In this document: one piece after another, positions 1 to 41,486 of the stretch
How positions within the stretch are numbered: position 1 is the first letter of the stretch
How the letters are laid out: every line of letters begins with the position of its first letter
Source: a virus
DNA length: 41,486 nt
Virus record (IMG/VR): IMGVR_UViG_3300020419_000031
Coordinates: 1-41,486 of that record
Direction: 5' to 3' (one strand)
Notes under the pieces: generated by a model
The model's database searches: none
What the model was told of the DNA's origin: nothing
What the model saw: only the letters and a program-made list of their open reading frames with translations
Made by a program: the position numbers and the translations under genes

Positions 1-2904
1 AACGAAACATTAGACTCAGTTACATCATTAAGGAACATGCAACAACCTGCTAAAGTATATAACGATGGAGATAACTCCGTTGGCTTAGGTGCAGTATCAC
101 ATGCTCAAGGTGTGTTTACTGTACATGTATTTGATTGTGATTATCATCCTTATGCAAACAGCTTACTAGACGTTTATACTTCTACAGGAATAACAACTTA
201 TGAAGTAACAAGTGTAAGTATTCTTGCAGGAACAGGATCAACTGCAGGACCAACAGGTAGAAAAGGTTCCAACCTTCCTATATACAAATTAGGAATAGCA
301 GGAAGCACAGGACTAGAAGCGGCGATCACAGGAGATTATAATAGTAGCTTTGCCAGTGATGCGGCACCATATGTTGTAATTAGAATGAATAAAAATCACT
401 TGATGGATGATGTATCAGGTGTAACAAGTATTAGGCCTTCAACTGCATTGATATTTGATGAAAATCCAGATCAAGTTTATAGAACAATTAGCTTTAATAA
501 CCAAGATTCAGACAATACACAATTAGCATCAGATAGATTCCAAATTGTTTTTGATTCAGGTTATAGCCACTTAAATTTAACATTAAGAAACGCAGAATCA
601 AGCACTAACACCTATGCTGGCTCAGGAACAACAATGGGTGCTACAGCAGGTGACGTTGTAATAGCTATTGAAAAACTAACAGCGGCACAGGTAGTTAGAA
701 TTGGCAACAATGATATGATTTTCTCTTTCAAAGGAAAAACACATATTGTTTCAAACTACACTGATAGAGGTTCATATGCTACAGTACAGATAAGTGACTT
801 AGCAAGTTCGAATATTAATAGTAACTCAGGATTATATGCTGGATCAGGATTGGCGGCAGACTTAAGATACAGTCCATTAGCTACAAGGACTATACCTCTT
901 TCATTACAAGACAACGAAGCGGGTAATATCACAGTTGGTATTTCAACACTTAGAGCTAACGGACATGACTTTGATAAAATAGGTACTGGTGGATTTAATA
1001 CTACTAACTACCCAAGTATTATTTACGGTGAACCAACTTTGTCTGCTACACAGGCAAATGAGGTAAATGAACGAGGAAAAGGTAGAGTATTCTTTGCATC
1101 AACCGACCAAGATGGATTCTTTAGAGTAGGTAAATTCTTTAGTGTTGATCAAGGAACAGGTACTGTTACTTTTGCGGCTTCAATTGCTATTAGTAACTTA
1201 GACGGCTTAGGATTTAAACAAGGTGTTAGAATTACAGAATTCAGTAATGATGATACAATGTCAGATAAATCTCCAGATGCTGTTCCAACTGAATTTGCCG
1301 CAGAGGCATTCCTTTCAAGAAGATTAGGTTTTGATAGAACAGGCGGAATAATTTCAGGATCAAATATTATTGGTCCGGGTGTTATAGCTAGAGATGGTTC
1401 AACATCACTATCAGGTAATTTAAGTGCAGGTAGTTTTAAAATATTTAATCATGCTGATCCAACTAACGCACAAGATGTAACAACAAAGTCTTACGTTGAT
1501 GCTAGAACACCATTTGGTGCAGAAGCAATAGGTGGAAGCATTGCTAACAGAGCCACAAATGACTTATTAATTTACGACGGTAGTGGATATGACAATGCAA
1601 CCCCGGCAGGAGACATAGGACTATCTGTTTCAAGTAACATTGTAACGTTTTCAATTACAGCAGGGGCAATAGTAAATGCAGATGTTAATACAAATGCCGG
1701 AATAGCACAAAGTAAATTATCTATGAATGCCGCGAGCACCAGAGCAAACGCAACTGGAATAACACAAGCTGATTTAGGACTTGCGTCTTTTGATTCCGAT
1801 GACTTTAGTGTAACTAATGGTTGGGTAACATTGGCTTCAGGTGCTGTAGATTACGGAGACCTACCTACACAAGCACAAAATACAGTAATTGCTAAAATTA
1901 CAGCAGGTACAGGCGCACCGACGGCTGTAAGTGTTGACAACTTAATTGATGCTTATAGTAAATTTACAACAACAGGTGTTGCTAGTAGAATAGTTCAAAC
2001 AGGCACAGATGGTAGCATTGATACACAAAAGTTAAAATTAGATAACTATGAAGTTTTAGATCAAACTAACTTAACAATGACAATGAAAACACCAGGTCAA
2101 GGTGTGGTGTTTAATACAGTTGGTTCAATACCAAGTAATACTACAACAACGTATCCTGGTTCAATACAAATTGGTGGCACAGATACAACTCCATCTTTCT
2201 TCCAAAAGAATAGTACGTTTGGTAGCACAAGTGATGCAACATTAAACGAACCAAGACTAGCTAGTGATTGGGTTTACACCTCATTCATTGAAGCCCCAGG
2301 AGAAAAGTTATCATCATCAACTGGTATCGCCGTAGGTGCTGGTACTGGATTTACAAACGCAGGTGAGATTGCCATTATTGCAAATAACAATGTAGCGGCA
2401 ACTGTGTTTACTCAAACATCAATGAATCCTTCTTCCAATAATGGTTACAATTTAGGAACTTCATCATTAAGATACGGAAACGTTTATGCAACAGCATTAG
2501 ACGGATTGTCAACATCAGCCAAATATGCTGACTTGGCAGAGAATTATCTAGCAGACAAAGAATATGAAGTAGGTACTGTTTTAGTATTTGGCGGTGAAGA
2601 AGAACTTACAACAACAAGTGTTAAAGGTGATATGAAAGTAGCAGGTGTTGTTTCAGAAAATCCTGCACATTTAATGAACAGTGGATTAGAAGGAAATCAT
2701 GTAACTGCTCTTGCACTAACAGGTAGAACTCCTGTCAAGGTAATAGGTAAAGTTGCAAAAGGTGATATAATAGTAACGAGTGCTATTGCAGGATACGGTA
2801 TGGTAGATAACAATCCATCCATAGGTACAGTTATAGGTAAGGCAGTTGGTACAAAGGACAGTGACGAACATGGCATTGTTGAAGTTGTGGTAGGGAGAGT
2901 ATAA
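1..2904 (+). CDS. Tail fibre / structural protein (5' end outside window)
   Basis: The reading frame is open from base 1 with no start that must be used, so the gene is cut by the left edge; 967 residues are visible. Composition is typical of a phage fibre: rich in Gly, Ser, Thr, Asn and Ala, few Cys, with short beta-repeat-like segments. The last ~125 residues, from YADLAENYLADKEYEVGTV onward, form a compact domain that I recognise from the C-termini of many marine phage fibres, with conserved VAGVVSENPAHLMNS and ALTGRTPVKV segments. It overlaps the next gene by one base (TAATG), so it leads a fibre-gene operon. Likely role is host-surface contact at the tail tip. The fibre assignment is by composition, C-terminal domain and neighbours; receptor unknown. 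Confidence 0.75.
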   Translation, partial: NETLDSVTSLRNMQQPAKVYNDGDNSVGLGAVSHAQGVFTVHVFDCDYHPYANSLLDVYTSTGITTYEVTSVSILAGTGSTAGPTGRKGSNLPIYKLGIAGSTGLEAAITGDYNSSFASDAAPYVVIRMNKNHLMDDVSGVTSIRPSTALIFDENPDQVYRTISFNNQDSDNTQLASDRFQIVFDSGYSHLNLTLRNAESSTNTYAGSGTTMGATAGDVVIAIEKLTAAQVVRIGNNDMIFSFKGKTHIVSNYTDRGSYATVQISDLASSNINSNSGLYAGSGLAADLRYSPLATRTIPLSLQDNEAGNITVGISTLRANGHDFDKIGTGGFNTTNYPSIIYGEPTLSATQANEVNERGKGRVFFASTDQDGFFRVGKFFSVDQGTGTVTFAASIAISNLDGLGFKQGVRITEFSNDDTMSDKSPDAVPTEFAAEAFLSRRLGFDRTGGIISGSNIIGPGVIARDGSTSLSGNLSAGSFKIFNHADPTNAQDVTTKSYVDARTPFGAEAIGGSIANRATNDLLIYDGSGYDNATPAGDIGLSVSSNIVTFSITAGAIVNADVNTNAGIAQSKLSMNAASTRANATGITQADLGLASFDSDDFSVTNGWVTLASGAVDYGDLPTQAQNTVIAKITAGTGAPTAVSVDNLIDAYSKFTTTGVASRIVQTGTDGSIDTQKLKLDNYEVLDQTNLTMTMKTPGQGVVFNTVGSIPSNTTTTYPGSIQIGGTDTTPSFFQKNSTFGSTSDATLNEPRLASDWVYTSFIEAPGEKLSSSTGIAVGAGTGFTNAGEIAIIANNNVAATVFTQTSMNPSSNNGYNLGTSSLRYGNVYATALDGLSTSAKYADLAENYLADKEYEVGTVLVFGGEEELTTTSVKGDMKVAGVVSENPAHLMNSGLEGNHVTALALTGRTPVKVIGKVAKGDIIVTSAIAGYGMVDNNPSIGTVIGKAVGTKDSDEHGIVEVVVGRV

Positions 2905-3359
2905 TGGCTATTCAAACTATAAATATCGGAACCAGTGCTAACAAGGGTGACGGAGATCCATTAAGAGTTGCTTTTGATAAAATTAATAAAAACTTTGCTG
3001 AACTTAATGTAACAAATAAAAACAGGGATATAAATGGATCAGTTTTTGCAGACGATAGTACTTTACTTGTAGATGCTGTAAACGGAACTATTACAGCGTC
3101 AGTTTTAGTTGGTACACTTCCAGCAATAAACGGAAGTGCTCTTACTAATTTAACAATACCAGCACAGACATTTGCTTCACTTACAAGTAAGCCAACTACA
3201 CTTGCAGGATATGGAATCACAGATGCGGCGACTTCAGCACAAGGCGCCTTGGCATCAAGTGCTTTACAATCTGAGACTATTACTTTAACAACATTAAAAA
3301 CAGAGGTAGCGGCAAGTGCCGACTTTGCGGCTTTCAAACTTAGAATAGCGGCATTATAA
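2904..3359 (+). CDS. Small fibre-like structural protein with MAIQTINIGT N-terminal module
   Basis: A 151-residue protein. Its first ~35 residues (MAIQTINIGTSANKGDGDPL, then AFDKINKNFAELN) closely match the start of the protein encoded at 6921 and more distantly that at 10650, so this window carries a family of fibre-associated proteins sharing one N-terminal module. Residues ~90-115 contain the fibre repeat FASLTSKPTTLAGYGITDA, which recurs in the next gene. The protein ends soon after a short, possibly helical, C-terminal segment. The start overlaps the previous stop by one base. Probably a short fibre or a connector between baseplate and fibre; exact role unknown. Confidence 0.65.
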   Translation: MAIQTINIGTSANKGDGDPLRVAFDKINKNFAELNVTNKNRDINGSVFADDSTLLVDAVNGTITASVLVGTLPAINGSALTNLTIPAQTFASLTSKPTTLAGYGITDAATSAQGALASSALQSETITLTTLKTEVAASADFAAFKLRIAAL

Positions 3360-3369
3360 GGATAACGAT

Positions 3370-5295
3370 ATGGCAAATAGATTTCCAATAATAGTTGACA
3401 GAGACGATCAAAATAAACTGAAAGAATTACCTTCCGGTGATAACTTAGATCTTACAGGTTCAGGAATAATTGGCGCAGGTAATATTGCCGCAACAGGACT
3501 TACGATAGGCGGAGTAAGTTATAACCCGTTTAGCGGAAGTTATAATGACCTTACAAACAAACCAAATGTTGCAACCGATACTGATAGCTTAACAGAAGGT
3601 TCAACTAACAAGTATTTTACAAATGAAAGAGTAGATGATAGGATGGCGGCAGTGCTTGTAGAAGGCACTGGTATTGATATTGTCTATGACGACCTTGCAG
3701 GTACAATTACAATTACCAACACTGGTACAAGTAGTAGCGGTGGAGGATTAGCACCAGCTACAAACTTTGATGGCCTTGCAAACAATCAAACAATTAAGTA
3801 TAGCACAACAGGTGGTGCTCTTGGAGGAGCCGCTTGGATCAATGGATATATTAACTATAGTGAGATTGTAGGAACTCCAGGACTTGCGACAGTGGCAACA
3901 ACAGGTAGTTACACAAACTTAACAAACAAACCTTCTTTAGTAGACGACATAAGTGATTTACTAGATGTAGACACTGTTTCTAATCCTCCTTCTACAGGAC
4001 AGGTACTTAAATGGGACGGAGCCAAATGGGCACCCGCAGATGATATTACAACAGGTGGTGCAGGACTCAACGCAGATACACTTGATGGATTCGATGGATC
4101 ATACTATTTAAATTACGCAAACTTTACAAACAAGCCTACACTATTTGACGGAGCATTTACTTCATTAACAGCTAAACCTACAACATTATCAGGATATGGT
4201 ATTACAGATGCAATAACAACTGCAGGTTCGTATGTACAAAACGGAACCATTACAGTTAATGACGACGGCGGTATACAAATTGGCGGAAGTTCTACTCCAA
4301 GAATGCATTTAAAGATTGATGGTGCTACTGTAATAGATAATCTTGTTGCTCAACAAAATTTTGAAATTAGAACTAAACCTGCTTCTGGCATAAGCACATT
4401 AGCATTTAAGATTGACGCAGGTACACAGAGAATAGGGTTGTTTAAGTCTAATCCTAGTAAAACACTTGACGTTACAGGTGACATACAAGCAACAAATTTT
4501 TACGGCGATGGATCCAACATCTCAGGTATAACTTTAACGCAGGTTACAACAGCAGGTTCCGAAACATCAAATAGTGTAAGTTTTGGAAACGTTGCTCCAG
4601 CAACTACTAATTCATACAGTTTAGGTAGCGATACTGTTCGTTGGCAAAATGTATATTCAACTAACTTGTACGGTACAGGAACAAACATAACAAGTATTCC
4701 TTTTGCAAACTTAACTGGCGTAAGTATAGATTATACAACTTCAACAATTACTAACAAACCAACTATACCAACAAACACAAATGAACTTACTAATGGTGCA
4801 GGTTTTATAACAGGAATAACAGGTCAGAGCATTAATAATTTAGCTGATGTAAACATCTCAAGTTTGGCAAACGGAGAAATTTTAAAATGGAACAGTAGTA
4901 CTAATTATTGGGAAAACGGCGCAGGCGGAACATCAATAGGTAACTTTACTTTAAGTTCTAGTGTGATTGACACAGACGATAGTTCACAGATTGTTATAAC
5001 ACCTAGTGTGAGAATGAGCAGTGACCTTACTGTTGACGGTAATCTGACAGCACAAAAATTTACAGCAGATACATTTGAAAGTAGTGGATTAGGTACTCCT
5101 CAGATTGATAGTAACAGTTCAATTGAGTTGATTGCACAGGATCAAGTAAAGATTACAAGCAGTTCACTTAGACTAGCTAGTTTTACAACCACACAAAGAA
5201 ATGCATTAACTTCAGCAAACGGAGATATGATTTACAACACCACTACTAACAAGTTCCAAGGTTATGCTAATGGATCTTGGGTAGACTTGCATTAA
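3370..5295 (+). CDS. Tail fibre protein with DLTNKPT repeats
   Basis: 641 residues, rich in Gly/Ser/Thr/Asn. It carries repeated short segments of the type YNDLTNKP, YTNLTNKPS, YANFTNKPT and FTSLTAKPTTLSGYGITDA, a repeat class typical of trimeric beta-helical phage fibres. An internal LDVTGDIQATNFYGDGSNIS segment and the C-terminal IYNTTTNKFQGYANGSWVDL motif are also common fibre modules. An AAGGAT Shine-Dalgarno lies just upstream. It sits between the small fibre-like protein and the subtilisin-like protease, so all are probably co-expressed late. Receptor specificity cannot be told from sequence. Confidence 0.75.
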   Translation: MANRFPIIVDRDDQNKLKELPSGDNLDLTGSGIIGAGNIAATGLTIGGVSYNPFSGSYNDLTNKPNVATDTDSLTEGSTNKYFTNERVDDRMAAVLVEGTGIDIVYDDLAGTITITNTGTSSSGGGLAPATNFDGLANNQTIKYSTTGGALGGAAWINGYINYSEIVGTPGLATVATTGSYTNLTNKPSLVDDISDLLDVDTVSNPPSTGQVLKWDGAKWAPADDITTGGAGLNADTLDGFDGSYYLNYANFTNKPTLFDGAFTSLTAKPTTLSGYGITDAITTAGSYVQNGTITVNDDGGIQIGGSSTPRMHLKIDGATVIDNLVAQQNFEIRTKPASGISTLAFKIDAGTQRIGLFKSNPSKTLDVTGDIQATNFYGDGSNISGITLTQVTTAGSETSNSVSFGNVAPATTNSYSLGSDTVRWQNVYSTNLYGTGTNITSIPFANLTGVSIDYTTSTITNKPTIPTNTNELTNGAGFITGITGQSINNLADVNISSLANGEILKWNSSTNYWENGAGGTSIGNFTLSSSVIDTDDSSQIVITPSVRMSSDLTVDGNLTAQKFTADTFESSGLGTPQIDSNSSIELIAQDQVKITSSSLRLASFTTTQRNALTSANGDMIYNTTTNKFQGYANGSWVDLH

Positions 5296-5304
5296 GGAGC
5301 AGAT

Positions 5305-6900
5305 ATGAGCGAGAAAGAATATGTTGTTACCTTAAACAAAGGTGTTGACTATACTGCATTTAATTCTGAAATGATTGCTTCAACTGGAGCAGGAGATATT
5401 CCAGATAGAACTGTTGACGTTGCAGATGCTAGAGCAATGTCTACAAGGAATACGCACTACGCATTAACTGACGCAGAAGCAGACACTTTGCGTAACGACA
5501 GTAGAGTTACCGACGTACAACTACGTCCAGAAGATCGAAGTGATATAGAAATAGGATATGAAGCTATACAAACTGCAAACTTTAATAAATCTTCTTCCGA
5601 TTCAGGAGATTACAGAGATTGGGGAAAGATAATACATAGCTTTACAGAAAACAAATATGGAACTTCAACTTCATTACCTTCAAATCCTTATGGCAGACCA
5701 CATTCAATGGACGGCACTGGTGTTGACATTGTTATACAAGATAGCGGACTACAAGTTGATCATCCTGAATTCAACGATGCTAATGGAGTTTCAAGAGTAC
5801 AACTGATTGATTGGTATGCGGCTTCTGGTGTAACAGGTTCACAAAGTGTAAATCATAACAGGGATTATGATGGACATGGTACACATTGTGGAGGAACTGC
5901 AACTGGATTAAATTTTGGTTGGGCCAATAACGCAAGAGTTTACATGGTCAAGGTGGGTGGCCTGGAAGGTACTGGAGACAGTGGTGGCATCAGCGTGAGT
6001 AGTTGTTTTGATGTAATAAAAGGTTGGCATCAAAACAAACCAGTTGATCCAAAGACAGGATATAAACGGCCAACTATTGTAAATGCAAGTTGGGGTTACA
6101 GTGGATCAATAGGAAGTAGTATCAGTAATATAGATAGCTATGTTTACAGAGGTGCTAACTATAATTCAAGCACAGCAGGTTGGACAAGCACAACTACATA
6201 TCATAGAGATACCTATGGATTCTATCCATACTATAGGAGTTTTTCGTATAGGTTTCCAGTTAGACTGGCAAGTGTGGATGCAGATGTGCAAGATTGTATA
6301 GATGCAGGTGTACATATTTGTATAGCGGCAGGTAACAACAGTTTCAAAATAGCAGATAGTACAGACCCCGATTACAACAATGTTATTTTTTATAGTGGTG
6401 GATCAAACGACTATTATCATAGAGGAAGTTCACCTTTTGACACAGGAGCAATTATTGTAGGTTGTACTGATAGCACTCCGTTAAATGCAACAACAGAAAG
6501 AAAAACTAGTTTTAGTTCTACAGGACCAGGAGTAAATATTTTTGCCGCTGGTGAAAACATTCTCAGTGCATGTAGCACAACAACAAGATTTGGTAACACA
6601 CAATACTTTGGTAATTCAAGTTTCAAACAAACAAACATAAGTGGAACATCAATGGCTTCACCTCAAGTGTGTGGTGTAGGAGCATTATACCTACAAGCTG
6701 ATCCAAGTTTGAATCCTGCACAATTAAAAAGCAAATTAGAAAATGATGCATTAGCTGTACTAAAGGATGAATCAAACAATGCTAACTACGGCGATACTAC
6801 TGATATATGTGGTGGTTACAATAGAATGTTGTTTAACAGATACAATAGAGCTAATCCGTTTTCAAGTAACGTATACGGCTTAAGAAAAAAAGATAGGTAA
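5305..6900 (+). CDS. Subtilisin-like (S8 family) serine protease in tail-fibre operon
   Basis: 531 residues. Residues ~5-75 resemble an inhibitor-I9-type propeptide (YVVTLNKGVDYTAFNSEM and a later ALTDAEADTLRNDSRVTDVQ). The catalytic triad is complete: Asp146 in IQDSGLQVDHPEF, His191 in DGHGTHCGGT and Ser449 in SGTSMASPQVCG, with the oxyanion Asn344 in AAGNNS. There is no secretion signal. A strong AGGAG precedes the ATG. Its place inside the fibre block suggests a virion-associated or assembly protease: it may mature fibres, cut host surface protein, or be a domain borrowed for binding. The family call is firm; the role is inferred. Confidence 0.88.
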   Translation: MSEKEYVVTLNKGVDYTAFNSEMIASTGAGDIPDRTVDVADARAMSTRNTHYALTDAEADTLRNDSRVTDVQLRPEDRSDIEIGYEAIQTANFNKSSSDSGDYRDWGKIIHSFTENKYGTSTSLPSNPYGRPHSMDGTGVDIVIQDSGLQVDHPEFNDANGVSRVQLIDWYAASGVTGSQSVNHNRDYDGHGTHCGGTATGLNFGWANNARVYMVKVGGLEGTGDSGGISVSSCFDVIKGWHQNKPVDPKTGYKRPTIVNASWGYSGSIGSSISNIDSYVYRGANYNSSTAGWTSTTTYHRDTYGFYPYYRSFSYRFPVRLASVDADVQDCIDAGVHICIAAGNNSFKIADSTDPDYNNVIFYSGGSNDYYHRGSSPFDTGAIIVGCTDSTPLNATTERKTSFSSTGPGVNIFAAGENILSACSTTTRFGNTQYFGNSSFKQTNISGTSMASPQVCGVGALYLQADPSLNPAQLKSKLENDALAVLKDESNNANYGDTTDICGGYNRMLFNRYNRANPFSSNVYGLRKKDR

Positions 6901-6903
6901 ATA
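6898..6903 (+). promoter_or_regulatory. Putative late promoter element (TAAATA)
   Basis: TAAATA (in GGTAAATATA) overlaps the end of the protease gene and lies 17 bases before the ATG at 6921, with a short AAGGAAA ribosome site between. It resembles the T4 late -10 element TATAAATA and matches the other TAAATA boxes listed here. Confidence 0.4.
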
Positions 6904-6920
6904 TATTATAAGGAAACACG

Positions 6921-7613
6921 ATGGCAATACAAACAGTAAACATAGGAACAATAGCAAACGACGGAACAGGTGATGATTTACGAGAAGCATTTGTAAAGGT
7001 CAACTCTAATTTTTCAGAATTAGATCTAAGGTCTCCTGAAAAAACTACAGGTGCAAATTTAGGTAGTGCAGGTGAAGGTGTGTTTGCTCAACTTAATGCT
7101 TCGGAAATGCAATTTAAAAAACTTGTTGCTGGTTCGGCCGTTACTTTAACCAGTGATGGAAATGCCATTACTATAAATTCTTCTGCAACTGGCTTACCTG
7201 CTGTTCAAGTATTTGCAGACAATAACAATTTTACATTAAATAATTCAAACACAGTATTGACATTGGCAGGCGGAAATTTAGTTACAACAAATTTAAATGG
7301 AAGCACAATTACAATTAATGCTGAAACGTCTTTATTGACTGATACTAATCCTAGACTTGGAACAAACTTAGACGGTAATCAAAAAGAAATTACAAACACA
7401 AGTGATATCAAAAGTAATATCCACGGTATAGATATAAGACAAATGGACGGTATCCAACCATACATGACATTAGATATGGGTGGATTTATTGCAACAGAAC
7501 TATCCAATGTTGTGGATTATCTAGCTTACAATTTAGTCATTGACTTTGATGACGGTACAAACACCATGACAGGGTCTACTCAACCAACCGCAAACATGGG
7601 TACTATTTCCTAA
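6921..7613 (+). CDS. Fibre-associated structural protein with MAIQTVNIGT N-terminal module
   Basis: 230 residues. The N-terminus (MAIQTVNIGTIANDGTGDDL, AFVKVNSNFSELD) is a clear paralogue of the protein at 2904. The middle is a Thr/Asn-rich beta-type segment (ALTLT and VFADNNNFTLNNSN-like stretches), typical of fibre shafts. The C-terminal third (MDGIQPYMTLDMGGFIATEL onward) is a separate, less repetitive region. The gene follows the protease after 20 bases. Likely a short fibre or baseplate-linked protein. The shared N-terminus suggests that it binds the same virion site as the protein at 2904. Confidence 0.6.
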   Translation: MAIQTVNIGTIANDGTGDDLREAFVKVNSNFSELDLRSPEKTTGANLGSAGEGVFAQLNASEMQFKKLVAGSAVTLTSDGNAITINSSATGLPAVQVFADNNNFTLNNSNTVLTLAGGNLVTTNLNGSTITINAETSLLTDTNPRLGTNLDGNQKEITNTSDIKSNIHGIDIRQMDGIQPYMTLDMGGFIATELSNVVDYLAYNLVIDFDDGTNTMTGSTQPTANMGTIS

Positions 7614-7624
7614 TCTAATTCATA

Positions 7625-7632
7625 GATAAATA
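7625..7632 (+). promoter_or_regulatory. Putative late promoter (GATAAATA)
   Basis: GATAAATA in the 38-base gap between the gene ending at 7613 and the ATG at 7652. An AGGAG ribosome site (7640-7644) follows. It is one of the better-spaced examples of the TAAATA box with a normal leader. Confidence 0.5.
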
Positions 7633-7651
7633 TGTGTATAGGAGTTTCAGG

Positions 7652-10618
7652 ATGAGTGATACATTATGGACTGTTAATACAGGGCACAGTTTAGGAACAT
7701 TTCAAGAGAGTGTTACACAAACCATTCCTTTACCAGTCAATACAGTAGATAGTTTAACGCTAATTACAGGTAGTCTTCCTGGTGGCTTAAGAATTGCAAA
7801 TAACAATCAATTAATAGGTACACCATATGAAGTTAATAAACTAACTGTTTTTACATTTGTATTACGTGCTAAAAAAGGTAACCTTCTTGAAGATAGAACT
7901 ATAAAGATTACTATAGACGGGGCAGATGCTCCTACATGGGTTACCAACGAAGGTTCATTGCCTTTAGGTCCTAACAATAGTTTTTATATACTTGATAGTA
8001 GCCCTGTAGACTTTCAGCTACAATTAATTGATCCGGATCTACCAGCAGGTGACGGAATTGAATATTTCATTGGCGAGAATGATGGCGAATTACCTCCAGG
8101 AATAACATTAGGTAGAACAACAGGTAAACTTACTGGAATTACTGAACCTATTCTTGCATTAGAAAAAAGAGCAGGTACAGGTTATTTTGATACAAACTTG
8201 TATGGCAGTTATCCTTTTGATTTTGGCACACAAAGTTTTAATGGCTTTGAAAGTTTTTATTATGATACAACATTTTATGATTATGCCATTCCTACTCGTA
8301 GTCCAAAAAAATTAAACAGATACTATGAATTTACAGTTAGTGCAAGTGATGGTGTAGTAATTGCTAGAAGAAAATTCCAAATCTACCTTGTTGGTGATGA
8401 TTTCCTAAGAACAGATAATACACTGATGCAAATTGGTACAGGATTATTTTCCGCTGATAACACATTTTTACGTGCTCCAGTTTGGCTTACCCCGAGCGAC
8501 TTAGGCTACAGAAGAGCAAACAATTATGTAACGTTGTTCCTAGATGTGTATGACCCAACTAGTAACTCAGGAATAATCACATATTCTAATAAACCTAGTA
8601 ATCCTGACGGTACTGTAAGCACCATTCCTCCAGGAATGCAATTAGATACTAATACAGGGGAAATTGCAGGTAGAATACCATACCAGCCAGCAGTTACAAA
8701 AGAATATAAATTTACAATAGAGGCATTACGTCAATTAGGAAGTGCAACTGCTACGGCTACACAAACTTATGCAAACAATATAGGAGTTAATGCTCCTTTC
8801 TCTGGTCAAACAAATGTACCATTTTTTAACTTTGCACAAAATCAATTTATTGGAAGTAATAAAGAAACTGGATGGATAGTTTTTAACACCACTCCTGTAA
8901 CTACAGCAGACGCAGGATTAGACAAAAATTCAAATTACGTTGCAAGTGATATTATTGATAAAAACGTATGGGTAATTGTAGAAGGAAGAGTTGTTGCAAC
9001 TTTTAATGATAAGGCAGTTACAACTATAGATGAAGGACAAACAGATTATATTAGAACATTATTTGTAGGTACAATTACAGATGTAGGATTTCAAACTGTA
9101 GATGCAAATGGACAAGTGACTGCAAACAAAGTAGTTACAATGTCTTTCTACAACTTTAATAAACGTTCTACTACAGAAAATAATCAAGTTGTTGCAAAAG
9201 ATAAAACGTTTACAGTAAAATTATTAGGTGAAGTTGAAAGTGCAATAACATGGAACACAGTAACAGACTTAGGAAATTTAAGAGCAAACTTTGTTTCAAC
9301 ATTATCAGTAAATGCAACAAGTACAGTTCCTAACGCAGTTTTGATTTATACATTAGATAGTGGAACACTACCAAATGGAATCGTGCTAGGTATAGACGGA
9401 CAGTTACAGGGCAAGATTAGACAATTTGGAACCAGTGAACTACCTGGCTTAACAACTATAGACAAGTCGACTACAGTTATGACGTTTGACGGTGGTACAA
9501 CTTCTTTAGATAGAAAATATACATTTACAATTAAAGCACAAGATCAATTTGGGTTTAGTGCAACTACAAGAACTTTTACATTGACAACTAGTGATCCTGA
9601 TGATATACTTTACAGTAACATATCAATGGTTCCTATGTTAAAGGATACACAACGAACTAGTTTTAGAAACTTCATTGCCGATCCTAATATTTTTACTCCT
9701 GCATCTATATATAGACCAAATGATCCTATCTTTGGTTTGCAGAGTCAAATTAAAGCATTAGCATACGCAGGCATTGAAACTAAAAATATTAGAGATTTTG
9801 TAGGTGCTGTTGCTCGTAATCATAAACGTAAACAATACAAGTTTGGTTCAGTAAAAAAAGCATTAGCAAAAAATCCTGGAAGTGCAGATACAGTATATGA
9901 AGTAATATACGTTGACTTGATTGACCCTGCAGAACCAACTGTTGGTAAGACTGCAAAAAGTTTTGATGCAACTACACAGAATAAAATTACAGTAGATTCA
10001 ATACAGTTTGAAGTTAATGATGATAACACTGGCGTAGGCACAGGACAAGGTTTTTTCGATATTGGAGTTAGAGGAGGAGCTGGTAAATCTCCTGCATCTA
10101 GCGGAGTTGTTACAATTTATGGAAGAAATGGTCCATTAATTTTTCAACCAGGTAATAGTATATCCATAGTTTTAAATGACAATAGTTCTGTAATCGTAGC
10201 AAGTATTGATGATAGTATTAATTCGGATCCGTTAAGATTACGCCCTGTCGGAGATACTATCAAAATAGATAGTAATGCAATCAATGTCAGTGAAGGTAAG
10301 GATCAAAAAAAATATATTAGTAATATTACTAATATGCGAGATCGAATTCGAAATATAGGTAGAAATCTTAGAGAATTTTATCCGCTATGGATGAGAACAT
10401 CTCAAGTGACTGGTCAGGGAGAGCTAGGATTTGTTTTAGCAGTTCCATTGTGTTATTGTAAGCCCGGGAATGCAGACCAACTTATTTTAAACATTAACAA
10501 TAGCGGGTTTGATTTTAAGAATTTAAACGTTGAAATCGAAAGATATAACATAGATAGTACGAACGGAAACAGTAATGAACAATATATTCCTTTCGCAAAC
10601 TATCAGTTCAATGTTTAA
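7652..10618 (+). CDS. Large tail protein with putative-Ig (He_PIG-like) repeats
   Basis: 988 residues from ATG 7652. I prefer this start to an in-frame GTG at 7634 because AGGAG at 7640-7644 is 7 bases upstream. Several repeats show the signature of bacterial putative-Ig domains, a 'LPxGLxLdxxtGxLxG' pattern: LPGGLRIANNNQLIGTP, LPPGITLGRTTGKLTGI, IPPGMQLDTNTGEIAGRIP and LPNGIVLGIDGQLQGKI. The last ~350 residues are different, with a charged segment (RNHKRKQYKFGSVKKALAKN) and an FPLW-like end (REFYPLWMRTSQVTGQGELG). Such proteins are common in marine T4-like tail regions and probably form a fibre or adhesin that contacts host glycans. No enzymatic motif seen. Confidence 0.7.
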   Translation: MSDTLWTVNTGHSLGTFQESVTQTIPLPVNTVDSLTLITGSLPGGLRIANNNQLIGTPYEVNKLTVFTFVLRAKKGNLLEDRTIKITIDGADAPTWVTNEGSLPLGPNNSFYILDSSPVDFQLQLIDPDLPAGDGIEYFIGENDGELPPGITLGRTTGKLTGITEPILALEKRAGTGYFDTNLYGSYPFDFGTQSFNGFESFYYDTTFYDYAIPTRSPKKLNRYYEFTVSASDGVVIARRKFQIYLVGDDFLRTDNTLMQIGTGLFSADNTFLRAPVWLTPSDLGYRRANNYVTLFLDVYDPTSNSGIITYSNKPSNPDGTVSTIPPGMQLDTNTGEIAGRIPYQPAVTKEYKFTIEALRQLGSATATATQTYANNIGVNAPFSGQTNVPFFNFAQNQFIGSNKETGWIVFNTTPVTTADAGLDKNSNYVASDIIDKNVWVIVEGRVVATFNDKAVTTIDEGQTDYIRTLFVGTITDVGFQTVDANGQVTANKVVTMSFYNFNKRSTTENNQVVAKDKTFTVKLLGEVESAITWNTVTDLGNLRANFVSTLSVNATSTVPNAVLIYTLDSGTLPNGIVLGIDGQLQGKIRQFGTSELPGLTTIDKSTTVMTFDGGTTSLDRKYTFTIKAQDQFGFSATTRTFTLTTSDPDDILYSNISMVPMLKDTQRTSFRNFIADPNIFTPASIYRPNDPIFGLQSQIKALAYAGIETKNIRDFVGAVARNHKRKQYKFGSVKKALAKNPGSADTVYEVIYVDLIDPAEPTVGKTAKSFDATTQNKITVDSIQFEVNDDNTGVGTGQGFFDIGVRGGAGKSPASSGVVTIYGRNGPLIFQPGNSISIVLNDNSSVIVASIDDSINSDPLRLRPVGDTIKIDSNAINVSEGKDQKKYISNITNMRDRIRNIGRNLREFYPLWMRTSQVTGQGELGFVLAVPLCYCKPGNADQLILNINNSGFDFKNLNVEIERYNIDSTNGNSNEQYIPFANYQFNV

Positions 10619-10624
10619 TACTGA

Positions 10625-10630
10625 TAAATA
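10625..10630 (+). promoter_or_regulatory. Putative late promoter element (TGATAAATA)
   Basis: TAAATA within TGATAAATAAAT just after the stop at 10618. AGAGAGGA (10636-10643) forms the ribosome site for ATG 10650. Same motif class as at 7625 and 36752. Confidence 0.5.
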
Positions 10631-10649
10631 AATGTAGAGAGGATGTATT

Positions 10650-11222
10650 ATGGCAAGTAATATTAACGAAACTGGTGTAAACAAGGACTATCCTGTAGCA
10701 GGTCAAGATAATGATTCGCAGGGATTTAGAGACAATTTTAATGTAATTAAGACAAATTTTGTAGCGGCAAAAAGCGAAATAGAAACCCTGCAAACCAATA
10801 GTGCTAAATTAAATGTAGCAAATAACTTCCTTACTAACGACATCAGCAACGCAAATTTACTTAACAACAGCGAAGGTTACTTTGCTGGTGGAACCGTAAA
10901 TACAAGCCAAAACGTAAACTTCAGTAACGGTCATCATCAATCATTTACAGTTGGTGCTGATGTTACTTTAACATTCGCAAGTTGGCCTGCAACTGGTAAA
11001 GCAGGAAAAATAAGAGTTTATCTAAACAACGACGGCGTACAAAGAACAGTTACTTTTGCCTCAAATGCCGGTGCAGGAACTATTAAAAAAATCAGCACAT
11101 GGGCAGGCGCAGGTAACACACTTGTTGTAGATACTCCTAATTCAAGAACTTATGTTGTAGATTTTGTTAGCTATGATGCTGGTGCTACAGTATATGCTAA
11201 TTCAATCGGCTACTTTGCATAA
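10650..11222 (+). CDS. Small fibre-like structural protein
   Basis: 190 residues. The N-terminal ~50 residues (a GVNKDYPVAGQDNDSQGFRD stretch, then NFNVIKTNF) are a distant version of the module that starts the proteins at 2904 and 6921. A short predicted coiled coil follows (AAKSEIETLQTNSAKLN). The C-terminal ~120 residues are beta-rich, with TVGADVTLTFASWP and RVYLNNDGVQRTVTFAS segments typical of phage fibre head domains. It closes the structural block: the next gene overlaps its stop by one base. Probably another fibre or whisker component; function not established. Confidence 0.6.
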   Translation: MASNINETGVNKDYPVAGQDNDSQGFRDNFNVIKTNFVAAKSEIETLQTNSAKLNVANNFLTNDISNANLLNNSEGYFAGGTVNTSQNVNFSNGHHQSFTVGADVTLTFASWPATGKAGKIRVYLNNDGVQRTVTFASNAGAGTIKKISTWAGAGNTLVVDTPNSRTYVVDFVSYDAGATVYANSIGYFA

Positions 11223-11455
11223 TGCTACATCCTTTTAGCGAAGACACTAAAGACATGACTGTAACACAGATTCATGAAAAGGTTGCTGAACTTACAACAA
11301 AATATTTTCAAACAACCAATCCAGAAGTAAAAAACCAGATTAAAACTTTCTTAGACTTCTATAAACAAGAAGCTTTGATAAAAGAACAAGAAGAAAAAAA
11401 GAAATTGCAAGAAATTGGCAATATTGATCTTGACAAATTAATTAATATACAGTAA
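11222..11455 (+). CDS. Hypothetical small acidic/coiled-coil protein
   Basis: 77 residues, starting with a one-base overlap (TAATG) with the fibre gene, which indicates translational coupling. Residues 35-65 are strongly charged and likely helical (IKEQEEKKKLQEIG). No signal peptide, membrane segment or known motif. The gene spacing and intact frame support a real gene, but I do not recognise a family. Confidence 0.55.
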   Translation: MLHPFSEDTKDMTVTQIHEKVAELTTKYFQTTNPEVKNQIKTFLDFYKQEALIKEQEEKKKLQEIGNIDLDKLINIQ

Positions 11456-11465
11456 TATAGTATAC

Positions 11466-11996
11466 ATGCTTATGAAGACCGACGACTTTGGAATCCCTAG
11501 ATTTACAAATAAAGATCTAATTGATATGATCTACACTGGCCATATTGACAAATGTCATGTGGTACTTTGTGATCCTTCTGATGATGTAGAAAAATTTAAT
11601 GAACATGCTAAAGAAAATGGTTCACTACAACTAAAAAGATATATTCCGTTAGACGTAGATCAAAAAACATTTGATAACGTATGTCAAAGTGAATGGTTCA
11701 TGCCTGATAGATATAAAGAGTTAAACGTGTATGAATATGTTTTGAGTAAAGCAGATACTCCATGTCCTGAACATATACAGCAAAGAATTTGGGAAGAATT
11801 GGACGAATACCAAAAACGTGATATGCACAATTTGTTACGTTACATGATATATTTGGTAGATTTTATGCGAGAAGAAAATATAGTATGGGGCGTAGGACGT
11901 GGTTCTAGTGTGGCAAGCTATGTGCTTTATTTAATAGGTGTACACAAGGTAGATTCAATTCAATATGGGCTCGACTACAGAGAGTTCCTGAGATAA
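11466..11996 (+). CDS. DnaE-like (Pol III alpha) fragment protein
   Basis: 176 residues. The C-terminal ~50 residues match bacterial replicative polymerase DnaE around the start of the palm: NIVWGVGRGSSVASYVLYLI (GRGSS at 144-148), then VHKVDSIQYGLDYREFL, corresponding to the GPGRGSAAGSLV...TDVDPLRYDLLFERFL region. The protein stops just before the place where DnaE carries its catalytic Asp pair. It also lacks PHP, fingers and beta-clamp domains, so it cannot be a polymerase. The first ~110 residues are not recognised. Two near ATGs (11466, 11472), neither with a Shine-Dalgarno. Possibly a decoy or regulator of host Pol III, or a repurposed nucleotide-binding element. The similarity is visible; the role is inference. 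Confidence 0.6.
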   Translation: MLMKTDDFGIPRFTNKDLIDMIYTGHIDKCHVVLCDPSDDVEKFNEHAKENGSLQLKRYIPLDVDQKTFDNVCQSEWFMPDRYKELNVYEYVLSKADTPCPEHIQQRIWEELDEYQKRDMHNLLRYMIYLVDFMREENIVWGVGRGSSVASYVLYLIGVHKVDSIQYGLDYREFLR

Positions 11997-12023
11997 GTAA
12001 GTATATAATAAAGGAGGTCAATT

Positions 12024-12428
12024 ATGGCAGTTAGACAAACAGGACGTAAGCAATATAGAACTATGAACGGTAAATCCGTAGACATGGATCTATTGAGACA
12101 ACGTAATGAATTAACCCCAGCGGTTGGTAATGTTAGAGTAAATGCTAGAGGTGACGAATTAGGTCCAGGTGGAAAAATTATCAAGAAGCGTGAAGAAGTA
12201 TTACGCGACTATTATGAGGATAATGTTGACACTACTGAGTTCGAAACACCTACAGCGAATCCTGTAACAGAACCAGTTGTTGAACCTGAGCTACAGGAAA
12301 AAGTGGAGATCGAAGAGCCTAAGAAAACTTCTTCTACAAAAGCAAAGCCTGGTAAAACTAAGGCTGAGTCAAAAGAAGATGACTGGGTAGAAGACGAAGA
12401 CGGCAACTATACTCAAAGAGGTGCATAA
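12024..12428 (+). CDS. Conserved hypothetical protein with acidic, Pro/Glu/Lys-rich tail
   Basis: 134 residues behind an excellent ribosome site (AAGGAGG, 12011-12017). The N-terminal half is compact and basic (MAVRQTGRKQYRTMNGKSVD, then ELTPAVGNVRVNARGDELGP), a pattern I associate with conserved marine T4-like proteins. The C-terminal half is low-complexity: Pro/Glu/Thr-rich, then Lys-rich, then acidic DDWVEDEDGNYTQRGA. Coupled by a one-base overlap to the co-chaperonin gene. The strong ribosome site suggests high expression. No enzymatic motif; function unknown. Confidence 0.6.
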   Translation: MAVRQTGRKQYRTMNGKSVDMDLLRQRNELTPAVGNVRVNARGDELGPGGKIIKKREEVLRDYYEDNVDTTEFETPTANPVTEPVVEPELQEKVEIEEPKKTSSTKAKPGKTKAESKEDDWVEDEDGNYTQRGA

Positions 12429-12787
12429 TGGGACAGAACCTTGTAACTATTGAAGTCGAAGGACTTAAAGCTATAGGAGACGGGGTTTTAGTTTCCGAGA
12501 TGAATTTCGGAGAACAAAAGACCAAATCAGGATTGATTATACGTGCAGATGACGGAGAAGTCAGAGGCATATATGCAAGATGGGGCCAAGTAATTAGCAA
12601 AGGTCCTAAGAACAACGATCCATACGAAGTAGGCCAGTGGATTTTAGTCGACCACGGTCGTTGGACTCGAGGAGTAAGTATATCACTTAATGGCGAACCA
12701 ATGACTGTAAGAAAAGTGGACAATAAAGACATTTTAGGTTATTCAGATAAACCACTTTCAGATTACAGCATTGGAAACGAATTATGA
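12428..12787 (+). CDS. GroES/gp31-like co-chaperonin
   Basis: 119 residues. The layout fits the GroES fold: IKPLGDRVL-like start (EGLKAIGDGVLVSEMNFGEQ), a mobile-loop region (KTKSGLIIRADDGEVRG), a central barrel strand (ARWGQVISKGPKN), then EVGQWILVDHGRW and a final strand. T4 gp31 and related phage co-chaperonins cap host GroEL to fold the major capsid protein, and that is the likely role here. It is slightly longer than bacterial GroES (~97), as is gp31 (111). It overlaps the mazG-like gene by four bases (ATGA). Confidence 0.75.
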   Translation: MGQNLVTIEVEGLKAIGDGVLVSEMNFGEQKTKSGLIIRADDGEVRGIYARWGQVISKGPKNNDPYEVGQWILVDHGRWTRGVSISLNGEPMTVRKVDNKDILGYSDKPLSDYSIGNEL

Positions 12788-13236
12788 TAGACTTAGAAAC
12801 AGTTCAAAGAACAAAAATAGATAAGAACCCAACTGATAGAATTGACCTTAATAAATACAAAAATTTTGTAGAAAAGGTTACATCAGATGAATCTAATGAT
12901 TGGGCTTTCACACAAGCAAGATTGCACGAACTAAACGACGATGTAAATATTTCATTGTTGTTAACTGGAGCAATTGGTATTGCTTCAGAAGGAGGCGAGT
13001 ATGCAGAAATTGTTAAGAAGTGTATCTTCCAAGGTAAGCCTTTGGATGATGACACAAAATTCCACATTAAGCGAGAACTTGGTGATATTATTTGGTATTG
13101 GATTAATTCATGTAGAGCATTGGATTTAGATCCAAATGATGTTATTAATGAGAACGTTAACAAACTAAGCTCTAGATATCCAGATGGTGAATTTGATGTC
13201 CATTATTCAGAAAATAGGCAAGAAGGCGACTTGTAA
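12784..13236 (+). CDS. mazG: MazG-like nucleotide pyrophosphohydrolase
   Basis: 150 residues with the all-alpha NTP pyrophosphatase signature: E69-x-x-E72 in IASEGGEYAEIVKK and E98-x-x-D101 in KRELGDIIWYW, the four acidic residues that bind magnesium. Single domain, as in phage MazG. Such proteins hydrolyse NTPs or dNTPs to monophosphates; a role in lowering ppGpp has been proposed for cyanophage MazG but is debated. ATGA overlap with the co-chaperonin gene places it in that operon. The downstream end is followed by a sigma70-type promoter. Confidence 0.85.
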   Translation: MIDLETVQRTKIDKNPTDRIDLNKYKNFVEKVTSDESNDWAFTQARLHELNDDVNISLLLTGAIGIASEGGEYAEIVKKCIFQGKPLDDDTKFHIKRELGDIIWYWINSCRALDLDPNDVINENVNKLSSRYPDGEFDVHYSENRQEGDL

Positions 13237-13248
13237 TACCAAAAAGTC

Positions 13249-13277
13249 TTGACATACTTCTATTTTTGTGTTATAGT
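13249..13277 (+). promoter_or_regulatory. Sigma70-type promoter (TTGACA-17-TATAGT)
   Basis: TTGACA at 13249-13254 and TATAGT at 13272-13277 with 17 bases between. It lies in the 63-base gap after mazG and would start transcription near 13284, just before the ribosome site of the gene at 13300. Likely an early/middle promoter read by host RNA polymerase and driving the replication operon that follows. Confidence 0.75.
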
Positions 13278-13299
13278 TTAAAACAAAATAGGAGTGTAA

Positions 13300-13464
13300 A
13301 TGAAATTTCCAAAACCACAATCTAGCGGGATAGGCACAACAGGTGTTGCCGGAGTAACACTCATGACTCTACACATGCTAGGTATCATAACAGGTTGGGC
13401 ATGGCCTATCCTTTACATTTTATTAATTATATCTGCAATAGGGCAGGAGAATAGGAAAGGTTAA
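13300..13464 (+). CDS. Small membrane protein
   Basis: 54 residues starting MKFPKPQSSGIGTTGVAGVT with TAGGAG (13289-13294) five bases upstream. A hydrophobic stretch from about residue 16 to 48 (including LGIITGWAWPILYILLIISA) could form one or two membrane helices. It is first gene after the promoter at 13249 and its TAA overlaps the ATG of the exonuclease gene. No family recognised. The promoter, ribosome site and coupling make it a convincing gene. Confidence 0.65.
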   Translation: MKFPKPQSSGIGTTGVAGVTLMTLHMLGIITGWAWPILYILLIISAIGQENRKG

Positions 13465-14006
13465 TGGCTGTACATGGAATGATTGATATTGAGACATTAG
13501 GAGTTGATCCTAATGCTGTTGTTCTTACAATAGGAGGAATAAAGTTTGATCCTTATTCTCAAACAGAACCACATGATGGATTGTACCTAAGATGCAACGT
13601 AGACGAACAGACTGAGTTAGGTCGTAACGTAGATGAAAATACATTAGCATGGTGGAACAAACAAGATCCTAAAATTAAAGATGAAGCTTTATCCGATGAT
13701 GATAGAATAAATCTAAATGAGGTAACTAGGAAGATCAATAAATTTTGTGTAGGACTAGACAGTATTTGGTGTCAAGGACCTACATTTGATTTTACAATAC
13801 TTGAAAACTTGTATAGGCAACTTGGTACTCCGGTTCCTTGGCACTATTGGCAAATTAGAGATTCAAGAACACTTTTTAAAATGATGCCTAAAGATCCTAG
13901 AAAAGATATGCAAAGTGACTTGCACAATGCACTAGCAGATTGTTATTATCAAGCAAAATGTGTACAAAAAACTTATAAACATTTTGGAGTAGTAAATGGC
14001 AGATAG
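13464..14006 (+). CDS. dexA: DexA-like 3'-5' exonuclease (DEDDh)
   Basis: 180 residues with the DnaQ-fold exonuclease motifs: Asp8 and Glu10 in MIDIETLG (Exo I), Asp109 in CQGPTFDFTIL (Exo II), and His154/Asp159 in LHNALADCYYQA (Exo III, DEDDh type). The WWNKQDP and IRDSRTL segments are typical of T4 DexA and Rv2179c-like exonucleases. T4 DexA is 227 residues, so this is a compact version. Likely trims DNA or RNA 3' ends during replication or host DNA breakdown. Its 3' end overlaps the next gene by 11 bases. Confidence 0.8.
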   Translation: MAVHGMIDIETLGVDPNAVVLTIGGIKFDPYSQTEPHDGLYLRCNVDEQTELGRNVDENTLAWWNKQDPKIKDEALSDDDRINLNEVTRKINKFCVGLDSIWCQGPTFDFTILENLYRQLGTPVPWHYWQIRDSRTLFKMMPKDPRKDMQSDLHNALADCYYQAKCVQKTYKHFGVVNGR

Positions 14007-14307
14007 AAAATTAGTAGACGGTACGTGGGTACAAGAACTAGATGAACCTGTTGACCTAGTCATTAAAACAAAGTGTCCTAGCAAATGGAAAATTGTAGAC
14101 ATGGAAACAGGAAAAGCATATATAGGAACAAATAAGAATAAAAAGTTTCACTACTGGCAACCTGTAGATGATGAAAGACTCTTAAATATCGAATCCGAAC
14201 TTAAAGAACTTAATAGACAATTAAGTAAACATATACAGTTTATAGATGACACTTATGAAGGATTGAAAAATCCTATCAATGCGGCAAGGAAATGGTTAGG
14301 CAGATGA
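13996..14307 (+). CDS. Hypothetical protein
   Basis: 103 residues. N-terminal half is beta-like (KLVDGTWVQELDEPVDLVIK, then WKIVDMETGKAYIGTN); the second half has a probable helix or short coiled coil (LLNIESELKELNRQLSKHIQ). Overlaps dexA by 11 bases and ends in an ATGA overlap with the next gene, so it is part of the same transcript as the clamp loader. No family recognised. Confidence 0.55.
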   Translation: MADRKLVDGTWVQELDEPVDLVIKTKCPSKWKIVDMETGKAYIGTNKNKKFHYWQPVDDERLLNIESELKELNRQLSKHIQFIDDTYEGLKNPINAARKWLGR

Positions 14308-14474
14308 AAACTTTAAAAAATATGTGGGCAGACTTTAGAAGAGATGATCGGCCTGACTGGGAACGTATGTCAGATGATAGTATGAATAAAGTTTTAAAAA
14401 CTGTGATACTGTGTATATTTGCATACGGCGGCTATCATGTGATTATAGCACTTATAGAAAGGTTTATTGGATGA
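14304..14474 (+). CDS. Small single-span membrane protein
   Basis: 56 residues from ATG 14304, chosen over an in-frame ATG at 14292 because it forms a classical ATGA overlap with the previous stop. The first ~30 residues are charged (KNMWADFRRDDRPDWERMSD), followed by one hydrophobic helix (VLKTVILCIFAYGGYHVIIA). Ends in ATGA overlap with the clamp-loader gene. Function unknown. Confidence 0.5.
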   Translation: MKTLKNMWADFRRDDRPDWERMSDDSMNKVLKTVILCIFAYGGYHVIIALIERFIG

Positions 14475-15388
14475 AAGAATTATGGGTAGAAAAGTATCGT
14501 CCTAAAGACGTTAATGGATACGTATTTAGAGACGAACATCAAAGACGTCAAGTAGAGCAATGGATCAAGGATGGTACTATTCCTCACTTACTCTTTTCAG
14601 GTAACGCCGGTATTGGTAAAACAACACTAGCAAAGATTCTATTAACACAATTAGATATCAACGACTTAGATGTACTAGAAATAAATGCTAGTAGAACAAA
14701 CTCTGTTGAAGACGTAAGAGATAAGATTGTAAATTTTGTACAAATGATTCCTTTTGGATCATTTAAGGTTGTGTTATTAGATGAGGCAGATTACTTATCG
14801 CCCAATGCACAAGCGGCATTACGTGGTGTTATGGAGGAGTATCATACTACAAGTAGATTTATTTTAACTTGTAACTATCCAAACAGGATTATTCCTGCAC
14901 TACATTCAAGGTGCCAAGGCTTTCATATCGAACGTATTGATCAAACTGAATTTACAGCAAGGGTGGCAGAGATCTTAATCACTGAAGAGATTACTCCAGA
15001 CTTAGATACTCTTGATACCTATGTAAAAGCAACATATCCTGATTTACGTAAATGTATTAATATGGTGCAGATGAATAGTGTAAGCGGAGAGTTACTTGCT
15101 CCTGAAAAAAATGATGCAGGGGAAAGTGATTGGAAGTTAGAAATGACTGAACTTTTCAAACAAGGACAGATTACGAAAGCAAGGAAACTTGTTTGTAGTC
15201 AAGCAAGACCAGAAGAAATAGAAGATGTCTACAAATGGCTTTATGATAATATTGATCTGTTTGGAGATGAAGAAAAACAAGAAAGTGCTATACTAGTTAT
15301 TAAGCAAGGTCTAGTTGATCACACACTTGTTGCTGATCCAGAAATTAATTTGGCGGCGACTATGATACGTTTAGCGAGAATGAAATGA
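14471..15388 (+). CDS. 44: Sliding-clamp loader ATPase (T4 gp44-like)
   Basis: 305 residues from ATG 14471, which overlaps the upstream stop (ATGA); an upstream in-frame start at 14411 would add 20 unlikely residues. AAA+ motifs: Walker A GNAGIGKTT (44-52), Walker B VVLLDEADYL with DEAD at 104-107, and the SRC arginine-finger motif at 146-148 (HSRCQGF). The N-terminus LWVEKYRPKDVNGYV is diagnostic of RFC/gp44 small subunits. It loads the gp45 clamp onto primed DNA with gp62, which is not in this window; the polymerase gp43 begins at 40699. Confidence 0.93.
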   Translation: MKELWVEKYRPKDVNGYVFRDEHQRRQVEQWIKDGTIPHLLFSGNAGIGKTTLAKILLTQLDINDLDVLEINASRTNSVEDVRDKIVNFVQMIPFGSFKVVLLDEADYLSPNAQAALRGVMEEYHTTSRFILTCNYPNRIIPALHSRCQGFHIERIDQTEFTARVAEILITEEITPDLDTLDTYVKATYPDLRKCINMVQMNSVSGELLAPEKNDAGESDWKLEMTELFKQGQITKARKLVCSQARPEEIEDVYKWLYDNIDLFGDEEKQESAILVIKQGLVDHTLVADPEINLAATMIRLARMK

Positions 15389-15810
15389 AAATATTAATAT
15401 TTGGTTTGCCAGGAAGTGGTAAAACAACTTTAGCCAAGCCTTTTGCTGATCTTATAGGTGGAATACATATCAATGCAGATGCTGTAAGAAAAAAATATGA
15501 CGACTGGGACTTTAGTCCTGAGGGTCGTATAAGACAAGCTCAACGTATGCGGAACTTAGCAGACGGTGTTGAAATGGCAGGGAAGATAGCAGTTGCTGAT
15601 TTTGTTTGTCCTACAGAAAAGGCTAGAAAAGAGTTTGCACCAGATTATACAGTATGGATGAATACCATCAAAGAAGGTAGATTTGAAGATACAAATAAGA
15701 TGTTTGAAGATCCACCTAGTTGTAACTACCATGTACGTGAATGGTTTACTGATACACATCAACAATTACTAGAAGTTGTAAAAAATTACATGGAGAGAAA
15801 TAATGTTTGA
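15385..15810 (+). CDS. Adenylylsulfate-kinase-like P-loop kinase
   Basis: 141 residues with P-loop GLPGSGKTT (7-15) directly at the N-terminus and a CysC-like central part: HINADAVRKKYDDWDFSPEG with RIRQAQRMRNLAD, matching the substrate-binding region of APS kinases. Somewhat shorter than bacterial CysC (~200), lacking part of the C-terminus. True APS kinases make PAPS from APS; phage versions may act on another phosphate acceptor. It overlaps gp44 by 4 bases and the nucleotidyltransferase by 8, and may work with the latter. Kinase fold is confident, substrate is not. Confidence 0.65.
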   Translation: MKILIFGLPGSGKTTLAKPFADLIGGIHINADAVRKKYDDWDFSPEGRIRQAQRMRNLADGVEMAGKIAVADFVCPTEKARKEFAPDYTVWMNTIKEGRFEDTNKMFEDPPSCNYHVREWFTDTHQQLLEVVKNYMERNNV

Positions 15811-16213
15811 TTGGAAAAAGCCTACAACACAAATGCTAGGTAGATGGCAACCTTGGCATGACGGACATACTGAATTGTTTAAAAGAGCTCTTGCAGAAAC
15901 AGGACAAGTAATTATAATGGTACGTGATGTAGGAGGCATTGTAGGAGAAGATGCTGGTGCAGGCCGTACTGTAGCACAAACAGATAATCCATTTGACTTT
16001 ACAAAAGTTTGTGTTAATATACGTAATGGATTAGAAGAACACGGTTTTACAATGAATAAAGAATATATAGTAATGAAAGTACCTAATATTGTAGACATTA
16101 GTTATGGTCGTGGAGTAGGTTATACATTTACGGAGCATGACTTAGGTAAAGAAATACATAATATTAGTGCAACAAAAATACGAGCAGATATGCGAGGCAA
16201 AGGCGAATTGTGA
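15803..16213 (+). CDS. HxGH nucleotidyltransferase
   Basis: 136 residues. [14 protein letters not shown] near the N-terminus gives the HxGH motif (H19, H22) of cytidylyl/adenylyltransferases, and ISATKIR at 121-127 matches the ISSTxxR second motif. A middle segment, [20 protein letters not shown], is Gly-rich and may form part of the active site. Related enzymes transfer NMP to form NAD, CoA or CDP-alcohol, and ATP sulfurylase shares the fold. Coupled to the APS-kinase-like gene before it and to the ferredoxin gene after it (GTGA overlap). Substrate unknown. Confidence 0.7.
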
Positions 16214-16560
16214 CATACCTTGTTACAGAAGATTGTATAAAATGTAAACACATGGATTGTGTTGAAGTATGTCCTGTAGATTGTTTCTACGAAGGAGAAA
16301 ACATGCTTGTTATACATCCAGACGAATGTATTGATTGTGGTGTTTGTGAACCAGAATGTCCTGTAGATGCCATTGTTCCAGATGCTAATTTGCAAGGCAC
16401 AGAACTAGATTTTTGGATGAAAATTAATACTGATATGTCAAATAAATGGCCTAATATTACTGAATTAAGATCTAATGACGTTCCGTCTGATGCAAAAGAA
16501 TGGGCAGGCAAACCTAATAAGAGAGAATTATTATCATACGAACCCGGTAAAGGTGACTAA
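16210..16560 (+). CDS. fdxA: FdxA-type 7Fe ferredoxin
   Basis: 116 residues with a GTG start that overlaps the previous stop (GTGA). The first ~55 residues match bacterial dicluster ferredoxins of the FdxA type: Cys9, 12, 17 and 21 in [14 protein letters not shown] and Cys40, 43, 46 and 50 in [12 protein letters not shown], plus Cys25 in DCFYEGENM. The spacing is that of Azotobacter-type 7Fe ferredoxins (one 3Fe-4S, one 4Fe-4S). The ~60-residue C-terminal part ([19 protein letters not shown]) is also like bacterial FdxA. Likely carries electrons to a phage or host enzyme during infection. Host-derived auxiliary gene; partner unknown. Confidence 0.9.
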
Positions 16561-16898
16561 TGATTCCTATATGTGTAAACAATGGGTGTACCCGCAAGGC
16601 TACAAAAAGTGGAAAGTATAAGTTTAGACCAGTATGTTGGAAGTGTCACCAGGCATCATACGGAGCAAGACCTTTAGAAGAGGGTGTTAGCTTTACCAAG
16701 AAAACATATTGTGAAAACATTGATTCTAGATTAGGATATAAATGCACTGCACATATTCCATACTCCGGTGCTTTAGAACTAGATCACATAGATGGCAACC
16801 CGATCAATAATAAATTAAATAACATACAGACACTTTGTAAAGTCTGCCATTCTTATAAAAGTCATAAGAATGAAGATTATAAAAAAGGAAGAATATGA
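16560..16898 (+). CDS. HNH endonuclease (free-standing homing type)
   Basis: 112 residues. The HNH signature is at the C-terminus: ALELDHIDGNPINNKLNNIQ followed by TLCKVCHSYKSHKN, with His in DHIDG, the central Asn residues and a closing CxxCH zinc pair. Further Cys pairs near the N-terminus (CVNNGC, CWKCH) could hold a second zinc. One-base overlap with the ferredoxin gene and 4-base overlap with the next. Such free-standing HNH genes in phages usually spread by homing; no intron is visible around it. Confidence 0.8.
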   Translation: MIPICVNNGCTRKATKSGKYKFRPVCWKCHQASYGARPLEEGVSFTKKTYCENIDSRLGYKCTAHIPYSGALELDHIDGNPINNKLNNIQTLCKVCHSYKSHKNEDYKKGRI

Positions 16899-17215
16899 AA
16901 TTCAGATGTAAACATATTTTACTAAGTCATAAAGATGCTGAAAACAGTTCGCATAACAGACCTCTTGGGGTGGCAATGGGCGAAGCAGAACAGTTTATTA
17001 AAAAACTTAAGGCAGGAGAAATTAAGTTTGACGATACTGCAAGACAACATAGTTCATGTTTAAGTGGACCTAGTAATGGAGGAGATTTAGGTTGGCAAGA
17101 AGAAGAACATTATCATCCTGACTTTGCCAATGCAGTAAAGGTCATTGCTATAGATACTATTGGACCTCCGGTTATTTCTCCATGGGGTATACATATAGTT
17201 TGGAGGACTGGGTGA
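16895..17215 (+). CDS. Parvulin-type peptidyl-prolyl isomerase
   Basis: 106 residues forming a single minimal parvulin domain: KFRCKHILLSHKDAE at the start, FDDTARQHSSCLSGPSNGGD in the middle and IGPPVISPWGIHIVW at the end, matching the PpiC/Pin1 pattern (HILV, S-x-C-P-S-x-x-x-G-G-D-L-G, P-V-x-T-x-F-G-x-H-I-I). No signal peptide, so it is cytoplasmic. It would catalyse cis-trans isomerisation of X-Pro bonds, perhaps in folding of virion proteins, alongside the phage GroES-, DnaJ- and ClpA-like proteins. Confidence 0.85.
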   Translation: MKFRCKHILLSHKDAENSSHNRPLGVAMGEAEQFIKKLKAGEIKFDDTARQHSSCLSGPSNGGDLGWQEEEHYHPDFANAVKVIAIDTIGPPVISPWGIHIVWRTG

Positions 17216-17391
17216 AAGATTATCCAGAAACAATTATTTACACAACCGAAGAACGCATTTCTTGTATGGGGACAGACATGGATCATCCTAAAGTATATTA
17301 TTCAGTTCCTGAACAAGGTTTTGTAACTTGTAACTATTGCGATATTAAGTTTACTAGAGATACCAAATATAAGGACCACAATAATGATTGA
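17212..17391 (+). CDS. CHCC zinc-finger protein
   Basis: 59 residues from a GTG at 17212; GGAGG at 17202-17206 is five bases upstream and the start overlaps the parvulin stop (GTGA), so I prefer it to the ATG at 17182. Residues show the zf-CHCC pattern: SCMGTDMDHPKVYYSV followed by GFVTCNYCDIKF (Cys, His, Cys-x2-Cys), as in short alphaproteobacterial zinc-finger proteins and the mitochondrial complex I subunit NDUFS6. Its role in phage is unknown. Overlaps the oxygenase gene by 8 bases. Confidence 0.7.
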   Translation: MKDYPETIIYTTEERISCMGTDMDHPKVYYSVPEQGFVTCNYCDIKFTRDTKYKDHNND

Positions 17392-17917
17392 TTACGAATA
17401 TTACGATTGGACTAGTCTAATCACAGAACGTGATATTAATAACATGTGCCGTGATGTAGAACACGGTATTAGAGCGGGGAAGTTTTGGCATAATAGTCCA
17501 AAGTATCAAACTAACTGGAATGTGTTCCAAAATTTTACAGATTTAAAAATGTCATTCATTTGGTCTTGTTTTAGATTTTTAGGAAAAGAAGTACAAATTA
17601 AAAATATTCAAAGCTGGAGTTTTATGACCTCATTAAAAAATGAAGAAGATAGAGATAAACTTTGGCACCATCATAATCATAACTCTGCAACAACAACAGT
17701 AAGTGGAGTTTTTTACATGCAATTACCTGACGATGTTAAGGACTTAGATAAAGCAGGCACCGAACTAGCACCTGTAAGTCCAGAAGGAGAAGGTAATTTT
17801 TTTGTTCCTTGGAAGACAGGACACTGGATGATTTATCCAGGAAAGGTATGGCATCGTCCTGGTGTTGTACAATCTATGGAAGATAGATATATTGTAGCCG
17901 CAGATTTGGAGTTTTAA
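17384..17917 (+). CDS. 2OG-Fe(II) oxygenase-like protein
   Basis: 177 residues. The double-stranded beta-helix pattern is recognisable: LWHHHNHNSATTTVSGVFYM (candidate metal ligands His97 and His99), then WKTGHWMIYPGKVWHRPG with distal His157, and RYIVAADLEF with Arg168 for 2-oxoglutarate. This is the layout of the phage 2OG-FeII_5 type. Similar to the protein at 40091 but clearly diverged. Possible substrates include nucleobases, proteins or small metabolites. Coupled to zf-CHCC upstream and thyX downstream. Confidence 0.65.
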   Translation: MIDYEYYDWTSLITERDINNMCRDVEHGIRAGKFWHNSPKYQTNWNVFQNFTDLKMSFIWSCFRFLGKEVQIKNIQSWSFMTSLKNEEDRDKLWHHHNHNSATTTVSGVFYMQLPDDVKDLDKAGTELAPVSPEGEGNFFVPWKTGHWMIYPGKVWHRPGVVQSMEDRYIVAADLEF

Positions 17918-17918
17918 A

Positions 17919-18605
17919 ATGGAAGTAAGATTAATTAGTTATAGCAAGCCTACATTGCCTTTTATAAATGAAGGAGGTATAGCAAGTGATAATATGCAGG
18001 ACCTAGTGGCATATTGTGCCAGAGTAAGCAACCCTGCTAATCAAATGAATACAGAAACAAGTGAAAAATTAATAAAATATTTAATTAAAAATGCACACTG
18101 GTCTCCTTTGGAGATGGTAAACGCCTGTTTAGAAATTAAAACGACACGCGATATAGCACATCAAATCGTAAGGCATCGTAGCTTTGCTTTCCAAGAATTT
18201 AGTCAAAGGTATGCAAATCCAGAAGAACAAGGCGATATGTTTGAGTATAGTGAAGCAAGATTACAAGACACAAAGAATAGGCAAAACTCTATTGAAGTCG
18301 AGGACAAAAAACTTCAACAAGAATGGGATTGGGCACAAAGACGTATTGCGGTATTAGCCAAAAAGGAATACGATTGGGCTATCAAAAAAGGCATTGCGAA
18401 AGAACAAGCACGTAAGGTCTTGCCAGAAGGTTTAACAAAGACCACTCTATATATGAATGGAACCTTAAGAAGTTGGATCCATTACATAGATCTGCGTGGT
18501 GCTAACGGCACACAAAAAGAACATATGGAAATTGCTCATTCGTGTGCCGAAGTTATAGCTTCTATATTCCCTATGACAAACGAACTACGTTATTCGTCGC
18601 CATAA
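17919..18605 (+). CDS. thyX: Flavin-dependent thymidylate synthase ThyX
   Basis: 228 residues with the ThyX signature at 85-98 (RHRSFAFQEFSQRY; family pattern RHRxxSxxxxSxRY, here with Ala in the first Ser position). The preamble VAYCARVSNP and AHWSPLEMVNACLEIK are also diagnostic. The enzyme makes dTMP from dUMP using FAD and methylene-tetrahydrofolate, supplying thymine for a very AT-rich genome. Last gene of the plus-strand operon starting near 13300; its 3' end overlaps the convergent phoH gene by 16 bases. Confidence 0.93.
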   Translation: MEVRLISYSKPTLPFINEGGIASDNMQDLVAYCARVSNPANQMNTETSEKLIKYLIKNAHWSPLEMVNACLEIKTTRDIAHQIVRHRSFAFQEFSQRYANPEEQGDMFEYSEARLQDTKNRQNSIEVEDKKLQQEWDWAQRRIAVLAKKEYDWAIKKGIAKEQARKVLPEGLTKTTLYMNGTLRSWIHYIDLRGANGTQKEHMEIAHSCAEVIASIFPMTNELRYSSP

Positions 18606-19312
18606 ACTTGTAAAATTTCTTTTACAGCTTCGTGCCTTTCAATATCAGCGTGACCAAAAGTAACGTATGCTAATCTATTAGCATTTGAGTGACGTTCTAA
18701 TTGATGTATGAAATCAATTAAGCCGTTATCAGACATCCTGTCAGCTTGATTTAAATCGCCGGTTACAGCCATCTTAGATCCTTCGCCTAGTCTTGTTAAT
18801 AACATCTTCATTTGGTTAACAGTTGAATTTTGCATTTCATCTGCTACTATGAATGAACGTTTAAATGTACGTCCACGCATATACGCCAATGGTGCTATTT
18901 CTATAACACCTTCGTCGATCATTCCAGTAATTTGTGTTGAGGTAAAATAATCTCTTAGTACGTCAAATACTGGTCTGGTCCAAGGAGCCATCTTCTGTTC
19001 TAAAGTTCCAGGCAAAAAGCCTAAATCTTCGTCTACAGAAACGGCCGGTCTAGTAACAATAATCTTGTCAATGCTACCTTCTTTGAAAAGTTTTACAGCA
19101 GTTAAAACCGCAATGAGGGTCTTTCCTGTCCCCGCCGGACCAATTCCAAAGACTACGTCTTTTCCCGTGTCTGACAAGGTAAGCAGGTATGTTTCCTGTG
19201 CTCTATTTCTTGGGTAAATTTTAACTGTTTCTTTCTTTTCAGGAAGGTAATTGTTTAATTGTACAACATTATTGTGAAAGTTCTTACTCTTTCGAGCTCG
19301 CTTTGCACTCAT
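18590..19312 (-). CDS. phoH: PhoH-like ATPase
   Basis: 240 residues with a P-loop at 58-66 (GPAGTGKTL) and the PhoH signature segments LPGTLEQKMAPWTRPVFDVL, IEIAPLAYMRGRTF and FIVADEMQN (Walker B). A canonical AAAGGAGGA ribosome site precedes the ATG. PhoH is a common marine phage marker; the enzyme is an ATPase, and an RNA-related role is suspected for the family. It is the only minus-strand gene in this part and has its own TAAATA box upstream (19358-19363), so it is regulated separately from its convergent neighbour thyX. Confidence 0.93.
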   Translation of the reverse strand: MSAKRARKSKNFHNNVVQLNNYLPEKKETVKIYPRNRAQETYLLTLSDTGKDVVFGIGPAGTGKTLIAVLTAVKLFKEGSIDKIIVTRPAVSVDEDLGFLPGTLEQKMAPWTRPVFDVLRDYFTSTQITGMIDEGVIEIAPLAYMRGRTFKRSFIVADEMQNSTVNQMKMLLTRLGEGSKMAVTGDLNQADRMSDNGLIDFIHQLERHSNANRLAYVTFGHADIERHEAVKEILQVYGDE

Positions 19313-19357
19313 GAAGCATCCTCCTTTAACTTCGTTTGTAGTATCTTTCTACACAAA

Positions 19358-19363
19358 TATTTA
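19358..19363 (-). promoter_or_regulatory. Putative late promoter for phoH (TAAATA on minus strand)
   Basis: On the minus strand the sequence reads AATAAATATTTG about 45 bases before the phoH ATG. It lies in the 123-base divergent gap 19313-19435, which otherwise holds only the plus-strand box at 19406. Confidence 0.45.
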
Positions 19364-19405
19364 TTAAGAGTCGTCCGAATAAAAAGTACATACACAATTA
19401 TATGA

Positions 19406-19411
19406 TAAATA
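19406..19411 (+). promoter_or_regulatory. Putative late promoter element (TGATAAATA)
   Basis: TAAATA in ATGATAAATAAC, 24 bases before the ATG at 19436. Together with the minus-strand box it makes a divergent late promoter pair. Confidence 0.45.
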
Positions 19412-19435
19412 ACTATACATGATAGGTGACTCCAA

Positions 19436-19981
19436 ATGAAAGACGTTATAGATATAATAAACAATATAAGTGGTATATACGAAAGCGATATGTCATTTAC
19501 TGTACTTAAAGACTTTGAACGAGTACTGGACGATTTAGACATATATGTATACGAAAATTGGGCTGAAGGCGAATTAGTGTCAGGTCCTAATATCACTAGA
19601 CATTGGGTATCCTGTCAATTTATGTGGGATTTAAATAAAATGCCTGATCCAATGGGTGGTAAAAGACTCTTAGATTACGATTGTAAAGTTACTTACAAAA
19701 AAGACAGTTTAATTAAACCAAGAAGAATTAGAAAACCAGACGATGTACGTCCTGGTACAAAAAAAGGCAAACTAGATGTACACCCTATTTGGATAGTAGA
19801 AATAATGATGCCTAAAAAACTTATAGCAGATATTTACGGTGGCTATAAAGCTATGAACGATTTCACAGTAGATCCCGCAACACAACCAAGTGTGCCTGCA
19901 GAACAACAGTCTGCTGAAGGCGCCGCAGATGCAACAGCAGAAGCTGGCGATCCAACACTAAGTGATGTGGAGACAACTTAA
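19436..19981 (+). CDS. Conserved hypothetical protein
   Basis: 181 residues. Likely globular in the first ~140, with several aromatic and charged conserved-looking segments (IYVYENWAEGELVSGP, HWVSCQFMWDLNKMP). The last ~40 residues are a low-complexity Ala/Glu/Pro tail (PSVPAEQQSAEGAADATAEA). AGGTGA stands in for a ribosome site. Coupled to the next gene by TAATG. I do not recognise the family; nothing suggests membrane location or catalysis. Confidence 0.55.
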   Translation: MKDVIDIINNISGIYESDMSFTVLKDFERVLDDLDIYVYENWAEGELVSGPNITRHWVSCQFMWDLNKMPDPMGGKRLLDYDCKVTYKKDSLIKPRRIRKPDDVRPGTKKGKLDVHPIWIVEIMMPKKLIADIYGGYKAMNDFTVDPATQPSVPAEQQSAEGAADATAEAGDPTLSDVETT

Positions 19982-20682
19982 TGGGACTTCAACAACAAGA
20001 CCTTAAACATCTAGTTGACAACATAATTGAAATAGATTCGTACAAATCAAAAATGGGCGAAGACCAAGATATTGTCACCCTTGCTTTATCTGTACAAGGA
20101 CAAGAACCTGCCAAAGATTTAGAAAATTTTGTAGAAAAAGGATATCCTTTTGTACTAGATGCAGATGTAAGTTCTGGTGAACAATCAGACGGCACATATA
20201 AAGTCTTTATAGAGATGGAAAGAAACAAAGATATTCCTATGCAGATAATTGAAATAGCTGATGGTGTAAGTAAATTAGCCGATTTAGATAGCTTAAAATT
20301 TAGGTATTATAAAAACTTTAGAAGTTTAGATCTGAATAACGATAATCTTGCAGAAACAATTCCAGCAGATGCTGACGCTTATTCTATTAAAATTAAGGAA
20401 ACACAATTAGAGAATTATAAAAACTTTTTTACAAATAGTTATGCAGAAGATATCGATCTAAAAGGAGATATCCTTACTGTGAAGAATACTTACCAACAAC
20501 CTGTCAAATTTGAAGTAGTTGAATTTGGCAAAGGAATTGATATCAAAGAAAATATCAATATGGAAGATATGGCCGAAGTCATTTGGTTAACTAAGTATCT
20601 AGGGGATTACAACATTAATAAGTTTGGTAAAAATCTAGTTTTAGAAAACAAAGGTTATGTCTTAAAAATTAAAAGGATTTAG
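19981..20682 (+). CDS. Hypothetical protein
   Basis: 233 residues, start overlapping the previous stop by one base. Mixed alpha/beta, acidic overall, with no Cys cluster, P-loop or membrane segment. The sequence ends in a probable beta hairpin (NLVLENKGYVLKIKRI). It immediately precedes the endolysin gene (two-base gap) and is probably on the same late transcript. Function unknown. Confidence 0.55.
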   Translation: MGLQQQDLKHLVDNIIEIDSYKSKMGEDQDIVTLALSVQGQEPAKDLENFVEKGYPFVLDADVSSGEQSDGTYKVFIEMERNKDIPMQIIEIADGVSKLADLDSLKFRYYKNFRSLDLNNDNLAETIPADADAYSIKIKETQLENYKNFFTNSYAEDIDLKGDILTVKNTYQQPVKFEVVEFGKGIDIKENINMEDMAEVIWLTKYLGDYNINKFGKNLVLENKGYVLKIKRI

Positions 20683-20684
20683 TA

Positions 20685-21533
20685 ATGGCAAAAGAACATT
20701 TTAAGTTTCAATTTGAAGAGTGGATGGCCGAAGAACTAATTCACAGAGATGATTGGAAAGACTGGTATGAAGCAATGTGTGAGATATTGCCTATGTGGTC
20801 AGTCGATACTGTAGAACGTGTTGCAGGTTTTATTGCACAGTGTGGACACGAGTCCGGCGGCTTTAGAGTACTAAGTGAAAACTTAAACTACAGCGCCAAA
20901 GCACTTAACACGATTTTTCCAAAGTATTTTAGAAGGGCAGGTAGAGATGCAAATGCTTATCATAGACAGCCTGAAAAAATTGCAAACGTTATCTATGCTA
21001 ATAGGATGGACAATGGCGATAGTGATTCAGGAGACGGTTGGCGTTTCAGAGGAGGTGGAATACTTCAACTCACTGGAAGATACAACTATACAGAATTTGG
21101 AAAAGCAGTAGAAAAAACTCCAGAAGAAGCAGTAGAATATGTACGCACTAAGAAAGGTGCGTTAGATTCAGCTTGTTGGTTTTGGGATACAAATAACATA
21201 AACAGATATTGTGATAGCCAAGATATTGTAGGAATGACCAAACGTATCAATGGTGGGACCATCGGTTTAGAAGATCGTAAGAAACATTACATACATGCTT
21301 TAGATGTTTTTGGTGGAGACTTTGAAGAGCCTGAAACAGATTATAACCAAACAATTAAACAAGGTTCAAGAGGACCATTAGTAGCAGAAGTGCAAGAAAA
21401 ACTTGACATTGACCCTGCTGACGGAATATTTGGTCCAGGAACTGCTAAAATTGTAAAACATTGGCAAAGTTCAAATGGATTAGTTGCTGATGGAATAGTA
21501 GGTCCAAAAACTTTGGGAAAGTTACTAGGCTAA
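20685..21533 (+). CDS. GH19-type endolysin with peptidoglycan-binding domain
   Basis: 282 residues. Residues ~15-215 are a chitinase-19/lysozyme domain: AGFIAQCGHESGGFRVLSEN with catalytic Glu56 and second acid Glu65, then RQPEKIANVIYANRM and GWRFRGGGILQLTGRYNY. Residues ~225-282 form a PG_binding_1 domain (VAEVQEKLDIDPADGIFGPG, LVADGIVGPKTLGKLLG). No signal peptide, so release needs a holin, fitting the membrane proteins downstream. It degrades host peptidoglycan at lysis. The stop codon overlaps a TAAATA box feeding the next gene. Confidence 0.9.
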   Translation: MAKEHFKFQFEEWMAEELIHRDDWKDWYEAMCEILPMWSVDTVERVAGFIAQCGHESGGFRVLSENLNYSAKALNTIFPKYFRRAGRDANAYHRQPEKIANVIYANRMDNGDSDSGDGWRFRGGGILQLTGRYNYTEFGKAVEKTPEEAVEYVRTKKGALDSACWFWDTNNINRYCDSQDIVGMTKRINGGTIGLEDRKKHYIHALDVFGGDFEEPETDYNQTIKQGSRGPLVAEVQEKLDIDPADGIFGPGTAKIVKHWQSSNGLVADGIVGPKTLGKLLG

Positions 21534-21536
21534 ATA
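21531..21536 (+). promoter_or_regulatory. Late promoter-like TAAATA, overlapping a stop codon
   Basis: TAAATA begins with the endolysin stop codon TAA and ends five bases before the i-spanin ATG at 21542. No Shine-Dalgarno can fit between. If spaced like a T4 late promoter, the transcript would start at the ATG. Confidence 0.45.
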
Positions 21537-21541
21537 ATAAT

Positions 21542-22030
21542 ATGTTTAGTGGATTAAAGATTGCAGTAGTATTATTGATTTTAGGAGTCGCTGGAGGCGG
21601 AATATTCTACGTAAAACAGCTTCAATCAAACCTAAAGATTATGGCTCTAAACAATGCTAAACTTGAAACAGCAGTAGAAACAAGTGAAAAAAGTATTGCA
21701 TTATTAAAAGAAGATAATGTAAGATTAAACAACTTATCAGACCAATTAAGCAAAGACTTACAAAAAGCAGAAGCATATGGAGATAACTTACGTAATAGGT
21801 TGCGTCAGTTAGATTTAGTGCAAGATGCTATAAGAGATAGTAAGGATTTAGAAGGAAGGATGAATGGTGCCACAGCTAAATTATGGCGTGAGCTTGAAGC
21901 CGCTACTGGCGGCGATGGTAGTGCTCCTCTTCCTAACTGGGTGCTCGACGTTCCGGGAGCCGGAAATAAAAGTAGTAACTCAGATAGAGAAGACAACAGT
22001 ACCGATAGTAGCTCGTCCAAAACCGATTGA
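21542..22030 (+). CDS. i-spanin (Rz-like)
   Basis: 162 residues: a short start, one N-terminal membrane helix (KIAVVLLILGVAGGGIFYV), then a long helical/coiled-coil region (residues ~35-115) and a flexible Ser/Asp-rich tail. This is the usual build of inner-membrane spanins. The o-spanin gene is nested in its 3' half in another frame, which is the classical Rz/Rz1 arrangement. It would span the periplasm and fuse the membranes after peptidoglycan breakdown. Confidence 0.78.
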   Translation: MFSGLKIAVVLLILGVAGGGIFYVKQLQSNLKIMALNNAKLETAVETSEKSIALLKEDNVRLNNLSDQLSKDLQKAEAYGDNLRNRLRQLDLVQDAIRDSKDLEGRMNGATAKLWRELEAATGGDGSAPLPNWVLDVPGAGNKSSNSDREDNSTDSSSSKTD

Positions 22031-22262
22031 TCTAGTAGATACTAGAGTATATGTCGTTACTAAGGACAATTACGAATCCTTTGTGGCAGAATTTAAAGAA
22101 GAACATGGCGAATTAGCCTATGTTGTTTTATCTATGAAAGACTATGAAAACCTTGCAATAAACATAGCAGACCTTAGACGCTACATAGAACAGCAAACTG
22201 AGATAATAGTATATTATGAAGGCGCTGTTAAGCCTGACGATAGTAGCAATACTACTAAGTAG
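21864..22262 (+). CDS. o-spanin (Rz1-like lipoprotein)
   Basis: 132 residues. Signal peptide with lipobox LTGC at 24-27 (AAMVVLLFLTGCSTF), so Cys27 is lipidated. A Pro-containing stretch follows (TTVPIVARPKPIDLVD), then a conserved domain with FVAEFKEEHGELAYVVLSMK and LRRYIEQQTEIIVYY, familiar from marine phage spanin-like genes. It overlaps 167 bases of the i-spanin gene in a different frame, and a second lipoprotein gene starts inside its own 3' end. Confidence 0.8.
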   Translation: MVPQLNYGVSLKPLLAAMVVLLFLTGCSTFREPEIKVVTQIEKTTVPIVARPKPIDLVDTRVYVVTKDNYESFVAEFKEEHGELAYVVLSMKDYENLAINIADLRRYIEQQTEIIVYYEGAVKPDDSSNTTK

Positions 22263-22368
22263 TTGCATTCGTCAAGTAGATTGTAAAGCAAAACCTGATC
22301 CCAAAATACAAATAGAAGATTATAAAGCAACAGTTGATGCTGGAGCCACCGTATCATGTTCCTTTTAA
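22216..22368 (+). CDS. Tiny second lipoprotein nested at the o-spanin 3' end
   Basis: 50 residues. MKALLSLTIVAILLSSC is a textbook lipoprotein signal with lipobox LSSC (Cys17), followed by a short soluble part (RQVDCKAKPDPKIQIEDYKA) ending in CSF. The first 47 bases overlap the o-spanin gene in another frame. No clear Shine-Dalgarno. It could be an extra outer-membrane lysis factor or a minimal Rz1. The signal quality argues against chance, but the small size keeps confidence moderate. Confidence 0.6.
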   Translation: MKALLSLTIVAILLSSCIRQVDCKAKPDPKIQIEDYKATVDAGATVSCSF

Positions 22369-22373
22369 TTACA

Positions 22374-22379
22374 TAAATA
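22374..22379 (+). promoter_or_regulatory. Late promoter-like TAAATA six bases before an ATG
   Basis: ACATAAATAG in the 17-base gap between the tiny lipoprotein gene and ATG 22386. Six bases separate it from the ATG and there is no ribosome site, as at 21531. Confidence 0.45.
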
Positions 22380-22385
22380 GTACGT

Positions 22386-22676
22386 ATGGAACAGATATAT
22401 GAAATGATAGCTAGAATGGCGACAGACCGTCTATGGATATACACAGCATTGGCTGGGTCTTTATTTGGTGCGGCATTTCTATTTTGGTTCAAAGATACAA
22501 GGATGGCTACATGGGCAGTTTCTAAATTTGACCGCACACTAGAATATCTAGCAAATCGCTGGGGTTGGACTTGGCTACAAAATGACCCAAATGCTTGGCG
22601 TGTTAAATATCCTAAAATTACAAGTAAGATAGATGAACTAGAAGCCAGAATCAAAAAATTAGAAAAGAAGAAATAA
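22386..22676 (+). CDS. Small membrane protein in lysis cassette
   Basis: 96 residues with one hydrophobic helix at ~17-36 (LWIYTALAGSLFGAAFLFWF) and a C-terminal basic coiled coil (IDELEARIKKLEKKK). The FWFKD motif right after the helix is shared with the MscS-like protein of the next gene (SAVFWFKDF), hinting at a related helix or a joint complex. Likely membrane-active in lysis, for example a holin or antiholin partner. No family recognised. Confidence 0.6.
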   Translation: MEQIYEMIARMATDRLWIYTALAGSLFGAAFLFWFKDTRMATWAVSKFDRTLEYLANRWGWTWLQNDPNAWRVKYPKITSKIDELEARIKKLEKKK

Positions 22677-22677
22677 A

Positions 22678-23130
22678 ATGTTTGACCAATTAGGAATGGA
22701 ACTTACAGACTTGTTAGCACCATGGATTGCTATATTAATATCTTTATCAGCAGTGTTTTGGTTCAAAGATTTTGCAGTAAACTTAATGAGCGGATTAAAA
22801 TTTAAATTTAACCCTGCATTCAACGAAGGTGACCATATCATACTAGATGACTGTGATGCCATAATTGTAAAAATAGGATTACGTGAATCAGTTTTTGGAG
22901 TGTATAGTGAAAAAGGCTATGTGTGGCAATATATTTCAAACGACAGAATTAAATTACATAAGTTAGAAAAAATTATTAATAAAAATCTTCACTTAGATAG
23001 TCCAGCAGAAAAGGGTAGACGTTTACAAGCGATGATTGATAAAGCACAAGATGAACATATCGATCACAATAAAGATGATATTGCTAGAAATAAAAAAGAA
23101 ATAGAAGATATCAAAAGAGGGAGAAAATAA
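22678..23130 (+). CDS. Short MscS-like membrane protein
   Basis: 150 residues. One membrane helix at ~13-29 (PWIAILISLSAVFWF) is followed by FAVNLMSGLKFKFNPAFNEG and GDHIILDDCDAIIVKIGLRE, which resembles the MscS pore helix TM3 and the start of the MscS beta domain ([20 protein letters not shown] pattern). The rest of MscS (TM1-TM2 and the alpha/beta cage) is missing; instead there is a charged coiled-coil tail. Perhaps a mini-channel or holin-type pore. Homology is a judgement from pattern only. Located between spanins and the holin-like gene. Confidence 0.55.
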   Translation: MFDQLGMELTDLLAPWIAILISLSAVFWFKDFAVNLMSGLKFKFNPAFNEGDHIILDDCDAIIVKIGLRESVFGVYSEKGYVWQYISNDRIKLHKLEKIINKNLHLDSPAEKGRRLQAMIDKAQDEHIDHNKDDIARNKKEIEDIKRGRK

Positions 23131-23469
23131 ATGCCAAGAAAGAAATTAGACGATTTAGATGCAACAGTATCTATTCCTGCAAGTACAGAACCAGTAAGTA
23201 AAAAAGTAAAACTAGATCTTGAAGTAGATACGAGTGTAAAAGATTTAGGACCTAACCCATATACTAAGTTAATACATATGGCAAAAGCAGTCGACAGTTG
23301 GAGAATTTTTCCAAGAATATTCATTACCACTTATATTATTTTATTATACAAATGTGTAATTTGGTTTATGAGTTTGGATAACCCAACACTAGAACAATCA
23401 GGATTAATATCTATTGTTGTTGGTGCAGGTGCGGCATGGTTCGGTCTATATACCAGCTCTCGTAAATAG
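23131..23469 (+). CDS. Putative holin
   Basis: 112 residues. The N-terminal ~50 residues are polar, then two hydrophobic helices at ~58-82 (FPRIFITTYIILLYKCVIWF) and ~89-108 (SGLISIVVGAGAAWFGLYTS). The DSWRIFPR and VGAGAAWFGLY segments recur in many marine phage lysis regions, where the protein is usually called a holin. It closes the cassette started by the endolysin, and would form the inner-membrane holes that release the endolysin. Function inferred from context and topology. Confidence 0.6.
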   Translation: MPRKKLDDLDATVSIPASTEPVSKKVKLDLEVDTSVKDLGPNPYTKLIHMAKAVDSWRIFPRIFITTYIILLYKCVIWFMSLDNPTLEQSGLISIVVGAGAAWFGLYTSSRK

Positions 23470-23480
23470 ATACAATTTTG

Positions 23481-23486
23481 TAAATA
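23481..23486 (+). promoter_or_regulatory. Late promoter-like TAAATA before dnaJ-like gene
   Basis: TGTAAATAAG lies nine bases before ATG 23496; no Shine-Dalgarno is present in between. A second TAAATA copy (23463-23468) overlaps the previous stop. Confidence 0.4.
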
Positions 23487-23495
23487 AGTAGTTGT

Positions 23496-24335
23496 ATGGA
23501 CTACTATAACGTACTGGGTGTATCCAAGTCAGCCTCACAACCAGAATTAAAAAATGCTTTCAAGAAAAAAGCAATGCAGTATCACCCCGACAAGGGTGGT
23601 GATCCAGAAAAATTCAAACAAATAAACGAAGCATATCAAAATCTAAGTGATCCCCAAAAAAGACAAATGTACGATCAATTTGGTACAACTGATCCTCAAC
23701 AAACTGGACCACAAGGATTCAATTTCCAAAACGGACCTGGAGGTATTGATATAAACGACATAATGGGACAGTTTGGTTTCAATATGGGTGGTATGAATAG
23801 ACAGCAGATGCGTAATCAAGATATTACTATAGGATGTAATATAGGAATATCAGAAGTATACACAGGTAAAGATGTATTAGCAACATATAGACTTAATAAT
23901 GGTAGAGAACAAACAGTCGATATCAAAGTACCAAAAGGTATCAATAATGGAGACAGGATAAGATATGGTGGCATGGGCCAACAAGACATTCAGGGTTTGC
24001 CTCCTGGAGACTTATATGTAATAATTAATATTGTAAGTGAATTAAACTATGAAACTAACGGTGACGATTTATTAACAACAAGAAAGGTTGATGTTTTAGA
24101 TTTGATAGCAGGAGTAAAAGTTGATATAGACTTGCCCGATAAACGATCTATTATGCTTAATGTACCAAAAGGAACACAACCAAATACGGTTTTCAGTATA
24201 AACGGACGAGGACTTCCAAATAGGAAGACAGGTCGAACAGGCAATGTACTAGTAAAAGTTTTAGGCACAGTACCAACTAATTTAACAGAACAACAAATAG
24301 AACAAATTGAACAAGTACGTAGAAAAAATAGTTGA
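23496..24335 (+). CDS. DnaJ/CbpA-like co-chaperone
   Basis: 279 residues. J domain at 1-62 with HPD at 30-32 ([14 protein letters not shown]) and [15 protein letters not shown] Gly/Phe/Asn-rich linker (~65-110) follows, then the two beta-sandwich substrate-binding domains ([50 protein letters not shown]). No CxxCxGxG zinc repeats, so it is type II like CbpA. It would stimulate host DnaK ATPase and direct it to phage substrates. A sigma70 promoter for clpA begins at its end. Confidence 0.9.
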
Positions 24336-24360
24336 CATTTTTGTAATAAAACGTTATAAT
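24332..24360 (+). promoter_or_regulatory. Sigma70-type promoter (TTGACA-17-TATAAT)
   Basis: A perfect match: TTGACA at 24332-24337 overlaps the end of the dnaJ-like gene and TATAAT is at 24355-24360 with 17 bases between. Start near 24367. Drives the ClpA-like gene. Confidence 0.85.
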
Positions 24361-24366
24361 TATGCG

Positions 24367-24372
24367 TAAATA
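24367..24372 (+). promoter_or_regulatory. Putative late promoter element next to the sigma70 promoter
   Basis: GCGTAAATACT starts where the sigma70 promoter would initiate and 18 bases before the clpA-like ATG, with AAGGAG (24375-24380) between. It suggests early and late transcription of the same gene. Confidence 0.35.
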
Positions 24373-24389
24373 CTAAGGAGAAAAATAAC

Positions 24390-26654
24390 ATGGTTGAACC
24401 GTCGGAAGAATTACAGGTAGTATTTGATAAAGCTATAAAAGACGCTAAGAAGCTTCGTCACGAATATGTGACGTTAGAGCATTTATTCTTTGCCATGCTT
24501 TGTAGTGATAACTTCATGAAGCTACTAGATGGTTATGGTTGTAAGCTAGAAGAAATGAAACAAGAACTACAGTTACATTTACAAACTAAGCTAGACGACA
24601 TCAAAGTAAAAGATGATGTAAAGAATTTTAAACCTAAAAAAACACAAACAGTTGAAAGGGTAATGAATAGAGCATTTACTCAAACACTGTTTAGTGGCAG
24701 AGCTCAAATAGATGTAACAGATGTTTTTCTATCGTTACTAAATGAGACAAAGTCATTTTCAACTTATCTTTCTACGAAGTCAGGAGTTGAAAAAGATAAG
24801 TTTAGCGAATATATTAATCATGAATATGTTAGCACACTAGAAGACGAAGAATTAGCCGGTCATGCCCAACGAGCCTTAAAAGCATTTACAACAAACTTAA
24901 ATGCACAAGTTGAAAGTGGCAACATTGATCCTGTAATAGGAAGAGCAGAAGAGCTAGAATCAATTTGCTTATCCTTAGGTAGAAGAGGTAAAAATAATGT
25001 TCTGCTTGTAGGTGATCCTGGCGTTGGTAAAACAGCTATCGCAGAAGGATTAGCTTTTAGAATTGTTAACAAAGATGTACCAACTTTCTTAGAAGATTAT
25101 AGTGTGTATAATTTAGACATTGGTGCGATGTTAGCCGGTTCTAAATACAGAGGTGACTTTGAAGAAAGATTTAAACTGGTAATGGCCGCAATTAAAAAGC
25201 AAGGCAAAACGATTGTCTTCATAGATGAGGCACACATGATAAATGGTGCAGGTGCCGGCGGAGCAAATAGTTCAAACGACTTAGCTAACATGTTAAAACC
25301 AGCTTTAGGAAAAGGTGATATAAAAGTCGTTGCATCTACAACCTGGGAAGAATATAGAAAATACTTTGAAAAAGATCGTGCTTTGATGCGTAGATTCCAA
25401 AGAGTTACTATAGATGAACCAGATAAAAAGACAGCAACTGATATATTGTTTGGTATTAAAAAATATTACGAAGAATTTCATAATACTGAAATTACACAAG
25501 AAGCAATCGAAGAAGCAGTCAAACTCAGTGTAAAGTACATGACAGATAAGAAACTACCAGATAAAGCAATTGATTTGATAGATCTTGCCTGCTCTAGATT
25601 TAAGGTAAAGAATCAAGAAGACAATAAAGTTGTAACACCTGAGGAAATTAAATTTGAACTTGCTAAGTTTGTAAACTTACCTCCTGAACAGATACAACAA
25701 AAAGAAACTAATAATCTATCCAAACTTAATAAGAATCTAAAATTAAATGTATACGGACAGGATAATGCCATTGACGAGATTGTAGATAAAATACTTGTTG
25801 CACAAGCTGGTTTAAAGTCAGAAGACAAGCCCGTAGGTTCTTTTGTTTTCATGGGTCCAACTGGTGTTGGTAAAACAGAATTAGCAAAACAATTAGCAAA
25901 ACATCTAAGCATACATCTTGCTAGATTTGATATGAGTGAATATATGGAAAAACATAGTATTAGTAAGCTAATAGGATCTCCTCCAGGATACGTAGGTCAC
26001 GATGAACATTCTGGTCAACTTGTTAATAAGTTACAAGAACATCCTAACTGTGTATTGCTATTAGATGAAGTAGAGAAAGCACACCCTGATATATCACAGA
26101 TCCTGCTACAACTTATGGACAATGGTAAAATTACAGGTTCAGATGGAAAAGAAGCTGATGCAAGAAACTGTATACTCATTCTTACAACAAACTTAGGTGC
26201 CGAGCAGGCTGAGAAAAATTCAATAGGTTTTAGTCACGATACTGATGGTAATTATGGAGATGAAGAATTCAAACGTTTCTTCGCACCAGAATTTAGAAAC
26301 AGACTTGACGGTGTAGTTACATTTGGCAAACTAGATCATAATATTATGATTAAAATTGTAGGTAAGTTTTTAGTTGAACTAAGAACAATGTTAGATGAGA
26401 AAAATGTTGTTTGTGAAATATCTGATCCAGCACTTGATCATCTTGTAGAAAATGGATTTGATACAAAGATGGGTGCAAGACCTATGCAGAGATATATTGA
26501 TCGAGAAATAAAACGCCCTCTAAGTAAATTGTTACTATTTGGTGAACTAAGAAACGGTGGTACATTAAAAATAGATGTTAAAGATAACAAACTAGTACTC
26601 AACCCAGAAACTGTAAAGGTCAAAGATGAAGTTACAGCGATTACAAACGACTAA
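24390..26654 (+). CDS. clpA: ClpA-like AAA+ unfoldase
   Basis: 754 residues, almost the length of E. coli ClpA (758). N domain (residues 1-~140, HEYVTLEHLFFAMLCSDN), AAA+ domain 1 with Walker A GDPGVGKTA (208-216) and Walker B VFIDEAH (D279, E280), AAA+ domain 2 with Walker A GPTGVGKTE (489-497) and LLLDEVEKAHPD (D559, E560). GSPPGYVGHDE is the pore-loop 2 region. A ClpP-docking loop is present: IGF at 612-614 in KNSIGFSHD. No middle coiled coil as in ClpB. It likely unfolds proteins and may hand them to host ClpP. ATGA-type overlap of 29 bases with the next gene. Confidence 0.93.
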   Translation: MVEPSEELQVVFDKAIKDAKKLRHEYVTLEHLFFAMLCSDNFMKLLDGYGCKLEEMKQELQLHLQTKLDDIKVKDDVKNFKPKKTQTVERVMNRAFTQTLFSGRAQIDVTDVFLSLLNETKSFSTYLSTKSGVEKDKFSEYINHEYVSTLEDEELAGHAQRALKAFTTNLNAQVESGNIDPVIGRAEELESICLSLGRRGKNNVLLVGDPGVGKTAIAEGLAFRIVNKDVPTFLEDYSVYNLDIGAMLAGSKYRGDFEERFKLVMAAIKKQGKTIVFIDEAHMINGAGAGGANSSNDLANMLKPALGKGDIKVVASTTWEEYRKYFEKDRALMRRFQRVTIDEPDKKTATDILFGIKKYYEEFHNTEITQEAIEEAVKLSVKYMTDKKLPDKAIDLIDLACSRFKVKNQEDNKVVTPEEIKFELAKFVNLPPEQIQQKETNNLSKLNKNLKLNVYGQDNAIDEIVDKILVAQAGLKSEDKPVGSFVFMGPTGVGKTELAKQLAKHLSIHLARFDMSEYMEKHSISKLIGSPPGYVGHDEHSGQLVNKLQEHPNCVLLLDEVEKAHPDISQILLQLMDNGKITGSDGKEADARNCILILTTNLGAEQAEKNSIGFSHDTDGNYGDEEFKRFFAPEFRNRLDGVVTFGKLDHNIMIKIVGKFLVELRTMLDEKNVVCEISDPALDHLVENGFDTKMGARPMQRYIDREIKRPLSKLLLFGELRNGGTLKIDVKDNKLVLNPETVKVKDEVTAITND

Positions 26655-27309
26655 CCTTTTTTACAATAAGTATGTTTATAAACTACGTATAAAGAATACT
26701 GTAGGATCTATATTCCGTGGCATGAACCTAGGATTTGCAAAGGCAAAACTTGACGAAATGCAAAGTCAAGCAGAAGCAGGTATGCAAATTAAAAGTCCTT
26801 TTTGGAGACCAAAAAATAACAAGTACATAACTTTAGAAACTTTTATGGATGCTTATACATTGTACTCATCTTTGGAAGCCAACAAAGACCGTTGTATGGT
26901 AAGGATAGAAAACAACATAATAGATTTGTATTCTAATAGTAGCGATTGGTTGGAAGATATTGCTAAAAAGATATATGCAGTTTCTATACACGAACCTAAA
27001 ACCGACGATGCTTTGAACTATCTGTTAGAAAATAAAAACACAGTAATACAATCTGGTGAGGTAAAATGGCCTTATAAAGCAATACTAGGAAAAAGTGTTG
27101 ATCCTAATTTTGCAACCTATGTAGAAAAGAATGCAGATAATATTAAGATGGGTTTGAGAGCCTTAAATAGTGTAAGGAAAAAACACAACACTGAAGGTTA
27201 TTACTTCTTTACAAAAGACGAAAAGCATTTACTTTTGGCTAAAATTGCAATAGGTGGATCAATAAGCAAGATTGTCAAATATGTAAGTGATAAAGAATTG
27301 CATAAATAG
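26626..27309 (+). CDS. Conserved hypothetical protein
   Basis: 227 residues, starting inside the end of the clpA-like gene with AAAGG upstream of ATG 26626. Segments such as LFYNKYVYKLRIKNTVGSIF and FAKAKLDEMQSQAEAG, then CMVRIENNIIDLYSNSSDWL, suggest a compact alpha/beta fold which I have the impression is shared by other marine phages. No P-loop or metal site seen. Function unknown. Its stop codon overlaps the TAAATA box before the next gene. Confidence 0.6.
   Translation: MKLQRLQTTNLFYNKYVYKLRIKNTVGSIFRGMNLGFAKAKLDEMQSQAEAGMQIKSPFWRPKNNKYITLETFMDAYTLYSSLEANKDRCMVRIENNIIDLYSNSSDWLEDIAKKIYAVSIHEPKTDDALNYLLENKNTVIQSGEVKWPYKAILGKSVDPNFATYVEKNADNIKMGLRALNSVRKKHNTEGYYFFTKDEKHLLLAKIAIGGSISKIVKYVSDKELHK
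27303..27308 (+). promoter_or_regulatory. Late promoter-like TAAATA, overlapping a stop codon
   Basis: CATAAATAG includes the stop of the previous gene (TAG, 27307-27309) and lies five bases before ATG 27314, again with no Shine-Dalgarno. Confidence 0.45.
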
Positions 27310-27313
27310 TATT

Positions 27314-27655
27314 ATGCCGAGTAGTAGTCAAATAATTTTATCGCAAAACACACATCCAGGGGATAGCACCGTTACAACTGTGACAGGTGAAAACTTCAAG
27401 GGTGATGGGTATTATGGAAGCTCAGATGGAATACATACAGTACAGTATGATTACAGTGGGTTTACAGGTACCATAACAATACAAGCCACACTTGCAACAA
27501 CACCAACAGCAAGTGATTGGTTTGATGTAGACACAGTGACAGTAGCTAATCTTACTGAAGTCAAGTATGCAAATTTTACAGGTAACTTTGTATATATTAG
27601 GGCAAAGGTTGTTTATACTGATGGAACTGTAAACAGTATTAGAATGAATCATTAG
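27314..27655 (+). CDS. Small beta-rich structural protein
   Basis: 113 residues from ATG 27314; the in-frame GTG at 27287 lies inside the previous gene and is less likely. The sequence is dominated by beta strands and Gly/Thr/Val (VQYDYSGFTGTITIQATLAT, LTEVKYANFTGNFVYIRAKV, YTDGTVNSIRMNH). The WFDV and 'TGNFVYIRAKV...DGTVNSI' pattern is frequent in marine T4-like small virion proteins. A decoration, tail or baseplate accessory role is likely but unproven. Confidence 0.55.
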   Translation: MPSSSQIILSQNTHPGDSTVTTVTGENFKGDGYYGSSDGIHTVQYDYSGFTGTITIQATLATTPTASDWFDVDTVTVANLTEVKYANFTGNFVYIRAKVVYTDGTVNSIRMNH

Positions 27656-27663
27656 GAAATATC

Positions 27664-27930
27664 ATGGAAAACTTTATTAACATTGTATTTGATCAAAAAG
27701 AAGAAATAGACGACATAGTTGTATCCGAAGTAGCAACATCGGCCTCAACAGCATTAATGGAAGATGAAACAGGTTATCAATTATATGAATCAGATAAAGG
27801 ACAAACAGTTTTAACGGTTGAAACACATGTTCAACTAAACGAAGAAGAATCAAATGAGATGGCAAAAAAAGTTGCAAATAAATTATTTGATTTGGGTTAT
27901 AATAACTTTGATATTGAGGTAAGTGTTTAA
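27664..27930 (+). CDS. Hypothetical acidic protein
   Basis: 88 residues, strongly acidic, with AGGAAA nine bases upstream of ATG. Possible ferredoxin-like alpha/beta element (DKGQTVLTVETHVQLNEEES, then MAKKVANKLFDLGYNNFDIE). One-base overlap with the next gene suggests co-translation. No family recognised. Confidence 0.55.
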   Translation: MENFINIVFDQKEEIDDIVVSEVATSASTALMEDETGYQLYESDKGQTVLTVETHVQLNEEESNEMAKKVANKLFDLGYNNFDIEVSV

Positions 27931-29447
27931 TGCGGTTCAATGCATTTAGAAAAAACTTATTAGAAAGTGAACAGGATGAAATCTTGTCAATTAACGACAA
28001 GGTAAAGGACCTAGCACAAAGAGATCCTAAAGCACTAGACTATGCCATAGATGCTATTAAAAAGGCAAGACAATATGCACAAAAAATAATAGCAAATGCA
28101 AAAAGATCGCCTGCTCCTAAGCCAGAGGTTGGAGAAGCCGCAGAAGGAACAGCCGGAAAATTATCCATACTAAGTCAAGAGATTGATGCAATGGAAAAAG
28201 AAATTGCGGAAATATGTCAATTACTGGGTGAAAAGTGTGAAGGCGCAGTTGTAAATCTCAAAAAGTTTTTATCAGGCCTTTATGGTAAAATGGAGGACTT
28301 GGTTTCTTCTGGTAAGCAGGAAGGTGCCGAAGAAGAAAGACAAGAATTCAAAAAATGGTATAATGGATTAGGTGCAAAACTGTTGAAGCTAGGACAAAAA
28401 GCAATTAGTCACGTTGAAGTAACTGCTGAAGAATTAAAAGCCCTTTCATCTACTGAAAGATCTAAAGTTAAATCATCACAGATCAATGCTAATAAATTTG
28501 CAGAAGAATTAGGAAACTCTTTAGAAACTTTGTTTTTGAAAGTTTTATTTACGGATGCAGGAAAAGATTATAATATAACAATTAAAGATGTTGATACATT
28601 TTTAGATGAAGCATACAAAGGTACTGTTATTAATAACCAAGAGCTGGTAGCACGAGACTCGGGACTAATAGATGATTTTGTAAACAAACGTAGCAGAAAA
28701 GTATATGATGCTATTGCAGGCCCAGTTGTAAAACTAAAACCACCTGCTTCAGGCGGAGCAAATATTGGTCCAGGAGAGTTGGCGTTGGCCATGCTTGGTA
28801 ACCCTGCCGCAAAAGCAGACAAAGGTGACATACAAGTCGGCGATGATATGTATGAAGTAAAAGCAGGTGCTGGATCAGTAGGTGGTAGATTTAACAGTGA
28901 TAAGGTTACTACAGCACTTAACGGATGGAAAGTATGGGATAGAGGGTTAGAAGAAATAGCAGGTCAGGGTGTAATACTTAGAGATAAAAATGCCAAAGGT
29001 AAAGATAGATCTTTATATAATTTTAACAATACAGGAATAGAAAAAGTAAATTCAGAAATATTAAAAAAGTATAGCGACCCAGAAAAAACAAAAAAATGGT
29101 TAACAAAAACTTTTGAAAGATTAGTAACAAATCACTCCGAACTTCCTAATATGGAAAGTTACATAGATTCAATGATTGTAAAATCCGATGATCCTGAGTT
29201 AAACGGTACTATAGATGAAAAAACATATATGAACTTGTATGCTAGATTATTATACGATAGTTATAGTAAAGCAGATGGTGTTACAAATATTATTATAATT
29301 GACACTAAATCAAGAACATATAGAATAATAAGAGATTCAGAAGACTTAGGTGCAAAACTAGGTCAAAAAGGTGGTGTAAGAACTTCAGGTGGATTTAACT
29401 GGAATGATAACCATCAAAAAGCAAGTCCGCAATTTGTTACAAATTAA
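27930..29447 (+). CDS. Putative packaged protein with PD-(D/E)XK-like domain
   Basis: 505 residues. The N-terminus MRFNAFRKNLLES fits a capsid-targeting peptide with a prohead-protease site (LLE|S, after residue 12). Residues ~15-190 are helical. At ~285-315 there is a nuclease-like signature: NIGPGELALAMLGNP followed by KGDIQVGDDMYEVKAGAGS, where D, E and K of GDI..YEVK match the PD-(D/E)XK core. The C-terminal 200 residues include FERLVTNHSELPNMESY and end in QFVTN. It could be a nuclease injected with the genome. Nuclease fold and packaging are both inferred. Confidence 0.6.
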   Translation: MRFNAFRKNLLESEQDEILSINDKVKDLAQRDPKALDYAIDAIKKARQYAQKIIANAKRSPAPKPEVGEAAEGTAGKLSILSQEIDAMEKEIAEICQLLGEKCEGAVVNLKKFLSGLYGKMEDLVSSGKQEGAEEERQEFKKWYNGLGAKLLKLGQKAISHVEVTAEELKALSSTERSKVKSSQINANKFAEELGNSLETLFLKVLFTDAGKDYNITIKDVDTFLDEAYKGTVINNQELVARDSGLIDDFVNKRSRKVYDAIAGPVVKLKPPASGGANIGPGELALAMLGNPAAKADKGDIQVGDDMYEVKAGAGSVGGRFNSDKVTTALNGWKVWDRGLEEIAGQGVILRDKNAKGKDRSLYNFNNTGIEKVNSEILKKYSDPEKTKKWLTKTFERLVTNHSELPNMESYIDSMIVKSDDPELNGTIDEKTYMNLYARLLYDSYSKADGVTNIIIIDTKSRTYRIIRDSEDLGAKLGQKGGVRTSGGFNWNDNHQKASPQFVTN

Positions 29448-29790
29448 ATTCTCTATCTAAGTATTTGTGATCTGTTTTTACTGGTTCAAACTGTTTCAAA
29501 GCATCAAAGACAATATTCTTTTCTAAATCACTACAAGTATACACATCCAATTGTACAAGTGCAGGACTCTGTTCGTCCCAAACGTGTATGGCAACATGAC
29601 TTGTCTCAATAATTGTAACACAGGTTATTCCCCTGTTACCTTCCATTTCACAGTACTTTGCATATGGACCCATCATTATTTTCATACCAATTTTTTCTAT
29701 TAAGTCTTTAGCCCATTTGATAATTTGAACCTCATTTTTAGGAGGTAGATTTACTTCAGATCGTACTATTAGGTGTTTATGTTGCAACAT
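29437..29790 (-). CDS. speD: S-adenosylmethionine decarboxylase proenzyme (SpeD-like)
   Basis: 117 residues, the size of short prokaryotic SpeD. Key residues are present: Ser64 (future pyruvoyl) and His65 in CVTIIETSHVAIHVW, His69, and Cys86 in LDVYTCSD. In most SpeD proteins the residue before the Ser is Glu; here it is Thr with Glu one place earlier. The enzyme makes decarboxylated SAM for spermidine synthesis; polyamines neutralise packaged DNA. It is a lone minus-strand gene with a perfect TATAAATA box and AAAAGGA ribosome site upstream, and converges on the packaged-protein gene with 11-base overlap. Confidence 0.82.
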   Translation of the reverse strand: MLQHKHLIVRSEVNLPPKNEVQIIKWAKDLIEKIGMKIMMGPYAKYCEMEGNRGITCVTIIETSHVAIHVWDEQSPALVQLDVYTCSDLEKNIVFDALKQFEPVKTDHKYLDREFNL

Positions 29791-29811
29791 TAAAGGTCCT
29801 TTTTTAGGTTC

Positions 29812-29819
29812 TATTTATA
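29812..29819 (-). promoter_or_regulatory. Late promoter TATAAATA for speD
   Basis: The minus strand reads TATAAATA, identical to the T4 late -10 consensus, 22 bases before the speD ATG. It is the only exact 8-base match among the boxes listed here. Confidence 0.6.
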
Positions 29820-29837
29820 TTCGGGTTCACCTTTACA

Positions 29838-29865
29838 TTGACATATCTTGATAAATACTTATAAT
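29838..29865 (+). promoter_or_regulatory. Sigma70-type promoter with TAAATA in the spacer
   Basis: TTGACA at 29838-29843 and TATAAT at 29860-29865, 16 bases apart. The spacer contains GATAAATAC (TAAATA 29852-29857), so a late promoter could overlap the early one. Drives the gene at 29888 (AAGGA ribosome site at 29876). Confidence 0.7.
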
Positions 29866-29887
29866 ATAACATAATAAGGATGTTACC

Positions 29888-30883
29888 ATGTCAAAAACAT
29901 TTAAAGATTATCTTAAAGAAACTGGCTTACAATACCATACTGGTGTCAAAAAACACGGTAAAAAGTATATGGTTAAAGCGGCTCAGGCAGGACGCGATGG
30001 TGCTAGCCAAGAAGAATTAGGTCGCCTAAAGGACAAATATAGCAAAGCAGAGAAAAAGACCCAAGAGGGATTTGATAGATCTAGTGTAACATGGGAAGAT
30101 CTAAAACCACACGTAATGCTTGTTCAAAAAAAGATACTTATGGACATTGAAGAAGCGGAAAAAGAAATTGCAGATTTAAAAGCAGGTGGAGACGACGGCG
30201 AACCAGGTGGCGACATTTATGAGATTGAGCCTTACTTAAGAGATCTCAAAGACATGCTAGAATATCCTAAGCATATATTACAAAATCCAAAAATGGATAT
30301 AGAGACTATTGTTGATCATATGATGCCAACTGGTTTAGATACTTCAGTAAGAGAAGATCTAATTGGTAGATTTAAAACTGTTATAGGCCATAAAGATCCA
30401 CAATTAGCTAAAAGATTATTTATGGATCCAGAACTTGATTTTTATGCTCAGGGTAAGGCTAGAGACGGTGCTTTAGACGGAATAAAAGACAGTATTGATC
30501 CTGAATTAGAAAGAATTAAAGAACTTGCTGGTGCAAGTATTGACGAAACATACGATGACGATGATGATTTTTATGATGCATATGGCGAAATGTGGTATAA
30601 TGAAGATGACGTTATGGACGAAGCAGAATACCAAGGACGTAAGGTTCAACTCGGTAAACCAATGCAAGGTGATGTTAAGAAATTTAAGGTATATGTAAAA
30701 GACCCTAAAACAGGTAATATTAAAAAAGTTAATTTCGGTCATGGTGGATCAAGCGTTAAGGGTAAAGCAATGAGCATCAAAAAGAATAATCCAAAAAGAC
30801 GCAAGAGCTTTAGAGCAAGACACAACTGTGATAACCCAGGTCCTAGAACAAAAGCACGTTACTGGTCATGTAGGAAGTGGTAA
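29888..30883 (+). CDS. Putative head-packaged protein of unknown function
   Basis: 331 residues. The start MSKTFKDYLKETG resembles the T4 capsid-targeting peptide MKTYQEFIAE in nearly every position (K-T-aromatic-x-acid-aromatic-aliphatic-x-E). The middle is helical and acidic (EEAEKEIADLKAGGDDGEPG; DDDDDFYDAYG-like run near 225). The C-terminal ~100 residues are basic and end in FRARHNCDNPGPRTKARYW then SCRKW, a Cys/Trp tail that I recognise in other marine T4-like proteins. No enzymatic motif. Has its own early-type promoter. Confidence 0.6.
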   Translation: MSKTFKDYLKETGLQYHTGVKKHGKKYMVKAAQAGRDGASQEELGRLKDKYSKAEKKTQEGFDRSSVTWEDLKPHVMLVQKKILMDIEEAEKEIADLKAGGDDGEPGGDIYEIEPYLRDLKDMLEYPKHILQNPKMDIETIVDHMMPTGLDTSVREDLIGRFKTVIGHKDPQLAKRLFMDPELDFYAQGKARDGALDGIKDSIDPELERIKELAGASIDETYDDDDDFYDAYGEMWYNEDDVMDEAEYQGRKVQLGKPMQGDVKKFKVYVKDPKTGNIKKVNFGHGGSSVKGKAMSIKKNNPKRRKSFRARHNCDNPGPRTKARYWSCRKW

Positions 30884-31231
30884 ATGAGAATAGACGAAAT
30901 ACATAAACCCATTAAGGACGAAATACCATACGATGTGCCAAGTGATGTACACTTTCACATGTTGAATGATGAAGGATTTTATCGTAAACATTATTTGCCA
31001 TGTATGGAACTAATGAAGAGTAAAACTAACGAAAAAGTAATTCAAGGGCACATAATGCCAATGATTGATAAGTGTTTAAATCACTATTGTTTGAAATACG
31101 ATATTTCACAAACTCCTAAAGAACTTATGAACACAGGAGAAAAATCAGCACTTGCTATGAAGATATTAGATTTTGAAAGAAATCCAAGAGAGGAATTAGA
31201 TGCGCCTACGTCGACTGATAGAATCTCCTAG
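30884..31231 (+). CDS. Hypothetical protein
   Basis: 115 residues directly after the previous stop (TAAATG). Mostly helical, with a HYLPCMELMKSKTNEKVIQG segment and LNHYCLKYDISQTPKELMNT. The N-terminus MRIDEIHKP is short and similar in style to its neighbours but lacks a good protease site. Its last 32 bases overlap the next gene. Function unknown. Confidence 0.55.
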   Translation: MRIDEIHKPIKDEIPYDVPSDVHFHMLNDEGFYRKHYLPCMELMKSKTNEKVIQGHIMPMIDKCLNHYCLKYDISQTPKELMNTGEKSALAMKILDFERNPREELDAPTSTDRIS

Positions 31232-32678
31232 CACGGCAGTATTTGCCTTTGGAAGAATGAATCCTCCAACACTAGGACATAGAAAACTTGCAGACAAGGT
31301 AAAAAGCCTAGAGGGCACTCCTTTTCTATTTTTAACACATTCACAAAAACCTAAAACTGATCCACTTTCTTTTGCAGAAAAAGTTTTCTTTGCTCAAAAA
31401 AGTTTTGGTGACGGTATACGTATTGGTGATCAAGATGTAAAAACAATAATACAAGCTCTACAAAAATTAGAATCATTAGGATTTAAGAATGTTGTTTATG
31501 TCGCAGGTAGTGATAGGGTTAACAGTTTTACAAAACTATTGAATGATTACAACGGAAAAGATTATAATTTTGATAATATACAAATAGTAAGTGCAGGCGA
31601 AAGAGATCCTGATGCCGAAGGTGCTGAAGGTATGAGTGCTTCCAAAATGAGGTCAGCGGCACAAGAAGGTAACTATGACGAGTTTGAAAGTGGAGTTGCA
31701 GTAAAAGATCCTAAACTGGCAAAGATGATGTATACTAAAGTAAGGCAAGGAATGGGTCTAGACGAAGCAAATGACACAATGGGCGGTGGCACTGACTTTT
31801 CTAAGTTTATGGGATATAAACCAGGTGATGCAAAAAATCCTAATAGACTATTACCTAAAATAGTACAACCTAATTTAGGCACGCAGAGTAAGCCAATAAA
31901 AGTTCCTAAGATAGACGGTAAAGATTATTATTACGAAAATAGATCAAGCAAGAATCCATTTGTAATTACAACTGTAGAAGACTTCCAACGTACTGATGAA
32001 GCTATTTGGTTTTATCCATTGTTAGCTATTGGTGGTAGATTAGGATTTAAGTATGGAGCTAAATCACTCAAATATATAGGACGATGGATGAAAGGAAATC
32101 CAGGTAAGACATTTGGTGGATTTACCCTTCCATGGACTGGTCCTATTTTAGCTAGGATAGTAGAATTTATAATGAAGGCATTTGGTTTTCTATCAAGATT
32201 TGGTATTCCGATTGCTATTGGGGTTATTGCTGTATATGGTGGGAAAAAACTATATGACGCTTTGAAAGATAAAGATCCTAAAGAGATGACAGAAAAAGAA
32301 TTAAAAAATATTTTATCGAAATATGCTCCAAGAAGTGATGATGATTTAAAACCCTTACTAAAAAAGCAACCTAAAGAAGACACGAATATAGATGAATACG
32401 AAGTTAAGCAACAAAAACCAAAGATTGATGTTTTAAATAATATTGCATCTAGAAAAGATAATACAGCCTTTCCTTTGAGTTGGAATTCAGGTAAAGGCGA
32501 AATTTCAGTAGGTGGAAAAATGTATGTAGATCCTAATACTGCAAATAAATTTGTAAAGTTTTTTGATAACAACAAAGACAAACAAGACGCTATGGTACAA
32601 GCATTAAGAAGTGCAACTACTACAGCTAAACTTTTTGATGTTTTAGGATTGCCATATAATCTACGAATGGAAAAGTAA
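31200..32678 (+). CDS. TxGH nucleotidyltransferase fused to a membrane-segment C-terminal region
   Basis: 492 residues; GAGG six bases before ATG. The first 8 residues plus site (MRLRRLIE|S) look like a capsid-targeting peptide. Residues ~12-185 are a nucleotidyltransferase: AVFAFGRMNPPTLGH with T24-x-G26-H27, VVYVAGSDRV, and MSASKMRSAAQEGN equivalent to ISSTxxR. Residues ~265-345 contain hydrophobic segments (WFYPLLAIGGRLGFKYGA; FGIPIAIGVIAVYGG) that could cross a membrane. The last ~100 residues are a small soluble region. Unusual for a nucleotidyltransferase; possibly injected and membrane-attached. Confidence 0.7.
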   Translation: MRLRRLIESPSTAVFAFGRMNPPTLGHRKLADKVKSLEGTPFLFLTHSQKPKTDPLSFAEKVFFAQKSFGDGIRIGDQDVKTIIQALQKLESLGFKNVVYVAGSDRVNSFTKLLNDYNGKDYNFDNIQIVSAGERDPDAEGAEGMSASKMRSAAQEGNYDEFESGVAVKDPKLAKMMYTKVRQGMGLDEANDTMGGGTDFSKFMGYKPGDAKNPNRLLPKIVQPNLGTQSKPIKVPKIDGKDYYYENRSSKNPFVITTVEDFQRTDEAIWFYPLLAIGGRLGFKYGAKSLKYIGRWMKGNPGKTFGGFTLPWTGPILARIVEFIMKAFGFLSRFGIPIAIGVIAVYGGKKLYDALKDKDPKEMTEKELKNILSKYAPRSDDDLKPLLKKQPKEDTNIDEYEVKQQKPKIDVLNNIASRKDNTAFPLSWNSGKGEISVGGKMYVDPNTANKFVKFFDNNKDKQDAMVQALRSATTTAKLFDVLGLPYNLRMEK

Positions 32679-32890
32679 TGGATATAAAGACATTACAAAA
32701 GTTAGCAGGCGTACACGAATTCAAAGGCTATGAACCTGTTAGCCTAGAAAATATTAGCCATACTGCACATGAATTAAAACAAAAAGAAAAAAGGTTAGGA
32801 GTCAAACCAGGTGATGCTGATTGGTTTAAACTTTGGTTTTCTAAGCCATATCTAAATGGCCCTATACAATTTAGAGGACGAAAAAGATGA
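32678..32890 (+). CDS. Small conserved hypothetical protein
   Basis: 70 residues, overlapping both neighbours by one and four bases. The C-terminal half DWFKLWFSKPYLNGPIQFRG is rich in aromatic and basic residues, a pattern I recall from marine T4-like phages. The start MDIKTLQKLAGV resembles other short leading peptides in this block. No predicted membrane segment. Function unknown. Confidence 0.55.
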   Translation: MDIKTLQKLAGVHEFKGYEPVSLENISHTAHELKQKEKRLGVKPGDADWFKLWFSKPYLNGPIQFRGRKR

Positions 32891-35409
32891 AGTGGCACAA
32901 AATTACAGAAGCAGTTGGTATCATAACAAAACAGAATCAAACTGTTGATGTAGGTCCAAACGAAATAAAAAAACAGGCGGCAAAATTTGGCTTCAAAGTT
33001 GACAAGGGTGGACGGCCTGCAACACTAAGTAAAAAAGTGAAGGGTTCTAAAACAAACGTTTTATTCAATTTAGGAATGGCAGAAAGTATTCAAGAAGTAA
33101 CAGCCAAAGATCTAAGTAACGAGTCTGAAATATATGTAGACATGGATGGTGTTTTAGCTGACTTTTTTGGTGCTTGGAAAAAGTTAGTTGGTAAGGACTG
33201 GAGAGAAATAAAAGATCTTGATGGTGCTTTACAAAGAATAAGAGATAAGGATGATTTTTGGTTAAACATTCCTGTTACTCCTAATGCAATGAACTTGTTA
33301 AATCTAGTAAAGCAACTCAAAGGAAAGTATAATATTTTAAGTGCTCCACTTCCAAACGATCCTAATTCAGAACCACACAAAAGACAGTGGATAGAAAATA
33401 ATCTGTCACAGTTTCCGCCAAGCAAAGTTATAATAACGTCAAACAAATCAGTACACGCAACACAGCCAGACGGAACACCTAACATATTAATAGACGACTT
33501 TGGTAAGAATATTGCCAAATGGGAAGCGGCTGGTGGTGTAGGATTCAAACACAAAGATCACAAGTTCGAAAGAACAGTTAAAAACTTAAAAGCATACATG
33601 AACAAACCTGTAGAAGAAGCACCAGAAGACGAAATCAATAAAATGAAGCAAACCGCAACTGCTATACAAAAAGCTCAAAGTATGATGAAGCCTAGGTATA
33701 TGTCAAGAATAGCGGCTATGGTGGAAGAGGATTTTGAAGCTATTAGAGACGCCGCACTTAAAAGATATAAAAAAGCTAATGGCAAAATAGATCTTTACAC
33801 AGCTTATACAATGGCTATTGAAGATGAGTTTCCGGAAATACCTAATCCTATTGTAGTGTTCCAATATATGACAGATCCTATACCTGATCATGAAGACCTT
33901 GTACCACAGGATGCTGAAGATGGTAGCTGGGCAGATAGAGCAGATAAAGAATATCAACAAAAAGTAAAATCTAGTCCTAAGGGTGGCGGGTTTGATGGTA
34001 AAATCAAAGGTAGATGGTTTGCTATCAGAAGAGATAGAGACGATTATATGGATCAGGGAATGGAGCCAGAAGATGCTTTAGACAAGGCGGCTGAAAGGCA
34101 TGGTGTAGATCCTGAAGAGTTACAAAGATGGATAGAGGCAGGCAATGCCACTCCTAGAAAAGAAATGACTGAAAAAGCAGTTAGTAAAAAGCAACAACAG
34201 TTTTTTGGTATTGTTAGGGCAATGCAAAAAGGTGAAATGCCTAAAGGTGGAGAAGCAGGAGACGTTGCAAAGGATATGAAAAAGTCTGATGTTAAAAAGT
34301 TTGCTTCCACAAAGCACAAAGGCTTACCTAAAAAGAAAAAATCAGAAAGTTATACAAGAGATCAACTTCCACAAATACATAAAAAACATTTAGAATACAT
34401 ACCACATAAGATTGTTAGTATTAAGGTAGAAAGCATTGTGCCTGTACAAAAAGAAAGAATTAAAGAAAACTATACTAAACAATTGAAGAAAATTGCAGGT
34501 GGAAAATATGCGCCTATCGTAGTTGATAATACAAATAGAATTATAAATGGACATCATAGATATGATGTTATTAAATTATTACAAATGGAATCAATTAGTG
34601 TTGCTAAACTTCCTTATACATTAGAATTTTTGATAGAACTTACTAGAAGAAATTTTATGAAAGGAGCTGGAGCGGCTTTGGCTTTTTCAGCAGTACCTAG
34701 TGCAGTAAAGGCAATGTCAAATACAGATGGTGAATTAATTGTTAAAACAAGCACAGGAAAAGAATTTGATATAACAAATTTTCCGGGATCAGTAAAAGAA
34801 AAGATAGAAGCATTTAAAGAAAAAATTAAAAAGGTATATTCTCAACATAAAAATGTAGCTGTACCTGATTTCAAATTTTACTTAAACGGGAAGTACATAG
34901 GACAAATTAAACATATTGGCAACATATACAAAGAAACAAATGAAGGTGAATTAATTCCTAATCCACAAAGAAGTGTGTTGGTGAAGAAAAATGACGGATA
35001 CGATCATTATAAACTTGCCACACATATGGCAAACATAAAAAAAATGTCGCCTGAAGTTGTTGCTAGAGACAAACAGGATATATTTGTGCAATTCTACGGT
35101 GGTGAAAAAGAAAAAAATTACATGATGAAAAATCTTAAGAGATTAGGTTTTGGTGTGCAAGATGCTGACGGATATCGAGATACCCATTTTGATGAAAATT
35201 CCGAAGATAGTTATGTATTAAAAATACGTGAAAATTTTGCTGACGGTAAGAAAAAAGGTCGTAAGGGATTGAGTAAAAGAGTGGGTATTCCTAAAAGTGC
35301 AAGTGTTACACAATTACGTAAAATTGCAAGTAACAGCACAGGCGAACGCAGACGAATGGCACATTGGCAGGCAAATATGAAGTCAGGAAGAAAAAAGAAA
35401 GGTAAATAG
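32887..35409 (+). CDS. Large multidomain protein: HAD phosphatase, DUF3008, ParB-like, twin-arginine-like segment
   Basis: 840 residues. Order: start MKWHKITE|A (possible capsid-targeting peptide); an N-terminal region to ~80; HAD/5'-nucleotidase-like domain at ~81-240 (YVDMDGVLADFFGAW, Asp85 and Asp87; LIDDFGKNI); helical linker; DUF3008-like module at ~430-484 (VSKKQQQFFGIVRAMQKGEM, KFASTKHKGLPKKKK); ParB/sulfiredoxin-like domain at ~510-580 (IVVDNTNRIINGHHRYDVIK); a twin-arginine-like segment at 586-608 (TRRNFMKGAGAALAFSAVPS); unknown domain; basic C-terminus (GERRRMAHWQANMKSGRKKK). Frame is open throughout. Likely multi-purpose injected protein. Domain calls are by eye. Confidence 0.65.
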   Translation: MKWHKITEAVGIITKQNQTVDVGPNEIKKQAAKFGFKVDKGGRPATLSKKVKGSKTNVLFNLGMAESIQEVTAKDLSNESEIYVDMDGVLADFFGAWKKLVGKDWREIKDLDGALQRIRDKDDFWLNIPVTPNAMNLLNLVKQLKGKYNILSAPLPNDPNSEPHKRQWIENNLSQFPPSKVIITSNKSVHATQPDGTPNILIDDFGKNIAKWEAAGGVGFKHKDHKFERTVKNLKAYMNKPVEEAPEDEINKMKQTATAIQKAQSMMKPRYMSRIAAMVEEDFEAIRDAALKRYKKANGKIDLYTAYTMAIEDEFPEIPNPIVVFQYMTDPIPDHEDLVPQDAEDGSWADRADKEYQQKVKSSPKGGGFDGKIKGRWFAIRRDRDDYMDQGMEPEDALDKAAERHGVDPEELQRWIEAGNATPRKEMTEKAVSKKQQQFFGIVRAMQKGEMPKGGEAGDVAKDMKKSDVKKFASTKHKGLPKKKKSESYTRDQLPQIHKKHLEYIPHKIVSIKVESIVPVQKERIKENYTKQLKKIAGGKYAPIVVDNTNRIINGHHRYDVIKLLQMESISVAKLPYTLEFLIELTRRNFMKGAGAALAFSAVPSAVKAMSNTDGELIVKTSTGKEFDITNFPGSVKEKIEAFKEKIKKVYSQHKNVAVPDFKFYLNGKYIGQIKHIGNIYKETNEGELIPNPQRSVLVKKNDGYDHYKLATHMANIKKMSPEVVARDKQDIFVQFYGGEKEKNYMMKNLKRLGFGVQDADGYRDTHFDENSEDSYVLKIRENFADGKKKGRKGLSKRVGIPKSASVTQLRKIASNSTGERRRMAHWQANMKSGRKKKGK
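35403..35408 (+). promoter_or_regulatory. Late promoter-like TAAATA, overlapping a stop codon
   Basis: GGTAAATAG ends the previous gene (TAG, 35407-35409) and is five bases from ATG 35414. No Shine-Dalgarno. Same geometry as 21531 and 27303. Confidence 0.45.
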
Positions 35410-35413
35410 TAAT

Positions 35414-36754
35414 ATGCTTTTACGTGAACTAACAAATAATATACAAAGACCAGTTTTAAAAGAATTTGGCGTTCCGGCTTGGCTCGCTATAGATCAACTT
35501 TTTGGAGCCAGTCCAGCAGGTGAATTTAGCGACATGAGTCCAATGTCACAGTTTTATGGCGGACTATCTATGAAACCACAATTTAAAGATCAAGCCGCTG
35601 ACTTGGCAAGAGAATTCCAACAAAGATTAGCAACAGAAGGACCTACGCCAGAAATAATGAATATGTATAAAGGTGCAACTGGCAGAGACCTACTTGCAGA
35701 TCATCCTGGTTTGAAAGCTATTACAAAAAGCATATCTCAACCAACTAGCAGTAATATAAAGCCAAGACCAAACGGCGGTCATGCTAGACGTAATTGGGAT
35801 AAACGTCATGGTAAAACACATAATCCAGATGGAACACCTAAGGTTGCAACGCAACCCGATACAACAACAAAAGTAGAACCTAATGCTGGACCTAACACAC
35901 AACCAAGAGACGGCGGTAATCCAGGAGGTGTTACAACTTCAACTGGTAACACAACTGTTGCTCCTACAGGAACTGATACGGCACCTAAGGTAACAACTGT
36001 TGCACCAAACCAACCAGGATCAAATACGACAGGTGGTGGAACAGCACCTATTATTGCACCCGCAACAAAACCTAAAATAAGCACAGCACCTAAGTTAACA
36101 CAACCAGCAGTGAAGGATCCAACAACTATGATCCCCCAAGTTGGAAATGTTGTTAAGCAAGGAAGCGAAATGGAATTAGCTAAAGAACTTTCCAAACCTA
36201 ACTGGGCAAGTAATTTAGGAGACACATTATCAAAGCATACAGGTATGTCCGGAGGTGATATATCTAAGTTTGCATCACGGGTAGGAAAATATGCAATACC
36301 GGCAGGTATTGTACTTGCACTATTATATGGTGGATCTAAATTAGTAGGTGCAATGTCTGGGAAGAAAAAGAAAAAATTAAAAGCTATGGGAGATAGAAAT
36401 GCTATGGCTAAGATGATGGGAGCTACTGCTTTACCAGGAAAAGGTGGCGGTGATTTTATCAAATCACCAACTATGCCAGATGTTGACTCTGGTGTAACAA
36501 GTAAAATTATGTCAAAATCCCCAAAGGGTACAGCTTACAAACCACCTAGTTCACCAATGGAGACAGCAACAGCAGGAGCCACATCAGCGGGTAATATCGC
36601 CAGTGTTGCGAATCCTAAACAAGCATATGGTCACAGAAGACGTGACGGAAAAGGTATACCCAAGGCACCACAAAAGATGAATCCAGACGGTACAGCTAAA
36701 AACGCCTTAGATATAAGCACTAATCTTATGGGCGGCGAAGCAATAAAAAGATAA
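35414..36754 (+). CDS. Low-complexity membrane-segment protein of unknown function
   Basis: 446 residues. A folded-looking start (MLLRELTNNIQRPVLKEFGV; PAGEFSDMSPMSQFYGGLSM) is followed by a ~120-residue Thr/Pro/Gly/Asn-rich linker (about 115-235, e.g. TKVEPNAGPNTQPRDGG). Then an amphipathic region and one probable membrane helix at ~295-313 (YAIPAGIVLALLYGGSKLVG), followed by the basic run GKKKKKLKAMG. The C-terminus is basic (AYGHRRRDGKGIPKAPQKMN). Could be a structural or ejected protein that inserts in the host membrane. No family recognised. Confidence 0.55.
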   Translation: MLLRELTNNIQRPVLKEFGVPAWLAIDQLFGASPAGEFSDMSPMSQFYGGLSMKPQFKDQAADLAREFQQRLATEGPTPEIMNMYKGATGRDLLADHPGLKAITKSISQPTSSNIKPRPNGGHARRNWDKRHGKTHNPDGTPKVATQPDTTTKVEPNAGPNTQPRDGGNPGGVTTSTGNTTVAPTGTDTAPKVTTVAPNQPGSNTTGGGTAPIIAPATKPKISTAPKLTQPAVKDPTTMIPQVGNVVKQGSEMELAKELSKPNWASNLGDTLSKHTGMSGGDISKFASRVGKYAIPAGIVLALLYGGSKLVGAMSGKKKKKLKAMGDRNAMAKMMGATALPGKGGGDFIKSPTMPDVDSGVTSKIMSKSPKGTAYKPPSSPMETATAGATSAGNIASVANPKQAYGHRRRDGKGIPKAPQKMNPDGTAKNALDISTNLMGGEAIKR

Positions 36755-36757
36755 ATA
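36752..36757 (+). promoter_or_regulatory. Putative late promoter element (AGATAAATA)
   Basis: TAAATA in AGATAAATATAT overlapping the previous stop codon, with GAGGA (36763-36767) and ATG at 36775 following in normal order. Confidence 0.5.
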
Positions 36758-36774
36758 TATACGAGGAAGATAAA

Positions 36775-38091
36775 ATGCGTGAAAAAGACCTAAAAGAAGA
36801 TTTAGCAACAATGGCTTACAAAGCTGAAGCAGACCATGAAGTACAAATGGTTAAAGCTGACTTATATAAAATTGCAAAATATTCAATTAAACTACATGAA
36901 ATGTTTAAAATGGTTTCAGAAGAGCAAGGTGTTGAGGGTTGGGTGCAATCTAAGATTACTAAAGCCGCTGACTATATGGGATCTGTTTATCACCATTTAG
37001 ATTACGAAATGAAATTTGACGAAATGCTTGAAAACAAAACACCAAAAGTTGAAATGGGAGAAGCTAAAAAGAAAATGGTTAAGGATCCTAAAACAGGAAA
37101 AATGGTTCCTTCATATGCTATAGATGGTAAGGGCAAAGATGATCTTACTAAAGAAGAATTAAATTCAGATGATAAACCAGCAGTAAAAGACGTTGTAAAA
37201 TCATTAAAAGGTGCTTCTAAGGCACATGCTAACCAAGCCAAAGAATTAGATAAAGCACTAAAAGATAAAGTAAAAAAAGAAGATGTAGACCTCTACATTA
37301 AGAAGTTACATGCTAATGGTTATTGTGTAGATGAAATAACAGAAATCTTAGAATGCATGACAGAAGCTGATGACTTAACCATGGGTGGTATGCTAGATGA
37401 TCAAGGCAGATATAACCCACACTGGAATAGAAAAAATCCAATGGGACAAATAGAAAAGCCCAAAAAGAAAACAGCAAAAGGTCAAAAAAAAGGTACATCT
37501 GTAGCAGTTAAAAAACCTAATGAAGCAAAACAACATCTTGATACTGTAATAATTGAATTACATAAAAAAGATTATACCTTAGACCAAATAACAGAAATTG
37601 TTGCACTTGCTCCGATGATAGGAAAAAGTGTTGTTGCTCCTTTGGCAGTAAAAGGTGCCGTGGGTGGTGCTAAGTTGGCTGGAAAAGGTATAGCTAAGGT
37701 GGCTAAGATTGTAACTGGTAAAGGCAAAAAAACACCTACACCTAAACCAGAATCAATTGACACTATATACACCAACAGACTATCAGAACAGTTAGACGAG
37801 AAAAAGAAACAAAAAGGTCTTTATCATAATGTGAATAAACGTAAAAAAGCAGGCACAAGTAGATCCAAAAATCATCCAGATGCTCCTAGTGAAAAGGACT
37901 GGAAGAATGCGGCAAAAACTGCTAAAGAATCTGTAGAAGGCGTTTGTACAGAATGTGGTAACCCGAGTTACACAACACTAGACGAAAAAAAGCAAAAAGG
38001 TGTTGACGGCAAAGTATGTTGGAAGGGTTACAAACGTATGGGCACAAAGAAAAAGGGCGGTAAGACTGTAGACAACTGCGTTAAGATGTAG
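36775..38091 (+). CDS. Conserved hypothetical virion-type protein with Cys/Lys-rich C-terminal tail
   Basis: 438 residues. The first ~80 are helical (ADHEVQMVKADLYKIAKYSI; WVQSKITKAADYMGSVYHHL), a module that I recall from other T4-like marine phages. Two short related helical repeats follow: YIKKLHANGYCVDEITEILE at ~184 and VIIELHKKDYTLDQITEIVA at ~258. A Gly/Ala/Lys stretch (VVAPLAVKGAVGGAKLAGKG) could be membrane-active. The C-terminus has CTECGNPSYTTLDEKK and CWKGYKRMGTKKKGGKTVDN then CVKM, with four Cys that might bind metal. Function unknown; likely packaged or structural. Confidence 0.55.
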   Translation: MREKDLKEDLATMAYKAEADHEVQMVKADLYKIAKYSIKLHEMFKMVSEEQGVEGWVQSKITKAADYMGSVYHHLDYEMKFDEMLENKTPKVEMGEAKKKMVKDPKTGKMVPSYAIDGKGKDDLTKEELNSDDKPAVKDVVKSLKGASKAHANQAKELDKALKDKVKKEDVDLYIKKLHANGYCVDEITEILECMTEADDLTMGGMLDDQGRYNPHWNRKNPMGQIEKPKKKTAKGQKKGTSVAVKKPNEAKQHLDTVIIELHKKDYTLDQITEIVALAPMIGKSVVAPLAVKGAVGGAKLAGKGIAKVAKIVTGKGKKTPTPKPESIDTIYTNRLSEQLDEKKKQKGLYHNVNKRKKAGTSRSKNHPDAPSEKDWKNAAKTAKESVEGVCTECGNPSYTTLDEKKQKGVDGKVCWKGYKRMGTKKKGGKTVDNCVKM

Positions 38092-38095
38092 TCCA

Positions 38096-38221
38096 ATGCA
38101 GGTACACGAATCAAAAAATTGTAAATGCGAAAAATGTAATCATGATTGTCATTGCGACAATGAATGTTTACAATGTCCTAATGACATCTGTACTGGTTGC
38201 AAATGTTCATGCTGTAAGTAA
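38096..38221 (+). CDS. Metallothionein-like Cys-rich peptide
   Basis: 41 residues containing 12 cysteines: MQVHESKNCKCEKCNHDCHC and then DNECLQCPNDICTGCKCSCC plus a final Lys. Cys are at 9, 11, 14, 18, 20, 24, 27, 32, 35, 37, 39 and 40, mostly as CxC, CxxC and CC pairs, with two His between them. There are no aromatic residues, the composition expected of metallothioneins that bind Zn, Cu or Cd. It lies in the 161-base gap after the previous gene. No clear ribosome site. The open frame and composition make it convincing; no direct homology is claimed. Confidence 0.62.
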   Translation: MQVHESKNCKCEKCNHDCHCDNECLQCPNDICTGCKCSCCK

Positions 38222-38238
38222 TACAGAATAATATCAGC

Positions 38239-38244
38239 TAAATA
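38239..38244 (+). promoter_or_regulatory. Late promoter-like TAAATA eight bases before an ATG
   Basis: AGCTAAATACTG sits eight bases before ATG 38253 with no Shine-Dalgarno between. Confidence 0.4.
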
Positions 38245-38252
38245 CTGTTGAT

Positions 38253-38894
38253 ATGTCATTTTTAGTTCATAACACTCCTATAATTCCAGTATATGTAAAG
38301 AAAGAATATCTTTATGATTTAGAGAAAGGTCATGGAGAACTTACTCCTGGATTATGGATCACTGTAAAAAGCACAATGGGTAAAGCATTATACTTTGAAA
38401 CTTTACTTACAGATTATGGCGCTTTATTTGATAAACTTCCTATATCAGCTTTTGTATGGAAAGAAGATTATGATAAAGATAATCAGCTTCCATTAGATGT
38501 TTTACAAATATGGGATTGTTTTGACTATGATATAACAGTTACAAAAAAATCTATGTTAAGTAATTGTGAGTTTTTTGGTAAAGACAAGAAAATGCACAAG
38601 GGTGAATATATTTTTACAGTAGATAATGCACACAGAGATAAAAGTCTAATAGATACAAACTTTTCCGAACACGATCCAGAACACAAATCATTTAATATTA
38701 TAAAATTAGACAACGGTCAGTTTGCCGCACAACCTAATAACAGAGTAATTTTCACAGATCAAAGTTTGGTTCCCTCCAATCGTAAACAACCAGATTTTAA
38801 AGTTTGTACACAAAACTATACAGTTGAAAATACACCTAAATGGTCAGTAGGACATACAGACGAATGGCAATACAAGACGGAAGACGAAACCTAG
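38253..38894 (+). CDS. Hypothetical protein
   Basis: 213 residues. Probably alpha/beta, with segments HNTPIIPVYVKKEYLYDLEK, GLWITVKSTMGKALYFETLL and KMHKGEYIFTVDNAHRDKSL followed by DNGQFAAQPNNRVIFTDQS. The C-terminal WSVGHTDEWQYKTEDE is polar. No P-loop, Cys cluster or membrane helix. The next gene begins within its 3' end, so the two are likely translated together. No family recognised. Confidence 0.6.
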   Translation: MSFLVHNTPIIPVYVKKEYLYDLEKGHGELTPGLWITVKSTMGKALYFETLLTDYGALFDKLPISAFVWKEDYDKDNQLPLDVLQIWDCFDYDITVTKKSMLSNCEFFGKDKKMHKGEYIFTVDNAHRDKSLIDTNFSEHDPEHKSFNIIKLDNGQFAAQPNNRVIFTDQSLVPSNRKQPDFKVCTQNYTVENTPKWSVGHTDEWQYKTEDET

Positions 38895-39502
38895 ACAGGG
38901 AATATCCCGATCATCCTGAAGATGAAATGTGGAAAACAATTAATCCTGATGAAATGTGGGTATTAGATAAACTTATACTTTCAAGAAAAATGGGTTATAT
39001 ATGCGGACCTGTGGGCACAGATGTTCCTAAACCAGATTGGTATATAGTTAGACCTTGTGTTAACGCAATGGGATTAGGCTTAGGTGCACAAAAAGTATGG
39101 ATAGAAGAAGCAACAATAGATCTGCCGTTAGGTTTTTTTTGGTGTGAATGGTTTGAAGGTCGACATTTTTCAGTAGACTATAAATGGGGTAACCAAATTT
39201 TATGTGTAGAAGGTTTTAAGGAAAGTAACACATTTACAAAATGGGATAAATGGCTTCGAATCCACAAACACATACCAGCCCCTGAAATTATATTAAATAG
39301 TTTTATAAACAAAGAACATTTGAACTGTGAATACATAGGTGACAAATTGATTGAAGTACATTTAAGACAAAATACTGATTTTGATAACAATATTAACGAG
39401 TTTATTCCAGTATGGGAAGGACAGAATACAGCACCTCCGGTAGGATACAGGTATATTGATTACCCAGATGTCCACGGGAGGATTGGCGCATTTGTAAAAT
39501 GA
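38864..39502 (+). CDS. Hypothetical protein, possibly ATP-grasp-like
   Basis: 212 residues from ATG 38864; an in-frame ATG at 38840 would add eight residues and cannot be excluded. Notable segments are DWYIVRPCVNAMGLGLGAQK, FFWCEWFEGRHFSVDYKWGN, and LNCEYIGDKLIEVHLRQNTD with IPVWEG. The order of an early VRP..G and a late E-V-H-L-R-x-N is reminiscent of ATP-grasp ligases, but the match is weak. Overlaps the previous gene and ends in ATGA with an in-frame start of the next one. Confidence 0.5.
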   Translation: MAIQDGRRNLDREYPDHPEDEMWKTINPDEMWVLDKLILSRKMGYICGPVGTDVPKPDWYIVRPCVNAMGLGLGAQKVWIEEATIDLPLGFFWCEWFEGRHFSVDYKWGNQILCVEGFKESNTFTKWDKWLRIHKHIPAPEIILNSFINKEHLNCEYIGDKLIEVHLRQNTDFDNNINEFIPVWEGQNTAPPVGYRYIDYPDVHGRIGAFVK

Positions 39503-39504
39503 GC

Positions 39505-39525
39505 GGCCCCTCTCATAAGGAGGCC
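39505..39525 (+). promoter_or_regulatory. Hairpin covering a Shine-Dalgarno sequence
   Basis: GGCC at 39505-39508 pairs with GGCC at 39522-39525, extended by TCT with GGA (39511-39513 with 39519-39521) after a two-base bulge. The loop side holds AAGGAGG (39517-39523), eight bases before ATG 39532. The structure would mask this strong ribosome site until opened, for instance by ribosomes reading the upstream gene. Confidence 0.35.
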
Positions 39526-39531
39526 TGCAGG

Positions 39532-39699
39532 ATGTTTTGGATAGTAAAAGGACATTTGAATACATCCGATGAAACCATTTATAGTTGTTACGATTCTTAC
39601 TTTAAACGAATGTGGTGTAATTTACAGGGAGAAAGTGTTGAATTTAATGGAACTTTGAATGGTTTTGAAGAAGCATACGCCAACAGATTGGAAAAATAA
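39532..39699 (+). CDS. Small hypothetical protein
   Basis: 55 residues from ATG 39532, chosen because AAGGAGG lies eight bases upstream; an ATG at 39499, overlapping the previous stop, would add 11 residues. Sequence is aromatic-rich and polar (MFWIVKGHLNTSDETIYSCY; RMWCNLQGESVEFNGTLNGF). No family recognised. It is the last gene before the promoter of the DsbA-like gene. Confidence 0.5.
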   Translation: MFWIVKGHLNTSDETIYSCYDSYFKRMWCNLQGESVEFNGTLNGFEEAYANRLEK

Positions 39700-39702
39700 A
39701 AC

Positions 39703-39731
39703 TTGACAAATAAACAAAAATACATTATAAT
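39703..39731 (+). promoter_or_regulatory. Sigma70-type promoter (TTGACA-17-TATAAT)
   Basis: TTGACA at 39703-39708 and TATAAT at 39726-39731, 17 bases apart, in the 54-base gap before the DsbA-like gene. Start near 39738. CTAGGAG ribosome site follows. Confidence 0.85.
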
Positions 39732-39753
39732 TAGGCAACACTAGGAGAATAAC

Positions 39754-40014
39754 ATGACTGATAGAGTATATGGACAAGATGAAAAGGCCAAACTAGAAAG
39801 ACTAGTAAATGAAGGTGCAACAGTTTTACAGGAAGTTGCAGATCTTCAAGAAGGTTTAAAAGAAACTGTAAAAGCAATTTCTGAAGAACTTAACGTTAAG
39901 CCTGCACTTATTAACAAAGCAATTAAGGTTGCTCATAAAGGTGACTGGCATAAAGTTGCAGATGAGTTTGAAGATTTAGAAACTCTTGTTGTAACAGTTG
40001 GTAAAGACAAGTAA
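39754..40014 (+). CDS. dsbA: DsbA-like double-stranded DNA-binding protein
   Basis: 86 residues, helical and charged, close to T4 DsbA in size (89). Features match this T4-type family: an N-terminal acidic helix (MTDRVYGQDEKAKLERLVNE), DLQEGLKETVKAISEELNVK, and PALINKAIKVAHKGDWHKVA. In T4 this protein binds double-stranded DNA and has been linked to late transcription. This is the phage DNA-binding DsbA, not the thiol oxidase. Its strong early promoter and its place before gp43 fit a role in the shift from early to late expression. Confidence 0.7.
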   Translation: MTDRVYGQDEKAKLERLVNEGATVLQEVADLQEGLKETVKAISEELNVKPALINKAIKVAHKGDWHKVADEFEDLETLVVTVGKDK

Positions 40015-40015
40015 G

Positions 40016-40090
40016 TAAATAAAATATACGCCCTATACCGATTGGTGGGCATGTAGCAAGGTTAGTTGGCCACAAGCAACGAAGGAAGTA
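40016..40090 (+). promoter_or_regulatory. TAAATA box and structured 5' leader
   Basis: The gap between two genes has AGTAAATAAA (TAAATA 40016-40021), then two possible hairpins. The first pairs GCCC (40030-40033) with GGGC (40047-40050) and ACC (40037-40039) with GGT (40044-40046) around loop GATT. The second pairs GTTG (40065-40068) with CAAC (40077-40080). AAGGA follows, then ATG 40091. It may be a translational control element. It is not a tRNA: no cloverleaf can be drawn. Confidence 0.35.
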
Positions 40091-40699
40091 ATGACAAATA
40101 GTTGTAGCACATTTTACATCTCGCACCCGATCTCTGTCCGGCACGGACCTATAGGATTCCAACATAGAAAACTAATTGTAGATTATTTTTTAGCACTAAA
40201 AGATAAAGGCGAATACATTCCAGCTACTGAAGATAGAGGCTGGAAAACTGATTGGGAAATCCATTTAAATCATAAGATACTTGATCCTTTGTTGGACATG
40301 ATACATCTGTGGTATTGTAAACACATTGTAGGTCCTAGAGGCCCGCACTTTATTGTTAAAGACACATACTATGATACAGATAAGTTCAATATTGATGCTA
40401 ATGTTTGGTTTCAAGAATACCTGCCAGGACAAATAAGTCCACAACATGAACACGGATCATTATCTAGGTACAGTTGGGTTTACTATTTGGATGTAGGAGA
40501 AAATGGTAGTCCTCTTACTTTTGTCCAATTAAATGAAGATAAAAATGAACTACAAAAGGTTGACGAAATACATTTACCCGTGTATAATGATATGATAGTA
40601 ATGTTTCCAAGTATGATACATCACAAGGTTTATGCAAGTCAAACTAAAAGATACGTATTAGCAGGAAATATAAATGATATTAATTATGAGGAGAAATAA
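40091..40699 (+). CDS. 2OG-Fe(II) oxygenase
   Basis: 202 residues with the conserved core of phage 2OG-FeII_5 enzymes: SPQHEHGSLSRYSWVYYLDV (candidate ligands His119 and His121), MIVMFPSMIHHKVYASQTKR (distal His177 or 178, and Arg187 for 2-oxoglutarate), ending LAGNIND. Oxidises an unknown substrate at the cost of 2-oxoglutarate and oxygen. Related in layout to the protein at 17384. One-base overlap with the DNA polymerase gene suggests co-expression with replication. Confidence 0.75.
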   Translation: MTNSCSTFYISHPISVRHGPIGFQHRKLIVDYFLALKDKGEYIPATEDRGWKTDWEIHLNHKILDPLLDMIHLWYCKHIVGPRGPHFIVKDTYYDTDKFNIDANVWFQEYLPGQISPQHEHGSLSRYSWVYYLDVGENGSPLTFVQLNEDKNELQKVDEIHLPVYNDMIVMFPSMIHHKVYASQTKRYVLAGNINDINYEEK

Positions 40700-41486
40700 T
40701 GAGTTACGTTGACGCATACTTTGATAGAGATTCAGATATAATTAGAGTCGTTGAACGTAACGATGGTAAAAGACTTTACACAGAATATCCAGTTAAGTAC
40801 ACATTTTACTATGATGATCCTAGAGGTAAGCACAAAAGCATATATGGAGATCCGATTAGTCGTATAGTAAGTAAAAATACTAAAGACTTCCGTAAAGAAC
40901 TTGCAATTAATAACAAAAGAAAATTATTTGAAAGTGATATCAATCCTATATTCCAATGTTTAAGTGAAAACTATCTTAATCAAGATGCTCCTAAACTAAA
41001 CATTGCTTTCTTTGATATTGAAACTGACTTTGATCCTGAACGTGGATTCGCAGACCCAAGCGATCCGTTTATGCCTATAACTGCAATCACTGTGCATTTA
41101 CAATGGCTTGATGCTTTGATAACTTTAGCAGTTCCGCCAAAGACTTTGACAATGGCTGAGGCAAAAGAACAGACTAAGGAATGGGGACAGGAATGTGTAC
41201 TCTTTGAAAAAGAAGGAGATATGTTAGAAGCATTCTTAGATCTAATTGAAGATAGTGATATCCTTACTGGTTGGAATAGTGAAGGTTATGATATTCCTTA
41301 TACAGTGAATAGAGTAAGCAGAGTCCTAAGTAAAGATGATACAAGACGTTTTTGTTTATGGAAACAACTTCCGAAAAAACGTGAATATGAAAAATATGGT
41401 AAATCAGCTGAAACCTATGACCTAGTAGGTAGAGTACATTTAGATAGTTTAGAATTATATCGTAAATACACATATGAAGAAAGACA
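40699..41486 (+). CDS. 43: DNA polymerase gp43, family B (3' end outside window)
   Basis: 262 residues visible; the frame is open to the right edge. MSYVDAYFDRDSDIIRVVER is a typical T4-like gp43 start, with GAGGAG (40688-40693) as ribosome site. The N-terminal and exonuclease domains are included: Exo I FFDIETDFD, and Exo II-type GWNSEGYDIPYTVNRV. The polymerase palm lies outside. It is the replicative DNA polymerase with proofreading, working with the clamp loader whose gp44 subunit is at 14471. Confidence 0.93.
   Translation, partial: MSYVDAYFDRDSDIIRVVERNDGKRLYTEYPVKYTFYYDDPRGKHKSIYGDPISRIVSKNTKDFRKELAINNKRKLFESDINPIFQCLSENYLNQDAPKLNIAFFDIETDFDPERGFADPSDPFMPITAITVHLQWLDALITLAVPPKTLTMAEAKEQTKEWGQECVLFEKEGDMLEAFLDLIEDSDILTGWNSEGYDIPYTVNRVSRVLSKDDTRRFCLWKQLPKKREYEKYGKSAETYDLVGRVHLDSLELYRKYTYEER

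Follow-up and report, generated by a model that had tools for sequence, protein, structure and literature searches.

Capsid-targeting-like N-terminal peptides on a block of predicted head-packaged proteins in a marine T4-like phage

A block of neighbouring genes in a marine T4-like myovirus encodes large proteins which begin with short peptides resembling the capsid-targeting sequences of phage T4. The most probable reading (about 0.85) is that these are capsid-targeting sequences of the T4 type, by which a shuffling set of enzymes is loaded into the head, with cleavage and injection being inferred. The window, i.e., the whole stretch of DNA analysed, comprises 41,486 nt (positions 1 to 41,486 of the IMG/VR record IMGVR_UViG_3300020419_000031), and the block lies in it between genes for a Clp-like ATPase and a DNA polymerase. 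The initial annotation had listed four such peptides, in the genes starting at 27930, 29888, 31200 and 32887. All four are present in the translated window exactly as quoted; the list was incomplete, since a fifth peptide at 36775 had been overlooked (Table 1). The observation of tag-like N-termini is confirmed and is larger than first reported.

Table 1. Features of the block; a slash marks the predicted cleavage point
Feature	Position	Strand	Remark
Capsid-targeting-like peptide MRFNAFRKNLLE/S	27930..27965	+	Predicted cleavage before Ser13; homologue consensus
505-aa cargo	27930..29447	+	C-terminal domain with D300, E309, K311 invariant (11 homologues aligned)
Capsid-targeting-like peptide MSKTFKDYLKE/T	29888..29920	+	Predicted cleavage before Thr12; strict T4-type motif
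331-aa cargo	29888..30883	+	Very basic C-terminal phrog_7595 domain; last 80 residues pI 11.0
115-aa conserved small block protein	30884..31231	+	Window copy without cleavage motif
Capsid-targeting-like peptide MRLRRLIE/S	31200..31223	+	Predicted cleavage before Ser9
492-aa predicted HIGH-motif nucleotidyltransferase (CoaD/NMNAT fold) with variable C-terminal modules	31200..32678	+	
70-aa conserved small block protein	32678..32890	+	Without cleavage motif
Capsid-targeting-like peptide MKWHKITE/A	32887..32910	+	Predicted cleavage before Ala9
840-aa cargo: NT5C-type HAD phosphatase, DUF3008-like, ParB-like, basic C-terminal tail	32887..35409	+	
Targeting-like N-terminus MLLRELT	35414..35434	+	No Glu cleavage site
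446-aa basic protein	35414..36754	+	pI 10.0
Capsid-targeting-like peptide MREKDLKE/D	36775..36798	+	Predicted cleavage before Asp9
438-aa cargo of unknown fold	36775..38091	+	Basic C-terminus

The T4 sequence given in the initial annotation for comparison, MKTYQEFIAE, is indeed the N-terminus of T4 ipII and ipIII (NC_000866), the IPIII tag being MKTYQEFIAE/A; the 29888 peptide is the nearest to it in the window. T4 genetics revealed that tag residues 4 and 7 matter for targeting, and residues 8 and 10 for processing (PMC9026906). At these critical residues the IPIII tag is matched by MKKFSAFLTE/A of P-SSM7, MKNFSSFLTE/A of S-CREM2 and MLSFKQFVSE/V of C48C1, the first of which is the N-terminus carried by cyanophage orthologues of the window nucleotidyltransferase. 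The window peptides sit at the extreme N-terminus and, with a length of 8–12 residues, meet the T4-type criterion of about 8–19. They show a hydrophobic pair three residues apart: F5/Y8 in 29888, F3/F6 in 27930, L3/L6 in 31200 and W3/I6 in 32887. In the 8-mer type, Leu or Ile occupies the targeting positions in place of aromatics, and in the 36775 peptide the first of the two targeting hydrophobics is absent. The initial annotation also missed the N-terminus at 35414, where the targeting half is present and the cleavage Glu is lacking. Smaller homologues of this protein start with MLIRELFIE/A and MKLREITE/S. Its C-terminal domain contains TAGATSAGN, and the capsid protein of the clade has this stretch in its mature N-arm.

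The repeated position of the motif had been the original argument, and it holds up under counting. A simple rule (Glu at residues 7–12, with I, L, V, M or F two positions before it) is met by 5/8 block genes vs. 3/41 genes elsewhere in the window (p = 0.0014); pooling six syntenic blocks gives 29/55 vs. 103/795 (p = 2e-11). The block limits were defined by synteny, yet after the motif was known, and the Melnitz and HTVC008M blocks taken singly reach only p = 0.08–0.09. When residues 2–16 of every N-terminus were permuted (300 shuffles per genome), the window had 3 motif ORFs vs. 0.4 expected (reached in 3/300 shuffles), C48C1 8 vs. 0.7 (0/300) and Melnitz 4 vs. 0.6 (1/300). No genome-wide excess was found by shuffling in two further genomes, G009 and G010.

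A search for the pattern in related phages, proposed earlier, revealed that homologues retain the N-terminal peptide, whose lack of conservation would have refuted the proposal. Among distinct homologous N-termini of four families, the motif is kept in 28/31, 10/11, 19/21 and 12/13. The 10/11 belong to the 27930 family (consensus MR[FY]xxFK..[LI]xE), the 19/21 to the 32887 family (M[KR][WLFVI]xx[IL]xE) and the 12/13 to the 36775 family ([LI]xE followed by G, N or D). The MRLRRLIE and MKWHKITE matches are weak individually, so family conservation carries both. Nucleotidyltransferase relatives of 31200 begin with MxLRELFE/A; in their alignment Glu8 is invariant, as are catalytic residues, and the linker after Glu8 is variable. 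Judged from pairwise differences at codon positions 1, 2 and 3 (0.365, 0.128 and 0.555), selection acts on the 31200-type peptide and not on RNA. The regular expression used in this test picks conforming peptides beforehand, and the unselected list of N-termini is therefore the fairer count. Glu is missing in homologues from HTVC008M and G012 (nucleotidyltransferase), and the whole tag in MED4-213. A C-terminal domain of the 29888 type stands behind MKTFQEYLKE/A and MTKTFKDYLLE/A with differing middle sequences; in the DUF6267 proteins of three phages the tag directly precedes the conserved start, and the S-SZBM1 protein lacks it. On these sequence comparisons, the tag is detachable and common to non-homologous cargo.

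Two of the three cargo labels given in the initial annotation stood: the nucleotidyltransferase (phrog_3041) and the HAD/ParB fusion (NT5C, phrog_620). The third, PD-(D/E)XK, remains unconfirmed, with no family or fold match. The 31200 protein matches phrog_3041 (4.7e-54), and Foldseek relates it to CoaD and NadM (best 3.5e-05); GH at 26–27 is invariant and the SASK motif at 146–149 is conserved. By sequence and structure model, it is a Rossmann-like HIGH-motif nucleotidyltransferase of NMNAT/CoaD type, whose substrate is not identified. The 32887 protein exceeds the NT5C cut-off (26.1 vs. 24.8 bits) and matches phrog_620 (1.5e-7). For the 27930 protein, Pfam, PHROG and PDB-fold searches gave no match, and the Foldseek comparison of its model, in which the first 31 residues are of low confidence, was not significant against PDB; against BFVD it matched only unnamed phage proteins. 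Neither tblastn against phages nor an initial scan of IMG/VR retrieved homologues of it, and a later alignment query found 16 loci. It is a possible PD-(D/E)XK nuclease at best, on the strength of the three conserved residues in Table 1 only.

Absence from purified virions had been named as a refuting result; homologues of one cargo (31200) are present in virions of related phages, and for the window's own proteins presence is an inference from these. Homologues of the 31200 family were detected in virions of the cyanophages S-SM1, S-SCSM1, S-SZBM1 and S-CREM2 (PMC3037559, PMC9602691, PMC9146016, PMC10665884). The authors of two cyanophage proteome papers considered enzyme carry-over possible. 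When S-CREM2 N-termini are ranked by similarity to the T4 tag, 5 of the best 6 are from proteins detected in virions (p = 0.003); these include a SAM lyase and a kinase. Enrichment with the loose motif is not significant (p = 0.12), and all S-CREM2 N-termini compared by a Mann-Whitney test show no shift, a result in line with tags on no more than a minority of virion proteins. In S-SZBM1, two perfectly tagged proteins (191 and 192) were undetected in virions; protein 139 was detected and is untagged. The label 'Cas9' for S-CREM2 gp12 finds no support in Pfam.

In the 41-kb window no head genes and no gp21-type (S77) protease were found, and the protease and capsid site were therefore taken from relatives, in whose contigs the genes were located via a portal search. 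Two large contigs, G004 and G012, each contain the block plus head-module genes; G004 ends inside the head module, beyond the portal and short of the protease. The head module of the clade includes a gp21-like protease, identified by sequence resemblance. Pfam detects a gp21-type protease in HTVC008M, Melnitz and S-CREM2, and the Pfam gp21/gp23 models have no match on the long contigs of the window clade. The clade's capsid proteins (37 sequences) share the site K[YW]L[SAN]E/[STA], and the [LIV]-x-E junction of the block tags has the same form. The T4 late-promoter motif TATAAATA was tried with a negative result (2 matches vs. 6.9 expected).

Homologue conservation, virion-detected 31200 homologues and the clade's protease and capsid site all support the capsid-targeting reading put forward in the initial annotation. 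The block would encode five or more internal head proteins which are not homologous to one another, are mostly basic and often have several domains. Each would carry a capsid-targeting sequence of 8–12 residues, in which [ILV]-x-Glu follows a short amphipathic stretch whose two hydrophobic or aromatic residues are spaced by three. The tag would bind the prohead core, bringing the protein into the prohead; a gp21-type protease would cut after Glu, so that the enzyme is free within the head and is ejected together with the DNA. The CoaD/NMNAT-fold nucleotidyltransferase, the HAD nucleotidase carrying ParB-like and basic modules, and the possible nuclease may then target the host's nucleotide or NAD pools, its DNA or its transcription ahead of any phage gene expression. 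Core binding, cleavage, injection and the enzymatic role of the block proteins are all inferred.

The proteins could instead be packaged and cleaved, but remain in the head as a structural or DNA-condensing core, which seems unlikely without being ruled out. The strongly basic cargo C-termini (pI 9–11; 10.5 for the last 80 residues of 32887) would suit such a role, and some homologues consist of the tag and a small domain only. However, catalytic residues are among the invariant columns of the nucleotidyltransferase, more than mere filler would need, and T4 IPs and Alt, packaged likewise, are injected (PMC9026906, PMC12373910).

Considerably less probable is that the peptides are conserved helices docking the proteins elsewhere, be it in tail assembly, on a replication complex or at the membrane, with the I/L-x-E incidental and uncut. 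The location of the block away from head genes is compatible with this, as are several family members, including 35414 and the G012 nucleotidyltransferase, that keep MxLREL and lose Glu. Nevertheless, peptides of this class match the packaging tag of T4 and stand at the start of S-CREM2 proteins detected in virions. The MxLREL start which 35414 shares with nucleotidyltransferases also opens the core protein (MILRELFYFD) encoded by a small gene beside the portal, and MxNLRE is a frequent start of the protease. Since T4 targeting survives the loss of processing (PMC9026906), Glu-less members are no contradiction. Chance (a short motif, hydrophobic-basic N-termini, multiple comparisons) can practically be dismissed: the bare pattern is weak, its loose form occurring in 6–10% of random internal windows, but position, shuffling, conservation in diverged homologues, the virion data and the confirmed T4 tag sequence speak against it.

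Head-packaged proteins as proposed here resemble T4 IPI, IPII and IPIII in the aromatic/aliphatic/Glu spacing of the N-terminal peptide (10 residues in T4) and in having non-homologous, basic cargo behind one tag. The T4 cargo, however, consists of small inhibitors of about 95–195 aa, whereas that of the block comprises proteins of 330–840 aa, partly multidomain enzymes, and many tags of the window clade have 8 residues with Leu replacing aromatics (MxLRELFE). T4 Alt ADP-ribosyltransferase is likewise a large head-borne enzyme cut by gp21 (PMC9026906), but the block enzymes are others and no Alt homologue was identified in the window. For the G012 protein, resemblance to an ADP-ribosyltransferase was noted by visual inspection alone, and no such assignment is made. 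The cyanophage virion NMNAT/cytidylyltransferase (T4-GC190), virion-detected in several phages and tagged, belongs to the family of 31200, whose window copy has additional C-terminal modules; the searchable literature draws no connection between its tag and its virion presence. Polyvalent proteins and MuF-fused head-packaged effectors (PMC9503650) are also multidomain, shuffling and delivered, but via fusion to head proteins and not via a short cleavable tag, as proposed for the block.

Metabolic enzymes recur in cyanophage virions, and authors could not decide whether they were cargo or carry-over; the question would be answered if these proteins bore a cleavable packaging tag. If the capsid-targeting reading is true, the tag would make the injected proteome of marine T4-like phages, which are very abundant in the ocean, predictable from sequence alone, and tags of other phages would become available for protein-delivery tests. 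Among 5.39 million open papers, 'capsid targeting' and 'cyanophage' co-occur in one review only, so the link between tag and cyanophages looks unreported within the literature searched. It is an even question whether marine T4-like phages possess a modular injected arsenal, with one cleavable tag before fast-shuffling enzymes including transcription-takeover proteins. In two relatives of the window, the tag MRLR[QN]LFE precedes such candidates: on G004 a nucleotidyltransferase to which sigma-70 region 4 is fused, and on G012 a protein of 1019 aa that combines KOW repeats with sigma-70 region 1.1.

The window derives from a T4-like marine myovirus fragment (a 41-kb IMG/VR virus record) encoding a clamp loader, thymidylate synthase, PhoH, tail fibres, a Clp-like ATPase and the start of a DNA polymerase. 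The initial annotation proposed that four proteins of one block begin with short tags of the T4 capsid-targeting type, ending in (I/L)-x-E before a predicted cleavage point (marked here by a slash). These four peptides lie in the window sequence exactly as claimed, and an additional one was found at 36775. As a working reading, capsid targeting turned out to be well supported (probability of roughly 0.85) by the statistics, the conservation, the T4 match, the head module of the clade and the presence of homologues in virions. Injection of the tagged proteins is likely, and the specific cargo functions are hypotheses.

Features of the block and of related loci
Location	Feature	Remarks
27930-38091	block	flanked by the Clp-like gene region and DNA polymerase
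27930 (+)	505-aa cargo	D300, E309, K311 invariant
29437-29790 (-)	antisense ORF within block	S-adenosylmethionine decarboxylase-like (ITCVTIIETSHVAIHVWDE), by eye only
29888 (+)	phrog_7595-domain protein	
31200 (+)	nucleotidyltransferase	CoaD/NMNAT-type fold (predicted structure)
32887 (+)	HAD nucleotidase, ParB-like part, basic tail	
35414-36754 (+)	basic 446-aa protein	
36775 (+)	tagged protein	MREKDLKE/D
L001:44819-46051	DUF6267 protein	invariant VKWDGAPA (also in homologues) resembles nucleic-acid ligase KxDG motif
L004:23515	C48C1 nucleotidyltransferase	start looks misannotated; upstream GTG start gives MIKNFSQYLLE
L219:89	S-PM2 nucleotidyltransferase	start looks misannotated; internal Met gives MKRFTNTYVKE
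L006:7704-10313	S-CREM2 gp12, virion protein labelled Cas9	phrog_3561; FASFMAE/A at residue 25; no Pfam match to support label
L096:13670-15589	G004 tagged nucleotidyltransferase-like protein	fusion with sigma-70 region 4
L209:3354-6413 (303354-306413)	G012 1019-aa protein	MRLRNLFE start; KOW repeats, sigma-70 region 1.1

Since the loose motif has a background of 6-10% of internal positions, it is weak evidence when taken alone; the case rests on location and control tests. Under a simple rule (Glu at residues 7-12 with [ILVMF] two residues before), 5 of 8 block genes of the window score vs. 3 of the remaining 41 (p = 0.0014). The syntenic blocks of related phages and contigs give 7/10 (C48C1), 5/10 (G004), 4/8 (G012), 4/9 (Melnitz) and 4/10 (HTVC008M); pooled with the window, this amounts to 29/55 in blocks vs. 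103/795 outside. N-terminus shuffling predicts 0.4 where 3 are observed in the window, and 0.7 vs. 8 in C48C1. G009 and G010 reveal no motif excess across the whole genome.

The N-terminal pattern is conserved in homologues from IMG/VR and phage records. [ILVMF]-x-E is kept in 28 of 31 distinct nucleotidyltransferase N-termini, which read MxLRELFE/A in the window's clade and MKKFSAFLTE/A or similar in cyanophages. The site is retained in 10/11 members of the 27930 family (together with MR[FY]xxFK), 19/21 of the HAD family (32887) and 12/13 of the 36775 family. In the nucleotidyltransferase alignment, Glu8 is among 23 invariant columns, alongside the active-site GRxNP and GH, and the linker varies in both sequence and length. 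Position-3 differences in the peptide codons are about four times as frequent as position-2 differences. In the 31200 model, low-confidence residues 1-10 precede a high-confidence core.

The basic phrog_7595 domain is preceded by MSKTFKDYLKE, MKTFQEYLKE or MKKFKQYIDE with differing middle sequences; tag and cargo are therefore independent modules. In DUF6267 proteins, the tag directly precedes the conserved start in three phages and is missing from a fourth, which at the sequence level likewise shows a tag separable from its cargo. C-terminal modules shuffle too: part 675-838 of the 32887 protein is the nucleotidyltransferase end in relatives. The tagged, ligase-like DUF6267 enzyme lies near the nucleotidyltransferase in several phages.

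T4 ipII and ipIII begin with MKTYQEFIAE/A. For T4 IPIII, genetic work traced targeting chiefly to residues 4 and 7, with residues 8 and 10 serving processing (PMC9026906). These positions are kept in cyanophage MKKFSAFLTE (F4, F7, L8, E10) and in MSKTFKDYLKE of the window (F5, Y8, L9, E11); the marine 8-residue type has L3, L6 and E8 as corresponding residues. A mechanism of this kind is known from T4; what is new is the tag form with 8 residues, the large and enzymatic cargo, and the link of this cargo to marine phage virion proteomes.

In portal-linked contigs of the window's clade, the portal is followed within the head module by an 80-aa protein with MILRELF at its N-terminus, one scaffold-like gene, a gp21-like protease (NANQRVYP...LGEVDHPE), another scaffold-like gene and then the capsid protein. 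The latter carries K[YW]L[SAN]E/[STA] (37 sequences) at what we presume, from alignment to T4 gp23, to be the maturation site. Tags of the 29888 type end in YLKE/T, YLAE/T or YLKE/A, the same form as this site. G012 has the block and the complete head module on one contig; G004 likewise has the block, with the module reaching only to its first scaffold gene at the end of the contig. At residue 386, in its C-terminal domain, the 35414 protein carries TAGATSAGN, as does the mature N-terminal arm of the clade capsid protein (E/SATAGATSAGN; L113-L192), and small tagged homologues contain little beyond this part. Mimicry of the capsid arm is possible, judging by this likeness.

The nucleotidyltransferase was detected in virions of S-SM1 (PMC3037559), S-SCSM1 (PMC9602691), S-SZBM1 (PMC9146016) and S-CREM2 (PMC10665884). 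All 219 S-CREM2 N-termini were scored for likeness to the T4 IPIII tag, and of the six best matches five belonged to the 52 virion-detected proteins: the nucleotidyltransferase (MKNFSSFLTE/A), a kinase (MKRFDAFLTE/E), SAM lyase (MKDFDSFLEE/F), gp13 (MKDLHSFLTE/Q) and gp136 (MQTFSMFFSE/D). The enrichment is 5/52 vs. 1/167 (p = 0.003), or p = 3e-5 with only the 18 non-structural or unknown virion proteins, a sorting of our own. As a counter-example, S-SZBM1 191 and 192 have perfect tags, yet are absent from the detected virion proteins; both are small and that proteome comprises only 30 proteins.

As for the cargo, a structure search of the PDB with the 27930 model returned no fold match. By analogy with T4 Alt, the tagged proteins bearing sigma-70 or KOW parts suggest a putative role in early transcription takeover. 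The N-terminal part of the 1019-aa G012 protein looks ADP-ribosyltransferase-like by eye.
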